Shown: positions 1-62,994 of the stretch, piece after piece
Layout of the letters: every line of letters starts with the position of its first letter
Position numbering within the stretch: the first letter of the stretch is position 1
NCBI GenBank assembly: GCA_937919085.1
Contig: CALFRN010000328.1
Location: 1-62,994, forward strand
Length of the DNA: 62,994 nt
Source: an uncultured Reyranella sp.
GTDB taxonomy: Bacteria; Pseudomonadota; Alphaproteobacteria; Reyranellales; Reyranellaceae
Reading direction: 5' to 3'
Translations under genes and position numbers: made by a program
The notes under the pieces: generated by a model
The model's database searches: none
Told to the model about the DNA's origin: nothing
The model's input: the letters and a program-made list of their open reading frames with translations, nothing else

Positions 1-1181
1 GCGACGACCGGCTCCTTGACGGACGGCTCCTTGGCGGGCGGCGCTTTGGCGGGCGCGGCCTTGGCGGTTGGCGCCTTGGCAGGTGGCGTATTGGCAGGCG
101 GTGTCTGGAGCTCAGGTGTCCTGGCCTCCGGCTGAAAGAGTCCGGGCTGCTCCAGCAGCACACGCCACTTCTCCAGATCGACCTTGGGCAATGAGACGTG
201 GCCGTCGAACTTGGGTGTCGGCCCTGGTGTCAGGGAGAGCGTTCCCGAGGCGGTCTCGCCCGCCATCGACATCCTGAAATCCGAGAGCGCAAGGCGGCGA
301 GGCGAATACTCGACGCCGCCATCGAAGGTGAACCGGCCGACCGCGGCGGAATTGTCCTCGAACGACTGCTCTCCGACGGCACGCAGGACGACGGCAATGA
401 ACCTCGACAGCCGGCCGGCCGCGACCGACAGCTTGCCGACCACCTCGGCGTCGGGGCCGATCTTGTCGACGCGGCCCGAAAAATCGAGGGTGCCGCTTTC
501 GACCTTCAGCTTGATCGCCACCTCGTGACCTTGCGGCGAGGGCTCGCTCACCTTGATGTCGAGCGCAAGCGGCACGCCGTTCACGGTCGCCGTGCCGGTC
601 ATCGAGATCGGGCCCTCGAAGGAGCCGACCGCGGCGGTGAGATCGACGGCCTCGGCCCGAATGGTCTTGGCATTGCGCGGATCGGTGTAGCTGATCGTTC
701 CCCGCACGATGCGTAGCCGGCCGATTGCCATATGCAGGCCGCTGGCGGGAGCGCCTGCCGGTTGGTTGATGCCCGCGCCCGGCGCGAAGTCCCAGTTCGG
801 TCGGCCCTCGGCGTCGCTCTCGAGCACGATAACGGGCTCGGCGAGTGTGAGGCGGTCGATCTCGACGCTACCGCGCAGCAGCGCCCACCACGATGGCGAA
901 GCGCCGATCCAGCGCACATCGACCATCTGGGCGCCCGTGCCGCCGGCGGCATTGGCGAAATGCACCCGGCGGGCACTGATGCGGGGCCGGGGAAACATCG
1001 AGAGCTTCATCGGCCCCTCGATCACCAATTCGCGCCCGGTTGCCTCTTTGACGGCATTGATGATCGCCGGCTTGTAGGCATCGACGTCCACGATATGCGG
1101 CGCCGCCACCGCCACAAGCGTCAGCACACCGACAATCGCGGCAGAGATCAGCCCGATCTTGTAGCGCAAACGCATCGCCAT
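1..1181 (-). CDS. AsmA family protein (5' part, runs off the left edge)
   Basis: The minus strand reads open from an ATG at 1181 (a second in-frame ATG lies at 1175) to the window edge, giving about 393 residues without a stop. The protein starts with MAMRLRYKIGL, one hydrophobic helix (about residues 11-28), then the AsmA N-terminal pattern with VDAYKPAI and TGRELVIEGPMKLS, followed by beta-rich sequence such as SDAEGRPNWDF. AsmA-like proteins are inner-membrane anchored, lie mostly in the periplasm and are linked to outer-membrane lipid homeostasis. The last visible stretch (complement of about 1-110) is a Pro/Ala/Lys low-complexity linker built on PPAKAP units. The C-terminal part is outside the window. 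Confidence 0.85.
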   Translation of the reverse strand, partial: MAMRLRYKIGLISAAIVGVLTLVAVAAPHIVDVDAYKPAIINAVKEATGRELVIEGPMKLSMFPRPRISARRVHFANAAGGTGAQMVDVRWIGASPSWWALLRGSVEIDRLTLAEPVIVLESDAEGRPNWDFAPGAGINQPAGAPASGLHMAIGRLRIVRGTISYTDPRNAKTIRAEAVDLTAAVGSFEGPISMTGTATVNGVPLALDIKVSEPSPQGHEVAIKLKVESGTLDFSGRVDKIGPDAEVVGKLSVAAGRLSRFIAVVLRAVGEQSFEDNSAAVGRFTFDGGVEYSPRRLALSDFRMSMAGETASGTLSLTPGPTPKFDGHVSLPKVDLEKWRVLLEQPGLFQPEARTPELQTPPANTPPAKAPTAKAAPAKAPPAKEPSVKEPVV

Positions 1182-1304
1182 GACCCAATCAGAACGCGTC
1201 CCGGCGCGCCAAGTTGCTGGCCTGCGAAACTTCAGGACATTCTGGGGCTATTCTAGGGCCAATTCCGCATTAGAATCCGATAAAAGCAGGCAGGGAGCGC
1301 GACT

Positions 1305-2387
1305 ATGGGCGACATCGCATTCGGGTTTCAGGCCGCACCGGCCAGCGGCGTGCACAAGTCCGACCAGACGCTCTACCGGGAAGTGATGGACGACTGCGCG
1401 CTGGGCCAGCGCCTTGGTTACGATGCGGCCTGGCTGCTCGAGCACCATTTCAGCGACTACTACCCGACGCCGAGCCCGCTCCTGTTCATGGCTCACATTG
1501 CTGCGGCCTTTCCCGACCTCTCGCTCGGCACCTCGGTGCTGGTGCTGCCCTGGTACCATCCGCTCAGGCTGGCCGAGGAGATCGCCATGCTGAACAGCAT
1601 GACCAACGGCACGCTGCATCTCGGCATCGGCCGCGGCACCGCCAAGATGGAATACGACGCCTACAACGTCGATATGAACGAGGCCCGTGCCCGCTTCGCC
1701 GAATGCTATCGCATCGTCGAGAAGGGCCTGACCGGCAAGCCTTTCACCCATGACGGCACGTTCTGGCAGATCAGGCAGCCGATCCGCATCCGTCCCGAGC
1801 CGGTGGCCAAGAAGGTCCGCTTCTATGGCGCGATCGGCAGTCCGGCCAGCGCCGAGGTGATGGGCGATCTCGGTGTCGCGCCGATTTGCCTGTCGACGTT
1901 CCCTGACAAGCTTTTGACCGGAATTCTCGAACGCTGGCGCGCGCGCGCGAGCGCCGATGCGGCGCGCGAAGCGCTCCTGCCGATCTCGGTCAAGATGTTC
2001 ATCGCTGACACCGACGAGGAAGCGCGGGAACTCGGCCGTCGCTATTACCCGCCTTACTTCGCACTCCAGTGCACGCACTACGAATCCGACGCCAACCCGT
2101 GGGCTGACATTCCGGAGTACCGCGACTTCAGCCGCATGTTCGCCAACCTGCGCAAGCTCACCGATCCCGGCGAACTCGGGCCGTTCATGGCCTCCAACCT
2201 GGTCGGCAGCCCGGCCACGATCTGCCGCCGCATCGACGCGCTGGTAGCGCTCGGCTTCAACTATTTCATGGTATCGTGCGCCACACCGGGCACGCCGATC
2301 GAGTTGCGCCAAGTCATGATGACCCGCTTCGCCCATGAAGTGTGTCCACGCTACTCGCGTGCCATGCGCAGGAATGAAGCGGCCTGA
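1305..2387 (+). CDS. LLM class flavin-dependent oxidoreductase (luciferase-like)
   Basis: A 360-residue bacterial-luciferase-like protein. The TIM-barrel pattern is seen in YDAAWLLEHHF, LGTSVLVLPWYHPLRLAEE, the GTLHLGIGRGT segment and a C-terminal LVGSPATICRRI stretch typical of F420- or FMN-dependent monooxygenases of the LLM group. The ATG has an AGGGAG ribosome site seven bases upstream. It stands alone: a solute-binding protein follows after 181 bases. The substrate cannot be told from the sequence. Family members oxidise alkanesulfonates, long-chain alkanes, nitrilotriacetate and similar compounds with reduced flavin. Confidence 0.9.
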   Translation: MGDIAFGFQAAPASGVHKSDQTLYREVMDDCALGQRLGYDAAWLLEHHFSDYYPTPSPLLFMAHIAAAFPDLSLGTSVLVLPWYHPLRLAEEIAMLNSMTNGTLHLGIGRGTAKMEYDAYNVDMNEARARFAECYRIVEKGLTGKPFTHDGTFWQIRQPIRIRPEPVAKKVRFYGAIGSPASAEVMGDLGVAPICLSTFPDKLLTGILERWRARASADAAREALLPISVKMFIADTDEEARELGRRYYPPYFALQCTHYESDANPWADIPEYRDFSRMFANLRKLTDPGELGPFMASNLVGSPATICRRIDALVALGFNYFMVSCATPGTPIELRQVMMTRFAHEVCPRYSRAMRRNEAA

Positions 2388-2568
2388 TCTGCGCATTGTA
2401 TCGATTGTTTCTTCATAGCCGCTGTAGCGAATGCACGCGTTACAACATCAGGAGAAATCGGGTGTGCGTGAATGAAACTATCCACGAGCGCAGGACACTG
2501 TAAACTGCACCAGCTGCGCCGGGCATTAACTTCCAGATTCCGGCGCTAAGGTCGCAAAGGCCGGGAGC

Positions 2569-4161
2569 ATGCGTTCGAGGGTCCTGATTGGCTGTGTGGT
2601 CGCCGCAATGCTGTGTTCGGCCGGGGTAGCATTTGCGCAGAAAAGCGGCGGCGTGCTCCGCATGTACCATCGCAGCAATCCGCCAAGCGCGTCGATCCAC
2701 GAGGAAGCCACCGTCGCGACCGTGGTGCCCTTCATGCCGGTATTCAACAACCTCGTCCTGTTCGACCCGGCTGTGGCGCAGAACAGCAGGGAATCGATCA
2801 TTCCCGACCTCGCCGAGTCGTGGAAATGGAACGACGACGGAACCGAACTCACCTTCAAGCTGCGCGAGGACGTCAAGTGGCACGACGGCCTGCCGTTCAC
2901 AGCCACCGATGTGGAGTGCACGTTCAACCTGCTGACCGGCCGAGCCCGCGATGCACTGCGCGAGAATCCACGCGCGTCGTGGTATCGCAACATCAACTAC
3001 GTCCACAGCGACAACGCCTATCAGGTGACGATCTACCTCAACCGGCCACAGCCCTCGATCCTGTCGCTTCTGGCCTCGGGCTATTCACCGATCTACCCTT
3101 GCCACATTCCGCCGGCTCAGATGCGCCTCAAGCCGATCGGCACGGGTCCGTTCAAGTTCCTTTCGTTCAAGGAATTTGAACGCATCAAGCTGGTGCGCAA
3201 TCCCGACTACTGGAAGCCCGGGCGACCCTATCTCGACGGTATCGAATACACCATCGTCAGCAGTCCGACGACGGCGCTCCTGAGCTTCGGCGCCGGCCGC
3301 TTCGAAATGACGTTCCCCTGGGAAGTGACAATTCCGCAGCTCAAGGAGATACAACGGCCCAAGTCCAAGACGGTGTGCGAGACCTCGGCGATGAACAACA
3401 ACACCAACCTGCTGGTGAATCATCACGCCGCGCCCTTCAACAATCCCGACATTCGCCGGGCCCTGGCACTGGCGCTCGACCGCCGGGCCTTCGTCGCAGC
3501 CCTTGGCGCGGGCGCAGGCGAGGTCGGCGGCCACCTCCAGCCGCCGCCCGATGGCTTGTGGGGTCTGCCACCCGAAATGCTGGCTGCCGTTCCGGGCTTT
3601 GGTCCCGACGTGGAGCAGAACCGCGAGGAGGCCCGCGCCCTGATGGCCAAAGCCGGCTACAATGAGGACCGTCAGTTGCGCCTCAGGATCTCGACACGCA
3701 GTGTCGCACTCTACAACAACCCCGCCCAGCTCCTGATCAGGCAGCTCAAGGAAATCAACATCGCTGCCACGCTCGATGTCGTCGAGACCTCGCACTGGTT
3801 CACCCGGCTCGAACGCATGGACTATGCGATCGCCATCAACACCACGGGCAACGGCGTCGACGACCCCGATCAATCGTTGTACGAGAATTTCTCTTGCCGC
3901 TCGGAGCACAACTACAACGGCTACTGCAATCCCGAGATCGAGCGCCTGTTCGACATCCAGTCAGGTGAACTCGACGCCGAGAAGCGCCGGCAGCTGGTCT
4001 GGGAGATCGACGCCAAGCTTCTTGCCGACGGTGCGCGGCCGCCCATCATGTGGAACCGCGCGGCGACCTGCTGGCAGCCCTACGTCAAGGGCTTCGTCGC
4101 CCACGTCAATAGCATGTTCAACGGCTTCCGCCTCGAGGACGTCTGGCTCGACCGGCCCTAG
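2569..4161 (+). CDS. ABC transporter substrate-binding protein, peptide/solute family 5
   Basis: A 530-residue periplasmic binding protein. A Sec signal peptide ([23 protein letters not shown], about 23 residues, Ala-X-Ala end) is followed by the family-5 hallmarks: [27 protein letters not shown], the IGTGPFKF loop and [15 protein letters not shown]. These proteins deliver di- or oligopeptides, nickel or other solutes to a membrane ABC importer. No permease or ATPase lies next to it, so it must use a transporter encoded elsewhere or have another partner. Its TAG stop overlaps the TAG of the convergent YaiI gene in a shared CTAG. Confidence 0.92.
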
Positions 4162-4613
4162 GCGCCTTGTCGGCGGAGCTTCTGGACGGTCTCGTCGAGC
4201 GTCGAAAGGAAGCGCGAGCGGTCGCGCGGGCCCATCGGTTTGGGACCGCCTGTCGTCTCGCCCATGGCACGCAGGTTCGACATCAACTCACGACTGGCCA
4301 TCGCCATGCCGATCGAGGAGGTGGTAAAGGCGACACCGGTCGAACCGATCGCCGCCGCGCCCTTCTTCAGGCTGCGGTCGGCGAGGGGAATGTCGGCGGT
4401 AACCACGATATCGCCCGGCCCGGCACGCTCGGCGATCCAGTCGTCGGCGGCGTCGAAGCCGTCGCTGACGACCACGCGCTCGATGCGCGGATCGCGCGGC
4501 ACGTTGATGTATGAATTGCTCACCACGTACACTTTCAGCCCGTAGCGCTCGGCGACGCGATAGATCTCCGCCTTCACCGGACAGGCATCGGCATCGACAT
4601 AGATAGAGGTCAC
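4158..4613 (-). CDS. YaiI/YqxD family protein (UPF0178, DUF188)
   Basis: A 151-residue protein starting [14 protein letters not shown] from a GTG codon at 4613, the normal start for this family. Conserved pieces are [43 protein letters not shown] and the C-terminal [17 protein letters not shown]. The fold is expected to be PIN-like, with Asp7 and Asp9 and the later TADIPLA Asp as candidate metal ligands. Function is not established. It ends tail-to-tail with the solute-binding gene, overlapping by four bases. Confidence 0.92.
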
Positions 4614-4659
4614 GCCTTCGGTCCCACGGGGCCGCGCCGCGCGGGCACCGCCGAGGGCC

Positions 4660-5763
4660 TCATTCGAGCACTGCCATCTTTTTTCGCTCGATCAGCTTGA
4701 AGTCGATGGCGGCGCCCAGGCCCGGGCCGTTGGGCACATGCACCATGCCGTCGCGTCCGACGGCGATATCCTGTTCGAGCCCGTACTTCTGCGCCGCGTC
4801 GGGCAACAGCACCTCGAAGAACGATGTGTTCCTGATCGAGGCGATGACATGGAGGTTGGCGACGTTGTTCAGGGAATTGCCGCCGTGATGGACCTCGTAG
4901 CTCATGCGGAACGCCTCGGCGAGATGCGCGGTTTTCACGAGGGTCGTGATACCACCCTTCACGGCCACGTCGCCGCGCAGAAAGTCGGTTGCCTGCAGCA
5001 TGATCCAGGGTTGGTAGGAATCGAGGCCGGTGATGGGATATTCCGTGGCGAGGATCGGAATCGAGAGCTGCTGCTTCAGCTTCACGTAGTTGTAGATGTC
5101 CTGGTCGGCGAGCGGATCCTCGTACCAATGGAAGTCCATCTCCTCGACCGCGCGGCCGACACGGACCGCTGCCGGATAGTCGTAGCTCCAGGTCGAGTCG
5201 AGCATGATCGTGTAGTCGCCCACCGCGCGGCGCACGGCTTCGCAGACCTTGATGTCTTCCTTCCATTGCGTCGGCGGATGGATCTTGTAGGCCGCCCAGC
5301 CGTATTCCTTGAAAGCCAGCGCCTCATCGGCATAGGCCTGCGGCGAGGACAGCACCGCGGAACTGGCATAGGCGGGAACGGATTCGCGATAGGTCCCCAG
5401 CAGACGGTGGATCGGCTGGCCCATCGACTTGCCCAGGAGATCCCACAGCGCGACGTCGACGGCACCGATGGCGCGCACGCCGCACGACCGCTGCTTCTTC
5501 CACAGGTCCTGGACCACGGCCTCGCGATGCAGCGGATTGCGGCCCATCAGTACCGGCTTCAGGTGGGTGATGAGTCCCTGCCCGTCCGTCGCCGCCGAAT
5601 TGGAGGCGGAGCCCAGGAAAGCGTGCCCCTCGAGGCCTTCGTCCGTGATGATCCGCAGCAGACCGAGCGCGCTGGAGCCCGAGAAGCGGCTGTGTGCGCC
5701 GTAGGTGGTCGGCGGAATGTCGTCCCAGGCAAAAAGCGTAAGTGTGACGTCGGTGATTTTCAT
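4660..5763 (-). CDS. Mandelate racemase/muconate lactonizing enzyme family protein (enolase superfamily)
   Basis: A 367-residue enolase-superfamily enzyme starting at MKITDV (ATG at 5763). Residues are in place for a metal-dependent proton-abstraction active site: K160-I-H162 on the second barrel strand, metal ligands D189 (MLDSTW), E215 (WYEDPL) and E241 (LATEYP), and H292/H293 (VHHGGN). The KxH form rather than KxK suggests an acid-sugar dehydratase type rather than a racemase, but this is inference. The start ATG overlaps the stop of the upstream carboxylesterase (ATGA), so the two are translationally coupled. The open frame continues upstream to 6291, but that part is out-of-frame esterase sequence. 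Confidence 0.92.
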
Positions 5764-7301
5764 GGCGCTGTCTCCCAAACCCGTCGCTCGTTGCCGTAGG
5801 GATCGTTCTCGATCCGGCATGTCGTATCGAAGATCATCGTGGCGCGATCGGCCGTCGAATAGACCGGCCATGCCGGCAGGTCGCCATGGCCCGGCTTGCC
5901 GCTGCGGGCGAAAGCGAGCCAGGCGCGGCTCATCCTGGCGGCCAGAGCCAGCCGCGCCGGATCGTCGCCCGTCAGCGCCGCGGTCGTGGTGTTGTCGAAC
6001 ACGAAAGGTATCTCCAGCGTGTGGCAGGAGCGCAGCCGTCCGCCCAGCACCGGCGTTTCCCAGGCGAAGAGATAGACGAATACCGGCGCCGCCTTCTGGG
6101 CGAGCTTGCGTTCGGCGATCTGCAGCGACATCGCGCGGACCCCGGCGTCGGAGAGGATGGCGATGGCGACCTGATCGGCGGGCATCGCCGGCTGTGCCTG
6201 CCGGTAGGCGGCAACAACCTCGGCGGCACGGGCGCCCAGCTGGGGTTTCAGGCCTTGGGCCAGGTTCTCGAAGGTGGCCCCCGTCACCCACGGCAGGTGG
6301 CCGCTGAACAGCGTGTGTTCATCCTTGTTGGTGCCGATCATCAGCGGCACGTCCGCCGAAACCGCGGGCGCTGCGGGCGCGAACGGCCCGCCGGGGAAGA
6401 CCTTGCCGTCAATCACCGGGTTGAAGCCCATGCGCCGCCGCTCCGCGAAGGGGGCGCGGCTGGCGTTGGCCTGCACGGCACCCTGCGCTTCGAGCAGGCG
6501 CGCGGCCGGCATCTGCCGCAACTCGCCCGCCCGGGCGGCGTCGAGGCCGAGCTGCTCCAGCACCTGGCGCGCCGTGCTGGTGCCGTCGTCACGGTTGGCC
6601 ATCTGCACCGCCGGTCCGCTCTGGATGATGGCCTTGTGGAACAGCCCCTTGGCGCAGGGCAACGCCATCAGGACGCTGACCTTGGCGCCGCCGCCCGACT
6701 CGCCGAAGATCGTGACGTTGCCGGGATCGCCGCCGAAGGCCGCGATGTTGTCGCGCACCCATTCGAGGGCGGCCACGATATCCATCATGCCGGCGGTGCC
6801 GGCGCCGGCGAAATCATCGGCGATGTCTTCGAGATGGAGATAGCCCAGCGCGCCGAGGCGGTGGTTGAACGAGACCACCACGACATCGTCGGCGCGGCAC
6901 AGGTTGGCACCGTCGGACCATGGCGAAGATCCCGAGCCGGTGATGAAGGCGCCGCCATGGCACCAGAACAACACCGGGCGACCGGAACCCGACAGGCCGG
7001 ACGACCAGACGTTGAGATAGAGGCAATCCTCGTCGCGCTTCTGGACGCCGCCGAGCGTGAATATCCTCAGCAGATCGGGCGGCAGGCCGAAGACGTTGTC
7101 GCCCTGCACCGCCATGTTGCCGTAGGCCACGGCGTCGCGCACGCCGGACCACGGCTGCACCTTCTGCGGCGGCCGGAAGCGCTGCTTGCCGAGCGGCGGG
7201 GCGGCATAGGGAATACCCTTGAACAGGTTGACTCCGCGATCGATCTCGCCGCGCACGCGGCCAGTCGTGGTCTCGACGACGATATCGGCGGTCATGCGCA
7301 T
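5760..7301 (-). CDS. Type-B carboxylesterase/lipase family protein
   Basis: A 513-residue alpha/beta hydrolase of the cholinesterase/para-nitrobenzyl esterase type. The catalytic triad is visible: S202 in FGESGGG, E328 in GTNKDEHT and H427 in CHTLEIPF. The oxyanion-hole HGGAF lies at about 115-119. The start is either ATG at 7301 (MRMTAD) or ATG at 7295; a GGGAG site precedes both. There is no signal peptide, so it should act in the cytoplasm. It is coupled by ATGA to the dehydratase gene, suggesting hydrolysis of an ester of the dehydratase substrate. It diverges from the binding-protein gene at 7336. Confidence 0.92.
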   Translation of the reverse strand: MRMTADIVVETTTGRVRGEIDRGVNLFKGIPYAAPPLGKQRFRPPQKVQPWSGVRDAVAYGNMAVQGDNVFGLPPDLLRIFTLGGVQKRDEDCLYLNVWSSGLSGSGRPVLFWCHGGAFITGSGSSPWSDGANLCRADDVVVVSFNHRLGALGYLHLEDIADDFAGAGTAGMMDIVAALEWVRDNIAAFGGDPGNVTIFGESGGGAKVSVLMALPCAKGLFHKAIIQSGPAVQMANRDDGTSTARQVLEQLGLDAARAGELRQMPAARLLEAQGAVQANASRAPFAERRRMGFNPVIDGKVFPGGPFAPAAPAVSADVPLMIGTNKDEHTLFSGHLPWVTGATFENLAQGLKPQLGARAAEVVAAYRQAQPAMPADQVAIAILSDAGVRAMSLQIAERKLAQKAAPVFVYLFAWETPVLGGRLRSCHTLEIPFVFDNTTTAALTGDDPARLALAARMSRAWLAFARSGKPGHGDLPAWPVYSTADRATMIFDTTCRIENDPYGNERRVWETAP

Positions 7302-7335
7302 TTGTCTCCCGTTCGCTTCAGTATAAGCTGGGGCA

Positions 7336-8061
7336 ATGAACGACAAAGCAAAAGCCGAACTTGCACCGACCGGCATTCTGCGTGCCGGCATCAACCTGTC
7401 CAATTTCCTCCTGGTCACCGGCCGCAGCGCGACCGGCGATCCCGAGGGCGTAGCGCCCGACATGGCGCGCGAGATCGCCGCCGCGCTCGGCGTGCCGGTC
7501 AAGTATGTGCCATTCAAGAGCCCCGGCGAACTGGGCGACCAGGCGGGCAAGGACATCTGGGATATCGGCCTGATCGGCGCCGAGCCACAGCGCGCCGAAA
7601 AGATCGCCTTCTCCGCCGCCTATGTCGAGATCGAGGCGACCTACATGGTGCCCGAGGGTTCGGCGATCAAATCGGTCGCCGAGGTCGACAGGAAGGGCGT
7701 GCGCATCGCCGTCTCGGCACGCAGCGCCTACGACCTCTGGCTGGTGAACAACATCAAGCATGCCACCCTGGTGCAGGTGAGCGGGCTTGATGCCGCCTAC
7801 GAGAAATTCATGTCCGACAGGCTCGAAGTGCTGGCAGGCCTCCGCCCTGGACTCCTGAAGGACGTCGCCAAGGCCCCCGGCCTCAAAATCCTCGACGGCA
7901 AGTTCACCGCCGTGCAACAGGCGGTGGGCACGGCCAAGGCCAATCTCGCGGGCGCGGCCTTCCTCGCCGGGTTCGTCGAAACGGCGAAGAAATCGGGACT
8001 GGTTGCCGAGCTGATCGAACGCCACAAGGTCAGAGGCCTGTCGGTCGCGCCGGCCGCCTGA
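7336..8061 (+). CDS. Transporter substrate-binding domain protein (solute-binding family 3 type)
   Basis: A 241-residue family-3 periplasmic-binding fold: ILRAGINLSNFL, GVAPDMAREIAAALG, DIWDIGLIGAEPQRAEKIAFSAAYVEIEATYMV and VRIAVSARSAYDLWL. These match amino-acid-type binding proteins. It has no signal peptide (it starts MNDKAKAELAP, hydrophilic) and no neighbouring permease, so it may be cytoplasmic and act as a sensor or enzyme-like protein, or may be misplaced from a transporter system. Starts divergently from the esterase with only 34 bases between, so the two promoters must overlap. Confidence 0.85.
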   Translation: MNDKAKAELAPTGILRAGINLSNFLLVTGRSATGDPEGVAPDMAREIAAALGVPVKYVPFKSPGELGDQAGKDIWDIGLIGAEPQRAEKIAFSAAYVEIEATYMVPEGSAIKSVAEVDRKGVRIAVSARSAYDLWLVNNIKHATLVQVSGLDAAYEKFMSDRLEVLAGLRPGLLKDVAKAPGLKILDGKFTAVQQAVGTAKANLAGAAFLAGFVETAKKSGLVAELIERHKVRGLSVAPAA

Positions 8062-8068
8062 ACGGTCG

Positions 8069-8515
8069 CTAGCGCCCCGCGTCCATGTCGGCGAGCTTGG
8101 CGACACGGCGGCGGAACTCCTCGGCGGTCGAGAAGGTCGCCGCGAGATAGGCGGCCACCAGATCCCTGGCGAGCCATGGCCCGACGATCTGGGCGCCGAT
8201 GCACATCACATTGACGTCGTCGTGCTCGACACACTGGTGCGCCGAATGCACGTCGTGGCAGACGGCGGCACGGATGCCTTTCATCTTGTTGGCGCCGATC
8301 GCCGCGCCAACACCCGTCCCGCATACCATCAGGCCGCGCGCGGCACGGCCCGACGTGATGGCGGCCGCGACCTTGCGTGCGATGTCGGGAAAATCGACCG
8401 GGGCCGGATCGAACGAACCCACGTCCTCGATCTCGTGACCGAGTCCGCCCACGAAGACCAGAAGTTCGGCCTTCATCGCAAAGCCGGCATGGTCCGAGCC
8501 GACGACGAGCTTCAC
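8069..8515 (-). CDS. rpiB: Ribose-5-phosphate isomerase B (RpiB/LacA/LacB family)
   Basis: A 148-residue RpiB protein interconverting ribose 5-phosphate and ribulose 5-phosphate in the pentose phosphate pathway. The start is a GTG at 8515 (VKLVVGSDHAGF), supported by a GTGA overlap with the stop of the upstream phosphatase gene. Active-site features: D8-H9 (SDHAG), catalytic C65 in CGTGVG, H90 (CHDVHSA) and the NVMCIGAQIVG segment. RpiB is normally cytosolic; pairing with an exported phosphatase is unusual. Stop-to-stop distance from the convergent binding-protein gene is 7 bases. Confidence 0.92.
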   Translation of the reverse strand: MKLVVGSDHAGFAMKAELLVFVGGLGHEIEDVGSFDPAPVDFPDIARKVAAAITSGRAARGLMVCGTGVGAAIGANKMKGIRAAVCHDVHSAHQCVEHDDVNVMCIGAQIVGPWLARDLVAAYLAATFSTAEEFRRRVAKLADMDAGR

Positions 8516-9828
8516 CGCAGCTTCCCGATCGTCACGCAGCCCGGATCGATCGCCGCCTTGGCGATCTCGACGAAGCGCTGCAGCGGGCAGGCCTTGTTGG
8601 TTTCCTGGCCGCCGCAGGCCGCCAGGGGGACCGCCACCATGTCGGGCAGATGGTTCAGGTCGAGCCGCGTCGCCTGGCGCATTTGCTCCGGCGTCTGGGC
8701 AAAGTAGGCCAGCCGCACGAATTGTTGGCCGGTGCGGACCTCCTTCAACAATTCGAAGGCCAGCGCGCTGCCAGGCGGAGCGGTGTTTTCCTGGAAGCCC
8801 GCAAGCTTCCAGCCGAGATTGAGGAGACCCGCGACATTGAGGATGTTGGTATCGTGGCCGATCAGCATGCCGAAGCGCACCGGCTGGGTGATGTCGGGCG
8901 CGCCGGGGAAATTGTGGCCGTCCTGCAGCGCGGCCACGATCTGGGCCAGCATGTTCGATCCCTTCTGCCGGGCGATCTGCCGCGTCTTCTCGATCAGGTC
9001 GCCATGCAGGCGGTGAACCTTCATCACGTCGAGGATTTCGGCGTCGCCGGCGAGGCGTCCCCAGGCGACCTGGTCGGCGGGCAAACCCTCGGCGCTCTCG
9101 GTCAGGAAGAGTTCCGCCGCCATCGAACCGATGGCGATCGGTCCCTTCATCATCACGCCGCCGCGCGGATCGGGCACGATGGCGGGCGCCTCGACGGCGA
9201 GGCCGCAGGCCTTGCCGCCGGGCGACGCGCCGGGCGGACAGAGTGTCGCCTGCAGTTTCGAAAGCTGCGGCGCATACTCGCGCAGCACCGAGCTGAAGTC
9301 GCCACCGATTCGCGCCAGGATCGCGTCCCGGTTGGCCGCCGCATCCATCGGACAGGTCGTCGACGGCGAGGGGTGGAACAGCGGATCCGGCTTCGAGAGG
9401 TCGGTCTGGTGCTTGAGGATCGGGTTGATGCAGCGCACGTAGGGGCCGCCCTGCGTCGACAGCGCCGCATACTCGGTGCGCTTGTCGAGGTCGACCCATA
9501 TGACGACGATGCCCGGGGCAGGACAGTCATCGGCCTGGATCAGGCCGCGGCCGCCATAGGTCAGCCGATAGAACTGGCCCATCTGGCGGCCGAGTTCGAT
9601 GCCACGCGGCGTCACGTCGCCGGCGGCCACCGGCCAAGCGGGCCATGGCGAGGCCGCGAACCTGGCGAGTTCTTCCGGCGACTGGTCCGGCGCCCGCACG
9701 TCGTGACGGGCGAGCAATATGACCCGCTCCATCTGCCAACCAGGCGGGATCGGCGGGACCTGGGCCGCAGCCGGCGCCACCGCACCCAGCACGGGCAGGA
9801 GAAAAACCGCAAACCAACGAAGATTCAT
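8512..9828 (-). CDS. Exported histidine-type (acid) phosphatase
   Basis: A 438-residue histidine acid phosphatase. The start MNLRWFAVFLL opens a signal peptide ending near AAAQ. The phosphohistidine motif is LLARHDVRAP, an RHxxRxP form with Asp where RHG is usual. The distal HD proton donor is GHDTNILN. Disulfide-forming cysteines are scattered through the mature part, as in periplasmic enzymes. Family members include glucose-1-phosphatase and phytase. The gene overlaps rpiB by GTGA, so both proteins are made from one message, fitting release of a sugar from a sugar phosphate. The specificity is inference. Confidence 0.9.
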   Translation of the reverse strand: MNLRWFAVFLLPVLGAVAPAAAQVPPIPPGWQMERVILLARHDVRAPDQSPEELARFAASPWPAWPVAAGDVTPRGIELGRQMGQFYRLTYGGRGLIQADDCPAPGIVVIWVDLDKRTEYAALSTQGGPYVRCINPILKHQTDLSKPDPLFHPSPSTTCPMDAAANRDAILARIGGDFSSVLREYAPQLSKLQATLCPPGASPGGKACGLAVEAPAIVPDPRGGVMMKGPIAIGSMAAELFLTESAEGLPADQVAWGRLAGDAEILDVMKVHRLHGDLIEKTRQIARQKGSNMLAQIVAALQDGHNFPGAPDITQPVRFGMLIGHDTNILNVAGLLNLGWKLAGFQENTAPPGSALAFELLKEVRTGQQFVRLAYFAQTPEQMRQATRLDLNHLPDMVAVPLAACGGQETNKACPLQRFVEIAKAAIDPGCVTIGKLR

Positions 9829-10034
9829 ATTCAAGTTCCAGGACAACACGCCGGCGATCCTACGACATGGCCGCCGGGCGCGATAGCTTTCGGACGTCGT
9901 ACGAAATCGGCGCTCGAACCGGAAGCAACACGATCTCCGGCCATAACGCGCGGGAATGACTTTCCAGGGCGAATGAATTGTCCGGTCGCCGAAGCACACT
10001 GCATATTTCCCGCAACCAGGAAGGGGATCGTCTC

Positions 10035-11480
10035 TTGCCCGCACAGGATTTCGCCGGCCGGCCCGTCGCCGGCATCGTGGAGGCCTTCACCACAGGCCGG
10101 GTCGCCGCGCGCGACATCGTCGAAGGCCTGCTTGCGCGCTGCGCCAGGGCCGAGCCCTACAATCCCATCGCCACGCTCGATGCCGACGGCGCTCGCGCCG
10201 CCGCCGATGCGCTCGATGCCCGCCGAAAGCGCGGCGACAGCTTCGGCGCACTGGCCGCCGTACCGGTTTCGGCCAAGGACCTGATCCTGACCAAGGGGCT
10301 ACGCACCGCCTTCGCCTCGCTCACCATGAAGGACAATGTGGCCACAGTCGATGCCGATGCCATTGCCCAGTGGCGGGCGGCCGACGCCGTGCTGTTCGCC
10401 AAGACCACGACGCCGGAGTTCGGCCACAAGGTCCTGACCGATAGCCGCCTGCACGGCATCACACGCAATCCGTGGAACCGCGAGCACAGCAGCGGCGGCT
10501 CGAGCGGCGGTGCCGCGGTGTCGATCGCGCTCGGTCTCGGGCCGATCGCCATGACCACCGACGGTGCCGGGTCGGGTCGCATTCCGGCCGCCTGCTGCGG
10601 CGTCTACGGGTTGAAGGCGACGCTCGGCCGCGTGCCCCACGAGGCGGCGCCCGACCAGTTCGGCCAGCTCACCTACCTCGGCGTCATGGCGCGCCATCCC
10701 GCCGATCTCGGCACCGGTCTCGGCGCCATGTCTCGCGGGCATCGCGACGATCCGTGGACCGCCGCGGTCGGCCGCACACCGTTTACCTGGCCGCCGGCCG
10801 CCGGCGCCGATCCAATCGCCGGCAAACGCATCACCGTCATCCGCCGCATGACCGGCGGCTATCTCGATCCCGACACCGAGGCGCGGCTCGACGCCGCCAT
10901 CGCCTTCCTCGACAGGAAAGGCGCGCGCATTAGGGAAATCGACGGCCGCGAGGTCGACTGGAAACTCGATGTCGCCCGCCTGATCCTGCGTGCCAACCAG
11001 GTCGAGCGCTTTGGCGAGTTGTTGAAGACGCGCCGCGGCGATCTCGATCCGTCGTTCGCCCGGACGCTCGAAGAAGGCCAGGCGATCGATATCGCGACCC
11101 TGCGCAAGGCCCTGGCCGACCGCACGCTGGCCTACCGCTCGGTGCAGAAGCTTTTCGCCGAATGCGACCTGTTGCTGACGCCGACCGTCGCCACGCCGGC
11201 ACCGCCAGCCACCCAGGACCAGTTCGCGTCCCTGATGGTCGACGGCAAACCGATCGGCGACCTGCGCTCGGCCTGGTACGCCTACGCCATCCCGTTCAAC
11301 ATGACCGGCCATCCGGCGATCAGCATTCCGTGGGGCCGCTCGAAGGCCGGCCTGCCGATCGGCATCCACTTCGTGGCGCCGTGGTTCGCCGAAGCCCAAC
11401 TGATCCAGCTCGCCGCGGCGTTCGATACCGACAGCGGTGCCTCGGGCGAGTTCCCGCCCGGCTTCGCGCCCGGCGACTGA
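10035..11480 (+). CDS. Amidase (amidase signature family)
   Basis: An amidase-signature hydrolase of about 481 residues. The Ser-cisSer-Lys triad region is visible: K in SAKDLILTKG, SSGGSSGGAAVSIALG and the nucleophile region TTDGAGSGRIPAACCGVYGLK. The last has GAGSGR where GGSIR is more common. I chose a TTG at 10035 because AGGAAGGGG precedes it at good distance; a TTG at 9978 would add 19 residues. There is no signal peptide. It is followed convergently by a LysR gene with five bases between stops. The substrate is unknown. Confidence 0.9.
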   Translation: MPAQDFAGRPVAGIVEAFTTGRVAARDIVEGLLARCARAEPYNPIATLDADGARAAADALDARRKRGDSFGALAAVPVSAKDLILTKGLRTAFASLTMKDNVATVDADAIAQWRAADAVLFAKTTTPEFGHKVLTDSRLHGITRNPWNREHSSGGSSGGAAVSIALGLGPIAMTTDGAGSGRIPAACCGVYGLKATLGRVPHEAAPDQFGQLTYLGVMARHPADLGTGLGAMSRGHRDDPWTAAVGRTPFTWPPAAGADPIAGKRITVIRRMTGGYLDPDTEARLDAAIAFLDRKGARIREIDGREVDWKLDVARLILRANQVERFGELLKTRRGDLDPSFARTLEEGQAIDIATLRKALADRTLAYRSVQKLFAECDLLLTPTVATPAPPATQDQFASLMVDGKPIGDLRSAWYAYAIPFNMTGHPAISIPWGRSKAGLPIGIHFVAPWFAEAQLIQLAAAFDTDSGASGEFPPGFAPGD

Positions 11481-11485
11481 ACCGC

Positions 11486-12382
11486 TCAGGCCCACCCCTT
11501 GGTGCGAAGATGAAGCTTCACCGCGTCGAGGAAGGCACCGGCCAGCCGCGACGGCTCGCGGTGGCGCGGCCGCATGGCGCGGAACAGATATCGGATGCGC
11601 GGTTCGAACGGCACGATGGCGACGCCCTCACCCAGGTAGTCGCGCGCCGTGAACGGCTCGACGATCGACACGCCGAGCCCGCGCGCCACCAGGGCGCAGG
11701 CCTCGGCCGAGGAATAGACGTCGATCTCCATCCGGCGCTCGATGCGCTCCTGCTCGAAGGCGGCATCGATCAGGTGGCGCATGCGGCCGTCGAGCGGGAA
11801 CGACACGAAGCGCTCGCCACGCAGGTCGACCGGCCGGATCAGCTTACGCCGCGCCAGCCGGTGGTCGCGCGGCACCACGCAGACCGCGAAGGTGCGGCTC
11901 AGCTCCTCGGCGATCATTGCCGGATGTTCGAACGGCATCATCGAGAAGCCGAGGTCGATCTGCTGGTCGATCATCTTCTGGTTGACGTAGGTCGAGCTGC
12001 GCACATGGAAGGCGATGTGGGCCTTGGCATGGTGCCTGAGAAACCCCGCCATGACGTCGGGCAGCACGGCGCGGCCCAGCGCCGGCGTCGAATAGATCTG
12101 GAGGTCACCGACCAGCCGTTCGCGGATGTCGCGCGCCACCTGGGTGATCTGGTCGAGGCTGTGATAGAGCCGCGTCACCTCAGCCGCCAGCAGCCGCGCC
12201 TCAGTGGTCGGCGCCAGCCGCCGCTTGATCCGGGTGAACAGCGGATAGCCGATCTCGAACTCGAGGCCGGCCAGGATCTTGCTCACCGCCGGCTGCGACA
12301 CGCCCAGCCGCTCGGCCGCCGCCGTCACCGTGCCGCGTTCCATAATGGCGCGAAAGGCTTCGAGCTGGCGCGACGTAATCAT
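11486..12382 (-). CDS. LysR family transcriptional regulator
   Basis: A LysR-type regulator of about 298 residues. The N-terminal winged helix-turn-helix is ITSRQLEAFRAIMERGTVTA AAERLGVSQPAVSKILAGLE in outline (residues 3-40), followed by a periplasmic-binding-like effector domain. Start ATG at 12382 has GAGG five bases upstream; the frame stays open to 12439. It is divergent from the FAD oxidoreductase at 12454, with about 70 bases between, the usual arrangement for a LysR gene and its target. Inference: it controls that oxidase. Confidence 0.93.
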   Translation of the reverse strand: MITSRQLEAFRAIMERGTVTAAAERLGVSQPAVSKILAGLEFEIGYPLFTRIKRRLAPTTEARLLAAEVTRLYHSLDQITQVARDIRERLVGDLQIYSTPALGRAVLPDVMAGFLRHHAKAHIAFHVRSSTYVNQKMIDQQIDLGFSMMPFEHPAMIAEELSRTFAVCVVPRDHRLARRKLIRPVDLRGERFVSFPLDGRMRHLIDAAFEQERIERRMEIDVYSSAEACALVARGLGVSIVEPFTARDYLGEGVAIVPFEPRIRYLFRAMRPRHREPSRLAGAFLDAVKLHLRTKGWA

Positions 12383-12453
12383 CATAACCTCGGGGAATTG
12401 TCGTTCGCCGACCATGGCGTCCGATGCCCGTTCCAGCAAGTCTGGAGGTCGTC

Positions 12454-13770
12454 ATGACCGCATCGATCCTGGCCAGCAGTTTCAAGGAAGAGCCCTACTG
12501 GTGGGAGGCCTTCCGGCCCCAGGCCATTTCCGCGCCGGCCCTGCCCGGCAAGGCCGACGTCGTGATTGTCGGCGGCGGCTACGCCGGTCTTGCCACCGCG
12601 CGGGCGCTGGCCGACGGCGGCGTGCAGAGCGTGGTGCTGGAGGCCGAGGAATTCGGTTCGGGCGCCAGCACGCGCAGCGGCGGCGGGATCAGCGCCGGCC
12701 TCAGCATCGGCAAGAGTTTTGCCGGCAAGAGCCTCGACTATGCGCCCGAGCTGGTGCGCGACGTCGTCGGCTGGGCGGTCGCGGCCTACCGCGGCCTGTT
12801 CGATCTTATCGAGAGGGAGAACATCGACTGCCATCTCGAGCAGCACGGCCGCTTCCTCGGCGCCTGCGCGGTCTCCCACTATGACGGCCTGCGCGCGCGT
12901 TTCGACAAGCTGCGCGCCGGTGGCGCCACCGATTGCTACCTGGTCAGCCGCGCCGAACAGCGCCAGGAGATCGGTAGCGACTTCTATCACGGCGGCATGG
13001 TGCTGGAGACCGCAGGCAAGCTGCATCCCGCGCTGTTCTACGGCGGCCTGCTGGCGGCGGCGCGGCGGCGCAATTCGATCACCCTGGCCGGCCACTGCCG
13101 CGCCACCGGGCTGGCGCGCAACGGCGACGGCTGGCGGGTGACCACGGGCGCGGGCGACATCGAGGCTCGCCATGTCGTGATCGCCACCAACGGCTACACC
13201 TCGGGCCTGACACCGCAGCTGCAGCGCCGCCTTGTGCCGATCGCCAGCCACATCATCGCGACCGAGGAATTGCCCGCCGGCCTTGTCCAGAAGCTCTGCC
13301 CCAAGGGCCGCACCTTCTCCGAAACGCGCCGCGTGCTGCATTACTATCGCATCTCGCCCGACGGCCGGCGCGTGATCTTCGGCGGCCGCGCCCGCTTCAC
13401 CGAAATACCCGGTGAGCTGCGCGCGCGGCTGCTGCACCGCGCGATGGTCGAACGCTTTCCCGAACTCGCCGACACCAAGGTCTCGCACACCTGGCAGGGC
13501 AACGTCGCCTTCACCTACGATGCGCTGCCCCACGCCGGCGAAATCGACGGGCTGCACTTCATCCTCGGCTGCAACGGCTCGGGCGTGTCGATGATGCCCT
13601 TCCTGGGCGACGCCATGGGCAAGTCCATCGCCGGCAAGCTGCACGGCCGCATGCCGTTCGCCGATACCGCCCTGCCGGCGATCCCGCTCTACTCCGGCAA
13701 TCCCTGGTTCCTGCCGGCGATCGGCGGCGCCTTCCGCGCCCTCGACTACATCGACGAAAAGATCCGCTGA
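12454..13770 (+). CDS. FAD-dependent oxidoreductase, DadA/PuuB-like (DAO family)
   Basis: A 438-residue flavoprotein. The FAD-binding VVIVGGGYAGLATA lies at about residues 36-49, followed by the E-containing VVLEAEEFGSGAS and the GGGIS loop. The C-terminal part ends with GCNGSGVSMMPFLGDAMG. The N-terminal YWWE and overall layout resemble gamma-glutamylputrescine oxidase and related amine or D-amino-acid oxidases, making an imine or aldehyde plus hydrogen peroxide or reduced acceptor. Start at 12454 is set by GGAGG five bases upstream; an ATG at 12424 is weaker. It is divergent from the LysR gene. Confidence 0.9.
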   Translation: MTASILASSFKEEPYWWEAFRPQAISAPALPGKADVVIVGGGYAGLATARALADGGVQSVVLEAEEFGSGASTRSGGGISAGLSIGKSFAGKSLDYAPELVRDVVGWAVAAYRGLFDLIERENIDCHLEQHGRFLGACAVSHYDGLRARFDKLRAGGATDCYLVSRAEQRQEIGSDFYHGGMVLETAGKLHPALFYGGLLAAARRRNSITLAGHCRATGLARNGDGWRVTTGAGDIEARHVVIATNGYTSGLTPQLQRRLVPIASHIIATEELPAGLVQKLCPKGRTFSETRRVLHYYRISPDGRRVIFGGRARFTEIPGELRARLLHRAMVERFPELADTKVSHTWQGNVAFTYDALPHAGEIDGLHFILGCNGSGVSMMPFLGDAMGKSIAGKLHGRMPFADTALPAIPLYSGNPWFLPAIGGAFRALDYIDEKIR

Positions 13771-13825
13771 GTCTGGTGCGTCATCATCGCGTCGACCCGG
13801 CAGGCCTACGTCGCCCCCAGGATTC

Positions 13826-14857
13826 CTACGCCAGCGCCAGCCTGTAGACCCGCGCCGCCGTGCCGCTGAACAGCGCCGTCTTATCCGCGGCCGAATATCC
13901 TGCCGCCAGGCGCTTAAAAGCGTTCCAAAGCACGGTATAGCTGCACATGCCTTTGTCGACCGGGAAGTTGCTCTCGAACATGGCGCGCCCGGGGCCGAAG
14001 GCTTCGATCGAGGTCTCGGTATAGGGCTTCCAGGCCTCGGCCAGCTCGGCCGAGGTCGGCGGCGTCGGCCGCTCGGGAAAGTCGAAGCCGCCCAGATGCA
14101 TGCCGAGGCCCCCCAGCTTCACCGTGACGTTGGGACAGCGCGCCAGCTCGAACAGCTTCGGCTTCCATTCAGCGAAACCATCGGCGCGACGGCCGGCGTA
14201 GGGACCGATGCCGATCGGGCCGCCGACATGGTCGAGCACGATACTGGTCTGCGGAAAGGCACGCGCCAGGTCGATCAGGTCGTCAAGCTGGGTGTGCAGC
14301 AGCCAGGCGTCGAAGCTCAAGCCAAGCTGGCCGAGGGCCGCGAAGCCGCGACGAAACTCCGCGTCGCGCAGCAGGCCTTCGGGCGGCGTGGCCGAACTGG
14401 CGCGCAAGCCGCTCGAATGCCACGGCGCCACGTTGCGGATGCCCTTGAAACGGCCGCCGGCCAGGGCGACGTGCGCCTCGAGGGCTGCCTTGGCACGGTC
14501 GCCGAACCTCAGGTCGACGTTGCCGACGATGCCGAGACAGGCGCGCGTCCCGCCGTAGCCGCCGCTGGCACTCATGGCGGCGATGCCATTCACAAACCCG
14601 GTCTCGCCCAGCGAGCGCCGCGTTTCGTCGCCATCGGCGCGATACATCGCCCGGCATTCGACGAACACCGTGGCCACGATGTTATGGCCGCCGCCGGTGT
14701 CGGCCAGCAGGTCGGGCAGCAGATAGCTGTTGCCGGGCCGGTCCCACAGATGATGGTGCGGATCGACGATCGGCAGCCCGGGTTCGAGCGCCGCCTCGTG
14801 ATGCTGGCCCAGCCACTCCGGCCGGACCGGCAGAAACCCCGGAGCAATTGCCGCCAT
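13826..14857 (-). CDS. Amidohydrolase family protein (L-fuconolactonase/PDC-lactonase-like)
   Basis: A 343-residue TIM-barrel amidohydrolase. The N-terminal metal or active-site motif is VDPHHHLWD. Later pieces are VATVFVECRAMY, FKGIRNVAPWH, IVLDHVGGPIG and MFESNFPVD. This is the amidohydrolase-2 pattern seen in lactonases and decarboxylases. The start is set by a GGAGG five bases before the ATG at 14857. It is divergent from the NMT1-like binding protein, 52 bases away. A lactonase role is a family-level inference. Confidence 0.9.
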   Translation of the reverse strand: MAAIAPGFLPVRPEWLGQHHEAALEPGLPIVDPHHHLWDRPGNSYLLPDLLADTGGGHNIVATVFVECRAMYRADGDETRRSLGETGFVNGIAAMSASGGYGGTRACLGIVGNVDLRFGDRAKAALEAHVALAGGRFKGIRNVAPWHSSGLRASSATPPEGLLRDAEFRRGFAALGQLGLSFDAWLLHTQLDDLIDLARAFPQTSIVLDHVGGPIGIGPYAGRRADGFAEWKPKLFELARCPNVTVKLGGLGMHLGGFDFPERPTPPTSAELAEAWKPYTETSIEAFGPGRAMFESNFPVDKGMCSYTVLWNAFKRLAAGYSAADKTALFSGTAARVYRLALA

Positions 14858-14909
14858 TCGTTCCTCCGCTGCTTGATCGACGCTATCATATCCGTGGAGA
14901 TCGCAAGCC

Positions 14910-15824
14910 ATGACGATCAGACTGTCCGAGAATTTCCGCGCCCTGTTCTACGCGCCCTTCTATGCCACCCAGGCGACCGGCGCTTTCGAGGCGGCGGGCG
15001 TCGAGGTGGCGATGGTCCCCTCGCCCAGTCCCGGTGCCGCCGTAGCCGTGCTGCGCGCCGGCGAGGTCGACGTGATGTGGGGTGGGCCGCTGCGCGTCAT
15101 GATGCTGCACGATGCCGAACCCGCCTGTGACCTCGTCTGCTTCTGCGATGTCGTGGCACGCGATCCGTTCTTTATCATTGGCGCCAGGCCCAGGCCCGGA
15201 TTTCGTTTCGCGGACCTCAAGGGCCTGCGTTTCGCCACCGTCTCGGAAGTGCCGACGCCCTGGATCTGCCTGGCGAACGATGTCCGCCACGCCGGTGTCG
15301 ATCCGGGCGCGCTCGACCGCTCCGACGACAAGACCATGGCCGAGAATGAGGCCGCGCTCGCCGCCGGAGAGCTCGACGCCATGCAAGTGTTCCAGCCCTA
15401 TGCCGAACGGCTGATCGCCTCGGGCGCAGGCCACCTCTGGTACGCCGCCGCCACCCGCGGCCTCACCGCCTACACCACCCTGGTGACACGCCGCGATGTC
15501 CTCACCGACCGCGCCGATGAGTTGCAGCGCATGACCCGCGCCATCCATCGCACCCTGACCTGGTTTGCGAAGACGCCGGCGCTCGATATCGCCGGCCTCC
15601 TGAAGGACTTTTTCCCTGACCTGCCGACTGCGGTCTTCGCCGCCTGCATAGATCGCTACCGGGCGCTCGGCCTGTGGGGAGCCGATCCCGTCATCCGCCG
15701 CGAAGGCTATGATCGCCTGCATGCCGCGATGCGCGCCGCGGGTGTGCTGTCGCGCGACATCGCGTTCGAGGCCTGCGTCGACACGGCTCTGGCCCGGCAG
15801 GTCGTACAGGCCGACCCCGCCTGA
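14910..15824 (+). CDS. NMT1/THI5-like ABC substrate-binding protein without signal peptide
   Basis: A 304-residue protein of the SsuA/THI5/NMT1 binding-protein fold: LFYAPFYATQATGAFEAAGVEV, AVAVLRAGEVDVMWGGPLRVM, LKGLRFATVSE and LDAMQVFQPYAERL. Such proteins bind aliphatic sulfonates, nitrate, taurine or thiamine precursors. The N-terminus MTIRLSENFRAL lacks an export signal, and no ABC permease is nearby. The protein may be a cytosolic THI5-like enzyme or a mis-sorted binding protein. The divergent amidohydrolase is its likely functional neighbour. Confidence 0.85.
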   Translation: MTIRLSENFRALFYAPFYATQATGAFEAAGVEVAMVPSPSPGAAVAVLRAGEVDVMWGGPLRVMMLHDAEPACDLVCFCDVVARDPFFIIGARPRPGFRFADLKGLRFATVSEVPTPWICLANDVRHAGVDPGALDRSDDKTMAENEAALAAGELDAMQVFQPYAERLIASGAGHLWYAAATRGLTAYTTLVTRRDVLTDRADELQRMTRAIHRTLTWFAKTPALDIAGLLKDFFPDLPTAVFAACIDRYRALGLWGADPVIRREGYDRLHAAMRAAGVLSRDIAFEACVDTALARQVVQADPA

Positions 15825-15915
15825 GGCCGGGAATCCTCGACAATCGGGAGTCCGGTGCCTCCGCCGCAACCCGCACTGTTGTCCCGCGCATCGCTGGCGT
15901 AGGATTGCCGGACCG

Positions 15916-16614
15916 ATGCATCTGCACCCCGCTACGCTCGACTCCGTCAGCATTTTCGCGACCCTGGTCGCCGCCTTCGTGTCGTTGCTCGCTTGGTATC
16001 GCCACCGCGACGCCGGCGCGCTGCCGAGCTGGGCGGCCGCCCTGGTGCTGGGCAGCGCCGGCACGCTGCTGTTCAGCCTGCGCAGCCCGGAGACGTCGGC
16101 CGCCATCTTCGTGACCGCCGACAGCCTGTGCGTCGCCAGCTTCGCCACCATGTGGGTGAGCATGCGCAGCTTCAATTCCGACGGAATTTCGCCCCTCCGC
16201 ATGGCGACCGTCGTGGTCACGATCACCGCGGCCTTTGCCCTCGCCGTCACCTTCAGCTGGCAGTTGGGCTCGGCGCTGCGCGCGCAATCGCTGGTGTTCT
16301 CGCTGTTTGTCGGCGCCCTGGCACTGGCCACCGCCGCGGAGACACGACGCGGCGGCCGGCACGACGGACTGCAAAGCCGCCACATCGCCGCCGTGGCCCT
16401 CACCGGCATCGCCCTGGCACGCCTGATCCGGGTAGGAATGCTCGGGCTGGATTGGTGGAACATCGTCGAACCGCAGACCGCCGACGTCGCCTGGCACTAC
16501 GGCATCTACTTCAGCACCGTGTGCGTGCTGGTGGTTACCTTCGGCCTGGTGCTGATGGCCAACGAACGGGCCGAACACCAGCTCGCCCGGCAGATCGACG
16601 CCCGGCACGGCTAG
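15916..16614 (+). CDS. Six-helix membrane protein resembling a sensor domain of GGDEF proteins
   Basis: A 232-residue integral membrane protein starting MHLHPATLDSVSIFATLVAAFV, with about six hydrophobic helices separated by short charged loops and ending in a soluble tail ERAEHQLARQIDARHG. The N-terminal layout resembles the membrane sensor part of some alphaproteobacterial diguanylate cyclases, but there is no GGDEF domain after it; the reading frame stops and a cupin gene begins 22 bases later. I do not recognise a named family. Function unknown. Confidence 0.7.
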   Translation: MHLHPATLDSVSIFATLVAAFVSLLAWYRHRDAGALPSWAAALVLGSAGTLLFSLRSPETSAAIFVTADSLCVASFATMWVSMRSFNSDGISPLRMATVVVTITAAFALAVTFSWQLGSALRAQSLVFSLFVGALALATAAETRRGGRHDGLQSRHIAAVALTGIALARLIRVGMLGLDWWNIVEPQTADVAWHYGIYFSTVCVLVVTFGLVLMANERAEHQLARQIDARHG

Positions 16615-16636
16615 CCTGGAAACGACAGGAGACTTC

Positions 16637-17164
16637 ATGACAACCACCGCCAAATCCTCGGCCAGGAACTCGGCCGGGCGCTCCCCCACCCGCCCGGCCG
16701 GCAGCCGCGCCCGCAAGAGCGCCCGCCAGGCCATCGTTACCGCGGTGACCGGCCCCGTCGCCTTCATGCATCCCGACGACGTCGGCCAGCTGGTCGTGCC
16801 CGCCTCCCGGCGCAAGGGAACCAAGGTGCAGCCCAACTATTCGGTCATGGAAGACGGCGTCGACACCGTGAAGGTGCTGATGGCCACCGACACGCTGATC
16901 GCCTTCGAGGCGTTCCGGCCCAAGGGCGCGGTCGATACCGCCCACCAGCACCCCGACCACCATTCGATGGTCTACCAGAAACAGGGCCGCACCCGGATGC
17001 GGATCGGCGAAGAGACGTTCGTCATCAAGGCGGGCGATTCCTACTTCCACCCGATGGGCGTCGTTCACCAGCACGAAGCGCTGGAGGATTCGATCCGCAT
17101 CGAAACGAAGATCTACCCCAGGGGCGGCGCGATAAAGTCGTGGAACCGGCTGGTCGGGGGCTGA
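16637..17164 (+). CDS. Cupin domain-containing protein
   Basis: A 175-residue single-cupin protein. The first 33 residues are a Ser/Arg/Lys/Ala-rich basic tail with no hydrophobic core. The beta-barrel follows with the two cupin motifs: HQHPDHHSMVYQKQG (His metal ligands) and SYFHPMGVVHQHE. Such small cupins bind a metal and often regulate or modify small molecules. Its spacing (22 bases) suggests co-transcription with the upstream membrane protein. Specific role unknown. Confidence 0.88.
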   Translation: MTTTAKSSARNSAGRSPTRPAGSRARKSARQAIVTAVTGPVAFMHPDDVGQLVVPASRRKGTKVQPNYSVMEDGVDTVKVLMATDTLIAFEAFRPKGAVDTAHQHPDHHSMVYQKQGRTRMRIGEETFVIKAGDSYFHPMGVVHQHEALEDSIRIETKIYPRGGAIKSWNRLVGG

Positions 17165-17188
17165 CGCCGGCGACACGACGACATCCTA

Positions 17189-17215
17189 TTGGATTATATT
17201 TCCTACTCCTATAAA
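17189..17215 (+). promoter_or_regulatory. Possible promoter in an AT-rich island
   Basis: TTGGAT and TATAAA are 15 bases apart inside a clearly AT-rich stretch (about 17188-17223) of otherwise GC-rich DNA, just ahead of the small HTH-like gene at 17245. The spacing is short for a housekeeping promoter, so this is a weak call. Confidence 0.3.
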
Positions 17216-17244
17216 CCTATCGGCAAACCCGAAAGGAGTTGCCG

Positions 17245-17595
17245 ATGTCTCCTGTCTCGCCGTCGCAGCTTGCTGGCGACGCAAAGCGCGGCGCCTTCCT
17301 GACCGAGCTCTTGCGCGGCGCCAACGCCAGCCTGGCGGCCGCCCGGGCCAATCTCAACCGCGGCACGGTCTATCGCTCGAAACTCGAGGACCCGGAATTC
17401 GCGGCGGTGTGGGCCGAGATCGCAGCGTCGCGACCGCGCCGCCGGCACCTGTGCCGCCATGTCCTGGGCCGCGTGCAGGGCCGCGCCGGGGGCCGTAAAA
17501 CGAGTCAGTTGGCGACTCCGCGGGTGGCGTCGGACATCGCCAGATTGGCGAGCGACTCCAATGACTTGGGCCCTGCCTTCCGGGTCCGGTGGTGA
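17245..17595 (+). CDS. Small protein with HTH-like N-terminal part, function unknown
   Basis: A 116-residue protein. ATG at 17245 has AAAGGAG at ideal spacing, which is stronger than the in-frame TTG at 17239. The first half (FLTELLRGANASLAAARANL, then NRGTVYRSKLEDPEFAAVW) resembles the helix-turn-helix segment found in small terminase-like or homeodomain-like proteins, where one helix ends in a TVYRxxxxDPxF pattern. The second half is Arg-rich and low in recognisable structure, and could be a degraded tail. There are no phage genes around it. Confidence 0.55.
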   Translation: MSPVSPSQLAGDAKRGAFLTELLRGANASLAAARANLNRGTVYRSKLEDPEFAAVWAEIAASRPRRRHLCRHVLGRVQGRAGGRKTSQLATPRVASDIARLASDSNDLGPAFRVRW

Positions 17596-17673
17596 CGCCA
17601 CGTCGCTGTCTCCCTGACTCGCCGCCGTATCTCCCCGATGTTAGGGTCCGCGCCCAACAAACAGGGGAATGCG

Positions 17674-18600
17674 ATGCGGCGGATGTGGGCAGGGCTCGGC
17701 TCGATATTGATGGGAGTCGGGTTGGTTCTCGGGTCGACAGTTGGCGCCTGGGCGCAGAACGGACTGGAGCGCTTCGAGAAGGAACTGAAGCCGCAGCTCG
17801 AGTTCAAGAGCTTCACCTACAAGAACCCCGCCCCGCTTGGCACCTCGGGCTTCGTGCTGAACGACGTGGTGGCGGTGGTGCCGGCCAACGCCGCAACCGG
17901 CGACAAGGAAACCACGGTCAGGATCGACAAGGTGACGGTCGAGGCCCTCGATTTCGACCGCATGAAGGAGGATGCCAAGGACGACGAGGCGCCGCGCTTC
18001 GCCAAGCTGAAGCTCGAGGGAATGACGGGCGACGACGAGATGTTCACCATGCTGACGCCGTTCGGCGTGCCCAAGGTGCCGTTCGACATCGCACTCGACT
18101 ACACCATCGACGAGAAGGCCAAGGTGCTGACGCTGAAGATGCTGGAGGTCAGCCTGCGCGGCCAGGCGACGCTTTCGCTCTCGCTGATAATGGACGGCAT
18201 CAGCGACAAGTCGAAGGCCAAGGACGACGGCCGGCTGCGCGTGGCCTCTCTCACCATCGATGACACCGGCTTGCTCGCCAAGGCGCTGCCGACGATCGCC
18301 AAGGAAGAAGGCGCCAAGCCCGACGACTTCGTCAACACCGCGCTGATGACCCTGGCCGGTTTCGCCGCCCTCCAAGGACCGGCGACCGACAAGCAGCTCG
18401 ACGCCGTGGCGTCCTTCGTCGCCGACTGGAAAGCGCCCAAGGGACCGCTGGTGCTGGGGCTGAAGCCCGCAAAGACAGCCGGCATCGACGACCTCGCCAA
18501 GATCATGATCCCCAACGCCCTGGTCGACCTGTTCGGCTTCACCGCGACCTATTCCGCGACCAAGGTCGGCGCGGCCAAGGCAGGAGCGGCCAAGAAGTAG
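17674..18600 (+). CDS. Exported protein of unknown function
   Basis: A 308-residue protein with a signal peptide (MRRMWAGLGSILMGVGLVLG ... AWAQ). ATG at 17674 follows an AGGGGA site; the frame is open from 17638 but the upstream part does not look coded. The mature part is rich in Lys, Asp and beta-type repeats such as VRIDKVTVEALDF, AKLKLEGMTGDDE and LRVASLTIDDTGL, with an Ala/Lys C-terminal tail. It looks like a periplasmic beta-rich protein. I do not recognise the family. Confidence 0.8.
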   Translation: MRRMWAGLGSILMGVGLVLGSTVGAWAQNGLERFEKELKPQLEFKSFTYKNPAPLGTSGFVLNDVVAVVPANAATGDKETTVRIDKVTVEALDFDRMKEDAKDDEAPRFAKLKLEGMTGDDEMFTMLTPFGVPKVPFDIALDYTIDEKAKVLTLKMLEVSLRGQATLSLSLIMDGISDKSKAKDDGRLRVASLTIDDTGLLAKALPTIAKEEGAKPDDFVNTALMTLAGFAALQGPATDKQLDAVASFVADWKAPKGPLVLGLKPAKTAGIDDLAKIMIPNALVDLFGFTATYSATKVGAAKAGAAKK

Positions 18601-18612
18601 CCGGCTCCGGGT

Positions 18613-18632
18613 CCGTCGCCTTGCCGCGACGG
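18613..18632 (+). terminator. Intergenic hairpin after the exported-protein gene
   Basis: CCGTCGC and GCGACGG form a perfect 7-base-pair stem around a 6-base loop, 12 bases past the stop codon. No T-run follows, so it may be an mRNA 3'-end stabiliser or a weak terminator. Confidence 0.35.
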
Positions 18633-18679
18633 GCCGCCGCCGCCACACTGGCGCCTGATCATTTCCGGGGGACCATGCA

Positions 18680-19078
18680 ATGAATTTCGACGCGATCGCT
18701 GCGACATGGGCGCCACGCCTGCTCAGTGTGCTGCGCATCATGTCGGGCCTGCTGTTCCTGCAGCACGGCACCGCCAAGCACCTGAAATTTCCTTCGGTGC
18801 CGATGTTCTCCAAGCTCGAGCCGGTGTCGCTGCTGGGCGCCGCCGGTGTGATCGAGATCGTGGGCGGCGTTCTGCTGATTCTCGGCCTGTTCACGCGCAC
18901 GACGGCATTCGTGCTGTCGGGCCTGATGGCCGTCGCCTACTTCATCGCCCACGCGCCGCGCGGCTTCTATCCGATCCTCAATGCCGGCGAACTGGCGGCA
19001 CTCTATTGCTTCGTCTTCCTCTACATCGCCGCCGCCGGACCCGGCCCGTGGAGCTACGACGCGATGCGCAAGAGGTAG
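18680..19078 (+). CDS. DoxX family membrane protein
   Basis: A 132-residue protein with four hydrophobic helices. DoxX hallmarks are the N-terminal RIMSGLLFLQHGTAKHL, the EIVGGVLLILGLFTRTTAFVLSGLMAVAYF stretch (outline) and the NAGELAALYCFVFLYIAAAG C-terminal helix. DoxX-like proteins are small inner-membrane proteins, some linked to redox or quinone processes; the exact role here is unknown. It begins a tight run with two Lin0512 genes (gaps of 5 and 14 bases). Confidence 0.9.
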   Translation: MNFDAIAATWAPRLLSVLRIMSGLLFLQHGTAKHLKFPSVPMFSKLEPVSLLGAAGVIEIVGGVLLILGLFTRTTAFVLSGLMAVAYFIAHAPRGFYPILNAGELAALYCFVFLYIAAAGPGPWSYDAMRKR

Positions 19079-19083
19079 CGGCA

Positions 19084-19422
19084 ATGGCACTCAAACGTCT
19101 GGCCCTCGAGATCGGGATGGGCACCGACATCCGCGGCGGCGACTACACCAAGGCCGCGGTGCGCGCTCTCAGGGATGCGCTGTGGCACAACTCGCTGACC
19201 GTCGCCACGGCGCTCGGCAGGTCGAGCGACGACATGCGGGTAGAGGTGCTCATCGGCGTGCCGCGGCCAGCCGAAGTCGACAAGGCCCAGGTGCTGGCGG
19301 TGCTGCCGCACGGTACCGGCACGGTGAGCGTGGTCGAGGGCGGGCTGGAAATCGCCAACGAAGCCGGCACGGACAAGACGGTGATCGCCCAGGCGGCCGC
19401 AATCGTCCGGCTCGATATTTGA
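19084..19422 (+). CDS. Lin0512 family protein (first tandem copy)
   Basis: A 112-residue protein starting MALKRLALEIGMGTDIRGGD, matching the Lin0512 family pattern (EIGMGxDxxGxDYTKAAxRALxDAxxxNSL). Conserved pieces also include VEVLIGVPRPAEVD and VLAVLPHGTGTVSVVEGGLEI. The family is widespread and small; it is sometimes linked to fatty-acid binding, but no activity is established. The gene lies 5 bases after DoxX. Confidence 0.88.
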   Translation: MALKRLALEIGMGTDIRGGDYTKAAVRALRDALWHNSLTVATALGRSSDDMRVEVLIGVPRPAEVDKAQVLAVLPHGTGTVSVVEGGLEIANEAGTDKTVIAQAAAIVRLDI

Positions 19423-19436
19423 GTGGGGGACAACGC

Positions 19437-19781
19437 ATGCCTGCCAGACGCGTCATCCTAGAACTCGGTACCGGCAACGACCTGCACGGCGGCGACTACA
19501 CCAAGGCCGCCCTGCGCGCGGTCCAGGACGCCCTGCACCACAGCTCGCTCGCCATGATCCGCACGCTCGGGGTCAATTCCAAGACCGGCATGTTCGTCGA
19601 TGTCACCATCGGCGTGCAGCAGCCCGACAAGGTCGACCTTGAAAAGGTCAGGGCTTCGCTGCCACACGGCATCGTCACGGTGACCGCGGTCAAGGGCGGC
19701 CTCGACGTACCCGACCAGGAGGGCAACGACGTCGCGGTGATCGCCAGTGCCGCCGTCGCGGTGCGGCTGGAACTCCCCTAG
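19437..19781 (+). CDS. Lin0512 family protein (second tandem copy)
   Basis: A 114-residue paralogue of the preceding gene: MPARRVILELGTGNDLHGGD, YTKAALRAVQDALHHSSL, VDVTIGVQQPDKVD and SLPHGIVTVTAVKGGLDV all align with it. Lin0512 proteins usually assemble as homomers; a side-by-side pair suggests a heteromer in which two subunits form the ring, and this is inference. ATG at 19437 follows a GGGGGA-like site. Confidence 0.87.
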   Translation: MPARRVILELGTGNDLHGGDYTKAALRAVQDALHHSSLAMIRTLGVNSKTGMFVDVTIGVQQPDKVDLEKVRASLPHGIVTVTAVKGGLDVPDQEGNDVAVIASAAVAVRLELP

Positions 19782-19782
19782 C

Positions 19783-19808
19783 CCGCCAGCGCGGCCGGCG
19801 GCCTTTTT
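19783..19808 (+). terminator. Rho-independent terminator between convergent genes
   Basis: CCGCC (19783-19787) pairs with GGCGG (19797-19801) around a GC-rich loop, followed by CC and five Ts. It sits right after the second Lin0512 stop and before the tail of the convergent small membrane protein gene. Confidence 0.55.
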
Positions 19809-20048
19809 CTAGCTCCGCGCCCGACGGCCGTAGAGCAGAAGCCCCGCTCCGGCCACGATGGCGATGACGCCGGCGATGCTCGGAATGGGAATCGAGCGCT
19901 GCTGGTCGGCGGTTACCTTGAGCGGGCCGGCATCGACGATCACCGTCTTCTCGGTAAAGGAGATGTTGGTGATGATAAGCCCTGCAATGCCGATCGCGAT
20001 CAGCAGGACGCCCAGAATGGCGATCGGTTTCATGTTGGCCGGTTTCAT
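19809..20048 (-). CDS. Small two-helix membrane protein
   Basis: A 79-residue protein starting MKPANMKPIAILG (ATG at 20048; a second ATG at 20033). It has two hydrophobic helices: AILGVLLIAIGIAGLII and IAGVIAIVAGAGLLLYG, joined by a charged periplasmic-type loop (KTVIVDAGPLKVTADQQRS), and ends in RRARS. The topology matches DUF3185-like small membrane proteins, but I am not certain of the family. It lies 75 bases after the selenoprotein stop, possibly in the same message. Confidence 0.65.
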   Translation of the reverse strand: MKPANMKPIAILGVLLIAIGIAGLIITNISFTEKTVIVDAGPLKVTADQQRSIPIPSIAGVIAIVAGAGLLLYGRRARS

Positions 20049-20123
20049 GTCGGCACGTCCCCCCGTGTTGCAAGCCTGTTTCAGGAAACGCCGCACGGGG
20101 CAGAAAGTTGCAGGCGGAAAGCT

Positions 20124-20645
20124 CTATTTCAGCAATAGCTTGCAGCCCTGCTCGATGGCGGTCCTCGCCATCGCGCGCAGGCCGTCGTCGGTGGCGCTGC
20201 TCACGGGATGGCCGATCCTGGCAAAGCCGTAGTCGGGCATCCCCAGAACGCGGCTCATCATCTCGGCCGCGCTCACGAAGCGGGCGGTCATCACGCTGAA
20301 GGCGGGAACGCCGAGGCGTTCAGCAGTCACTGAGTCGTGCAGACTGCACGATGAACAGCTGCCTCAATCCCCGAGGCCGGAAACGACAGCATCCCAGCCC
20401 TTGATCTCGGCTACGATGCGGGCGTCGGCCGGCGCGCTGTAGTTCGACTTGGTGCGGCTCACCACCTGGGCTACGCCATACTCTTCGCGCAGCATGCGGT
20501 CGAGATGCAGGAAGAACCCCTTGGTGCCTTCCTTGCCGTTGGAGATGAAGCCGACGGTTTTGCCCTCGAGCGTGTCGAGGCGCGGGGCAAGCTTGCCCGC
20601 GGGCGGCGCCTTCTCGGCGGTCGGATCGAGTACACGGAAAATCAT
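20124..20645 (-). CDS. UGSC family selenoprotein (in-frame TGA = selenocysteine)
   Basis: A single 173-residue gene interrupted only by an in-frame TGA at 20366-20364. Reading that TGA as Sec gives U94-G95-S96-C97, the motif that names the UGSC (seleno)protein family, followed by another Cys at 100. The flanks are family-like: DAVVSGLGD before it and SLHDSVTAERLGVPAF after it. The N-terminal half starts MIFRVLDPTAEKA (ATG at 20645, GAGGA seven bases before) and contains LEGKTVGFISNGKEGTKGFFLHL; the C-terminal half has RFVSAAEMMSRVLGMPDYGFARIGHPVSS. A perfect hairpin with loop 19 bases past the TGA fits a bacterial SECIS (separate entry). A normal annotation would split this into a 93-residue and a 68-residue frame. 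The U-x-x-C arrangement suggests a thiol/selenol redox centre, but the reaction is unknown. Ten bases separate it from the upstream partner gene. Confidence 0.93.
20335..20351 (-). promoter_or_regulatory. Bacterial SECIS element (selenocysteine insertion hairpin)
   Basis: On the coding (minus) strand the 17 bases TCGTGCA-GTC-TGCACGA form a perfect 7-bp stem, or 6 bp with an AGUCU loop. There are 19 bases between the TGA and the loop, inside the 16-37 base window of the bacterial SECIS consensus, and the loop opens with G. AGUCU is close to the AGGUCU loop of the E. coli fdhF element. It lies within the coding frame, as bacterial SECIS elements do. Confidence 0.85.
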
Positions 20646-20655
20646 GGCGGGGTCC

Positions 20656-21711
20656 TCACTTCTTGGGGGGGTCGCAGTCGACGCAGGCGCCGACCGGCAG
20701 GGTCACGGCATGGCTCTTGTGGCCGAGCCACGGCGGGATGATCGCGCCGAAGCCGCCGGCCGGCCCACCGGCCGCGACCACCAGAAGCTGGTCGGGCCGC
20801 TCCATCGCCGGATAGACGCTGTCGCCGCGGTCGCGCACGACCGCGCCCTTGCCAACCTCGGCCCATTCGCGGCGGTGAATGCGCGCCCGCTCGTGGATGA
20901 AGTCGGCGATGTCGGTCTTGGTCCAGCCCGCGGCCTGCAGATGCTCGCGCAACTGCTTGGGGACAATGATGGCGTAGTTGCCGGGATAGATCGAATAGTG
21001 CCGCAGGTTGGCGCGCATCTCGGCGGCGAACGTCTCGAGGATCTCCTTAGGTTCGGTCGTCCATTCGTTCATGATCTGGCGCGGCGCACCGGCAGCCATC
21101 ACCGTAACGGCCGATGCCGCCCGCTCAATGCCGCGCTGCTCGTGCAGCGGTAACCAGGACGAATCCTCTTCATCCTCGGCCAGGCAAAAGCTGAACTTGC
21201 CGGGGTGGCCCAGCGTCGAACGGTCGATGACGCCTGGCCGTACATCCATGAGATTGATCAGGCAGAGCCGGACTGCACGACCTATGACTGCCGTGGCGCG
21301 GTCGCTGTTGCCCAGTGCATTGAAGGTGCCGCTGGTGCCCAGCTCCAGCCGGATCGGACCGTTCAGCACCACGAGGACGGCGCAGCCGCCGGTGCTGGCG
21401 GTGGCACCATGCATCAGGAACTCGTCCTGCATCATCGCGGTCCAGGCCGTCAGGACGACCGGGAAATGCATCGGCAGGCAGCCCGCCATCACGGCATTGA
21501 TCGCCAGCTTTTCGGCCGTGATCGCCAGCCCGCGCACCGGCTCGATGCCGATCAGCTGGTCCGGCGGCATCATCGCCCACTCGAGACAGGCTTCGACGGA
21601 TTCAGCCGTCGGCGGTACGATCGGCAGACCATCGGTCCAGCCGCTGCTGTGGTACAGCTCCTGAACGGCCGAGATGTCGTTCGCGTCGTAGATCCTGGAA
21701 GCCAATTGCAC
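20656..21711 (-). CDS. Uncharacterised protein, partner of the UGSC selenoprotein
   Basis: A 351-residue protein starting from GTG at 21711 (MQLASRIYDAND), with an AGAGGG site seven bases upstream. Visible pieces: SSGWTDGLPIVPPTAESVE near the N-terminus, AITAEKLAINAVMAGCLP, the Gly-rich STGGCAVLVVLNGPIRLELG and AAGGPAGGFGAIIPPWLG. It ends in CVDCDPPKK, a C343-x-x-C346 motif at the very tail. There is no signal peptide or membrane helix. It lies 10 bases before the selenoprotein, so the two are one operon and probably one system. I do not recognise a characterised family. The terminal CxxC could exchange electrons with the Sec/Cys centre (inference). Confidence 0.8.
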   Translation of the reverse strand: MQLASRIYDANDISAVQELYHSSGWTDGLPIVPPTAESVEACLEWAMMPPDQLIGIEPVRGLAITAEKLAINAVMAGCLPMHFPVVLTAWTAMMQDEFLMHGATASTGGCAVLVVLNGPIRLELGTSGTFNALGNSDRATAVIGRAVRLCLINLMDVRPGVIDRSTLGHPGKFSFCLAEDEEDSSWLPLHEQRGIERAASAVTVMAAGAPRQIMNEWTTEPKEILETFAAEMRANLRHYSIYPGNYAIIVPKQLREHLQAAGWTKTDIADFIHERARIHRREWAEVGKGAVVRDRGDSVYPAMERPDQLLVVAAGGPAGGFGAIIPPWLGHKSHAVTLPVGACVDCDPPKK

Positions 21712-21798
21712 GGGGTGACCCTCTTCAGTCTCAAGGATAGCCCTCTCAGGGCCTATGCCAATGCCAACCTGATAGCCTTCATTATTGCACGATGCGCA

Positions 21799-22728
21799 TC
21801 AAACCCGGCCGGGCTTGGGCCAGGTCCGGCGGGTGAGCGCCATGAACCCCAGCGTTGCCGGCGAAGGTTCGCGCTCGCGCAGCTTGATCAGTCCCAACCG
21901 TCGCGATAGCCGGGGTTCGCTGATCGAAATGGCGCGCAGGTCTCGGCCGAGAAAGGAGACGGTGGCGCCGGTCGGCACGATGGCGAGTCCGACGCCGGCA
22001 CGCACGCAGCCCATCAGCGTGGCGAATTGGCTCACCGTCACCACTTGGCGGAGCGACAGTCCGGCCGTCGAGGCCGCGGCGTCGATGGTCCGGCGTGTCC
22101 GTGAATCGGACGGCAGTGCCACCATCGGTTCGTCCCTGAGTTCACCGAGCGACACGCTCCGCCGCGCCGCCAGCCGGTGGCGTTTGGGCACAACGACGCT
22201 GAAAGTCTCGCGCTGCAGCGGAAAGCCTTCGATCGCATCCGGCAGGTCGTCGACATAGGAAAGGCCGAGATCGGCCACGCCGCTTCGTACGTCCTCCAGA
22301 ACGCTGCCGTGCACGCCTTCGCGGACATGGATTTCCATTCCCGGACGGTCGACGCGGTAGGCGGCCAGCAACACCGGCAGGATGCCGCTGGCAACCGACA
22401 TGATGCTCGAAAGAATGAGCCGGCCGCGCCGTTCCTCTGCGACCTCGCGGAGACTGCGCACGGTAAGACGCAAGTCGTTCAGCATGCGCTCGGCAACCGC
22501 CACAAACTCCCGGCCGGCCTGCGTGATCTGGACATGCCGCGTGCTGCGCTCGAACAGCCGCACGCCGAGCGCCGCCTCGATGCGCTTGATGGTCCGCGTC
22601 AACGCCGGCTGCGAGATCCGCAGGCGCGCCGAGGCCGCGATGAAGCTGCCATACTCGGCCACCGCGAGAACGGCTTCGAGCTGGCGGGCGCTGAGGTCCG
22701 GCAGTGCAGATGTCGCCATGGCGCTCAT
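21799..22728 (-). CDS. LysR family transcriptional regulator
   Basis: A 309-residue LysR regulator. The HTH is LSARQLEAVLAVAEYGSFIA followed by ASARLRISQPALTRTIKRIE (residues about 12-52); the effector domain follows, with a VVVPKRHRLAARR segment. ATG candidates are 22728 and 22719. It is divergent from the CoA-transferase at 22815 with 86 bases between, so that is the likely target. The selenoprotein operon starts 87 bases downstream of its stop and could also be read from this message. Confidence 0.93.
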   Translation of the reverse strand: MSAMATSALPDLSARQLEAVLAVAEYGSFIAASARLRISQPALTRTIKRIEAALGVRLFERSTRHVQITQAGREFVAVAERMLNDLRLTVRSLREVAEERRGRLILSSIMSVASGILPVLLAAYRVDRPGMEIHVREGVHGSVLEDVRSGVADLGLSYVDDLPDAIEGFPLQRETFSVVVPKRHRLAARRSVSLGELRDEPMVALPSDSRTRRTIDAAASTAGLSLRQVVTVSQFATLMGCVRAGVGLAIVPTGATVSFLGRDLRAISISEPRLSRRLGLIKLREREPSPATLGFMALTRRTWPKPGRV

Positions 22729-22814
22729 GTGGAAAGTGGAATTATCGGCGATATCAGAAACCGATTGCTATGAATAGCACGGCCAACGAGGTTGGACCGA
22801 ACGAGGGGAGATTC

Positions 22815-24026
22815 ATGGTCCTGCCACTTCAAACGGTCCGCGTGCTCGACCTCACCCGCGTGCTCGCCGGCCCGTGGGCGACGCAGCTACTCGCCGATCT
22901 CGGCGCCGAGGTGATCAAGGTCGAACGCCCAGGCAGCGGCGACGACACACGCGGCTGGGGCCCTCCCTTCGTCGACGGCGACGGCAAGGCGGGCGGTGTC
23001 AGCGCCTACTTCCTCTGCACCAACCGCGGCAAGCGCTCGATCGCCGTCGATTTCGAAAGCGAGGAGGGCCGCTCGCTGATCGCAGATCTCGCCGCCAAGT
23101 GCGATGTCCTGGTCGAGAACTTCAAGGTCGGCAGCTTGGCCAAACTCGGGCTCGACCATGCGACCCTGGCCAAGCGCAACCCTGGCCTCGTCTATTGCTC
23201 GATCACCGGCTTTGGCCAGACCGGCCCGCACCGCTTCCGCGCCGGCTACGACCTGATGGTCCAGGCCATGGGCGGACTGATGAGCGTGACCGGCGAACCC
23301 GACGGACAGCCGATGAAGGTGGGCGTGGCCACCGCGGACCTCCTGACCGGCCTCTACGCCAGCAACGCGATCCTGGCGGCGCTCATGGAACGGCGCGACA
23401 GCGGCCTCGGCCAGCACATCGATCTCGCGCTGCTCGATGTGCAAATTGCTACCCTGGTAAACCAGGCGTCGGGCTATCTCGCCTCCGGCAAGGTGCCTGG
23501 ACGCCACGGCAACGCCCATCCAAACATTGTGCCCTACCAGTCATTCATGACAAGGGACGGTCACGTCGTGATCGCCGTGGGCAACGACATGCAGTTCACC
23601 CGACTCGCCGAGGTGCTGGGACGTCCGGATCTCGCCACCGATCCGCGCTTTGCCACAAACGGCGGCCGTGTTGCCATGCGTCAGGAACTGCTCGACATCA
23701 TTGTGCCGCTGATCGCAGGTCGCGCCTCGGCGGATATCCTGGCGGCCCTCGACCGGGTCAATATCCCGTCCGCGCCTATCAACAGTCTCGACCAAGTCTT
23801 TGCCGATCCACAGATCGCGGCGCGTGGGCTAGTGGTCGAACCCGAAGCCGGATCGACCGGCAAGCGTGCACCGGTGGTCGGCAATCCCATTCATTTCTCC
23901 CGCACACCTATCGACTCCGCCAAGCCGGCGCCGTTGCTCGGCGCCGACGCCGACGATGTATTGCGCACCGTGCTCGGCAAATCGGAGGCCGAGATCGGCG
24001 GTCTCAGGGAACGCGGTATAATCTAG
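22815..24026 (+). CDS. CaiB/BaiF family CoA-transferase (class III)
   Basis: A 403-residue type III CoA-transferase. The N-terminal VRVLDLTRVLAGPWATQLLADLGAEVIKVE pattern (outline) and GDDTRGWGPPF are hallmarks. D146 in RAGYDLMVQAMGG is the expected acyl-anhydride nucleophile. The C-terminal half has NIVPYQSF and ADPQIAARGLV. These enzymes move CoA between organic acids, as in carnitine, oxalate or bile-acid metabolism. ATG at 22815 follows GAGGGGAG; the frame is open further upstream without family sequence. It is divergent from the LysR gene, and its TAG overlaps the next gene's TAG in CTAG. Confidence 0.93.
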   Translation: MVLPLQTVRVLDLTRVLAGPWATQLLADLGAEVIKVERPGSGDDTRGWGPPFVDGDGKAGGVSAYFLCTNRGKRSIAVDFESEEGRSLIADLAAKCDVLVENFKVGSLAKLGLDHATLAKRNPGLVYCSITGFGQTGPHRFRAGYDLMVQAMGGLMSVTGEPDGQPMKVGVATADLLTGLYASNAILAALMERRDSGLGQHIDLALLDVQIATLVNQASGYLASGKVPGRHGNAHPNIVPYQSFMTRDGHVVIAVGNDMQFTRLAEVLGRPDLATDPRFATNGGRVAMRQELLDIIVPLIAGRASADILAALDRVNIPSAPINSLDQVFADPQIAARGLVVEPEAGSTGKRAPVVGNPIHFSRTPIDSAKPAPLLGADADDVLRTVLGKSEAEIGGLRERGII

Positions 24027-25102
24027 GCTGCCAGCATCCGATCGTGATTGCGCTCACGAAGGATCGGCATCACCCATTTGCCGAAGCGCTCGGCTTCCTC
24101 GTCGTGCAGGTAGCCCGACAGGCAGAACGAGTGGCAGCCGAGGTCGATGAATTTCTGCAGCGTGTCGGCGCACTGTTCCGGATCGCCGACGATGGCGATA
24201 CCGGCGCCCGGCCGGACTTGGGTGATGCCTGTCCACAGATGCGGCTCGATGGTCTCGCCGATCGCTGCCAATTCGCGCACGCGGCGATTGGCTTCCGACG
24301 TGGCGAAGCGCTCCTTCACGAAGGCCTTCTGGGCTTCGCTGGCATGGGCCACCAGCCCATGCGCAAAATCCCAGGCCTCTTTCTCGGTCGGCCTGCACAC
24401 AACCTGCAGGCGCATGCCGAAGCCGATGTCGTTCTCGCGGCCGTGGCGCGCTGCCATCCCCTTGATCTCGGCCATGTTGGCGCGAATGCGTTCGTAGGTA
24501 TCGCCCCAGAACAGATGGACATCGGAGTGCTTGGCCGATATCTCCCAGGCCTGCCTGGAACCGCCGCCGAGATAGAAGCGCGGATAGGGCTGCTGCAGCG
24601 GATAGGGCCGGATCTGCGCGCCTTTCAGCTGATGGAACTTGCCGTCGAACGTCACGGGGCCGCGGGTGGTCCACAGCGCCTTCAGGATCGAGACTTCCTC
24701 GTCCATGATCTCGTAGCGTTCCTCCTTGCCCCACTTGATGCCCTCGGAGGCATTCTCGGCCTCGCTCTGGCCGGCAATCAGGTTGATGCAGATGCGGCCA
24801 CCGGAGAGCTGATCGAAAGTCGAGATCATCTTGGCCAGCAGCACCGGGTTGATGTAGCTGGGCCTCGCCGCCACCAGCATGCGCATCGACTTCGATCGCG
24901 CCACCATCATGGCGCTGGAAATCCACGCTTCCCAGCAGGCGGTCTGCACCGGCACCAGCATGTATTCGAAGCCCGCCGTCTCGGCGGCAGCGACGATCTT
25001 GTCGAACAGCGGCAGGGACGGCACCACCTGCGCACTTGCCAACCCATAGGCCGTGGTGTCGCCGGCGGTTGGCAGGAACCAGCCGAATTCCAGTCTGCGC
25101 AT
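24023..25102 (-). CDS. LLM class flavin-dependent monooxygenase, SsuD-like
   Basis: A 359-residue alkanesulfonate-monooxygenase-like protein: GWFLPTAGDTTAYG, FEYMLVPVQTACWEAWI, ISTFDQLSGGRICINLIAGQS, YPRFYLGGGSRQAWEISAKHSDVHLFWGD (outline) and VGDPEQCADTLQKFIDLG. SsuD-type enzymes use FMNH2 and oxygen to oxidise organosulfonates. No flavin reductase or sulfonate transporter is adjacent. Convergent with the CoA-transferase (4-base overlap). Confidence 0.92.
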   Translation of the reverse strand: MRRLEFGWFLPTAGDTTAYGLASAQVVPSLPLFDKIVAAAETAGFEYMLVPVQTACWEAWISSAMMVARSKSMRMLVAARPSYINPVLLAKMISTFDQLSGGRICINLIAGQSEAENASEGIKWGKEERYEIMDEEVSILKALWTTRGPVTFDGKFHQLKGAQIRPYPLQQPYPRFYLGGGSRQAWEISAKHSDVHLFWGDTYERIRANMAEIKGMAARHGRENDIGFGMRLQVVCRPTEKEAWDFAHGLVAHASEAQKAFVKERFATSEANRRVRELAAIGETIEPHLWTGITQVRPGAGIAIVGDPEQCADTLQKFIDLGCHSFCLSGYLHDEEAERFGKWVMPILRERNHDRMLAA

Positions 25103-25198
25103 GAAATCATGTCCTCCCGTGAGGCAGTTTAGCGCAATTCCCTCTGGTCGTAGCCGTTTCCAGCCGGCACGATCCCTCCCTTCAAAGAGGGCTGAAGA

Positions 25199-26812
25199 AT
25201 GTCACAGCACGGCAAGCGTCCGACAATCTCATCGCGGCACGGCATGGTGGCAGCCGCACATCCCCTGGCGGCGGCGGCGGGCGCACGCGTGCTCGGCAAC
25301 GGCGGCACGGCGTTCGACGCCGCGGCGGCGACAGCGGCGGCCCTCAATGTGGTCGAGCCCTACATGTCAGGCCTGTCCGGCTGTGGCATCGCGACATGCT
25401 ATGTCGCGAAGGAGAAGCGCGTGCGATCGCTTGAGTTCATGACGCCGATCCCACGGAAATTCCCTCTCGACAGGCTCAGCAGCCGCAATCAACTCCAGCG
25501 CGGTGCCCTTGCCGTGGGCGCACCCGGCAACCTCGCCGGCTGGTGCGAACTGGTGAATGCCTATGGCCGCAAGAAACTGCCTGAACTGTTTGCGCCCGCG
25601 ATCGCGATCGCCCGCGACGGCTTCGGCCTGATCGAATTCAACGCCGAGGAGATCTCCGGTGTCACGTCGGAGCTCAGAGGCCACGCCAAACTTTATCCCG
25701 AATGGTCGCGGGTCTATCTTGAGGGTATCGGTGGCGGCCGGCCGGTGCTTGGTGCCGTCCTGAAACAGCCCGACCTCGCCGCAACGCTCGAAGCGCTGGC
25801 CGCCGAAGGGCCAAGACTGATGTATGGCGGCGCCCTCGGCAAGAAACTGCTGGAGCGGCTCACGGAGCTGGGTGGCTGCCTTACCATGGACGACCTGATG
25901 GAGGTCAAAGTGGCATGGGTCGATCCAGTATCGGTCACCTATCGCGGACGGACCCTGCACGTGCCGCCGCCGCCCTGCGAAGCCTTCCAGGTTCTGTTGA
26001 CCTTGCGGATCCTCGAGGGTTTCGACCTGGCCGGGATGCCACGCAACGGCGTCGAGCATGTCGATACCGTGCTGCGCGCCATTCGCATCGCCGCCGGCGT
26101 GCGCATCAACAACGGCGTGCCATCCAGGCAGAAGTTGGCCGAACTCCTCTCGGACACCCATGTCGAGGGCCTGCGGGCCCGTGTGCGCGACGACAAGCCG
26201 ATCACTGGCCCGACCGAACAATGGACGGGACCGCCGGCCGATGGCTCCAGCGAAAGCCACACGACGTCGTTCTCGATTGTCGACAGCGACGGCAACATGG
26301 TTTGCCTGACGCAAAGTCTCGGCAGCGTGTTCGGCTCGGGCATCGTCGTGCCCGGCACCGGCCTGTGCCTCAACAATTTCTTCTATTGGGCCGATGTGAC
26401 GCCCGAGAGCCCCAACCGCGTGAAGCCGGGCGACATACTCCCGGTCTGCATTGCACCCTCGATCGTGACGCAGGACGACAGACCCGTCCTGGCACTCGGC
26501 ACACCCGGCAGTTACGGCATCCTGCAGACCCAGCCGCAGGCCTTCGTTCAGCACGTCGATTTCGGCCTGCCACTACAGCAGGCAATCGAAGCGCCGCGCG
26601 GCCGCCTGACCGACGGCCGCGCAGTGTTGCTCGAGGCCCGCATCGAAGCCGATGTCCAGACCGAACTGCGCAAGCGCGGCCACGATGTCCAGGGCGGCCC
26701 CGACTGGACGATGAGGGTGGGTGGCATGCAGGGCGTGGCGGTCGACCCGGAGACCGGCGTGTTCACCGGCGGCGCCGATCCACGTCGCGACGGCTATTGC
26801 GTGCCGGCCTGA
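25199..26812 (+). CDS. Gamma-glutamyltransferase family protein (cytoplasmic form)
   Basis: A 537-residue N-terminal nucleophile hydrolase. Hallmarks: RHGMVAAAHPLAAAAGARVL, AVGAPGNLAGWCEL, VTYRGRTLHVPPPP and the auto-cleavage site before T355 in ESHTTSFSIVDSDGN, equivalent to the TTHYSVVD site of GGT. The later GSVFGSGIVVPGTGLCLNN and GTPGSYGILQTQPQ fit the small subunit. No signal peptide is present, unlike classical periplasmic GGT, so it likely acts in the cytoplasm on an amide or acyl-amino compound. AGAGGG precedes the ATG. Confidence 0.92.
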   Translation: MSQHGKRPTISSRHGMVAAAHPLAAAAGARVLGNGGTAFDAAAATAAALNVVEPYMSGLSGCGIATCYVAKEKRVRSLEFMTPIPRKFPLDRLSSRNQLQRGALAVGAPGNLAGWCELVNAYGRKKLPELFAPAIAIARDGFGLIEFNAEEISGVTSELRGHAKLYPEWSRVYLEGIGGGRPVLGAVLKQPDLAATLEALAAEGPRLMYGGALGKKLLERLTELGGCLTMDDLMEVKVAWVDPVSVTYRGRTLHVPPPPCEAFQVLLTLRILEGFDLAGMPRNGVEHVDTVLRAIRIAAGVRINNGVPSRQKLAELLSDTHVEGLRARVRDDKPITGPTEQWTGPPADGSSESHTTSFSIVDSDGNMVCLTQSLGSVFGSGIVVPGTGLCLNNFFYWADVTPESPNRVKPGDILPVCIAPSIVTQDDRPVLALGTPGSYGILQTQPQAFVQHVDFGLPLQQAIEAPRGRLTDGRAVLLEARIEADVQTELRKRGHDVQGGPDWTMRVGGMQGVAVDPETGVFTGGADPRRDGYCVPA

Positions 26813-26892
26813 CTGGCGACACGTCAATCGGCATTGATTTTGCGGATGATCATGGGACGCGATGAAATTTCCGCCGACAGAAATGCAGTCCC

Positions 26893-28107
26893 ATGAACAC
26901 CACTGACGCGGATCGCATCGCCGACTGGCTTGTACGTCGTGGGCTCGAGGGAACACCCGAAGTCGAGCTGCTGCGCGAATTCTGCGAAAAATGCCGCGAG
27001 GCCGGCCTCCCCCTTTCGCGCGCCCTGACCTTTATCGACACGTTGCATCCCGTCCATGAAGGCAGCATTTTCCGCTGGCGCGACGACGATGCCGAAGAAA
27101 AGGCCACAGTCGATTACGGCCGCAGCGACGAGGGTGAAGCCGCGGAAACTTGGCAGCGCAGCCCGTTCTTCCATCTTCTGCAGACCGGCGGCGAGGAATT
27201 GCGCCGGCGCATCGGCTTCGGCGAGGCCGCAGACTTCAGCATCATCCAGGAAGTGAAGAACGCGGGCCATACCGACTACCTCGCCTTCGTCCACCACGTC
27301 GACAGTAACGGCAGGATCGGTGAGATGGATTGCGTCTATTCGGCCTGGTCCACCCGCCATGCCGAGGGCTTCAGCGAGCCAAATCTCGCCGCGCTGCGCC
27401 GCCTCGTGCCGGCACTGGCGCTCGCAATCAAATGCGGAGCACTGTCCCGCATTGCCGGCACCCTTGTTGAGGTCTATCTCGGCCGCGATACCGGCCGCCG
27501 TGTACTGGAAGGGAGCATCCGTCGCGGCGTCGCCGAACGCATCGAGGCCGTCCTGTGGTTTTCGGACCTGCGCGGCTACACGGCCATCACCGACACCGCG
27601 TCGCCCGACGAGGTGATACCGCTCCTGAACGACTACGCCGAGGCGGTCATAACGGCCATTCACGATGCCGGCGGCGACGTGCTGAAGCTGATCGGCGACG
27701 GCACGCTCGCGATCTTCAAGGCCCGCGATCCTGCCGAAGCCTGTCGGCGCGCCCTTGAGGCCGAGGCCAATCTGCGGGACCGCCTGAACGAACTGAACGA
27801 GCGGCGCCGGGCCGAGGAGCGTCCGGTCACGTCGGTCTATCTCGGCCTGCATGTCGGCGAGGTGTTCTACGGCAACATCGGCAGCACCCACCGGCTCGAC
27901 TTCACGGTCGTGGGCCCGGCGGTCAACGAGACCAGCCGGATCGCCTCGATGTGCCGCTCGGTCGATCGGCCGGTCCTCCTGTCGTCGGCCTTTGCCGGCG
28001 CACTGCCTGCCACCGAGCGCGCTAAGCTGGTGTCGGTCGGCCGCTTTGCCCTGCGCGGGGTCGGTCGCGCCCGTGAGCTGTTCACGGTCGATCCCGCCCT
28101 GCTGTAG
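26893..28107 (+). CDS. Class III adenylate/guanylate cyclase domain protein
   Basis: A 404-residue soluble protein. The N-terminal half (residues 1-205) is a GAF-like or unassigned sensing region; the C-terminal half (from about 215) is a class III cyclase domain: D225 ([12 protein letters not shown]) and D269 (LIGDGT) are metal ligands, K265 is the purine-specifying Lys, D336 (LDFTVVG), N345 and R349 complete the site. K and D at the base positions favour ATP over GTP. No TM segments. It stands alone. Confidence 0.92.
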
Positions 28108-28123
28108 TCACTCCGCCGTTTCT

Positions 28124-28137
28124 GCCGGCGCGCCGGC
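28124..28137 (+). repeat. Perfect 14-base GC palindrome between cyclase and Dps genes
   Basis: GCCGGCGCGCCGGC is a perfect palindrome 16 bases after the cyclase stop and 38 bases before the Dps start. It could be a hairpin (stem 5, loop 4) that ends the cyclase message, or a protein-binding site upstream of dps. Confidence 0.35.
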
Positions 28138-28175
28138 TTGATAAGGTACCGGCACACAATTTCGACGAGGCAATC

Positions 28176-28667
28176 ATGGCAAAGATGGCGCAGACACCGA
28201 CGATCTCCATAGGCATCAAGGAAGCCGACCGGCTCAAGATCGCGCGCGGCCTCAGTCACCTGCTGGCCGACACCTACACGCTCTATCTGACGACCCACAA
28301 TTTCCACTGGAACGTCACCGGCCCGATGTTCACATCGCTGCACGCGATGTTCATGACGCAGTACACCGAACTTTGGAACGCGGTGGACCCGATCGCCGAG
28401 CGCATCCGCTCTCTGGGCCATGCCGCACCGGGCTCCTATGCCCAGTTCGGCAAGCTGAGCTCCCTCAATGATGTGCCGGTCACCCCGCCCAAGGCGATGG
28501 ACATGGTCCGCATCCTGGTTACCGGGCATGAGGCAGTGGCCCGCACCGCACGCGGCGTCTTCCCTGTCGCCGACAAGGCCAGCGACGAGCCGACGGCCGA
28601 CCTGCTGACGCAGCGGCTCACGGTTCACGAGCAGACTGCCTGGATGCTGCGGTCGCTGCTCGAATAG
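28176..28667 (+). CDS. dps: Dps family DNA-binding ferritin
   Basis: A 163-residue Dps-like mini-ferritin. The ferroxidase residues are present: H44 (NFHWNVTGP), H56 (SLHAMF), D71 and E75 (DPIAERIR). The N-terminus [14 protein letters not shown] has Lys for possible DNA contact. Dps 12-mers take up iron with hydrogen peroxide and protect DNA in stationary phase. ATG has a GAGG site seven bases upstream; it is a single gene. Confidence 0.92.
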
Positions 28668-28802
28668 CCGCGCGCTCCCGGTCTGGAGAACCGGCAACCT
28701 TGCCGTTGCCCCGACGCGCCTGCGCGGTACGGAGGCAGAGCCCGTGCCAACTCGGCCGAAGACGACACCCGGCTCGACGCCGAAGCCGAGGGCCGATCCA
28801 GC

Positions 28803-29660
28803 CTACGGGGCGGGTCCCACCCATGACTCCAGCACATCCCATTTGGCCTTGCGTTGCTCCTCGCGCGGCTTCTTGAAGTCATGGCCGAACGGCGCCGTGT
28901 CGAACGAGCCGTAGGCCGGATTGGCAATCATCAGCCATTGGCGGCCCCAGTAGGCCATGTCGGAGTCGAAGGCCTTAAGACGGTCGGCCTCGCTGCCGCG
29001 GTAGCGGTCGTCGAAGTCGCCGAAGTTGTCGCCGACGTTGAGCAAAATCCTGTAGTCCTTGGTCACAACGGCCCGGCGCGTCCCCTTGGCGCTGCCCCAC
29101 TCAGGCTTCTCGCCCTGCATCAGGAACGTGTCGACATTGCCGCCCATTGGAAAGCCGAGCTTGGCCATGTTCTCGCGGGTGTCGTTCTCCGTCACGGCAG
29201 CGCGATTGGTGACGTAGAAGACCTTCACGCCCTTGGAATCGGCGTACTTGGTGAATTCGACGGCGCCGGGAACTGCGGTCGAACCCTGGGCTGCGCAGAA
29301 CTGATTCCAGGTCTTGGTGCTGAAGGTCTGATTGTTCTTCAGCATCCAGACCTGATATCGCGAATTGTCGAGCACTGTCTCGTCGACGTCGAGAATGATG
29401 GCTGGCGGCAGGTTCTGATAGTCGCCCTTCTGTTCGACGGGCGCCGCCGTCCAGTTCCGATCGGCCAGTGCCTCGTCGAGCCGGATGCGCGCCAGCGCAA
29501 AGACCGTGAGTGCGTTGCCCTTGAACTCGACCGAGCGCTGCGCCCACAGCGTGGCCAGCAACATGTCGTTGGGCGCAGGACCTCCCTGCGCCCAGCCCAC
29601 GCCGGATGAAAGTGTCATGCAAGCGGCGGCGCCGAGCGCCAGAGCAGTCCTTGCGATCAT
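28803..29660 (-). CDS. Exported HAD acid phosphatase (class B/e(P4)-like nucleotidase)
   Basis: A 285-residue HAD acid phosphatase with a signal peptide (MIARTALALGAAAC ... VGWAQ). The HAD motifs are D91-V-D93-E-T (ILDVDETVLDNS), VKVFYVTNR and VVTKDYRILLNVGDNFGDF. It matches the lipoprotein e(P4)/class C acid phosphatase family, whose members are 5'-nucleotidases. A Cys at 14 is not in a good lipobox. It is the last gene of the nucleoside salvage operon, overlapping the adenosine deaminase stop (ATGA). It would release nucleosides from nucleotides outside the inner membrane for BMP-type uptake. Confidence 0.9.
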   Translation of the reverse strand: MIARTALALGAAACMTLSSGVGWAQGGPAPNDMLLATLWAQRSVEFKGNALTVFALARIRLDEALADRNWTAAPVEQKGDYQNLPPAIILDVDETVLDNSRYQVWMLKNNQTFSTKTWNQFCAAQGSTAVPGAVEFTKYADSKGVKVFYVTNRAAVTENDTRENMAKLGFPMGGNVDTFLMQGEKPEWGSAKGTRRAVVTKDYRILLNVGDNFGDFDDRYRGSEADRLKAFDSDMAYWGRQWLMIANPAYGSFDTAPFGHDFKKPREEQRKAKWDVLESWVGPAP

Positions 29661-30616
29661 GGCCCAACCTCCCTCAACAATTTCCGCTTGGTCGCGTCAT
29701 CGGCGAAGGACGCCTCGATGGCGGTTCGCGCGATGTGTCTCAATGCTTTCCCGTCGAGCCCCGCCTCATCGTATTCCTTGCCGAGCGTGGTGTGGAAAAA
29801 CGGCGGATCGTCGGAGTTGAGCGTGACGGGAACGCCGGCGGCGATCAAGCGGTGCAACGGATGTGAGGCGCGGTCACGGTACAGTCCCAGCGCGATGTTG
29901 CTGCCCGGGCAGACCTCGAGGACGATCCCGCGGCGCCCCAGTTCGGCCATCAGCGCCGGATCGTCGGCCGAGCGCACCCCATGGCCGATGCGGGTTACTG
30001 GCAGGTCACGGATGGCCGCCCAAACGCTTTCCGGGCCCAGGACCTCGCCAGCGTGGACGGTACAGCCGAAGCCGCTTTCATGCGCCACCCGAAAGGCCGG
30101 CGCGAAGTCGGCCGGAACGAATTTCGCCTCGTCGCCTCCCATGCCAAAACCCACAATGTAGCGGTGCGGTTCGGCCACCATCTTCCGGGCAACCGCAAGT
30201 GCCCGCTCCGGCCCGAGATGGCGGATACACACGACGATAATGCGACCTTCGATGCCGAACTCCGCCCTGGCGCGGTCTATGCCTGCCTCCAACGCCTCCA
30301 GCCAGGCCATGTAGGAGATGCCCAGCGCCAACGGCCGTTCGGGCGAACAGAACACCTCGACATAGACCGCTCCCTCGCGCGCGGCCCCGGCGAGATAGGT
30401 GTAAAGCACGTCACCAAAATCCCGAGCGTGACGCAGCACCGTGCAAACACGGTCATAGGCGGCGAGAAAGCTCAGGAAATCGTTCCAGACATAATGCCCA
30501 TCGGGACCGAACAGGCCATGCGGAAGATCGATGCCGTTGCGGGCCGCGAGTTGGCGCGCGAGAGACGGCGCGATCGAACCCTCGAGATGACAGTGCAGTT
30601 CGGCTTTTGGAATCAC
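29657..30616 (-). CDS. add: Adenosine deaminase
   Basis: A 319-residue adenosine deaminase. H8 and H10 (AELHCHLEGS), the VHAGE zinc-His/catalytic segment, IGHGVRS and NSDDPPFF are all present. I chose the GTG at 30616 because it gives IPKAELHCH near the start, has GAGG six bases upstream and overlaps the stop of the dioxygenase gene (GTGA); a TTG at 30655 would extend it. It converts adenosine/deoxyadenosine to inosine/deoxyinosine, substrate for the phosphorylase of the same operon. Confidence 0.93.
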   Translation of the reverse strand: MIPKAELHCHLEGSIAPSLARQLAARNGIDLPHGLFGPDGHYVWNDFLSFLAAYDRVCTVLRHARDFGDVLYTYLAGAAREGAVYVEVFCSPERPLALGISYMAWLEALEAGIDRARAEFGIEGRIIVVCIRHLGPERALAVARKMVAEPHRYIVGFGMGGDEAKFVPADFAPAFRVAHESGFGCTVHAGEVLGPESVWAAIRDLPVTRIGHGVRSADDPALMAELGRRGIVLEVCPGSNIALGLYRDRASHPLHRLIAAGVPVTLNSDDPPFFHTTLGKEYDEAGLDGKALRHIARTAIEASFADDATKRKLLREVGP

Positions 30617-31425
30617 GTGAACCCTCGCAGTGGCAAGTCCGGCCTTTGCAGCCAATTGTCGGCAGGATAATCGGCCTCGCCATCGATCAGATGCATGGCA
30701 TAGGCGTGCCGCGGACGCGACGAGCGGTTGGGCGCGCTGGCATGCGGCAGAAGGCCGTGAAGGATGACCAGGGTCCCACGCCGCGCTTCGAGCGCCACAG
30801 GTTCGATATCCGGCCAGGGCGCGGTATCGAGCGTGCGCAGGGCCGCCCGGTCGCCGTCGCGCAGAAAGCGCTGGCGCAGCGGCCCGCGATGGCCGCCCGG
30901 CAATGCCATCATGCAGCCGTTGTCGCGGTCGGCGTCATCGAGGGCGATCCAGAATCCGGCCACGGTCGAGGGCCGGGTATGGAGATAGGTGGCATCCTGA
31001 TGCCAGCCGACTTCGGCACCGATCCACGGCTGCTTGAAGAGATACATCGACTGAAGCAGCAACGGCCGAGCGAAGCCGAGGGCATGGGCCAGATCGGCCA
31101 GGCGGGACTGGCGCGAAATCCGATCGAACACCGGATCGAGATCGTGGAGTGCGTGGCCGATCTTGTTCAGCGCCAATCGCGTCGGCTGGTCCGTCGCCGC
31201 TTCCTCGAAAAAGAAGCGGATTGCCGCGCCTGACTCCAGAAAGTAGCGATCACGCGCGTGACCCTGGTCGGAGGGGGAGAAAACACTGCGCGCCGCATCG
31301 ACATCCAAAGCGGTCGCCAGCTTGGCCGCGCGTTCCTGCAGGGCGTCGCATTCGGACAGCGGCAGGAAATCTTCCAGGACCATAAAGCCGTCCCGTTCAT
31401 AGGCCTCCCGATCGAAAAGGCTCAC
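30613..31425 (-). CDS. Phytanoyl-CoA dioxygenase (PhyH) family Fe(II)/2-oxoglutarate enzyme
   Basis: A 270-residue PhyH-like dioxygenase. Iron ligands are H142-x-D144 (WHQDATYLH) and H228 (LLPHASAPNRSS), with R239 as the 2-oxoglutarate-binding Arg. It starts MSLFDREAYERDGFMVLEDF, typical of the family. Oddly it sits in the middle of a nucleoside operon with 4-base overlaps on both sides (ATGA with deoA, GTGA with add). Its substrate is unknown; a nucleoside, base or sugar hydroxylation is a context-based guess. Confidence 0.9.
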   Translation of the reverse strand: MSLFDREAYERDGFMVLEDFLPLSECDALQERAAKLATALDVDAARSVFSPSDQGHARDRYFLESGAAIRFFFEEAATDQPTRLALNKIGHALHDLDPVFDRISRQSRLADLAHALGFARPLLLQSMYLFKQPWIGAEVGWHQDATYLHTRPSTVAGFWIALDDADRDNGCMMALPGGHRGPLRQRFLRDGDRAALRTLDTAPWPDIEPVALEARRGTLVILHGLLPHASAPNRSSRPRHAYAMHLIDGEADYPADNWLQRPDLPLRGFT

Positions 31426-32744
31426 GGGACGACCCGTTCCATGATCGCCGGTTGCCCGACTGGCGGGACATCGCCGATGCGGACGGCGTTGCGTACAAGA
31501 GCGATGGCGGCTTCGGCATCAGCTTCGCTCGCAGCGTGCACGATGCAGAGTGGACTGCCCGCCCGGATCGGCACCCCGACATCGGTCATCTCGCTGAGAC
31601 CGACCGCTGGATCGATGGCGTCGTCGGCGTGCGACCGGCCGCCGCCCAGTGCGACGACGGCCATTCCCACCGCGCGGGCATTCATGCCCACGACGTGGCC
31701 CGAGTGTTGCGCCGTGCACGGCTTGATCACGGGTGCCGGCGACAGGTAAACACCGGGCCTGTCCACAAAATCGACAGGCCCACCCAGCGCCGCCACCATG
31801 CGGGCAAAAACCTCCGCCGCCTGTCCGTTTGCCAGCACCGCTTCGGCGCGGATCTGGCCCGCGGCGGCGGTGGATGCGAGCCCGCCCAGGGCAAGCATCT
31901 CGCCGGCCAACGCCATCGTGATTTCGTGCAAGCGCGGCTCCCGTACGCCCCCGCCCGTCAAGTAAGCCACGGCCTCCGCGACCTCGAGTGCATTGCCGAC
32001 TTCGCGGCCCAGCACGCGGTCCATGTCGGTGATCAGCGCGACCGTCGGCAGGCCGGCCTGGCTGGCCACGGCGACGAGGCTGTGGGCCAGGTCTTGCGCC
32101 ATCGGCTCGGTGTCGCAAAATGCGCCGGAGCCGCATTTTACGTCCATCACCAGCCCGTCGAGACCCTCGGCGATCTTCTTCGACAGGATCGAGCTCACCA
32201 GCAGCGGAATCGATTCGACGCTGCCTGTCACGTCGCGGACGGCGTAGAGCCGCCGGTCGGCCGGCGCCAGATCGTCGGTCTGGCCGATCACGGCACAGCC
32301 GACCTCGCGCACGACCCGGCGGAAGGTCGCGAGGTCAGGCTGCGTCTGGTAACCGGAGATCGACGACAGTTTGTCGAGCGTGCCGCCGGTATGGCCGAGC
32401 CCGCGGCCCGAGATCATGGGCACGAAACCGCCGCATGCCGCCACGATCGGCGCCAGCATCAGGCTGACCTTGTCGCCAACGCCGCCGCTCGAATGCTTGT
32501 CGATCACCGGCCCTGGCAACGCGAGATCGGCCCAATCGAGCATGGTGCCCGACTCCGCGAGCCCGCGCGTGAGGGCCACGCGTTCCGCCGTGGTCATGCC
32601 GCGAAAGAACACCGTCATGGCGAAGGCGGCAACCTGACCTTCGCTCAGGCTGCCGTCGTGGATACCGCGAACGACCGCAGCGATCTCTCCGGAGGAAAGT
32701 TCCTGACCGTCGCGTTTCCGGCGGATGATCTCCTGCGGCAGCAT
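31422..32744 (-). CDS. deoA: Thymidine phosphorylase
   Basis: A 440-residue pyrimidine-nucleoside phosphorylase, the same length as E. coli DeoA. Motifs: LPQEIIRRKRDG start, the VIDKHSSGGVGDKVSLMLAP phosphate site (outline), GRGLGHTGGTLDKL and VMDVKCGSGAF. It splits thymidine/deoxyuridine to base and deoxyribose 1-phosphate. ATG at 32744 lies 5 bases after the purine phosphorylase stop; no strong ribosome site is seen, so coupling is likely. Confidence 0.94.
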   Translation of the reverse strand: MLPQEIIRRKRDGQELSSGEIAAVVRGIHDGSLSEGQVAAFAMTVFFRGMTTAERVALTRGLAESGTMLDWADLALPGPVIDKHSSGGVGDKVSLMLAPIVAACGGFVPMISGRGLGHTGGTLDKLSSISGYQTQPDLATFRRVVREVGCAVIGQTDDLAPADRRLYAVRDVTGSVESIPLLVSSILSKKIAEGLDGLVMDVKCGSGAFCDTEPMAQDLAHSLVAVASQAGLPTVALITDMDRVLGREVGNALEVAEAVAYLTGGGVREPRLHEITMALAGEMLALGGLASTAAAGQIRAEAVLANGQAAEVFARMVAALGGPVDFVDRPGVYLSPAPVIKPCTAQHSGHVVGMNARAVGMAVVALGGGRSHADDAIDPAVGLSEMTDVGVPIRAGSPLCIVHAASEADAEAAIALVRNAVRIGDVPPVGQPAIMERVVP

Positions 32745-32749
32745 CTTGT

Positions 32750-33538
32750 CTAGGCGTACTGCTCGATGAAGAGCCGCAAGAGGCGGCGCATCCGACCTTC
32801 CGACTCGCGGGCCACCGCAAGCGTCTGTTCGTGGCCGAGCTTGTCGCCGCCGAGACCCGCCGCATAGTTGGTGATCAGTGAGAGGGCGGCGACCCTGAGC
32901 CCGGCCCACCGCGCCAGGATCGTCTCGGGCACCGTCGACATGCCCACGGCATCGGCGCCCAGGGTACGGGCGGCGCGAATTTCAGCCGGAGTCTCGAAGC
33001 TCGGGCCGCTGAACCAGACATAGACACCACTGTGGCAGGCGATACCGGCCTGCCGCGCCACCAGCAGAATCTGTTCGACCAGCCGGGGATCGTAGGCATC
33101 GACCATGTCGACGAACCGGCCGTCTCCGGTTTCGCCGAACAGCGGATTGACCCCAGCGAAACTGATGTGATCGGTGACCGCCATGGGAGCGCCCGGCGGC
33201 ATGTCCAATCGCAGGCTGCCGGCGGCGTTGGTCAGAAGCAGCGTTTCGCACCCGAGGCCGGCGAGGGTATCGATAGCGCCCTTCATCTCGTCGGCGCGCC
33301 CTCGTTCGTAATAGTGCGCCCGGCCCTGTAGTACGGCGACCGCCGTCGGACCGACATGACCCAGCACCAGCTTTCCCGCATGACCGCCGACCGTCGTCTG
33401 CGGAAAGCCCGGAAGGTCGCCGTAAGGAATAGTGGCAACAGCACGAACATCGGCGGCGAAACCGCCGAGGCCCGAGCCCAGCACCACCGCCACTCTAGGC
33501 TGGAACCCTGGAGCCGCGCGGGCGATTACGTCGCTCAT
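32750..33538 (-). CDS. Purine-nucleoside phosphorylase (trimeric type)
   Basis: A 262-residue trimeric PNP: VVLGSGLGG, the GRAHYYE loop (usually GRxHxYEG), LLLTNAAGSL, VWFSGPSFETPAEIR, VGMSTVPE and ITNYAAG. It cleaves inosine, guanosine and deoxy forms with phosphate. ATG at 33538 overlaps the cytidine deaminase stop (ATGA). The frame is open upstream to 33781 but that part is antisense-like to cdd. Confidence 0.93.
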   Translation of the reverse strand: MSDVIARAAPGFQPRVAVVLGSGLGGFAADVRAVATIPYGDLPGFPQTTVGGHAGKLVLGHVGPTAVAVLQGRAHYYERGRADEMKGAIDTLAGLGCETLLLTNAAGSLRLDMPPGAPMAVTDHISFAGVNPLFGETGDGRFVDMVDAYDPRLVEQILLVARQAGIACHSGVYVWFSGPSFETPAEIRAARTLGADAVGMSTVPETILARWAGLRVAALSLITNYAAGLGGDKLGHEQTLAVARESEGRMRRLLRLFIEQYA

Positions 33539-33930
33539 GGCTTGGCGAGATGTTGCGGTCCAAAGGACAACGGCAGCAGTTCCCCCAGTGTTACGGTGCG
33601 ATGCCGGCCATCGGGGCCGCAGAGATGGATCGGCAGGTCGTCCGACGCGAACTCGCGCAACTTCTGCCGGCATCCGCCGCACGGCGTGATGGGCTGCGCA
33701 CCGGAACCGATCACCACGCATTCGACAATGCGACGATGCCCCGCCCCCACCATGGCGGCGATTGCCGATGCCTCGGCACACAGCCCTTCGGGATAGGCAG
33801 CGTTCTCGACGTTGCAGCCGCCATGGATCGACCCGTCGATGGAGCGCAGTGCCGCCCCGACCGGGAAATGCGAATAGGGAGCGTAGGCTCGCGCCTGCAT
33901 CTCTCGCGCCAGACGGATCAGGTCGTCCAT
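33535..33930 (-). CDS. cdd: Cytidine deaminase
   Basis: A 131-residue zinc cytidine deaminase. Zinc and catalytic residues: C51-A-E53 (CAEASAIA), C84 and C87 (PCGGCRQ). N-terminal YAPYSHFPVGAAL and GGCNVENAAYPEGL are typical. It turns cytidine and deoxycytidine into uridine and deoxyuridine. One base separates its ATG from the stop of the upstream permease (TGA-G-ATG). Confidence 0.95.
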   Translation of the reverse strand: MDDLIRLAREMQARAYAPYSHFPVGAALRSIDGSIHGGCNVENAAYPEGLCAEASAIAAMVGAGHRRIVECVVIGSGAQPITPCGGCRQKLREFASDDLPIHLCGPDGRHRTVTLGELLPLSFGPQHLAKP

Positions 33931-33931
33931 C

Positions 33932-34852
33932 TCAATGTTCTTTCACATAAGGCACGCCGGACGCCTTGGGCGCGACGGCGCGGCCGATGAAACCGGCCAG
34001 CAGGAACACGGCGAGAAGATACGGCATCGCCAGGATCAATTGCACCGGAACTTCACCCAGGCCCGGTACTCTCACCCCTTGCAGGCGGATGGCCATGGCG
34101 TCCAGCAGACCGAAAATCAGGCAGGCGCCGAAGGTCGGCAGAGGCCGCCACTTGCCGAAGATGATGGCCGCCAGCGCAATGAAGCCTTGGCCAGCCGTCA
34201 TGTCGCGGCTGAACCCGGCATTCTGGCCGATCGAGAGGTAGGCCCCTGCGAGACCGGCGAACAGACCGCAGATCAGCATGGCGCGGTAGCGCAACCATGC
34301 GACCGAAATGCCGGCGGCATCGACGGCGAAAGGCATCTCGCCCACCGCCCGCAGGCGCAGGCCGAACCGCGTCCGCTCGACGATCCACCAGGTGAGCGGC
34401 ACCGATAGCAATGCAGCATAGACCAGGATGTTGTCGCCTGCGTTCGGCAGGAAGAGCGATGGCAGGCGCTGGCTGCCCGTCAGAGGCGGTGTCTGGCCGC
34501 CGCGCGCGAACCAGGCCGTGCCGAGGACGACCGTGAGACCGGCTGCCAGGATGTTGATGGCAACGCCGCTCACGACCTGGTTGCCACGATAGGTGATGCA
34601 GGCGAGACCGTGTAGCACCGCCAGCGCCACGGCGGCGAGGATGGCCGCACCTACGCCGGCCCAGGCCGAGCCGGTGACTGCTGCGGACGCGGCGGCAAAG
34701 AAAGCCGCCATCAACATCTTGCCCTCCAGACCAATGTCGACGATGCCGCTTTTCTCGGCGAACAGACCGCCCATCGCGCACAACACCAACGGCGTTGCGA
34801 CGCGCGCCATGGATGCCAGCGTCAGAAGGAAGAAGGTCAGAGCCTCGTCCAT
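33932..34852 (-). CDS. ABC transporter permease, BMP/nucleoside type (second permease)
   Basis: A 306-residue inner-membrane permease starting MDEALTFFLLTLASMARV, with about nine to ten hydrophobic helices. Family pieces are CAMGGLFAEKSGIVDIGLEGKM, YRGNQVVSGVAINILAAGLT, RAVGEMPFAVDAAGISVAWLR and QGFIALAAIIFGKWRP. It is the NupQ/BmpC-like partner of the gene just upstream, two bases after its stop. Confidence 0.92.
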   Translation of the reverse strand: MDEALTFFLLTLASMARVATPLVLCAMGGLFAEKSGIVDIGLEGKMLMAAFFAAASAAVTGSAWAGVGAAILAAVALAVLHGLACITYRGNQVVSGVAINILAAGLTVVLGTAWFARGGQTPPLTGSQRLPSLFLPNAGDNILVYAALLSVPLTWWIVERTRFGLRLRAVGEMPFAVDAAGISVAWLRYRAMLICGLFAGLAGAYLSIGQNAGFSRDMTAGQGFIALAAIIFGKWRPLPTFGACLIFGLLDAMAIRLQGVRVPGLGEVPVQLILAMPYLLAVFLLAGFIGRAVAPKASGVPYVKEH

Positions 34853-34854
34853 CC

Positions 34855-35964
34855 TCAGTACCGCGACGCAAACAGGTACTGCAGCCACGGCCGCGGCAAG
34901 TGCACCAGCGCTCCCGAAAACAGGATGATCAGGCCCTGGATGACCACCACCATCTCGCGCGTGATGGATGGAATCTCGAAGGCGAGTTCGGTACCTCCCT
35001 GTTGCAGCGCGCCAAACAACAATGCCGCAAGCATGACACCAAGCGGATGGTTGCGCCCCATCAAGGCAACGGCAATGCCGGCAAAGCCATATCCCGCCGG
35101 AAAATCCAGCACGATCCGGTGATGCACGCCCATCAGTTCGTTGACGCCGACAAAGCCGGCCAGCGCGCCGGAGAAGCACATCGCGACCATCGTCGTCCGC
35201 TTCAAGTTGGTGCCGGCGTAGACCGCAGCCTCTGGACTGTGGCCCATCGTGCGCAGTGCATAGCCCCCCGGCGTATGCCAGAGGAATACCCAGACGGCGA
35301 AGCAGCACAGAAGTGCCAGTACGATCGACAAATTGAGGGCAGACGCCGCGATCGGAATCCCGGCCGCCCGCAGGACATCGTGCATCGAAGGGATCCAGCC
35401 CGAGGCCGCAAAGGCACGGCTCGCCGGCGTCATTGAACCCGGTGCGATCAGCACGTTCACCATCAGGTAGACCATCAGCGCCGAGGCGATGAAATTGAAC
35501 ATGATGGTGGTGATGACGATGTGACTGCCGCGCCAGGCCTGCAGCCAGGCCGGCACGGCGGCCCAGCCAGCGCCGAACAATGCCGCGGCCGCGATGGCGA
35601 GTGGAACGAGGAACCAGCCCGGGACCACATCGCCCAGCGCCAGAACGGCCAAGCCGCAGCCGAGGCCGCCGATGTAGGCCTGGCCCTCGCCCCCGATGTT
35701 GAACAGGCCGGCATGAAAGGCGACCGCGACGGCCAGCCCGGTAAACATGAAATTGGTGGCGTAGTAGAGCGTATAGCCGATCGATTCGGACGACCCGATG
35801 GCTCCCAGGACGAGAAGCCGCAGCGCGTGGAAGGGGTCGATGCCGATGATCGCCACGATCACCCCGACGACGACGAATGCCAGCGCGATATTGACCAGCG
35901 GCAGTACGACGATTTCCGCCCATGCCGGTAGCGGACCGAGCGCGGTACGGCGCCGCACCGTCAT
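34855..35964 (-). CDS. ABC transporter permease, BMP/nucleoside type (first permease)
   Basis: A 369-residue multi-helix permease. Typical pieces: FTGLAVAVAFHAGLFNIGGEGQ, ATNFMF, TTIMFNFIASALMVYLM, GHSPEAAVYAGTNLKRTTMVAMCFSG (outline) and GYGFAGIAVALMGRNHPLGV. It matches the NupP/BmpB-type permease of nucleoside ABC importers. Its ATG overlaps the ATPase stop (ATGA). Confidence 0.92.
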   Translation of the reverse strand: MTVRRRTALGPLPAWAEIVVLPLVNIALAFVVVGVIVAIIGIDPFHALRLLVLGAIGSSESIGYTLYYATNFMFTGLAVAVAFHAGLFNIGGEGQAYIGGLGCGLAVLALGDVVPGWFLVPLAIAAAALFGAGWAAVPAWLQAWRGSHIVITTIMFNFIASALMVYLMVNVLIAPGSMTPASRAFAASGWIPSMHDVLRAAGIPIAASALNLSIVLALLCCFAVWVFLWHTPGGYALRTMGHSPEAAVYAGTNLKRTTMVAMCFSGALAGFVGVNELMGVHHRIVLDFPAGYGFAGIAVALMGRNHPLGVMLAALLFGALQQGGTELAFEIPSITREMVVVIQGLIILFSGALVHLPRPWLQYLFASRY

Positions 35965-37499
35965 GCCGCTGCGGCGCCCGCCATCAGCAGGCCGAGCGCT
36001 GGTTCATTGGTCTCGCCTGGCTCGACCTCGCCCACGATGCGGCCGGCGAACATCACCAGGATCCGGTCGGAAAGCGAGAGGATCTCCTCGAGTTCGACCG
36101 ATACGACAAGAACGGCGCACCCCGCGTCGCGCGCCTTCACCAGTTCGCGGCGAATGAACTCGATCGCGCCGATGTCGACGCCTCGCGTCGGCTGGCCAAC
36201 CAGCAATACCCTGGGCTGTCGCGCGATCTCGCGCGCCAGCACCAGCTTCTGCTGGTTGCCGCCGGAGAATAGCGACGACCCCAGCGTCGGCAATCTTGGC
36301 CGCACGTCGTAGCGCTCCATCAGGTCGGCGCAATGGGCGACGACCGCCGGTCCATCGAGCAGATAGTAACTCGTGAACGGCGCACGGCCCTGGTAGCCGA
36401 GGATCGACGTCTCCGACGCCTCGAACGCCGCAACCATGCCCTGACGCAGCCGATCCTCGGGCACGTGGGCCACACCGAGGTCGCGCATTTCCGCCGGATC
36501 ACCGGGATGATCGGCATCGATGACACGTCCACAGACCGTCAGCCGGCCACCATCGGGTGCGCGGATACCCGACAGCACCTGCAGCAACTCGCTCTGCCCG
36601 TTGCCGGACACGCCGGCGATGCCGACGATCTCTCCGGCACGGAGCTCGATGCCGACATCATCGAGCCGTCGCACGCCTCGACCATCGACCAGCGAGAGAT
36701 GCTCGGCGCGAAGCAGGACTTCGCCGAGGCGCGGCGGGATCTTGTCGAGGTCCAGACGGACCTTGCGGCCGACCATCAGCTCGGCAAGCTCCTCGACATT
36801 GGTATCGGCGGTACGCCGCTCGGCCACCACGCGGCCCCGACGCATCACACAGACATGGTCGGTCACAGCCACGATCTCGCGCAGCTTGTGGGTGATGAGC
36901 ACCACGGTGACGCCACGCTCGCGGAGCGACGCAAGGACACCAAACAGCCGGTCGGTCTCCTGCGGCGTCAGCACGGCGCTGGGTTCGTCCAGGATCAGGA
37001 TCCGCGCGCCCCGAAACAGCACCTTCAGGATTTCGACCCGCTGCTGTTCACCGACCGAGAGATCGGCGATGCGCGCATCGGGATCGACCGAAAGCCCGTA
37101 CTCACGGGCCAACCGCGCCAGCTCGGCTCGCGCCGCCTCAAGTCCGCCGGCCAGCAGCGGCCCGCCTTCGGCTCCCAACACCAGGTTCTCCAGTACGGTG
37201 AAGGTGTCCACCAGCATGAAGTGCTGGTGGACCATGCCGATGCCATGGCCGAGGGCTTCGCGCGAGCTTGCCATTGCGACAGGCCTGCCATCGACCCGGA
37301 TTTCGCCAGCGTCGGCACGGTAGAGGCCGTAAAGGATGCTCATCAACGTGGATTTTCCGGCGCCGTTCTCGCCGACGATGCCGGTGATCGCTCCCTTCTC
37401 GATCCTGAGCGACACGCCGCGCACGGCATGGACCGTCCCGAACGATTTCTCGATCTCCCGAAGCTCGATCGCCGCGGCAGTCGGCGTCAGGGCTTGCAC
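35961..37499 (-). CDS. ABC transporter ATP-binding protein with two ABC domains
   Basis: A 512-residue tandem ATPase. The first domain has Walker A GENGAGKST (43-51), signature LSVGEQQR and Walker B ILILDEPSAVL. The second has the degenerate phosphate loop GVSGNGQSE, signature FSGGNQQK and VLLVGQPTRGVD, the pattern of RbsA-like and NupO-like ATPases. The start is GTG at 37499 and overlaps the binding-protein stop by 13 bases. It powers nucleoside import with the two permeases. Confidence 0.93.
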   Translation of the reverse strand: MQALTPTAAAIELREIEKSFGTVHAVRGVSLRIEKGAITGIVGENGAGKSTLMSILYGLYRADAGEIRVDGRPVAMASSREALGHGIGMVHQHFMLVDTFTVLENLVLGAEGGPLLAGGLEAARAELARLAREYGLSVDPDARIADLSVGEQQRVEILKVLFRGARILILDEPSAVLTPQETDRLFGVLASLRERGVTVVLITHKLREIVAVTDHVCVMRRGRVVAERRTADTNVEELAELMVGRKVRLDLDKIPPRLGEVLLRAEHLSLVDGRGVRRLDDVGIELRAGEIVGIAGVSGNGQSELLQVLSGIRAPDGGRLTVCGRVIDADHPGDPAEMRDLGVAHVPEDRLRQGMVAAFEASETSILGYQGRAPFTSYYLLDGPAVVAHCADLMERYDVRPRLPTLGSSLFSGGNQQKLVLAREIARQPRVLLVGQPTRGVDIGAIEFIRRELVKARDAGCAVLVVSVELEEILSLSDRILVMFAGRIVGEVEPGETNEPALGLLMAGAAAA

Positions 37500-38488
37500 G
37501 AATTGTTGCTCATGTAGTCGTGAACGACGATCGTGCCCGATACGATACCGGCCTTGGCGGCGTCGACCCGGAGCTTCATGTCGGGCGTAACCAGCTTCTC
37601 GTTGTCCTTGTCGAGCGCCCAGTCGACGCCGCCCTCCTTGAGGCCGAGCACTTGCGTGCCGCCCTTCCAGTCGCCGGCCTGCGCTGCCTTGAAGCTGTTG
37701 TAGGCGGCAAGGTCGACACGCTTCAGCATCGACGTCAGCATCGTGCCCGGGTGCAGATGATTCTGATTGGAATCGACGCCGATGCCGAGTTTGCCGCGGT
37801 CCTTGGCGGCCTGGAGGATACCGATACCGGTCGAGCCGGCGGCGGCATAGACAACATCCACGCCTCGATCGAATTGACCTTTAGCAAGTTCGGCGCCGCG
37901 CCCCGGATCGTTCCACGCCGCCGGCGTCGTGCCGGTCATGTTGGTGATCAGTTCGGCATTGGGGTTGGCGTATTTGATGCCCTGTTCGAAGCCGCACTGG
38001 AACCGGCGGACGAGCGGGATATCCATGCCTCCGACAAAGCCGATCTTGCCGGTCTTGGAGGCAAGCGCTGCAAGCACGCCGACGAGGAAGGAGCCTTCCT
38101 GCTCCTTGAACACCACGGACTGCACATTGGGCAGGTCGACGACGCTGTCGATGATGGTGAAGTGGATGTTGGGGAATTCCCTGGCGACTTTGTCCAGCGC
38201 GACGGCCTGGGAGAAGCCGACGGCGATGATCGGATCCTGGCTGCGTTGGGCAAAACGCCGGAGCGCTTGTTCGAATTGGGTTTCGTTGCTGGGCTCGAAC
38301 TCGGCAACGGGGATCGAGGTCTCTTTCTTGAATCTCTCGACGCCCGCGCTCACGCCTTCGTTGAACGACTTGTCGAATTTTCCGCCCGTACTGTAGACGA
38401 CGGCAGGTTTGACGACGGTCTGCGCCTGAACGGGTGCCAGGACGCTCATGGCAATCAGGGTGATTGCCGATCCCAACCAGCGCTTCAT
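37487..38488 (-). CDS. BMP family nucleoside-binding protein
   Basis: A 333-residue periplasmic binding protein with a signal peptide (MKRWLGSAITLIAMSVLAPVQAQ, no lipobox). Family pieces: GGKFDKSFNEGVSAGVERF, EFEPSNETQFEQALRRFA, FVGGMDIPLVRRFQCGFEQG, VVYAAAGSTGIGILQAA and GIGVDSNQNHL. PnrA/BMP proteins bind purine or pyrimidine nucleosides. ATG at 38488 has GAGGGG upstream. It is the first gene of the ten-gene salvage operon, with the promoter in the 117-base gap shared with the divergent hydantoinase. Confidence 0.93.
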   Translation of the reverse strand: MKRWLGSAITLIAMSVLAPVQAQTVVKPAVVYSTGGKFDKSFNEGVSAGVERFKKETSIPVAEFEPSNETQFEQALRRFAQRSQDPIIAVGFSQAVALDKVAREFPNIHFTIIDSVVDLPNVQSVVFKEQEGSFLVGVLAALASKTGKIGFVGGMDIPLVRRFQCGFEQGIKYANPNAELITNMTGTTPAAWNDPGRGAELAKGQFDRGVDVVYAAAGSTGIGILQAAKDRGKLGIGVDSNQNHLHPGTMLTSMLKRVDLAAYNSFKAAQAGDWKGGTQVLGLKEGGVDWALDKDNEKLVTPDMKLRVDAAKAGIVSGTIVVHDYMSNNSCKP

Positions 38489-38605
38489 CGCAGTCCCCTC
38501 GCTTTTTGATATTGCCGGTTCCAAGTGTGGACCTGCCGGCTTCCCCGGTCTAGGCGGTATGATGCGGCACGGGCTTTGCTACCGCAGTCATCAGGGAGGG
38601 AGACC

Positions 38606-40051
38606 ATGGCCGAGTACCAACTCGTCATCCGCAATACCACCATTGCCACAGCCTCTGACGTCGTTAAGGGCGATATCGGCATCTCCGGTGGCCGCGTGGT
38701 GGCGCTGGGCGTACGGCTGGACAAGGGCCTCCGCGAGATAGATGCGACGGGCCTGATCGCCGTGCCCGGCGGCATCGACGCCCACGTCCATTTCGACCAG
38801 GACACGGCCGACGGTTCGGTATTCTGCGACGACTTCGAGAGTGGCAGTCGGGCGGCGGCGGCCGGCGGCACAACGACCATCATTCCCTTCGCCTACCAGA
38901 ACAGAGGCCAGCCGTTGCGCGACGCGGTGAACAAGTATCACAAGCGGGCCGAGGGCAAGTCGCTGATCGACTATGCCTTCCACGTGATCCTGTCCGACGC
39001 CAGCGAGAAGATCATGGGCCAGGACTTCACCGCCCTGGTCGCCGACGGCTACACCTCGTTCAAGGTCTACATGACCTACGACGACGTGAAGCTCACCGAC
39101 CGCGAGATGCTCGATGCCCTGGCTGCGTCGCGCCGCGAACAGGCGATGCTGATGATCCACGCCGAGAACTCCGATTGCATCACCTGGCTGACCGAACGGC
39201 TCGAACTCAAGGGCATGACGGCCGCCAAGTTCCATGCCACCTCGCGGCCCTTCGTCGTCGAACGCGAGGCCACCCATCGCGCCATCTCGCTGGCCGAGCT
39301 TCTGGACGTTCCGATGCTCCTCGTCCACGTCTCGGCCAAGGAGGCGATGCACGAGATCCAGCGCGCCCAGGCACGTGGCCTCCGGATCTATGGCGAAACC
39401 TGTCCGCAGTACCTGTTCCTGAGCGAGGAAGATTTCGACAAGCCGGGCGACGAGGGCGCCATGTGCGTTTGCTCACCGCCGCCGCGCGGCACCGAAAACC
39501 AGGAGCATATCTGGACCGGCCTCGCCGCCGGCACGTTCCAGGTGCTGTCTTCGGATCATGCCGCCTTCAAATACGACGACGTACGCGGCAAGAAACTGCC
39601 TGGCGCCGCCCAGAGCTTTCGCAAGATTCCCAACGGCGTGCCGGGCGTCGAGACACGCCTGCCACTTCTGTTCTCGGAGGGCGTCAACAAAGGCCGCCTC
39701 ACCCTGCAGCAGTTCGTGGCGCTATCCTCCACCAACCCCGCCAGGATCTACGGCCTGCATCCACGCAAGGGCACGATCGCCATCGGCGCCGATGCCGACA
39801 TTGTGCTGTGGGACCCGGCGCGCAAGGTGAGCCTCACCAATTCGATCCTGCACCACAATTGCGACTACACGCCCTACGAGGGCCGAGAGCTCACCGGCTA
39901 TCCCGTGATGACCCTGTCGCGCGGCGAGGTGGTCATGGACGAGGGCAAGATGAGCGGCTCCGCCGGTCGCGGTCTCTTCCAGAAATGCGACCGCCCCGAA
40001 GCCGCCCGCCCGCGTGGCCGACCGCTGATCGATCCTTCGATCTTCGCTTGA
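38606..40051 (+). CDS. Dihydropyrimidinase/D-hydantoinase
   Basis: A 481-residue cyclic-amidohydrolase. The dinuclear metal site is complete: H60-x-H62 (DAHVHF), carboxylated K153 (SFKVYMTY), H185 (IHAEN), H241 (LVHVSA) and D317 (SSDHAAF). It opens dihydropyrimidine or hydantoin rings. GGGAGGG precedes the ATG at 38606. It diverges from the nucleoside operon, so base degradation (dihydrouracil/dihydrothymine) may follow phosphorolysis; no dihydropyrimidine dehydrogenase or beta-ureidopropionase is in the window. Confidence 0.93.
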   Translation: MAEYQLVIRNTTIATASDVVKGDIGISGGRVVALGVRLDKGLREIDATGLIAVPGGIDAHVHFDQDTADGSVFCDDFESGSRAAAAGGTTTIIPFAYQNRGQPLRDAVNKYHKRAEGKSLIDYAFHVILSDASEKIMGQDFTALVADGYTSFKVYMTYDDVKLTDREMLDALAASRREQAMLMIHAENSDCITWLTERLELKGMTAAKFHATSRPFVVEREATHRAISLAELLDVPMLLVHVSAKEAMHEIQRAQARGLRIYGETCPQYLFLSEEDFDKPGDEGAMCVCSPPPRGTENQEHIWTGLAAGTFQVLSSDHAAFKYDDVRGKKLPGAAQSFRKIPNGVPGVETRLPLLFSEGVNKGRLTLQQFVALSSTNPARIYGLHPRKGTIAIGADADIVLWDPARKVSLTNSILHHNCDYTPYEGRELTGYPVMTLSRGEVVMDEGKMSGSAGRGLFQKCDRPEAARPRGRPLIDPSIFA

Positions 40052-40099
40052 GGTCGACCGCGGGACTCAGCCACTTAACCTCTTGTTCAGCGCGGCTCT

Positions 40100-41551
40100 T
40101 CAGGCCGATGGAGGCACGGTTCCGCGTCTGGGGTCGATGGGCAGCAGGCGATCGAGCCCGAGCAGTTTTTCATAGAGCACTGCAGCCTGCAGCAGCGCCG
40201 CCTCACCCCGCGGCTTGCCGACAAGCTGGAGGCCGACCGGCCGGCCGTACTCGTCGAACCCGCAAGGCACGGCGATCGCCGGACTGCTGGCCACGGTGAT
40301 GGCCGAATTGAGGGTCGAGCCCGCCATGTAATTCTCGAGCTTCCTTCCAGCGATGGTCGCTGGCGCGCGAAGGTTGACGTCGAACGCAGCGGTCGGCGCG
40401 CCCGGAGTCACCAGCAGATCATACTTCTGGAAGAATCCGACCATGCGCCGAAACAGCGCCGCGCGCTCGCGCTCAGCCCAGGCGAGCTGGCTGGTAGTCT
40501 GCTTCAGGCCGAGTTCGGTGTTCCAGATGATGTCCGGCTTGAATTTGTCGCGATGCTCTCGGATCTGAAGTTCGCGATCGACGACGAACTGCTGACTGCG
40601 CAGCGCCATGAAGATCTCGTCGACCGGGCCGAAATCTGGCGATACTTCCTCGACGATGCAGCCCAGCTCCTCGAAACGCCGCGCGGCCCTGTCGCAAATC
40701 GTGCGGATATCCTTGTCGAGGTCCAAGCGGCCGCCGAAGTCTGCCGTCCAGGCAACTCTCCTGGGGACGACGGGGTCGGCGACCGCCGCGCTGAACGACA
40801 TCGCAGGCGCATCGAAGGTCATCGGGTCCTGGGGGCAGAAGCCCGCCATGGCGTCGAGGAAAAGCGCAAGGTCGGGCACATTCCGCGCCATCGGTCCCTG
40901 CACCGACTGCGGCGACCAGAGATTGCTCGACGTGCCGCGTGTCACACGGCCCGGCGAGGGCCGGATGCCGACGGTCGAACAATAGGTTCCGGGCCGGCGC
41001 AGCGAGCCGCCATGGTCGGAACCGTGCGCCAGCCAGACCTCCCCGGTCGCTACCGACACCGAGCCGCCCCCCGTCGAGCCACCGCAGGTGAGCGAGGTAT
41101 TCCAGGGATTGCGCGTGCGGCCGAATACCTCGTTAAACGTGCTGCCGCCGGCACCGAATTCCGGAGTGTTCGACTTGCCCATGACGATGCCGCCCTTGCG
41201 CTCGATGCGCTCGACCAGCGGATGGGATGTGGCCGGCACATGGTTGGCGAAGATCGGCGAACCGTAGGTCGTGCGCACACCCGCGACATCGGTCAGGTCC
41301 TTGATCGACACCGGAAGTCCGGCGAGCCAGCCCGCTTCGCCCGAGGCTTCGCAGGTGTCACCACCCGCCATGATGCGTTTGGCGTGGTCGCGCGCGCGGT
41401 CGAGGCAAAGGGTCGGCAGTGCGTTCACCGCAGGCTCGACTTCGGCGATTCGCCTTGCGGATGCCTCGACCAGGTCGAGTGGCGATATCTCCTTCTTCCT
41501 CAGCCGCGCCACCGCCTCGACCGCCGTCAGCTTGCAAAGATCGTCACTCAT
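40100..41551 (-). CDS. Amidase (amidase signature family)
   Basis: A 483-residue amidase: K in VSIKDLTD, CGGSTGGGSVSVATG (Thr replacing the second Ser of GGSSGG) and the nucleophile region HGSDHGGSLRRPGTYC. The ATG at 41551 has GGGGC upstream; an ATG at 41566 overlapping the MFS stop (TGATG) would add five residues. It is the last gene of a minus-strand trio (sulfatase, MFS, amidase). The substrate is unknown; the GGS-R part is intact. Confidence 0.92.
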   Translation of the reverse strand: MSDDLCKLTAVEAVARLRKKEISPLDLVEASARRIAEVEPAVNALPTLCLDRARDHAKRIMAGGDTCEASGEAGWLAGLPVSIKDLTDVAGVRTTYGSPIFANHVPATSHPLVERIERKGGIVMGKSNTPEFGAGGSTFNEVFGRTRNPWNTSLTCGGSTGGGSVSVATGEVWLAHGSDHGGSLRRPGTYCSTVGIRPSPGRVTRGTSSNLWSPQSVQGPMARNVPDLALFLDAMAGFCPQDPMTFDAPAMSFSAAVADPVVPRRVAWTADFGGRLDLDKDIRTICDRAARRFEELGCIVEEVSPDFGPVDEIFMALRSQQFVVDRELQIREHRDKFKPDIIWNTELGLKQTTSQLAWAERERAALFRRMVGFFQKYDLLVTPGAPTAAFDVNLRAPATIAGRKLENYMAGSTLNSAITVASSPAIAVPCGFDEYGRPVGLQLVGKPRGEAALLQAAVLYEKLLGLDRLLPIDPRRGTVPPSA

Positions 41552-41565
41552 GATTTGCCCCGGCA

Positions 41566-42789
41566 TCAAGATGGAATGAGAAAGCCTCGGCGGCGGCGCT
41601 GGGAAAAGAGCAGCGCGCCCAGAAGCATAAGGTTCAGGAGATTGAACGCCAACGCCGCCTGGAACGCCGACCGGTATGACAGCGTCACATCGAAGATCGC
41701 GCCACCCAGCCAGCCGCCGACGGCCATGCCTCCCATGGCGAACAGCATCACGACGCCCAAGCGCCAACCGGCGATGGTAGGTCCGTAGAGATAACGCAGG
41801 ATGAGCGCATAGCCCTGCACGATGGCGATATAGGGAATGCCGTGGATGACCGAGAGCGTGTAGATGCCCGACAAGCTTTCGACGAAGACGAAGCCGACCA
41901 GCGAGGAGATCTGAATGAGGGCACAGAGCAGGCTTACCTTGATCGGACCGATGTAGTCGGCCAGCCGACCCATTACGAAAGTCGCGGCGACGGCGGTCAG
42001 CAGGATCAGCGACACCGCTTCCGCCCCGCGTGCCGCGCCGAAGCCCAGGTCGCCACAGAACGCCACCATGTGGACGAAGGGAATTGCCATGGCCACGCAA
42101 CAGCACAGGCCCGCCATCGAAAGAAGCACCATGATCAAGGGTGACGGCAGCGGCAGGGCCGAGAAATCCTCGGCCGGCCGTGCCGCCTTGCTGCGCGCAA
42201 TTGGCGAGGACCGTACATAGAAGGCGCAAAGGAACAGCAATGCGCCGGCCGTGACGCCATAGATCGCCAGCGTCTCGCGCCAGCCGATGTCCGGCAGCAG
42301 CCAGCGATAGATCTGCGGCCAGACGAAGCCCGAAATCGCCGGCCCGACCGAGATGATCGATACCGCCGTACTGCGACGCCGGTCGAACCAGCCCTGGATA
42401 TTGTTCATGGCCGGCGTGAAGGTGGCGGCATTGCCGAGGAACCCGAGCGGAATGGCATAGCCGGCATAGAGCGCATACACGCCGCCGCTGCTCGCCAGCC
42501 AGCCTCCGGCCATGATCGATACGCCGGCGATCAACAGCGGCACGCGCGGGCTGGTGCGATCGGCCAGCCAGCCCATGAACACGCCTCCCACCCCCATCGA
42601 GAAGAAGCCCACCATATAGGCAAGCGACGGTACCGCACGGCGATCACCGAACTCCGCGGCGATCTCCTTCAGACCCACGACCGGCAGATAGATCGACCCG
42701 CCGCCCAGCGCGATGCAGAACATGGAGACGAATGCCAAGCGCCAGGCGTAGGGGCTGTCGACTCCGGAGCGGTCGGCGGCAGCCGTCAT
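41566..42789 (-). CDS. MFS transporter
   Basis: A 407-residue major facilitator with about 12 hydrophobic helices. Start MTAAADRSGVDSPYAWRLAF; the loop 2-3 motif is GVFMGWLADRTSPR, and the second half has MGRLADYIGPIKVS. It resembles oxalate/formate-antiporter-like or monocarboxylate MFS members. Coupled to the sulfatase by ATGA and to the amidase by a 1-base stop/start overlap, suggesting uptake of the compound handled by both enzymes. Confidence 0.93.
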   Translation of the reverse strand: MTAAADRSGVDSPYAWRLAFVSMFCIALGGGSIYLPVVGLKEIAAEFGDRRAVPSLAYMVGFFSMGVGGVFMGWLADRTSPRVPLLIAGVSIMAGGWLASSGGVYALYAGYAIPLGFLGNAATFTPAMNNIQGWFDRRRSTAVSIISVGPAISGFVWPQIYRWLLPDIGWRETLAIYGVTAGALLFLCAFYVRSSPIARSKAARPAEDFSALPLPSPLIMVLLSMAGLCCCVAMAIPFVHMVAFCGDLGFGAARGAEAVSLILLTAVAATFVMGRLADYIGPIKVSLLCALIQISSLVGFVFVESLSGIYTLSVIHGIPYIAIVQGYALILRYLYGPTIAGWRLGVVMLFAMGGMAVGGWLGGAIFDVTLSYRSAFQAALAFNLLNLMLLGALLFSQRRRRGFLIPS

Positions 42790-45017
42790 TCGCGTGCAAG
42801 AGCCGCGTCGGCCGCGGCCCTGGCATCCAGCACCTGATCGTCGTCCATGACCACGGTGACCTTCCGCAGCCTGCCGGTGAAGGCGAACGGCGCGGCATAG
42901 TGCGACACCGGACTACTGCGATCACGGCCGATATCGAGGCCCGACCAGGAGATGAAACTCACAAAACCGTTCTGCGTGTCGAAGCCACCCGCGGGCTCGC
43001 CGTCGATCAGCAAGGTGGCGATGTTGCGGCCCTGATTGCGCCGCATACGCACGCCAAGGCGGCGATTTCCAGCCGGCACCGGCCGGTCGGACACGATCAG
43101 ATGATGCTCGCCGCCGATGTTCATGTCGTAGACGAGTTTTCCATCCTTCATGTAGAGCGAATAGCCGGTGGTGGCGTCGCCATGGGCGATCAGCACACCC
43201 TCCGTCATGGCGCCATCGACCTGAGCGTCGGCTTCGATCGTATAGGTGCGGCTGCGTACGTCAGGCGCAACGTCGGTGGGTACGTGCCCCATGCCGGCGT
43301 GGAAGACGAATCGGTTGCGCGGCCCGTGGAAACGCCTGGCGTTGTCGGCGAAGCGCGGCCCGAAGCGGTCGTCCAACGGCAGAACCTTGTGTGCCTCGGC
43401 TTGCCGCCACCACTCCTCGATCATCGCCTTCAGCCGCTCCGGCTCGCGCTCAGCGAGATCGTCGATCTCATTGAAGTCGCGATCGAGATGGTAGAGCTCC
43501 CACTTGTCCTGCGTGAAATCACTGCCCGGCGGATGGAACGACACCGCCTTCCAGCCACCCTGTACCAGGCCGCGATGGCCGAACATCTCGAAATATTGCG
43601 CCTTGGATTTGGATTTCGCTTTCTTGTTCTTCAGGCTGCGCGCGAAGCTGGTGCCTTCAAGAGGCATCTGCTTCAGGCCGTTGATCGTCTTTGGCGGCTT
43701 GATGCCAACGACATCCAGCAAGGTCGGCACGAGATCGCTGGCGTGGCAGAATTGATGGCGAAGCTCACCGCGCGCCGCAAGGCCCTTGTTCCAGGCAACG
43801 ATCAACGGATCGCGAATGCCACCACCATGGGTGTTCTGCTTGTAGCGCTTGAGCGGCGTGTTGGCAGCCATTGCCCAGCCCAGCGGGAAGTTGGAATGCG
43901 TGTCGGGACCGCCGATGTCCTCGATACGGGCAATCTTCTCGTCCAGTGTTTCGCGACGGAGATTATAGGGGCCCATGGCGTTGATCATGCCGAGCGGGCC
44001 GCCTTCCTGGCTGGCGCCGTTGTCGGACAGGACGACGATCATGGTGTCATTGAGTTGCCCGGCCGCCTCGAGGAACGCCACGAGTCGCGCGATGTGCTGG
44101 TCGGCGTGATCGAGCATGGCGGCGTAGGCGGCCTGCAGGCGCGTGAACATGCGCCGCTCGCCTTCAGCCACTTCCGACCACGGCCGCACGGCATCGTTGC
44201 GGGGTGGCAGACGGGTAGCCTTGGGCACGATGCCCAGCTCGATCTGACGGGCGAGCCTGCGTTCGCGTTCGACGTCCCAGCCTTCGGCGAAAATGGCATC
44301 GTACTTGGCGATCAGGTTGAAGGGCGCCTGGTGCGGCGCGTGGCAGGCGCCGAAGGCCAGCCACATCAGCCACGGCGTTTCGGCATTGTCGCCGACATGG
44401 TCGGCGATATAGCGAATACCCTGGTCGACGAGATCCGATGTCAGATGATAGCCGGTCGCGAAGGTGCCGGACGGATCGATCGGCGTGTTGTCGCGCACCA
44501 GCTCGGGCGCGTACTGGTCGGTCTCGGCGTCCATGAATCCGTAGTAGCGGTCGAAGCCACGGCCGAGCGGCCAGCCGTCGAACGGACCGGTGGCACCCGA
44601 TTCGGTAAGCGGCGTTACATGCCACTTGCCCAGCATGTAGTTGCGATAGCCATGCGGGCGCAGCATTTCGGCCAGCGTGCCAGCCTCGCGCGCGATCTTT
44701 CCGCGGTATCCCGGGTAGCCTGAGTCGAAATTCGCAAGGCAGCCGACACCGACCGAATGATGGTTTCGCCCGGTGAGCAGGGCGGCGCGCGTCGTCGAAC
44801 ACATCGCGGTGGTGTGGAAGCCGGTGTAGCGCACTCCCTTGCCGGCCAGCGCGTCGATGGTGGGCGTCGATATCGGCGAGCCGTAGCAGCCGAGATCGGA
44901 GAAGCCGACGTCGTCGAACAGCACGATCAGGATATTGGGGGCGCCTTTCGGCCGCTTGGGTGCTTCCGGCCAGTACGGCTGGGAGTCCACGATCGCCTTG
45001 CCGATCCTGCCCGTCAT
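42786..45017 (-). CDS. Arylsulfatase family sulfatase with atypical CSTTR active-site motif
   Basis: A 743-residue sulfatase. Metal ligands D35-D36 (IVLFDDVGFSDLGCYG), the LSDNGAS segment and HGGGIRDPLIV are all as in type I sulfatases. The formylglycine site reads C73-S-T-T-R in TTAMCSTTRAALLTGRN, where CxPxR is usual. The C-terminal 200 residues form an extra beta-rich domain typical of the longer arylsulfatases. No signal peptide is seen, so cytoplasmic. ATG at 45017 has GAGGG upstream. First gene of the minus-strand trio. Confidence 0.92.
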   Translation of the reverse strand: MTGRIGKAIVDSQPYWPEAPKRPKGAPNILIVLFDDVGFSDLGCYGSPISTPTIDALAGKGVRYTGFHTTAMCSTTRAALLTGRNHHSVGVGCLANFDSGYPGYRGKIAREAGTLAEMLRPHGYRNYMLGKWHVTPLTESGATGPFDGWPLGRGFDRYYGFMDAETDQYAPELVRDNTPIDPSGTFATGYHLTSDLVDQGIRYIADHVGDNAETPWLMWLAFGACHAPHQAPFNLIAKYDAIFAEGWDVERERRLARQIELGIVPKATRLPPRNDAVRPWSEVAEGERRMFTRLQAAYAAMLDHADQHIARLVAFLEAAGQLNDTMIVVLSDNGASQEGGPLGMINAMGPYNLRRETLDEKIARIEDIGGPDTHSNFPLGWAMAANTPLKRYKQNTHGGGIRDPLIVAWNKGLAARGELRHQFCHASDLVPTLLDVVGIKPPKTINGLKQMPLEGTSFARSLKNKKAKSKSKAQYFEMFGHRGLVQGGWKAVSFHPPGSDFTQDKWELYHLDRDFNEIDDLAEREPERLKAMIEEWWRQAEAHKVLPLDDRFGPRFADNARRFHGPRNRFVFHAGMGHVPTDVAPDVRSRTYTIEADAQVDGAMTEGVLIAHGDATTGYSLYMKDGKLVYDMNIGGEHHLIVSDRPVPAGNRRLGVRMRRNQGRNIATLLIDGEPAGGFDTQNGFVSFISWSGLDIGRDRSSPVSHYAAPFAFTGRLRKVTVVMDDDQVLDARAAADAALARE

Positions 45018-45104
45018 GCGTTTCCCTCTCGTTTTGCCGGTTGTCCGACACTTGCGCCCCATGATCAACCTTGTCGCTGTTCATGCCTCGGGTTAGGGAA
45101 AGTC

Positions 45105-45869
45105 ATGGCTCAGTTCATCTCCGACGGGCTCTCCCTCGCTTACGACGCGTTCGGCCCCCGCGACGCCAAGAAGTCGATCGTGCTGGTGCATGGCTTCTCC
45201 GCCAACCGCTACGAAAACTGGAAACGCATGGGCTGGTACGATGCCATTGCCGCCAAGGGCCTGTGCGGACTGGCGCTCGACACCCGGGGCCATGGCGAGA
45301 GCGCCAAACCGCACGATCCCGCGCAGTACGACCGCGAGGCAATGGCCCGGGACATATTCGCATTGCTTGACCATGTCGGTGTCGAGCGCGCTCACCTGTT
45401 GGGCTTCTCCATGGGCTCGCACATCGCGCTTACCGCCGCACTCACCGACGCCGGCCGCATCGATCATCTCGTGGTCGCCGGTGTCGGGGCGCGGATCTTC
45501 GATCCACCGCGCGAGGAAGGTGCGATGGCCGAGGCGATGGAAGCAGCCTCGCCCGACTCGATCGCCGATCCGATGCTGAGGAGCTTCCGCCATTTTGCCG
45601 ACGAGCAGAAGGAAGACCGGCTCGCCCTGGCGGCTTGTTCACGCGGCGCCCGCCTGCCACTCACACCCGACTCGCTGGCGGCCATCCGCCGCCCGACCCT
45701 CGTCGTCGCCGGCGCGCGCGACCAACTCGCCGGGCCGCCGCAGGGGCTGGCCGATGCCATCCCGGGCGCCAAGGCGGTGACCCTGCCGGGCTGCGATCAT
45801 TTCTCCTGCATCGGCCATCCACTGTTCAAGGCAAGCGTCTTCGACTTCTTCGATGGCTGGCTGGAGTAG
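45105..45869 (+). CDS. Alpha/beta hydrolase
   Basis: A 254-residue alpha/beta-fold hydrolase. Oxyanion VLVHGFSAN (27-35), nucleophile S102 in LLGFSMGSH, acid in VVAGARDQLAG and His in LPGCDHFS. DTRGHGES is the classical loop. Likely an esterase or C-C hydrolase. It is divergent from the sulfatase and lies 5 bases before the DNA-glycosylase gene. Confidence 0.93.
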   Translation: MAQFISDGLSLAYDAFGPRDAKKSIVLVHGFSANRYENWKRMGWYDAIAAKGLCGLALDTRGHGESAKPHDPAQYDREAMARDIFALLDHVGVERAHLLGFSMGSHIALTAALTDAGRIDHLVVAGVGARIFDPPREEGAMAEAMEAASPDSIADPMLRSFRHFADEQKEDRLALAACSRGARLPLTPDSLAAIRRPTLVVAGARDQLAGPPQGLADAIPGAKAVTLPGCDHFSCIGHPLFKASVFDFFDGWLE

Positions 45870-45874
45870 CCCCT

Positions 45875-46594
45875 ATGGCGAGGGTACCGTTCAAGCGCAT
45901 CCGCGAGCGCGCTGCCAAGCGCAAGGGCGGTGAGAAAGTGCTGGCCTCCCTTCTGCCGAAGAAGCGGAACAGCAAGGCGCTGGCCAGACTCACCGATGAT
46001 CGCATTCTGTCGGAGATGGCTCGGCGAGTGTTCTCGGCGGGTTTCGTGTGGAGCGTCATCGACAAGAAGTGGCCGGGCTTCGAGGAAGCCTTTCTCGGCT
46101 TCAATCCCAAGCGGCTGCTGTTCCAGCCAGCCGAGTTCTGGCACGACCTTGCCTCGGACAAGCGCATCGTGCGCAACCCGCAGAAGATCAAGTCGGTGCG
46201 CGACAATGCGAAGTTCGTGAGCGACATCGCGGCCGAACATGGCAGCTTCGGCAGGTTTCTTGCCGACTGGCCGGCCGACGATCAGATCGGCCTGCTCGAA
46301 ATTCTGGACAAGCGCGGTTCGCGCCTCGGTGGCAACAGCGGCCAGTACCTGCTGCGCTTCCTCGGCCGCGACTCCTTCATCCTGACCAACGACCTGCTGC
46401 TCTGTCTGCGCGATTGCGGCGTGCCCATCAGCGACAAGGGCACGTCGAAAAAGGATCGCCGGCTGGCGCAAACACAGATCAACGCCTGGGCCGCCGAGAG
46501 TGGTCTGCCCCTCACCCACATCTCGCGCATCTGCTCGCTCTCGATCGGCGAGAACCATGCGGTCGAGCGCCTGAAGGAAGTGATGCAGGAATGA
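45875..46594 (+). CDS. DNA-3-methyladenine glycosylase I-like protein
   Basis: A 239-residue protein resembling the Tag family (HhH-glycosylase fold): FSAGFVWSVIDKKWPGFEEAF, FQPAEFWHDLASDKRIVRNPQKIKSV (outline), and RLGGNSGQYLLRFLGRDSF. The Trp/aromatic ERVFSAGFxWxVIxxKWP segment is like the Tag adenine pocket, but the zinc-binding Cys/His N-terminus of E. coli Tag is not visible. It probably removes 3-methyladenine from DNA. The N-terminal 30 residues are very basic. Its TGA overlaps the next ATG. Confidence 0.75.
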   Translation: MARVPFKRIRERAAKRKGGEKVLASLLPKKRNSKALARLTDDRILSEMARRVFSAGFVWSVIDKKWPGFEEAFLGFNPKRLLFQPAEFWHDLASDKRIVRNPQKIKSVRDNAKFVSDIAAEHGSFGRFLADWPADDQIGLLEILDKRGSRLGGNSGQYLLRFLGRDSFILTNDLLLCLRDCGVPISDKGTSKKDRRLAQTQINAWAAESGLPLTHISRICSLSIGENHAVERLKEVMQE

Positions 46595-47331
46595 CGGAAA
46601 TACTGCTGATCAATCCCAATACGACCGCGACGATCACCGAACTGGTGCTGAAGACCGCCGCCCGCTTCGCCGGGCCGGACACCAAGCTGCGCGCCCTGAC
46701 CGGCGCCTTCGGGCCGCGCTACATCGCCTCGCGCGCCGCCTATGCCATCGCGGGTCATGCCGCACTCGATGCCCTCGCCAACGACAAGGGATCGAAAGAC
46801 GCCGTCGTGCTGGCCTGCTTCGGCGATCCCGGCCTCGCGGCCCTCAAGGAGGTGAGCCCCGTACCGGTGGTCGGCATGGCCGAAGCCTCGATCCTGCAAG
46901 CCTGCACCGTGGGCCGTCGCTTCTCGATCGTGACCGGCGGCGAGCGCTGGAAATCCATGCTGGAGGAATTCGTGGCGAGCCACGGCCTCTCCTCACGTCT
47001 TGCCTCCGTGCGCACGGTGGCACCGACCGGCGCCGACATCGCCCGCAACCCCAGGGCCGCGATGGCGCTGCTGGCCAAAGGCTGCACCGCCTGTGTGCGC
47101 GATGACGGTGCCGACGTGGTGATCCTGGGCGGCGCGGGTCTCGCGGGCCTCGCCGCCAAGTTGCGCGGCGCGGTAGATGTCCCTCTTTTGGATGGGGTTG
47201 CTTGCGCCATCTCCATGGCCGAGGGGCTGGCCCGGCAGAAACCAGCGAAGGCCGGCAAGGGCTCTTCGGCGCGACCGGCGCCCGTCGAAAGCATCCATCT
47301 CTCCAAGGGTCTCGCAAAGCTGCTCGGATAA
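46591..47331 (+). CDS. Asp/Glu/hydantoin racemase family protein with one catalytic Cys missing
   Basis: A 246-residue racemase-fold protein beginning MTEILLINPNTTATITE. The first catalytic Cys is C76 (VVLACFGDPG). At the position of the second Cys of hydantoin racemases (181) the sequence is ILGGAGLAGLA, with Gly, so a two-base racemisation is not possible in the usual way. It may be a decarboxylase-like or one-base enzyme, or bind without turnover. ATGA overlap with the glycosylase gene. Confidence 0.9.
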   Translation: MTEILLINPNTTATITELVLKTAARFAGPDTKLRALTGAFGPRYIASRAAYAIAGHAALDALANDKGSKDAVVLACFGDPGLAALKEVSPVPVVGMAEASILQACTVGRRFSIVTGGERWKSMLEEFVASHGLSSRLASVRTVAPTGADIARNPRAAMALLAKGCTACVRDDGADVVILGGAGLAGLAAKLRGAVDVPLLDGVACAISMAEGLARQKPAKAGKGSSARPAPVESIHLSKGLAKLLG

Positions 47332-47346
47332 CCCTAGGGTTGCGGC

Positions 47347-48189
47347 ATGCGTTTGGTCAGTTTTCGCCATGCGAATGCGCAGAAATTCGGCATGATGGTC
47401 GACGGCGGCATCGTCGATCTCTCGACCCGGCTTTCGGCGCGTTGGCCCAGTCTGCGCGCCGCCATCGCCGGGCAGGCGCTCGACGAACTCGCCGCAGCGA
47501 CCAAGGGCGTGGCGGCCGATTTCAAGCTCGGCGAGGTCGAGCTCCTGCCGGTCATCCCCGAGCCGGGCAAAATTCTTTGCGTTGGCCTCAACTACTCGAC
47601 CCACGTTGGCGAAATGGGCCGGCAGTTGCCGACCGTGCCCAGCGTCTTCTCGCGCTTCACCAACACCCTGGTGGCACATGGCGGCAACATCGTGCGGCCG
47701 CGCGCTTCGATCGATTTCGACTTCGAGGGCGAACTCGCGGTCGTGATCGGCGCGCGTTGCCGCCACGTCTCGCGGGCCAGCGCGCTCTCGGTCATTGCCG
47801 GCTACACCTGCTTTCTCGACGGCAGCGTGCGTGATTTCCAGAAGCACTCGGTGACGGCCGGCAAGAATTTCCCGGCGACCGGACCGCTCGGCCCCTGGAT
47901 GGTTACGGCCGACGTGATCGCCGACCCGCAGCGGCTCGAGCTCACGACCCGCCTGAACGGCGCCATCGTGCAACACGACACGACCGATCACATGATCTTC
48001 GATGTCGCCACCATCATCGAGTATCTGTCGACCGTGACATGGCTGGAGCCCGGCGACATCATCGCCACCGGCACGCCCGACGGCGTCGGCGCCGGCCGCA
48101 AGCCACCGTTGTGGATGAAGGGCGGCGACAAGGTGGAGGTCGAGATTTCCGGCATTGGAACATTGGGCGTCAATGTCGTCGACGAGTGA
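47347..48189 (+). CDS. Fumarylacetoacetate hydrolase (FAH) family protein
   Basis: A 280-residue FAH-fold enzyme. KILCVGLNYSTHVGEMG, metal ligands E127, E129 (DFEGELAVVIG) and D158 (CFLDGSVRDFQK), and GDIIATGTPDGVGAG are typical of oxaloacetate decarboxylases, acylpyruvases and 2-oxohept-ene-dioate hydratase/isomerase types. It follows the racemase by 15 bases and overlaps the MFS gene by 17 bases. Confidence 0.93.
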   Translation: MRLVSFRHANAQKFGMMVDGGIVDLSTRLSARWPSLRAAIAGQALDELAAATKGVAADFKLGEVELLPVIPEPGKILCVGLNYSTHVGEMGRQLPTVPSVFSRFTNTLVAHGGNIVRPRASIDFDFEGELAVVIGARCRHVSRASALSVIAGYTCFLDGSVRDFQKHSVTAGKNFPATGPLGPWMVTADVIADPQRLELTTRLNGAIVQHDTTDHMIFDVATIIEYLSTVTWLEPGDIIATGTPDGVGAGRKPPLWMKGGDKVEVEISGIGTLGVNVVDE

Positions 48190-49441
48190 ACCGCTCGCCC
48201 TGCCGGCCGAGACCACCTCCGGCTGGAAATGGAGCCGCGAGACCAGGGTGATCGCGCTGATCGCCGTGGCGCATTTCGTGAGCCACGTGCACATCATGCT
48301 GCTGCCGCCGCTGTTCGGCGAGGTGCGCGAGGCCTTCGGCGTCAGCTACATCCAGATCGGCCTGGCGCTGACGGCATTCAACGTCGCCTCGGCTTTGCTG
48401 CAGACGCCGGCCGGCTTCCTTGTGGACCGCATCGGTCCGCGCGTCATGCTGACCGGCGGGCTTTTGCTGGGCGCCGCCGCGATCGCCGCTGCGGCCCTGC
48501 TGCCGGGCTACTGGTTCTTCGTCATCGCCTACGCCTTCCTGGGCGTCGCCAACACCGTCTACCACCCCGCCGACTACACGATCCTGTCGGCGACGGTCGA
48601 TCACAAGCGGATCGGCAAGGCCTTCTCAGTTCATACCTTCGCCGGCTACCTGGGCTCGGGCGTGACGCCGGCCATGGTGCTCGCCTGCGCCGCCATCTGG
48701 GGCTGGCGCGGCGGCTTCCTGTTCGCCGCAGGCCTCTCCCTCGCCGTCGGCCTGCTGGTGATCGTGGCCGGCGGCATCCTGCCGCGCGTCGTCCACAAGC
48801 CCGGTCAGCAACCCGCCCCCGGATCATCCAAGGGGGGCGATGCCAAGATCGGACTCGGCCTGCTGCTGAGCGCGCCGATCCTGCGCAACCTGCTGTTCTT
48901 CTTCTGCATGGCCATGGCTACTGGCGGCATCCAGACTTTCACCGTCGTCGGAATGGAGGCCATCCACGGCACGAGCTTCTCGGCCGCCAACGTGGCACTG
49001 TCCGGCTTCCTGTTGTGCAGCGCCTTCGGCGTCCTGCTGGGCGGCGTCATCGCCGACCGCACGCCGCACCATGAACGCGTCGCGGCCGTGGGCTTTGCCT
49101 TCACTTCGACCATGGCGATCCTGATGGCCTGGGTGAACATGCCGGCGGTCGTCCTGGTCGGCGTGATGTCGCTGGGCGGCCTGCTGAACGGCATGATCCA
49201 GCCGTCGCGCGACATGATGGTGCGCGCCGTCACCCCGCCGGGATCGTTCGGCAAGGTGTTCGGCTTCGTCAGCACCGGCTTCAACCTCGGTGGCATGTTC
49301 GCGCCCCTGCTCTATGGCTGGCTGATGGACCGCGGCGAGCCACGCGCCATCTTCATGATCGTGGTCGGCTTCTTTCTTCTTGCGCTGGTAACCGCCATCA
49401 CGCGCCGCAAACCCGAAGGCACCGCTCCATGGACTCGCTGA
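48173..49441 (+). CDS. MFS transporter
   Basis: A 422-residue 12-helix major facilitator. Pieces: GVSYIQIGLALTAFNVASAL, FLVDRIGPRVMLTGG (loop 2-3 motif), GGVIADRTPHHERVAAVG and the long hydrophilic central loop near PGQQPAPGSSKGGD. ATG at 48173 lies within the FAH tail. Overlaps the nitroreductase start by 13 bases. Likely imports the acid processed by the neighbours. Confidence 0.93.
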   Translation: MSSTSEPLALPAETTSGWKWSRETRVIALIAVAHFVSHVHIMLLPPLFGEVREAFGVSYIQIGLALTAFNVASALLQTPAGFLVDRIGPRVMLTGGLLLGAAAIAAAALLPGYWFFVIAYAFLGVANTVYHPADYTILSATVDHKRIGKAFSVHTFAGYLGSGVTPAMVLACAAIWGWRGGFLFAAGLSLAVGLLVIVAGGILPRVVHKPGQQPAPGSSKGGDAKIGLGLLLSAPILRNLLFFFCMAMATGGIQTFTVVGMEAIHGTSFSAANVALSGFLLCSAFGVLLGGVIADRTPHHERVAAVGFAFTSTMAILMAWVNMPAVVLVGVMSLGGLLNGMIQPSRDMMVRAVTPPGSFGKVFGFVSTGFNLGGMFAPLLYGWLMDRGEPRAIFMIVVGFFLLALVTAITRRKPEGTAPWTR

Positions 49442-50268
49442 CTGTCGCCACGCCCGCCAAGACCGAAGCCCTGACCCATCGCTATGGCGTCGACGCCTTG
49501 CCGCCCGCAGGTCCGTGGAACGAGACCATCGCGGGCATGCTCGATCACCGTTCGGTGCGCGGCTACAAGCCCGATCCGGTGCCGCCGGGCACGCTGGAGA
49601 CGCTGATCGCCGCGGCGCAGTCGGCGGCGACCAGCTCCAACATGCAGTGGTGGTCGGCGATCGCCGTCAGCGACCCGGCCAAGAAGAAGGTGCTGGCCGA
49701 GATCGCCGGCGGCCAGAAGCATATCGAGCAGTGCCCGCTCTATATCGCCTGGGTGGCGGACATGTCGCGCAACCAGCGCATTTCGGACACCACGAAGACC
49801 GACTTCGAGACGATGCCCTGGCTGGAAACTTTCATGGTCGCCTGCATCGATGCGGCCCTCGCCGCCCAGAACGCCGTGGTGGCCGCCCAATCGATCGGCC
49901 TGCGCACCGTCTATATCGGCGCCATGCGCAACGACCCGATCCGCGTCGCCGAGCTTTTGGGCCTGCCGCCGCAGTCCTTCGTCGTGTTCGGCCTCTGCGT
50001 CGGCTATGCCGACGGCAAAGCCGAAGGCGAGGTGAAGCCGCGCCTGCCGCAGTCCGTCGTGCTGCACCACGACCGCTACGACGCCACCAAGGAAGCGGCA
50101 CTGCGCGCCACCTACGACGCGGAGATGAGGAAATTCTCGGCCCGCCACGATCTGCAGGCTGCGACCTGGACACAGCGGGTTCTGAACCGCCTCGGGCCAA
50201 TCAAGTCGATGACCGGCCGCGAGACGATCCGCGCTTCGCTGAAGAAGCTCGGTTTCGAGATCAGGTAG
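49429..50268 (+). CDS. Nitroreductase family NADPH-dependent oxidoreductase (NfsA-like)
   Basis: A 279-residue FMN protein of the NfsA/FRP type. DHRSVRGYKPDPVPPGTLETL, AAQSAATSSNMQWWSAIAV and GLCVGYADGKAEGEVKPRLP are diagnostic. It reduces nitro groups, quinones or flavins with NADPH. It is the last gene of the plus-strand run that starts at 45105. Confidence 0.93.
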   Translation: MDSLTVATPAKTEALTHRYGVDALPPAGPWNETIAGMLDHRSVRGYKPDPVPPGTLETLIAAAQSAATSSNMQWWSAIAVSDPAKKKVLAEIAGGQKHIEQCPLYIAWVADMSRNQRISDTTKTDFETMPWLETFMVACIDAALAAQNAVVAAQSIGLRTVYIGAMRNDPIRVAELLGLPPQSFVVFGLCVGYADGKAEGEVKPRLPQSVVLHHDRYDATKEAALRATYDAEMRKFSARHDLQAATWTQRVLNRLGPIKSMTGRETIRASLKKLGFEIR

Positions 50269-50325
50269 GGTTTCTGCTCTCCGCACGCCGAAGAGCCAGT
50301 ACTCGGGGGCACCATGCCCGCTCTC

Positions 50326-50374
50326 GTGTCACAACCCCGCGTGTCACACCAAGTTGAGACAAATGTTGTGACAC
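50326..50374. repeat. GTGTCACAA repeats with an inverted copy
   Basis: GTGTCACAAC (50326-50335) and GTTGTGACAC (50365-50374) are perfect inverted repeats 29 bases apart; a third direct copy, GTGTCACACC, lies between them at 50341-50350. Could be an operator cluster or a fragment of an interspersed repeat. Confidence 0.55.
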
Positions 50375-50378
50375 GCAC

Positions 50379-50397
50379 CGGCCCGGAGTCCGGGCCG
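50379..50397. terminator. Strong GC hairpin
   Basis: CGGCCCGG-AGT-CCGGGCCG forms an 8-base-pair perfect stem with a 3-base loop, 110 bases after the nitroreductase stop. No T-run follows in either direction, so its role as a terminator is uncertain. Confidence 0.4.
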
Positions 50398-50446
50398 AGC
50401 CCGATTCTGCAGGCTTTTTCGGCGTCGTTTCTTCTTCTTGTGTCAC

Positions 50447-50459
50447 AAGCCCGGCGCAC
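50447..50459. promoter_or_regulatory. Palindromic operator-like site
   Basis: CTTGTG-T-CACAAG is a perfect 6+1+6 inverted repeat and contains the same GTGTCACAA core as the repeats at 50326 and 50365. Confidence 0.45.
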
Positions 50460-50617
50460 CCTGTGAAAGGCAGCGCGATATGTCCGTTCCGAATCTCATC
50501 GGTGCTCGGTGGGGGCGGGCTCAAACCGGACTCAGTCGGCCTGGCGTGACGTACCATCCGAGGCAAGCTCCACCCGCGCTGATGCGTCTGCCCGCGGCGT
50601 GCGCGGGAGGGTCATGC

Positions 50618-51109
50618 TTATGTAGGAGAACCGGCGCGGTCCAACCGCCAGTCTGCCAGCCGCTTGTCGTAGAACACCGACCAGGTCACGTCGCGATAAT
50701 CGAGCACCGGTCCGCAGCGTGTAAAACCCGCGCGCTCGTAGACCTTCCAGGCGGCGTGGTGGCGGTCGCCGGTCTCAAGCACGAGCCGCCTCAGCCCCTC
50801 GGACCGAGCCAGCGCCTCGATGCGCGCCACGATCTGCTCGCCGATCCTGCGGCCCCGGTGCGAGGGCCGCGTGTACATGCGCTTCACCTCGCCGATACCG
50901 CCGGCATGGCGCTTGAGCGCCCCGCAGGCGATGGCCACGCCGCCGTCACGGGCGATGAAGACCGTGGTATCCGAATCGGCCATCTGCTCCACCGTCAGGT
51001 GGTGGCAGTGCTCGGGCGGCGTCAGCTCGAGCAGGACGGCGTTCAGTTCGGCAACGAGCGTGCGGACCTCGTCCTGCAGTGCCGATTCGATTGCGATCAC
51101 AAGACCCAT
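50618..51109 (-). CDS. GNAT family N-acetyltransferase
   Basis: About 163 residues. The GNAT acetyl-CoA loop is RPSHRGRRIGEQIVARIEALA, preceded by GGIGEVKRMYT and followed by RLVLETGDRHHAAWKVYERAGF. The beginning ALVAELNAVLLELTPPEHCHHLT is typical of a common alphaproteobacterial GNAT group. Start candidates are ATG at 51115 and 51109; I favour 51109 for spacing to GGGA. The frame stays open to 51286. Confidence 0.9.
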   Translation of the reverse strand: MGLVIAIESALQDEVRTLVAELNAVLLELTPPEHCHHLTVEQMADSDTTVFIARDGGVAIACGALKRHAGGIGEVKRMYTRPSHRGRRIGEQIVARIEALARSEGLRRLVLETGDRHHAAWKVYERAGFTRCGPVLDYRDVTWSVFYDKRLADWRLDRAGSPT

Positions 51110-51317
51110 CGTCATCCCATCCGGCTGTGCTGCCGCCATGAAGCAGAACCGCAGCGGCCGGCGAGCCGGATGCTGCGCAACACGTCCGACGACGCATCGT
51201 TCCCGCCCGGACTCGCGGTCAACTTTCTCGACAGCTTGGCCAAAGACAGCACTCCTCGCCCGCCGCAAATGCCGCGCGCTGTTCAACTCCGAGCGAGGTT
51301 ATCCAATCCAATCCGGA

Positions 51318-51743
51318 ACTGACAAGCTCGCGATCGTGGCCATCAAGGGCATCGATTCGGAACTTTCCCCGGTCGCCTTCACCATCGCCAACGGCGACCT
51401 CACCGCCGGCCTCAGGGTCTCGATGTTCCTGACGAGCACCGCCATCGACCTCGTCCGCAAGGGCGGCCACAGCCTGACGCATGTCGCGCCGCTGCAAACG
51501 CTCGCCGCCATGACCCACGACCTCCAGAAGCGCGGCGGTCATCTCGTTCTGAGCGTGACGTGCGTCGGCCATGCGGCATCAATGCCTGCCGCACGGCCCC
51601 TCCGGAAGCCGGGACCTTCGAAGTCGCAACCTTCCCGGCTCGGGGAACGCGATTTCACCCTTGTCGCCAGTGGACAAGCCGCGCCCCGCCAGTGTACCGA
51701 CCGCGCTGCTTCGGCCGAAGTCAGACAGGGGAAAACACGATGA
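51318..51743 (+). pseudogene. DsrE-like protein remnant
   Basis: The frame reads KLAIVAIKGIDSELSPVAFT, then IANGDLTAGLRVSMFLTSTA, then DLVRKGGHSLTHVAPL, which is the DsrE/DsrF-like pattern of small sulfur-relay-type proteins. After LQKRGGHLVLS the expected cysteine segment is gone and the sequence turns into Pro/Arg/Ser-rich text ending in a stop at 51743. No convincing start codon precedes the conserved part. I read it as a decayed gene; its reading frame ends by overlapping the next ATG, so a short functional form starting at a GTG is not excluded. Confidence 0.5.
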
Positions 51744-52321
51744 CCACGAATACGACGACCTCGGAAGAGCTACGCGCCGGACTACGCCCCCTGCCGAAGC
51801 TCATCTTCGCCTCGCGGTGGCTGCAGGTTCCGCTGTATCTCGGCCTGATCGTTGCACAGGTTGTTTATGTCATTCTCTTCCTGAAGGAGCTGTGGCATCT
51901 CGTGGCACACAGCTTCGATGCCACCGAACAGCAGATCATGCTGGTCGTCCTCGGGCTTATCGACGTGGTGATGATCTCGAACCTGCTCATCATGGTCATC
52001 GTCGGCGGCTACGAGACCTTCGTGTCGCGGATGGAACTCAACAAGCATCCCGACCAGCCGGAATGGCTGAGCCACGTCAACGCCAGCGTCCTGAAGATCA
52101 AACTGGCGATGGCGATCATCGGCATCTCCTCTATCCATCTTCTTCGGACGTTCATCGAAGCGGGAAACCTGGGAAGTCCGGGTGCAGCGCTCACCGAGAC
52201 CGGCATCATGTGGCAGACGATCATCCACACAGTCTTCATCCTCTCGGCGATTGGTATCGCCCTGGTGGACCGCATGGGCACAGCCAATCTGCCCGCGCAT
52301 CGCAAGGCGGGACAGCACTAG
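51740..52321 (+). CDS. UPF0114/TIGR00645 family membrane protein (YqhA-like)
   Basis: A 193-residue inner-membrane protein. Hallmarks: [52 protein letters not shown] (outline) and [30 protein letters not shown] (outline). Four hydrophobic helices. Function unknown; widespread family. ATG at 51740 with AGGGGA upstream. Confidence 0.92.
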   Translation: [193 protein letters not shown]

Positions 52322-52373
52322 CCCGGCAGGCAGTCCTACCGGCCACAATGGCCTACGGCCGTCGACGGTCTCC

Positions 52374-53507
52374 TCAGGCGCCGTGCGGCACCAGGATCTG
52401 CCGCACGGTGGCCACGTCCTGCAGCCGGTCGAAGCCCAGGTTCAGCTCGTCGAAGCCGATGCGCTCGCTCACCATGCGGTCGACCGGCAGCTTGCCCTGC
52501 TGGTAGAGCGCGATGAAGCGCGGGATGTCGCGCACCGGCACGCAGCTTCCCATGTAGGAGCCCTTGATGGTCTTCTCCTCGCTGACCAGTCCGCTCTGCT
52601 TGAACGAGAAATCGGCGGCGATCGGCGAGAGGCCCGCCGTCACCGTCGTGCCGCCCCAGCGCGTCACCAGATAGGCCGTCTCCATCGCCTTGATGGTGCC
52701 GGCGAGATCGAAGGCATAGTCGACTCCGCCATTGGTGAGGTCGCGGACTTGCGTCACGTGATCGGCGTCCTTGGCGTTCACCGTGTCGGTGGCGCCGAGC
52801 TGGCGCGCGAGGCCCAGCTTGTCGTCGGAGAGATCGATGGCGACGATGCGGCCGGCGCCCGCCAGCACCGCGCCCATCAGGCCGCTCAGACCCACGCCGC
52901 CGAGACCGACGATTGCCACCGTGCTGCCGGGCTGGATCTGCGCGGTGTTCACCACCGCACCCACGCCCGTCACCACGGCGCAGCCGAACAGGGCGGCCAC
53001 ATCGAGCGGCAGGCTCTTGTCGATCACCACGATCGAGCCGCGATCGACCACGGCATACTCCGCATAGCAGGAGACGCCGGACTGATGGTTCACAGGCTTG
53101 CCGTCCATGTGAAGGCGATGATGGCCCGACAGCAGCTGGCCCGCGGCGCGCGGCGTAACCGAACGCTCGCAGATATAGGGCCGGCCTTCCAGGCAGCGCC
53201 GGCAGCGGCCGCAACTCACATTGAAGGTGAAGCAGACGTGGTCGCCCACCTTCACGTCGTGCACGCCCTTGCCCAACTCGACGATCTCGCCCGAGCCCTC
53301 GTGGCCCAGCACGATCGGCACGGGCCGCGGCCGGTCACCGTTGATGAGCGACAGATCGGAGTGGCAAAGCCCGGCGCCACCCACCTTGACCAGAACCTCG
53401 CCCTCGCCCGGCTGATCGAGATCGAGCTCGACGACATGGATGGGCTTGGACCTGGCGAAGGGGCGAGGCGCGCCGCAGACCGTGAGAACGCCGGCTTTCA
53501 TTTTCAT
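52374..53507 (-). CDS. Zinc-dependent alcohol dehydrogenase (class III-like MDR)
   Basis: A 377-residue MDR enzyme. Catalytic zinc region GGAGLCHSDLSLINGD and GHEGSGEIVELG; structural zinc cysteines in VSCGRCRRCLEGRPYIC; NAD site VAIVGLGGVGLSG followed by an acidic IAIDLSDDK for NAD(H). It oxidises primary alcohols or glutathione-adduct-like substrates. 52 bases after it (in the plus direction) no gene starts; it lies 74 bases from the SDR, same strand. Confidence 0.93.
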   Translation of the reverse strand: MKMKAGVLTVCGAPRPFARSKPIHVVELDLDQPGEGEVLVKVGGAGLCHSDLSLINGDRPRPVPIVLGHEGSGEIVELGKGVHDVKVGDHVCFTFNVSCGRCRRCLEGRPYICERSVTPRAAGQLLSGHHRLHMDGKPVNHQSGVSCYAEYAVVDRGSIVVIDKSLPLDVAALFGCAVVTGVGAVVNTAQIQPGSTVAIVGLGGVGLSGLMGAVLAGAGRIVAIDLSDDKLGLARQLGATDTVNAKDADHVTQVRDLTNGGVDYAFDLAGTIKAMETAYLVTRWGGTTVTAGLSPIAADFSFKQSGLVSEEKTIKGSYMGSCVPVRDIPRFIALYQQGKLPVDRMVSERIGFDELNLGFDRLQDVATVRQILVPHGA

Positions 53508-53581
53508 TGGATCATTCCTCCCAAAATACTTTCTGGCTCATGCTTCCGGACAGCGCGCGTCCCGCGCGCTGTCCGGAAGAT

Positions 53582-54328
53582 CTAGGCTATTCCTCCGTCG
53601 ACCCGGACCAGCGATCCGGTGGTGAAGCTCGATTTGCTCGAGGCGAGATAGAGCGCCGCGGTCACGATCTCCTCTGGCTGGCCGCTGCGCTTGAGCGCCG
53701 CCGTCGGATTGGCCTTGTGCTCCTCGGGCCACGCCTTGGAAACATCGGTCAGGAAGCGGCCGGGCGAAATCGTGTTCACGCGTACCTTGGGCCCGTACTC
53801 GAAGGCGAAAGCCTCGGTGAGGGCGTTGAGCGCGGCCTTGGCGCCGGCATAGGGCGCGATCTGCGGCCGCGGCCGGAGCGCGCCGGCGCTGGAAATGTTG
53901 ATGATCGAGCCGCCGTCCCCCGCTGCCATGCGGCTGCCGACCAGCGACATCAGGCGGAACGGCGCCTTGAAGTTCAGCGACACGATGCGATCGAAGAGCT
54001 GCTCGGGCGTGTCCAGCGACGAGGGCGCCAGCGGCGAGGAGCCGGCATTGTTCACCAGGATGTCGACCTTGCCGAAAGCGGCGTAGGCGGCATCGACCAG
54101 ACCGTCGAGTTCCTGCCAGTTGGCGACGTTGCAGGCATGGGTCGCGGCTTTGCGGCCCATCGCCCGGACCTCCTCGGCCGCCTTCTCGCAGCTTTCGATC
54201 TTGCGGCTGGTGATGAAGACGTCGGCGCCATGGGCCGCGAAGGCCTTCACCATCTGATGGCCCAGCCCGCGGCTGCCGCCGGTGACAAGGGCAACTTTGC
54301 CAGTGAGGTCGAAATAGTTGATGCTCAT
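53582..54328 (-). CDS. Short-chain dehydrogenase/reductase
   Basis: A 248-residue classical SDR. TGGSRGLGHQM (cofactor), DILVNNAGSS, the SIINISS segment, catalytic Y-A-G-A-K (PYAGAKAALNALTEAFAFEYG, outline) and a C-terminal GSLVRVDGGIA. ATG at 54328 (MSINYFDLTG) is likely; a GTG at 54352 would add eight residues. Together with the zinc dehydrogenase it may form a short alcohol-oxidation unit. Confidence 0.92.
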   Translation of the reverse strand: MSINYFDLTGKVALVTGGSRGLGHQMVKAFAAHGADVFITSRKIESCEKAAEEVRAMGRKAATHACNVANWQELDGLVDAAYAAFGKVDILVNNAGSSPLAPSSLDTPEQLFDRIVSLNFKAPFRLMSLVGSRMAAGDGGSIINISSAGALRPRPQIAPYAGAKAALNALTEAFAFEYGPKVRVNTISPGRFLTDVSKAWPEEHKANPTAALKRSGQPEEIVTAALYLASSKSSFTTGSLVRVDGGIA

Positions 54329-54865
54329 GCCGTCGAGGATATCGAACGTCACCGTACCTTGGCCATGCCATCGGTCTTTTCAGCCACGCTGCCGGCATCG
54401 CGCGGCGAAACCGGCGAGACAACGGAACACAGACTCTCAAACGGAGTCCGCTTCGCCGGCTGTCGCGCGTTTGTCACACGTCCGTCCCACTTTCGGACGG
54501 CTGTACCGCATGAAGGAGAAGAAGATGGCCACCGGACCGGATCGCCAGAGCCTCCAGGACCTGCTCCACGACGAGATGTTCCCAGCCGAGGCTGGCCCAG
54601 AAATGAACCGCCGCCGCTACTTCTCGGAGCCGTTGCGCCCGCAGCAGGACGCATAGTCCCGAGACGCCCTGATGGGCGGCGGAAGGCAACGACAAATAGC
54701 GGGCGCGCCTGAACTGTATCCATCACCTGCTGCAGCAGATCCCCTGCGGCGAGATCGAGTATACGCCCATCGCCTTGCCCGCCCACGAACACATGCCGGA
54801 CTATGCTAGAAAGCCGGTTCCGGACGAACTGCACGTCCCCCGCGTCTTTTGAGACAGGCCAAACA
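54329..54865. other. Gap of 537 bases with gene debris
   Basis: Between the SDR start and the decarboxylase. It holds a short plus-strand frame at 54510-54656 (48 residues, MKEKKMATGPDRQSLQDLLH..., with an AGGAG-like site before an internal ATG at 54525, not recognised) and the PPK2 relic at 54673-54852. Otherwise I see nothing. Confidence 0.6.
54673..54852 (+). pseudogene. Remnant of a polyphosphate kinase 2 (PPK2) C-terminus
   Basis: In one frame the sequence reads WAAEGNDK-stop-RARLNCIHHLLQQIP, then EIEYTPIALPAHEHMPDYAR and PVPDELHVPRVF before a real stop. This matches the C-terminal PPK2 pattern W..V...DK.RARLNCI.HLL..IPY and its usual P/V/F/Y ending. An amber TAG (54697) interrupts it, a TGA precedes it and the kinase core is missing, so it is a dead 3' fragment of about 60 codons. 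Confidence 0.65.
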
Positions 54866-57202
54866 ATGGATTTCTTCAGGCGCTTCACCATCCTGATCTG
54901 CGCTCCGGCCTTCGACGCCGACGATCTCGAAGGCCACCGGCTGGGCGAGATATCGACGGCCATCGAGCATCTCGGTTTCCAGGTCGTGCGGGCGCGACGC
55001 GTGGAGGATGCGGAGATCGTTGTGCAAACCGACGCGGCGGTTGGCTGCATGGTGGTCGACTGGGGCAAGAAGGGCCTCGACGGCAAGTCCGCGGCGCTGA
55101 TCAACCTGATGCGCCGGCGCGGGCTCGAGATGCCGATTGTGATTCTGGTCCGCCGCAAGCGGCTGGAGGATATTCCGGTCGAGGTGATGGACTACATCGA
55201 CGGCTACATCTTCCTCTCCGAGGAAACACCGGATTTCATCGCCAGAAACCTGGTGAGCCGCCTGAAGCGGTACGCCGAAACCCTGAAGACGCCGTTCTTC
55301 GGCGCGCTGGTCGACTATGCCGAGGAAGGCAACCAGCTCTGGACCTGCCCGGGCCACAATGGCGGCATCTTCTACAACAGGAGCCCGATTGGCCGCATCT
55401 TCGTGGAGCACCTTGGCGAGGCGGTGTTTCGCGACGACCTCGACAATTCGGTCCTCGACCTCGGCGACCTGCTGGTCCACGAAGGCCCGGCCCTCAAGGC
55501 CCAGCAGGAAGCGGCGCAGATCTTCGGCGCGGAGAAGACCTATTTCGTGCTGAACGGCACCTCGTCGTCCAACAAGATCGTGTTGCAGGCGCTGGTGGCG
55601 GAAGGCGACCTTGTCCTGTTCGACCGCAACAACCACAAGGCCGCGCACCATGGCGCGCTGTTCCTGGGCCACGGCACGCCGGTGTACCTCGAAACCGACC
55701 GCAACGCGCACGGGCTGATCGGGCCGATCTTCCACGAGGCGTTCGACGAGGCGCATATTCGCGAGAAGATTCGCGCGAACCCGCTGGTCGAGGACAAGGA
55801 GGCGTGGAAGCGCGAGCGACCCTTCCGCGTCGCAGTGATCGAACAATGCACCTACGACGGCACGATCTACGACGCGCGCACCATCGTCGAGAAGATCGGC
55901 CATCTCTGCGACTACATCCTGTTCGACGAGGCGTGGGCGGGCTTCATGAAGTTTCATCCGCTCTATGCCGGCCGCTTTGCCATGGGCCTCACCGGGCTGG
56001 GGCCCGACAGCCCGGGCATCTTCGCCACGCAATCGGCGCACAAGCAGCTCGCGAGCTTCAGCCAGGCCTCGCAGATCCATGTCAGGGACAGCCACATTGA
56101 GGGCCAGCAGCGGCGCATCGAGCACCGCCGCTTCAACGAATTCTTCATGCTGCACGCCTCGACGTCGCCCTTCTATCCCCTGTTCGCCTCGCTCGACGTC
56201 GGCGCGCAGATGATGAAGGGCAAATCCGGCGAGGTGTTGTGGGACGATACGATCCGCCTCGGCATCGAGATTCGCAAGAAGATGCGGGCGATCCGGCGGG
56301 AGTTCGAGGACAAGGAGAGCGAGGTCGCACGCCACTGGTTCTTCGAGCCGTTTGTCCCCGACCGCACAACCTCGGGCGGGCGCGACATGGCGTGGGAGGA
56401 CGTGCCGACCGACGAGCTCGCGAGGGATGCCAGGCACTGGGAACTCGTTCCCGACGCGCACTGGCACGGCTTTCGTCATCTGGCGCCCGGTTATGCCATC
56501 ACCGACCCCAACAAGCTGATCGTGCTGACGCCGGGCTTCGACCGCGCGACGGGGGGCTATGCCGGTCACGGCATCCCCGCTCCCGTGGTGGCGCAATACC
56601 TGCGCGAAAACCAGGTCGTGCCTGAGAAGAACGACCTCAATTCGCTGCTGTTCCTGCTGACACCGGGCGTGGAGTCGAGCAAGGCCGGCACGCTCCTGAG
56701 TGCACTGGTGGCGTTCAAGAAACTGCACGATGACAACGCGCGCCTCGACGACGTGATCGGCGAGTTCGTGCGGCGGCGGCCGGCCCGCTACTCCGGCCTG
56801 CGGCTGCGCGACCTCTGCGCCGAAATGCATGCCTTCTTCCGCGACAGCGCGGTCAGCACGCTGCAGCGCGCGCAGTTCGCACCCGAACACCTGCCGGAGC
56901 CGGCGATGGCGCCGCACGAGGCGGTGCGCCGGCTGGTTCGCAACGACGTGGACTATGTGCCGATCGACGAGGCGCATGACCGCATCGCAACCACCATGTT
57001 CGTCGTCTACCCGCCTGGCATCGCCAGTATCGTCCCCGGCGAGCGGCTGGGCGACCGGGCACGGCCGATGCTCGACTATCTCAAGATGTTCGAGCGGAGC
57101 GCCAACCTGTTCCCCGGCTTCGACGTCGAGATACAGGGCATCTACCGCGAGACCGGCAAGCACGGCGCGGTGCGGTTCCACACCTACGTCGTGCGCGAAT
57201 AG
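54866..57202 (+). CDS. Orn/Lys/Arg decarboxylase, major (fold-I) type
   Basis: A 778-residue decarboxylase. The N-terminal response-regulator-like wing domain (residues about 1-130) precedes the PLP domain: CPGHNGGIFYNRSPIG (161 on), D354 in FDEAW and the PLP-binding K393 in ATQSAHKQLASFSQ. The C-terminal domain has PGIASIVPGERLG. It resembles biodegradative arginine/ornithine/lysine decarboxylases that make agmatine, putrescine or cadaverine. ATG at 54866. The substrate cannot be decided here; no antiporter gene is beside it. Confidence 0.93.
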   Translation: MDFFRRFTILICAPAFDADDLEGHRLGEISTAIEHLGFQVVRARRVEDAEIVVQTDAAVGCMVVDWGKKGLDGKSAALINLMRRRGLEMPIVILVRRKRLEDIPVEVMDYIDGYIFLSEETPDFIARNLVSRLKRYAETLKTPFFGALVDYAEEGNQLWTCPGHNGGIFYNRSPIGRIFVEHLGEAVFRDDLDNSVLDLGDLLVHEGPALKAQQEAAQIFGAEKTYFVLNGTSSSNKIVLQALVAEGDLVLFDRNNHKAAHHGALFLGHGTPVYLETDRNAHGLIGPIFHEAFDEAHIREKIRANPLVEDKEAWKRERPFRVAVIEQCTYDGTIYDARTIVEKIGHLCDYILFDEAWAGFMKFHPLYAGRFAMGLTGLGPDSPGIFATQSAHKQLASFSQASQIHVRDSHIEGQQRRIEHRRFNEFFMLHASTSPFYPLFASLDVGAQMMKGKSGEVLWDDTIRLGIEIRKKMRAIRREFEDKESEVARHWFFEPFVPDRTTSGGRDMAWEDVPTDELARDARHWELVPDAHWHGFRHLAPGYAITDPNKLIVLTPGFDRATGGYAGHGIPAPVVAQYLRENQVVPEKNDLNSLLFLLTPGVESSKAGTLLSALVAFKKLHDDNARLDDVIGEFVRRRPARYSGLRLRDLCAEMHAFFRDSAVSTLQRAQFAPEHLPEPAMAPHEAVRRLVRNDVDYVPIDEAHDRIATTMFVVYPPGIASIVPGERLGDRARPMLDYLKMFERSANLFPGFDVEIQGIYRETGKHGAVRFHTYVVRE

Positions 57203-57332
57203 GCCGGGGCTCGCTGGCGCCCGGCCCGAGGGCGCATGGCGCCATGACGGTTTCATACGGCCTCTGCGGGACGCACTGGCGGATGGCATGTGCCTTGCTT
57301 AAGGTACCGTGGAATCAAACGAGACGGTCGTA

Positions 57333-60300
57333 ATGAGCATCCACGTCGCGCTGCATCATCGAACGACCTACCGATACGACCGGCCCATCACACTGGGCCC
57401 ACAGGTCGTGCGTCTGCGTCCGGCGCCACATTCGCGTACCCCGGTGCTCTCCTATTCCCTGAAAGTCACGCCGGCCGAGCACTTCATCAACTGGCAGCAG
57501 GATCCGCAGGGCAACCATCTGGCGCGGCTGGTGTTCCCGGAGAAGACCGACGCGTTCGAGATCACCGTCGATCTCGTGGCCGACATGTCGGTGATCAACC
57601 CCTTCGACTTCTTCCTCGAGCCCGAGGCAGAGCAGTGGCCCTTTGCCTACGATCCCTCGCTTGCCGAGGAAATCGCGCCGTTCCGCAAGCTGGAACCGCC
57701 TGGGCCATTGCTCAAGGCCTGGCTCGCCAAAGTCGATCGCAAGGAGATGCGCACCGTCGACTTCATCGTCGGACTCAATGCCCGGCTGCAGAAGGAGATC
57801 GGCTACATCGTGCGGCTCGAGCCGGGCGTGCAGACCTGCGAGCAGACGCTGTCGCTGGCCAAGGGCTCGTGCCGCGACACCGGCTGGCTGCTGGTCACCA
57901 TCATGCGCCACCTGGGCTTCGCCGCGCGCTTCGCTTCCGGCTACCTGATCCAGCTGAAACCCGACGAGAAGCCGCTCGACGGGCCGGAAGGCCCGACCGG
58001 TGACTTCACCGACCTCCACGCCTGGTGCGAAATCTATCTCCCCGGCGCCGGCTGGATCGGGCTCGATCCGACCTCGGGCCTGCTGACCGGCGAAGGCCAC
58101 ATTCCGCTCGCCTGCACGCCCGAGCCGTCGAGCGCGGCGCCGATCGAGGGCGCCGTCGAAAAAGCCGAAGTGGCGTTCGCCCACGACATGACGGTGACGC
58201 GCGTGCGCGAGACGCCGCGCACCACCAAACCCTACAGCGAGGAGCAGTGGAAGACGCTGCTTGCGGTCGGCGAGACGATCGAGCGCGACATCACCAAGGG
58301 CGACGTGCGGCTCACCATGGGCGGCGAGCCGACCTTCGTGTCGATCGATGACATGGACGGCGACGAATGGAACACCCTGGCCTTGGGACCGGAAAAGCGC
58401 CGGCTGGCGGGCGTGCTGTTCCGCAAGCTCGCCGACCGTTTCGCCAAGCAGCCGCTGCTGCATTTCGGCCAGGGCAAGTGGTATCCCGGCGAACAGCTGC
58501 CGCGGTGGGCGCTGGGATGCTTCTGGCGCAGGGACGGCGAGCCGATCTGGCGCGACCCTCACCTCACGGCCGTCGAGTCCAAGCCCGTGGGCGCCACGCC
58601 CGAGGCGGCGCAGCGCTTCGCCCTGGCGGTGGCTGAGCGGCTGCAACTCGACCCCGGCTATCTTTTCCCGGCCTTCGAGGACACCTGGTACTACCTGTGG
58701 CGCGAGCGGCGCCTGCCGAGCAACGTCACGGTCGACAAGAGCAAGGTGAAGGACCCGCTGGAACGCGAAAGGCTGGGGCGGATTTTCGAGCAGGGGCTTG
58801 AAAGCGCCGCGGGCTACGTACTGCCGATCGCGCGCGAGCACCACGGCAGGGCCACCAACGGCAAGTCCGGGCGCTGGCGCAGCGGTCCATGGTTCCTGCG
58901 CTCGGAGAAATGCTATCTGATCCCCGGCGACTCCGCGCTCGGCTATCGCCTGCCGCTGGATTCGCTGCCCTGGGCCGTGCCGGCCGACAGCGACGTCATC
59001 GCCGAGCCCGATCCGATGGCGATTTATCCGGAGCTGCCGCCCCTCGACACCTTCCGCCGCGCGCCGGTCCTGCGCCGCCAGGAACGCACCACCGACACCG
59101 CAGGCGAGGGCGATGCGCGCCGCGAAGCCTGGCGACGCGCGCTGGCGCCCGACCTCGTGGTGCGGCCCGCAAACGGCCGGCCCGCCGTCGGTGCCTCGGC
59201 CGGCTCGATCGTGCGCACCGCGATGTCATTCGAGTCGCGCGACGGTCACCTCTTCGTCTTCATGCCGCCGGTCGAGCGCAGCGAGGACTATCTCGAACTG
59301 GTGACAACGGTAGAAGACACCGCCGAGGAACTCGGCCAGCCGGTTTTCATCGAGGGCTATCCGCCGCCCGGCAGCGACTCGCGGCTGCTGAGCTTCAGCG
59401 TCACGCCCGATCCCGGCGTGATCGAGGTCAACGTCCATCCCTCGGCGAGCTGGCCGGAACTCGTGGAACGCACCGAGATCGTCTACCAGGAAGCGCGCGC
59501 CACGCGACTGGGCGCCCAGAAATTCATGATCGACGGGCGCCATACCGGCACCGGCGGCGGCAACCACATCGTGCTGGGTGGCCCCTCGGCGCCGGACTCG
59601 CCCTTGCTGCGCCGGCCCGACCTGCTGAAGAGCCTGCTCGGCTACTGGATCAATCATCCCTCGCTGTCATATCTGTTCTCGGGCCTGTTCATCGGCCCGA
59701 CCAGCCAGCATCCGCGCATCGACGAGGCGCGCAACGATGCGCTGCACGAGCTTGAAATCGCCTTCCGCCAGATCGCGCCCGGCCGGCAGACACCGCCGTG
59801 GCTGGTCGACCGGGTGTTCCGCAACCTTCTGGTCGATGCGACCGGCAACGCCCACCGCACCGAGTTCTGCATCGACAAGCTTTTCACGCCGGACAGCGCC
59901 GCCGGCCGGCGCGGGCTGCTCGAACTGCGCGCCTTCGAAATGCCGCCGCATTGGCAGATGAGCGCGGCGCAGCAGGCCCTGCTGCGCGGTCTCGTCGCCA
60001 AGTTCTGGGACCGGCCCTACGAGCGGCCGCTCAGCCGCTGGGGTACGCGCCTGCACGACGATTTCATGTTGCCGCATTTCGTGTGGCAGGATTTCGGCGA
60101 CGTGCTCGCGGATCTTGCCGAGGCCGGCTACCGGTTCGAGCCGGAATGGTTCGCCCCGCATTTCGAGTTCCGGTTTCCGCGGCTGGGCGAGATCGCGCGA
60201 CGCGGCATCGGACTGGAACTGCGCCACGCGCTCGAACCGTGGCACGTGCTGGGCGAAGAGCCGGGCGGCGGCGGCGCCGTGCGCTATGTCGATTCCTCTG

Positions 60301-60713
60301 TCGAACGCCTGCAGGTCAAGGTCGAGGGGCTGAACGACGCGCGCCATGTGATCGCCTGCAACGGCTGGCGCCTGCCGCTGCGCGCCACCGGCACCGCCGG
60401 CCAGTACGTAGCCGGCGTCCGCTACCGCGCCTGGCATCCGCCCAATGCGCTGCACCCGACCATCGGCGTGCATGCCCCGCTCACCTTCGACCTCCACGAC
60501 AGCTGGAGTGGACGGTCCCTGGGAGGCTGCACCTATCACGTCGCGCACCCCGGAGGCCGCAGCTACGATCGTGTGCCGGTCAACGCCAACGAGGCCGAGG
60601 CACGGCGCCGCGCCCGCTTCTTCCCGATCGGCCACACGCCGGGGGAGACCTCCCCGCCGCGGACGATGGACAATCCCGAGCACCCCTTGACGCTCGACCT
60701 CCGGCGCGCCTGA
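57333..60713 (+). CDS. Transglutaminase-like/DUF2126 protein
   Basis: A 1126-residue protein. The N-terminal third (starts MSIHVALHHRTTYRYDRPI) is a bacterial transglutaminase-like fold with the catalytic triad C180 (KGSCRDTGWLL), H229 (DLHAWCEIYLP) and D245 (GLDPTSG). From about residue 320 (LTMGGEPTFVSIDD) the protein is the DUF2126 domain, rich in conserved GG, RR and W motifs. Such proteins usually sit in clusters with circularly permuted ATP-grasp and alpha-E proteins and are thought to process peptide or amide bonds. ATG at 57333; 24 bases upstream is an alternative start. The cluster continues at 61739. Confidence 0.92.
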   Translation: MSIHVALHHRTTYRYDRPITLGPQVVRLRPAPHSRTPVLSYSLKVTPAEHFINWQQDPQGNHLARLVFPEKTDAFEITVDLVADMSVINPFDFFLEPEAEQWPFAYDPSLAEEIAPFRKLEPPGPLLKAWLAKVDRKEMRTVDFIVGLNARLQKEIGYIVRLEPGVQTCEQTLSLAKGSCRDTGWLLVTIMRHLGFAARFASGYLIQLKPDEKPLDGPEGPTGDFTDLHAWCEIYLPGAGWIGLDPTSGLLTGEGHIPLACTPEPSSAAPIEGAVEKAEVAFAHDMTVTRVRETPRTTKPYSEEQWKTLLAVGETIERDITKGDVRLTMGGEPTFVSIDDMDGDEWNTLALGPEKRRLAGVLFRKLADRFAKQPLLHFGQGKWYPGEQLPRWALGCFWRRDGEPIWRDPHLTAVESKPVGATPEAAQRFALAVAERLQLDPGYLFPAFEDTWYYLWRERRLPSNVTVDKSKVKDPLERERLGRIFEQGLESAAGYVLPIAREHHGRATNGKSGRWRSGPWFLRSEKCYLIPGDSALGYRLPLDSLPWAVPADSDVIAEPDPMAIYPELPPLDTFRRAPVLRRQERTTDTAGEGDARREAWRRALAPDLVVRPANGRPAVGASAGSIVRTAMSFESRDGHLFVFMPPVERSEDYLELVTTVEDTAEELGQPVFIEGYPPPGSDSRLLSFSVTPDPGVIEVNVHPSASWPELVERTEIVYQEARATRLGAQKFMIDGRHTGTGGGNHIVLGGPSAPDSPLLRRPDLLKSLLGYWINHPSLSYLFSGLFIGPTSQHPRIDEARNDALHELEIAFRQIAPGRQTPPWLVDRVFRNLLVDATGNAHRTEFCIDKLFTPDSAAGRRGLLELRAFEMPPHWQMSAAQQALLRGLVAKFWDRPYERPLSRWGTRLHDDFMLPHFVWQDFGDVLADLAEAGYRFEPEWFAPHFEFRFPRLGEIARRGIGLELRHALEPWHVLGEEPGGGGAVRYVDSSVERLQVKVEGLNDARHVIACNGWRLPLRATGTAGQYVAGVRYRAWHPPNALHPTIGVHAPLTFDLHDSWSGRSLGGCTYHVAHPGGRSYDRVPVNANEAEARRRARFFPIGHTPGETSPPRTMDNPEHPLTLDLRRA

Positions 60714-60828
60714 TATTCCGCCGGCCCAAGGCATGGCGAGCCTCGCTGACAACCAGCTCCCCACTTCGTCGTTGATCGCTCATTCCGATACTGCAACCTA
60801 CATCTACGGGAGTTATCGGAGGGAAAGC

Positions 60829-61614
60829 ATGCAGCAGTTCGAATGCCTTCGGTTTGCCATCGATGGCGGCATTGCGCGTATCACGCTCAACCGGCCCGAT
60901 GCCGCAAACGCCCTGAACCTCACCCTCGCGAGGGAACTAGCGCAGGCGGCGCTGGCCTGTGACAACGACGAGAGCGTGAAGGTCGTCCTGCTCACCGGCA
61001 CAGGCCGGATGTTCTGCGCCGGCGGCGATCTCAAGGCGTTCGTCGAATTCGGCGACCAGGCCGGCACCAGGATCAAGGAACTGGCCGACGAGCTGCACAA
61101 GGCGATATCCCTGTTCGCCCGGATGCCGGCTGTCGTCGTCATCGCCGTCAATGGGATCGCCGCCGGTGCCGGCTTCAGCCTCGCGGTCACGGGCGACTAC
61201 GTCCTGACCGCAGAATCGGCAAAATTCACCATGGCCTATACCCGCGCCGGCCTCAGCCCGGACGGAAGCTCGACCTATTTTCTGCCGCGCCTCGTCGGCC
61301 TGCGGCGTACCCAGGAGCTCATGCTCACCAACAGGACGCTGTCGGCCCAGGAGGCGCTCGACTGGGGCCTCGTCACGCGTGTGGTGTCAGACGACATCCT
61401 GCAGAAAGAGGCCCTGGCGGTCGCGACACAACTCGCCGCCGGTCCCGGCGGTGCTCATTCCTCCATCAAGAGGCTCCTGCTCGGCGCCCTCCGCAATGGC
61501 CTGGAGGAGCAGATGGAACTGGAGGGACGCGACATCGCCAGCGCCGCGGCGTCCCGCGACGGTGCCGAGGGCATCAAGGCGTTTGTCGAGAAGCGCAGGC
61601 CAAGGTTCCAATGA
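60829..61614 (+). CDS. Enoyl-CoA hydratase/isomerase family protein (PaaG-like)
   Basis: A 261-residue crotonase-fold protein. The oxyanion-hole stretches are FCAGGDLKAF and AGAGFSLAVTGD. The segment YTRAGLSPDGSSTYFLPRLVG resembles PaaG isomerases, with an Asp acting where classical hydratases use Glu; the usual hydratase Glu pair is absent. It may isomerise epoxy or unsaturated acyl-CoA. GGAGGG precedes the ATG at 60829. It sits between the DUF2126 gene and the ATP-grasp gene and does not fit their theme. Confidence 0.9.
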   Translation: MQQFECLRFAIDGGIARITLNRPDAANALNLTLARELAQAALACDNDESVKVVLLTGTGRMFCAGGDLKAFVEFGDQAGTRIKELADELHKAISLFARMPAVVVIAVNGIAAGAGFSLAVTGDYVLTAESAKFTMAYTRAGLSPDGSSTYFLPRLVGLRRTQELMLTNRTLSAQEALDWGLVTRVVSDDILQKEALAVATQLAAGPGGAHSSIKRLLLGALRNGLEEQMELEGRDIASAAASRDGAEGIKAFVEKRRPRFQ

Positions 61615-61652
61615 CTGGCGCGACCATGACCAGGCGTTTGCCGAACGAAGGC

Positions 61653-61668
61653 CCGGCCCGCAGGCCGG
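61653..61668 (+). terminator. Hairpin between enoyl-CoA hydratase and ATP-grasp genes
   Basis: CCGGCC-CGCA-GGCCGG, a perfect 6-base-pair stem with a 4-base loop, 39 bases past the hydratase stop and without a T-run. Possible terminator or mRNA end. Confidence 0.35.
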
Positions 61669-61738
61669 AGGCGACGGGTGGACCTCGGCGCGTCGCCGTG
61701 CGATTCTGATCCCTTCAAGTTCAATAAACAGCGGACCC

Positions 61739-62994
61739 ATGGAGTCGTTGCGCGGCCTCCTCACAACGCCGGCGAGCGCGTACGACGAACTGGTCACCAG
61801 CCAGAAGTCGATCCGCTACCACTGGCAAGGCATCCTGAGCGTCATCCGCTCGCTTCCTGGCGGGTTGGGCGAGCGGGTGGAAAGCGCGCGCCGGCAGCTC
61901 GAGGAGTCCGGGGCGACCGTCAACCTGCTGGACGACCGTGCGGCGCCGCGCTGGACGTTCGACCCGCTGCCCTTCGTCATCGCCCCCGATGAATGGGAAT
62001 CTCTCGAGACCGGCCTGATCCAGCGCGCACGCCTGCTCGATGCCATCCTCGCCGACGTCTATGGCCCGCAGGATCTGCTGAAGATGCGGCTGCTGCCGGC
62101 GATGCTGGTGCACGCCAACCGGCATTTCCTGCGTCCCTGCCGGGTCACCGACGGCGTGGCTCCGGCCCGTCACCTCACCAACTACGCCGTCGACCTGGTG
62201 CGCCTGGGCGATGGCCGCTGGCATGTCCTGGCCGATCATACCGAAGTCCCGGCCGGGGTGGGTTATGCGCTGGAAATGCGCCGCGTGCTGGCGCGCAGCC
62301 TGCCCGAGGCGTTTCGCTCCATCCCGGTGCGCCACGTCAGGCCCTTCGTCGACCGCTGGCACGACTCGCTGCTGGCCCTGGCGCCGGGAAACGTCGCGCG
62401 CCCCAACATGGCGGTACTGACGCCGGGCTCTCTATCGGCCGACTATTTCGGCCACGTACACCTCGCGCGCACACTGGGCGTGCCTCTGGTCGAAGGCGGC
62501 GATCTGGTGGCGCGCGACGGCGAAGTATCGATCAAGACACTGGCTGGGCTGCGACCGGTCCATATGCTGCTGCGTCGTCTCGACAGCGCCTTCATCGACC
62601 CGCTGGAACTTCGCGCCGACTCGGCACTGGGCGTCACCGGCCTGGTCGAGACGACGCGAAGCGGCCGCGTTACCCTGGCCAATGCCCTGGGATCGGGTGT
62701 CGTCCAAACGCCGGCCCTGATGCCGTTCCTCGAACGGCTGTGCAAGCACCTGCTGGGCGATTCGCTCGGCCTGCCGTCTCTCGACGTGTGGTGGCTGGGC
62801 GAGCCGCCGGCGCTCGCCTTCGCGCTGGCCAACCTTGACGCCATGATCGTGCGGCCCTGCCTAGGCCACGACCGCGAGCCGATCGTCGTCGGCATGCTGG
62901 AGCCCGCCGAGCGTGCAGCCCTCGAGGCCCGGATTTGCACCCATCCCGGCCGGTTCGTGGCTCAGTACCCCTTCACGCCGTCGCTCACACCGAA
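61739..62994 (+). CDS. Circularly permuted type 2 ATP-grasp protein (5' part, runs off the right edge)
   Basis: An open frame from ATG at 61739 to the window edge gives 418 residues. The pattern is that of circularly permuted ATP-grasp proteins: YHWQGILSVIRSLPGGLGER near the start, FDPLPFVIAPDEWESLE, GLIQRARLLDAILADVYGPQ, ARHLTNYAVDLVRLGDGRWHVLADHTE (outline), RPNMAVLTPGS, YFGHVHLARTLGVPLVEGGDLVARDG (outline), MLLRRLDSAFIDPLELR and GSGVVQTPALMPFLERL. These are ATP-dependent ligase-like proteins found with DUF2126 and alpha-E proteins. An alpha-E domain may follow beyond the edge. Confidence 0.92.
   Translation, partial: MESLRGLLTTPASAYDELVTSQKSIRYHWQGILSVIRSLPGGLGERVESARRQLEESGATVNLLDDRAAPRWTFDPLPFVIAPDEWESLETGLIQRARLLDAILADVYGPQDLLKMRLLPAMLVHANRHFLRPCRVTDGVAPARHLTNYAVDLVRLGDGRWHVLADHTEVPAGVGYALEMRRVLARSLPEAFRSIPVRHVRPFVDRWHDSLLALAPGNVARPNMAVLTPGSLSADYFGHVHLARTLGVPLVEGGDLVARDGEVSIKTLAGLRPVHMLLRRLDSAFIDPLELRADSALGVTGLVETTRSGRVTLANALGSGVVQTPALMPFLERLCKHLLGDSLGLPSLDVWWLGEPPALAFALANLDAMIVRPCLGHDREPIVVGMLEPAERAALEARICTHPGRFVAQYPFTPSLTP

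Follow-up and report, generated by a model that had tools for sequence, protein, structure and literature searches.

A UGSC-family selenoprotein and its near-constant partner as a probable two-component reductase distantly related to selenoprotein B

In a window of 62,994 nucleotides from an uncultured Reyranella sp., the whole stretch of DNA that was analysed, we describe a new member of the known UGSC family, in which recoding of a single in-frame UGA as selenocysteine is well supported by sequence comparison. Together with the product of an adjacent partner gene, this protein probably constitutes a genuine selenocysteine-dependent, dithiol-coupled two-component reductase of the selenoprotein B branch, which would cleave a carbon-heteroatom bond. 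The proposal draws on recoding signals, homology, the coupling of both genes and thioredoxin-like modules found in sister cassettes. The family was described as 'UGSC-containing protein' in the relevant part of the GOS survey (PMC2398784; 2008), and the sections of two reviews from 2022 and 2026 that list UGSC do so without giving a function (PMC9312934, PMC13188914). The statement of the preliminary description of this DNA that the reaction of the family is not established still holds. In the literature searched, which covered few subscription journals, we found no account that relates UGSC to selenoprotein B and links it to a near-constant partner and to thioredoxin modules. Combined, these features would turn an orphan family into a defined two-component enzyme with an assayable type of reaction and, if true, selenium chemistry known from anaerobes would extend to Alphaproteobacteria and Gammaproteobacteria.

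The gene is located on the minus strand, which had previously been left unstated, with an ATG at 20645 and a TAA ending at 20124. Its features are as follows:

20124..20645, minus strand: UGSC selenoprotein gene encoding 173 residues with one in-frame TGA (translation with TGA read as U; Pfam PF24696, 162.7 bits)
20364..20366, minus strand: TGA codon of Sec94 in the UGSC motif Sec94-x-x-Cys97 (Sec94, Gly95 and Cys97 invariant in an alignment of 50 sequences)
20335..20351, minus strand: bacterial SECIS-like hairpin at nucleotides +13 to +29 after the UGA, 7 bp with loop GUC (pairing above a codon-shuffle null, compensatory changes)

Codon 94 (20366-20364) is the sole internal stop of the gene, which reads ...GLGD-TGA-GGC-AGC-TGT... 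without frameshift, thus placing the residue in the protein context GLGD-U-GSCSSCSLHDSVTAERLG and defining the motif Sec94-Gly-Ser-Cys97 with a cysteine at position +3. The read-through translation of 173 residues bears out the earlier claim of one TGA in an unshifted frame, and the truncated call of 93 residues that had been predicted for standard gene finding is found in the ORF list for translation table 11, which contains a 93-residue frame and a frame of 68 residues starting at an internal GTG. Membership in the UGSC family, which had been proposed from the letters alone, is confirmed by the match to Pfam PF24696 (UGSC), which spans the whole product on both sides of the TGA (E 1.2e-47, with a cut-off of 25 bits), and since a match of 162.7 bits extends across the TGA, the read-through frame is not a product of chance. 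The NCBIfam equivalog model NF041046 assigns 27 bits to the 93-residue piece by itself and 115.3 bits to the entire protein, which thus misses the cut-off of 125, as do three of the four other UGSC proteins of the genome (118.6, 110.9 and 122.9 bits; the fourth scores 143.5). Judged by these profiles, the window gene is a member of the UGSC family by Pfam but not of the equivalog NF041046; it shares with the family, which comprises Sec and Cys forms, the match over its whole length, the motif and the Sec codon.

A second gene, which is oriented in the same direction, precedes the UGSC gene at a distance of 10 nucleotides:

20656..21711, minus strand: partner gene located immediately upstream of UGSC and encoding 351 residues, assigned to no family of Pfam or NCBIfam (partner domain within 400 nucleotides on the same strand in 96 of 100 places)

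We have analyzed this arrangement at 101 UGSC places in the class, for which flanks were fetched (the window being used for its own copy). One place, a fragment ending before the Sec position, was left out, and the other 100 gave a match to a UGSC domain profile built for this analysis. In 96 of these 100 places, the partner is found within 400 nucleotides on the same strand, either before (58) or after UGSC (38), and in the remaining four it is located at 887 nucleotides in one case and is absent from the stretch in three. At 21 of the 100 places, UGSC and partner constitute one open frame, with UGSC first and no stop in between. Apparent fusions with an upstream partner were rejected as an artefact of reading through the TGA stop of the partner itself. 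The relevant part of the GOS survey reports a fusion of UGSC to 'Unknown_1' (PMC2398784), which is possibly the partner domain found here. A second partner gene follows in all 13 loci of a clade with the motif SSWS, in which a tryptophan replaces Cys100, and in 9 of the 21 fusions, which suggests a heteromeric pair of partners. Contig C302 of the window's genome carries a locus of the SSWS clade, with tandem partner genes behind one UGSC gene and a TrxB-like flavoprotein (L106:7235-9237, minus strand). A Cys-form fusion of UGSC and partner (L140:2673-4709, plus strand), encoded in a genome without selB over its cut-off, carries an N-terminus that resembles a signal peptide by eye and is possibly an exported version.

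To place the family among known selenoproteins, we compared 50 UGSC members (alignment A1) and 26 partners (alignment A2), both of which are subsets that passed filters on length, stops and identity (82%), with curated protein families. When the 50 UGSC members were scanned with the NCBIfam models (E up to 1), all 50 match the UGSC model, 18 match TIGR01917 (glycine reductase selenoprotein B, best E 0.0011) and 10 the sarcosine reductase model GrdF (best 1.4e-4), with two members each matching TIGR01918, GrdH and PrdB and unrelated families never found in more than two. The window protein itself, scanned against NCBIfam at the same threshold, matches only UGSC and none of the GrdB/PrdB models. 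Of 10 divergent members, nine are matched by PrdB/GrdB models when E values up to 1 are admitted, seven of them with 0.01 or below (best 3.8e-5), and in those that were mapped, the Sec is located at or within few positions of the Sec in PrdB-like models (about position 148 in PrdB and 350 in GrdF). In profile-profile comparisons with 16 PrdB-like sequences, which are those of 22 PF07355 matches that carry a PrdB-like motif, the fusion clade was aligned with P 1.3e-8 (probability 95.6), the fusion clade plus A1 with P 7.5e-6 (probability 84) and the window-type alignment A1 alone weakly, with P 0.0019 (probability 14). After masking of the Sec and Cys columns, these values amount to P 5e-7 (probability 92.5) for the fusion clade and P 0.0021 for A1, while with reversed templates P ranged from 0.16 to 0.54 (the latter in the case of the fusion clade), and among 35 unrelated control families the lowest P was 0.031 (fusion clade) and 0.11 (A1). 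These controls were obtained from 39 families, of which four were dropped because the UGSC domain is found in overlapping frames of their members (15/40, 6/35, 7/22 and 2/12). As the match of A1 is weak and the window protein is unmatched, the strong signal of kinship is reached only by way of the divergent fusion clade. The alignment of Sec on Sec applies distantly to the UGSC family as a whole and not to the window protein alone. Curated GrdB/PrdB cut-offs are far from reached, the best UGSC member scoring 20.6 bits for GrdF (cut-off 800) and 23.2 bits for PrdB (cut-off 300), and by these models the family is not filed as a member of GrdB/PrdB (PF07355, TIGR01917/01918, TIGR04483). Sequence searches of the PDB returned an ATP synthase gamma chain as best match of the UGSC profile (E 0.015), which we took as chance, and no match of a PrdB-like protein at E 1. 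From the profile comparisons, we regard UGSC as a remote branch within the selenoprotein B group of glycine and D-proline reductases, with its Sec aligned on theirs.

A further selenoprotein-like gene in the same genome (L154; PF07355 match at 11830-12309, plus strand; Sec codon at locus nucleotide 1987) is found on contig C120, which also carries another UGSC gene. Its PrdB-like product, which has the motif UPACTRAV and is considerably extended at the C-terminus, reaches 101.5 bits with TIGR04483 (cut-off 300). In four Alphaproteobacteria (G053:C48, G067:C80, G034:C4 and G102:C5), PrdB-like genes are located at about 6 kb or less from selB, so that the group may be tied to the use of Sec in these organisms.

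The relationship to selenoprotein B bears on an alternative that we regard as unlikely yet as the strongest competitor, namely that UGSC is a true selenoprotein that serves general thiol-redox or antioxidant functions and may adopt a Trx-like fold, its UxxC pair acting on disulphides or peroxides with the partner as client or scaffold. Such a role would agree with the invariance of Sec94 and Cys97 and with the relevant part of the 2026 review, where UGSC is listed together with families resembling Prx, Trx and Grx (PMC13188914). A Trx-like fold has also been suggested for the family in print. The AlphaFold2 model of the protein, which is predicted with confidence (pLDDT 92.6, 50 sequences), does not support this fold. 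It displays five alternations of strand and helix in a Rossmann- or flavodoxin-like sheet, with Sec94 predicted just ahead of the helix that follows the third strand. Fold searches with the model returned matches of the same sort, diffuse alpha/beta folds with no standout functional relative among the matches listed; the best of these were the chain 8s7v_H of a methyl-coenzyme M reductase activation complex in VIA (Z 10.9, rmsd 3.1, 132 aligned) and a match with E 2.5e-4 and TM 0.45 in Foldseek. GrdB or PrdB structures were not among the 50 matches listed in either search. Besides the predicted fold, the sequence kinship to GrdB/PrdB argues against a general thiol-redox enzyme, and the near-constant partner and the existence of several genomes with at least five to eight copies would better suit substrate-specific enzymes.

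The partner gives rise to a second alternative, which appears improbable, in which the complex would be a non-reductive enzyme such as a lyase, hydratase or isomerase, with Sec as nucleophile or metal ligand and a partner distantly resembling class-I fumarase. In the model of the partner (pLDDT 87.3), which finds weak structural matches only, the best Foldseek match is the alpha chain of a class-I two-subunit fumarase (E 6.2e-4), and two of its cysteines, Cys78 and Cys176, are invariant in 26 sequences, both features being in line with such an enzyme. The fumarase match is poor, with a TM of 0.25 in Foldseek and a Z of 4.9, rmsd of 5.3 and 191 aligned residues in VIA, and a sequence search of the PDB with the partner profile found nothing better than E 1.7. 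In Pfam and NCBIfam, none of 26 partners matches a family over its cut-off or a PrdA or GrdE model. Pyruvoyl chemistry is thus not supported here, though the comparison leaves room for a distant relation of the partner to GrdE/PrdA.

A non-reductive enzyme is further opposed by thioredoxin- and thioredoxin-reductase-like modules that imply an input of electrons. In 24 of the 100 places, the partner is extended at its N-terminus by a stretch that carries both a CPxC motif and a cis-Pro motif of the Val-Pro-Thr type, a count that rests on these two motifs, with one extension compared with the PDB and ten with Pfam. The former, encoded by the cassette on contig C120 of the window's genome, matches thioredoxins (best E 0.0032). 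Eight of the latter match thioredoxin-like families at E up to 1, the best being TraF (8.1e-5), whose C-terminal half is thioredoxin-like, and two match none; since none of the ten clearly exceeds its Pfam cut-off, the extensions are divergent. In 14 of the 100 places, the same strand encodes a thioredoxin-reductase-like flavoprotein at a distance of no more than 3 kb, and the CxxCDG motif is present in 13 of these. An example is the cassette on C302 of the window's genome, with the order flavoprotein, UGSC, partner, partner and a flavoprotein that matches Pyr_redox_2 and contains the sequence CAACDG. As the sets of 24 and 14 do not overlap, a module of either kind is found in 38 of the 100 loci. 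The window locus itself carries neither a TrxB-like gene nor a thioredoxin-like extension, and it is the two other cassettes of its genome, on C120 (extension) and C302 (TrxB-like gene), that have such modules.

The selenocysteine machinery that the preliminary description had predicted for the organism is complete. In the genome containing the window (4.9 Mb in 525 contigs, 99.81% complete), selA (553.3 bits) and selB (451.6 bits) are found over their cut-offs on contig C315, adjoined by the gene of tRNA-Sec (selC, anticodon tca), and selD (294.9 bits) is found over its cut-off on contig C90. All five UGSC genes found in this genome contain exactly one TGA, which is located at the Sec position. 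Orthologues of the window gene come from named genomes, of which many bear the label Reyranella. The 80 best of 96 confirmed loci were retrieved, and in 80 of 80 the codon is a TGA, a count that combines 79 cases identified by a motif script with L047, which the script had missed because its frame runs off the locus. The search pattern used at the Sec site was written for Cys codons and would thus favour Cys forms, and the orthologues nevertheless all carry TGA. Two of the possible refutations named in the preliminary description are thereby removed, as homologues do not end at this position, the sequence after the TGA being conserved in the orthologues, and a sequencing error is excluded by the TGA in these 80 orthologues and the five genes of the same genome.

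In a class survey of 385 genomes, UGSC was identified in 38 and selB over its cut-off in 54, the overlap of both tables being counted by eye and copy numbers of UGSC per genome being lower bounds, since no more than 8 candidates were scored in each. At least one TGA-form UGSC is found in 35 of the 38 genomes, of which 33 contain selB over its cut-off; the two others are G011, which is 77% complete, and G338, with a short selB match at a contig end. Of three genomes with only non-TGA forms, one has selB and two do not, and in the 347 genomes without UGSC, selB is present in 20. The TGA is kept in 96 of 100 UGSC members of the survey with conserved sequence after it, and the Cys forms encountered in the same survey agree with the earlier remark that the family exists in Sec and Cys forms. 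In at least four genomes (G057, G091, G123 and G341), UGSC is located less than 7 kb from selB.

Downstream of the UGA, a hairpin of the sequence UCGUGCA-GUC-UGCACGA begins after 12 nucleotides. In 100 distinct sequences out of 115 rows, a mean of 6.85 of its 7 pairs is formed, with all seven in 85 sequences. In 500 codon shuffles, where each protein was kept and codons were drawn from the usage of the partner genes, the mean was 4.57 pairs (maximum 4.99) and all seven were formed in 8.1 sequences (maximum 17). Since the sequences are mostly close orthologues, these shuffles overstate independence, on which contrasts between clades depend less. In the SSWS clade, UGG/UCC is found where others have UGC/GCA, and all seven pairs are formed in 12 of 12 distinct sequences. 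The TSWC clade is likewise compensated (4 distinct sequences, mean of 6 pairs). In four Cys forms (three retaining the same protein context in part), the hairpin has decayed to a mean of 3.0 pairs. Fusion clades show a mean of 3.8 pairs for the hairpin, with 13 of 15 distinct sequences folding another stem at the same place, a count given without comparison to a null, and the remaining sequences (62 distinct) show a mean of 6.48 pairs, with all seven in 34. The signal is confined to the comparative test, as a fold of the single sequence of 91 nucleotides around the UGA is not significant (z -0.45), and Rfam scans of the window and of a stretch of 801 bases found no match. From the comparison of sequences, the element appears to be the SECIS hairpin expected of a bacterial selenoprotein. 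The view that the UGA is a true stop, due to a pseudogene, a sequencing error or a functional product of 93 residues, could appeal to the standard gene finder ending the frame at the TGA and to the narrowly missed NCBIfam cut-off, and is hardly tenable given the TGA with conserved downstream sequence in all 80 orthologues and in 96 of the 100 members from the class, the conserved hairpin and the complete Sec machinery.

For the proposed two-component reductase, we infer a nucleophilic reductive cleavage with the partner as substrate activator and a heteroatom group as leaving group. SelB and tRNA-Sec would read the UGA as selenocysteine, aided by the hairpin at 20351-20335, and the partner (20656-21711) would bind and activate a small organic substrate. 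Next, the selenolate of Sec94 would attack a carbon of the substrate and displace a group containing N, S, O or a halide, upon which Cys97 may resolve the Se-C bond to form a selenenylsulfide, and thioredoxin or a similar dithiol could re-reduce the Sec94/Cys97 pair. It is the homology to selenoprotein B that lets us expect Sec94 as attacker and Cys97 as resolving residue. Against the proposal counts that the host group is mostly aerobic. According to the relevant part of a review on glycine and D-proline reductase, where the selenolate is thought to attack the carbon of the substrate and a thiol to cut the Se-C bond under formation of a selenenylsulfide, most bacterial selenoenzymes of this sort serve anaerobic metabolism and D-proline reductase does not use thioredoxin, both of which also count against it; glycine reductase, by the same source, does use thioredoxin (PMC10298544).

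In comparison with known systems, the Sec of UGSC is aligned on that of PrdB (TIGR04483) and of GrdB, GrdF and GrdH (TIGR01917, TIGR01918, NF040794 and NF040795; PF07355), and PrdB-like proteins share with UGSC, in register, a Sec-x-x-Cys motif followed by a Glu at +15 and a Pro at +20 after the Sec. Like the GrdB/PrdB group, UGSC would be part of a multi-component system with several copies per genome and dithiol coupling. It differs from this group in being compact (173 residues) and far below the respective cut-offs, in a partner that is no recognisable PrdA or GrdE and that carries a thioredoxin-like extension in some cassettes, and in its hosts, which here are Alphaproteobacteria and Gammaproteobacteria. 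A precedent for substrate-specific copies, as far as the pertinent part of the source describes it, is the GrdB-like pair FarB/FarE of Cloacibacillus, which is assigned to the cleavage of the C-F bond of fluoroacetate and similarly consists of a Sec protein and a second component (PMC10838667). FarB/FarE differs in being a close relative of GrdB/GrdE from an anaerobe. A broader reading, which we advance tentatively as plausible yet somewhat short of probable, is that cassettes of UGSC and partner constitute an unrecognised and widespread group of Sec-dependent enzymes for reductive carbon-heteroatom cleavage in probably oxygen-respiring Proteobacteria, in which a new activating partner replaces the pyruvoyl subunit, often with built-in thioredoxin modules, and in which up to eight or more copies per genome would serve specific substrates.

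The surroundings of the window copy were compared with 48 orthologous loci with full flanks and contain the following genes:

19809-20096, minus strand: ORF of 95 residues next to the UGSC gene on its downstream side, membrane-protein-like by eye (32 of 48 loci with a homologue)
21799..22728, minus strand: LysR-type regulator upstream of the UGSC-partner pair (Pfam LysR_substrate and HTH_1; homologue somewhere in 28 of 48 loci)
24023..25102, minus strand: luciferase-like flavin monooxygenase (Pfam PF00296, 197 bits; homologue in 34 of 48 loci)
25199..26812, plus strand: gamma-glutamyltranspeptidase-like gene (Pfam PF01019, 361 bits; homologue in 31 of 48 loci)

With its LysR-type regulator, flavin monooxygenase and gamma-glutamyltranspeptidase-like gene, the neighbourhood looks catabolic, which would suit substrate-specific copies. 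A family III CoA-transferase gene was also among the neighbours considered for guesses on the substrate. Two neighbouring small genes on the plus strand (within the frames 18706-19422 and 18981-19781) share a GGDYTKAA core by eye and look like tandem paralogues of one family.
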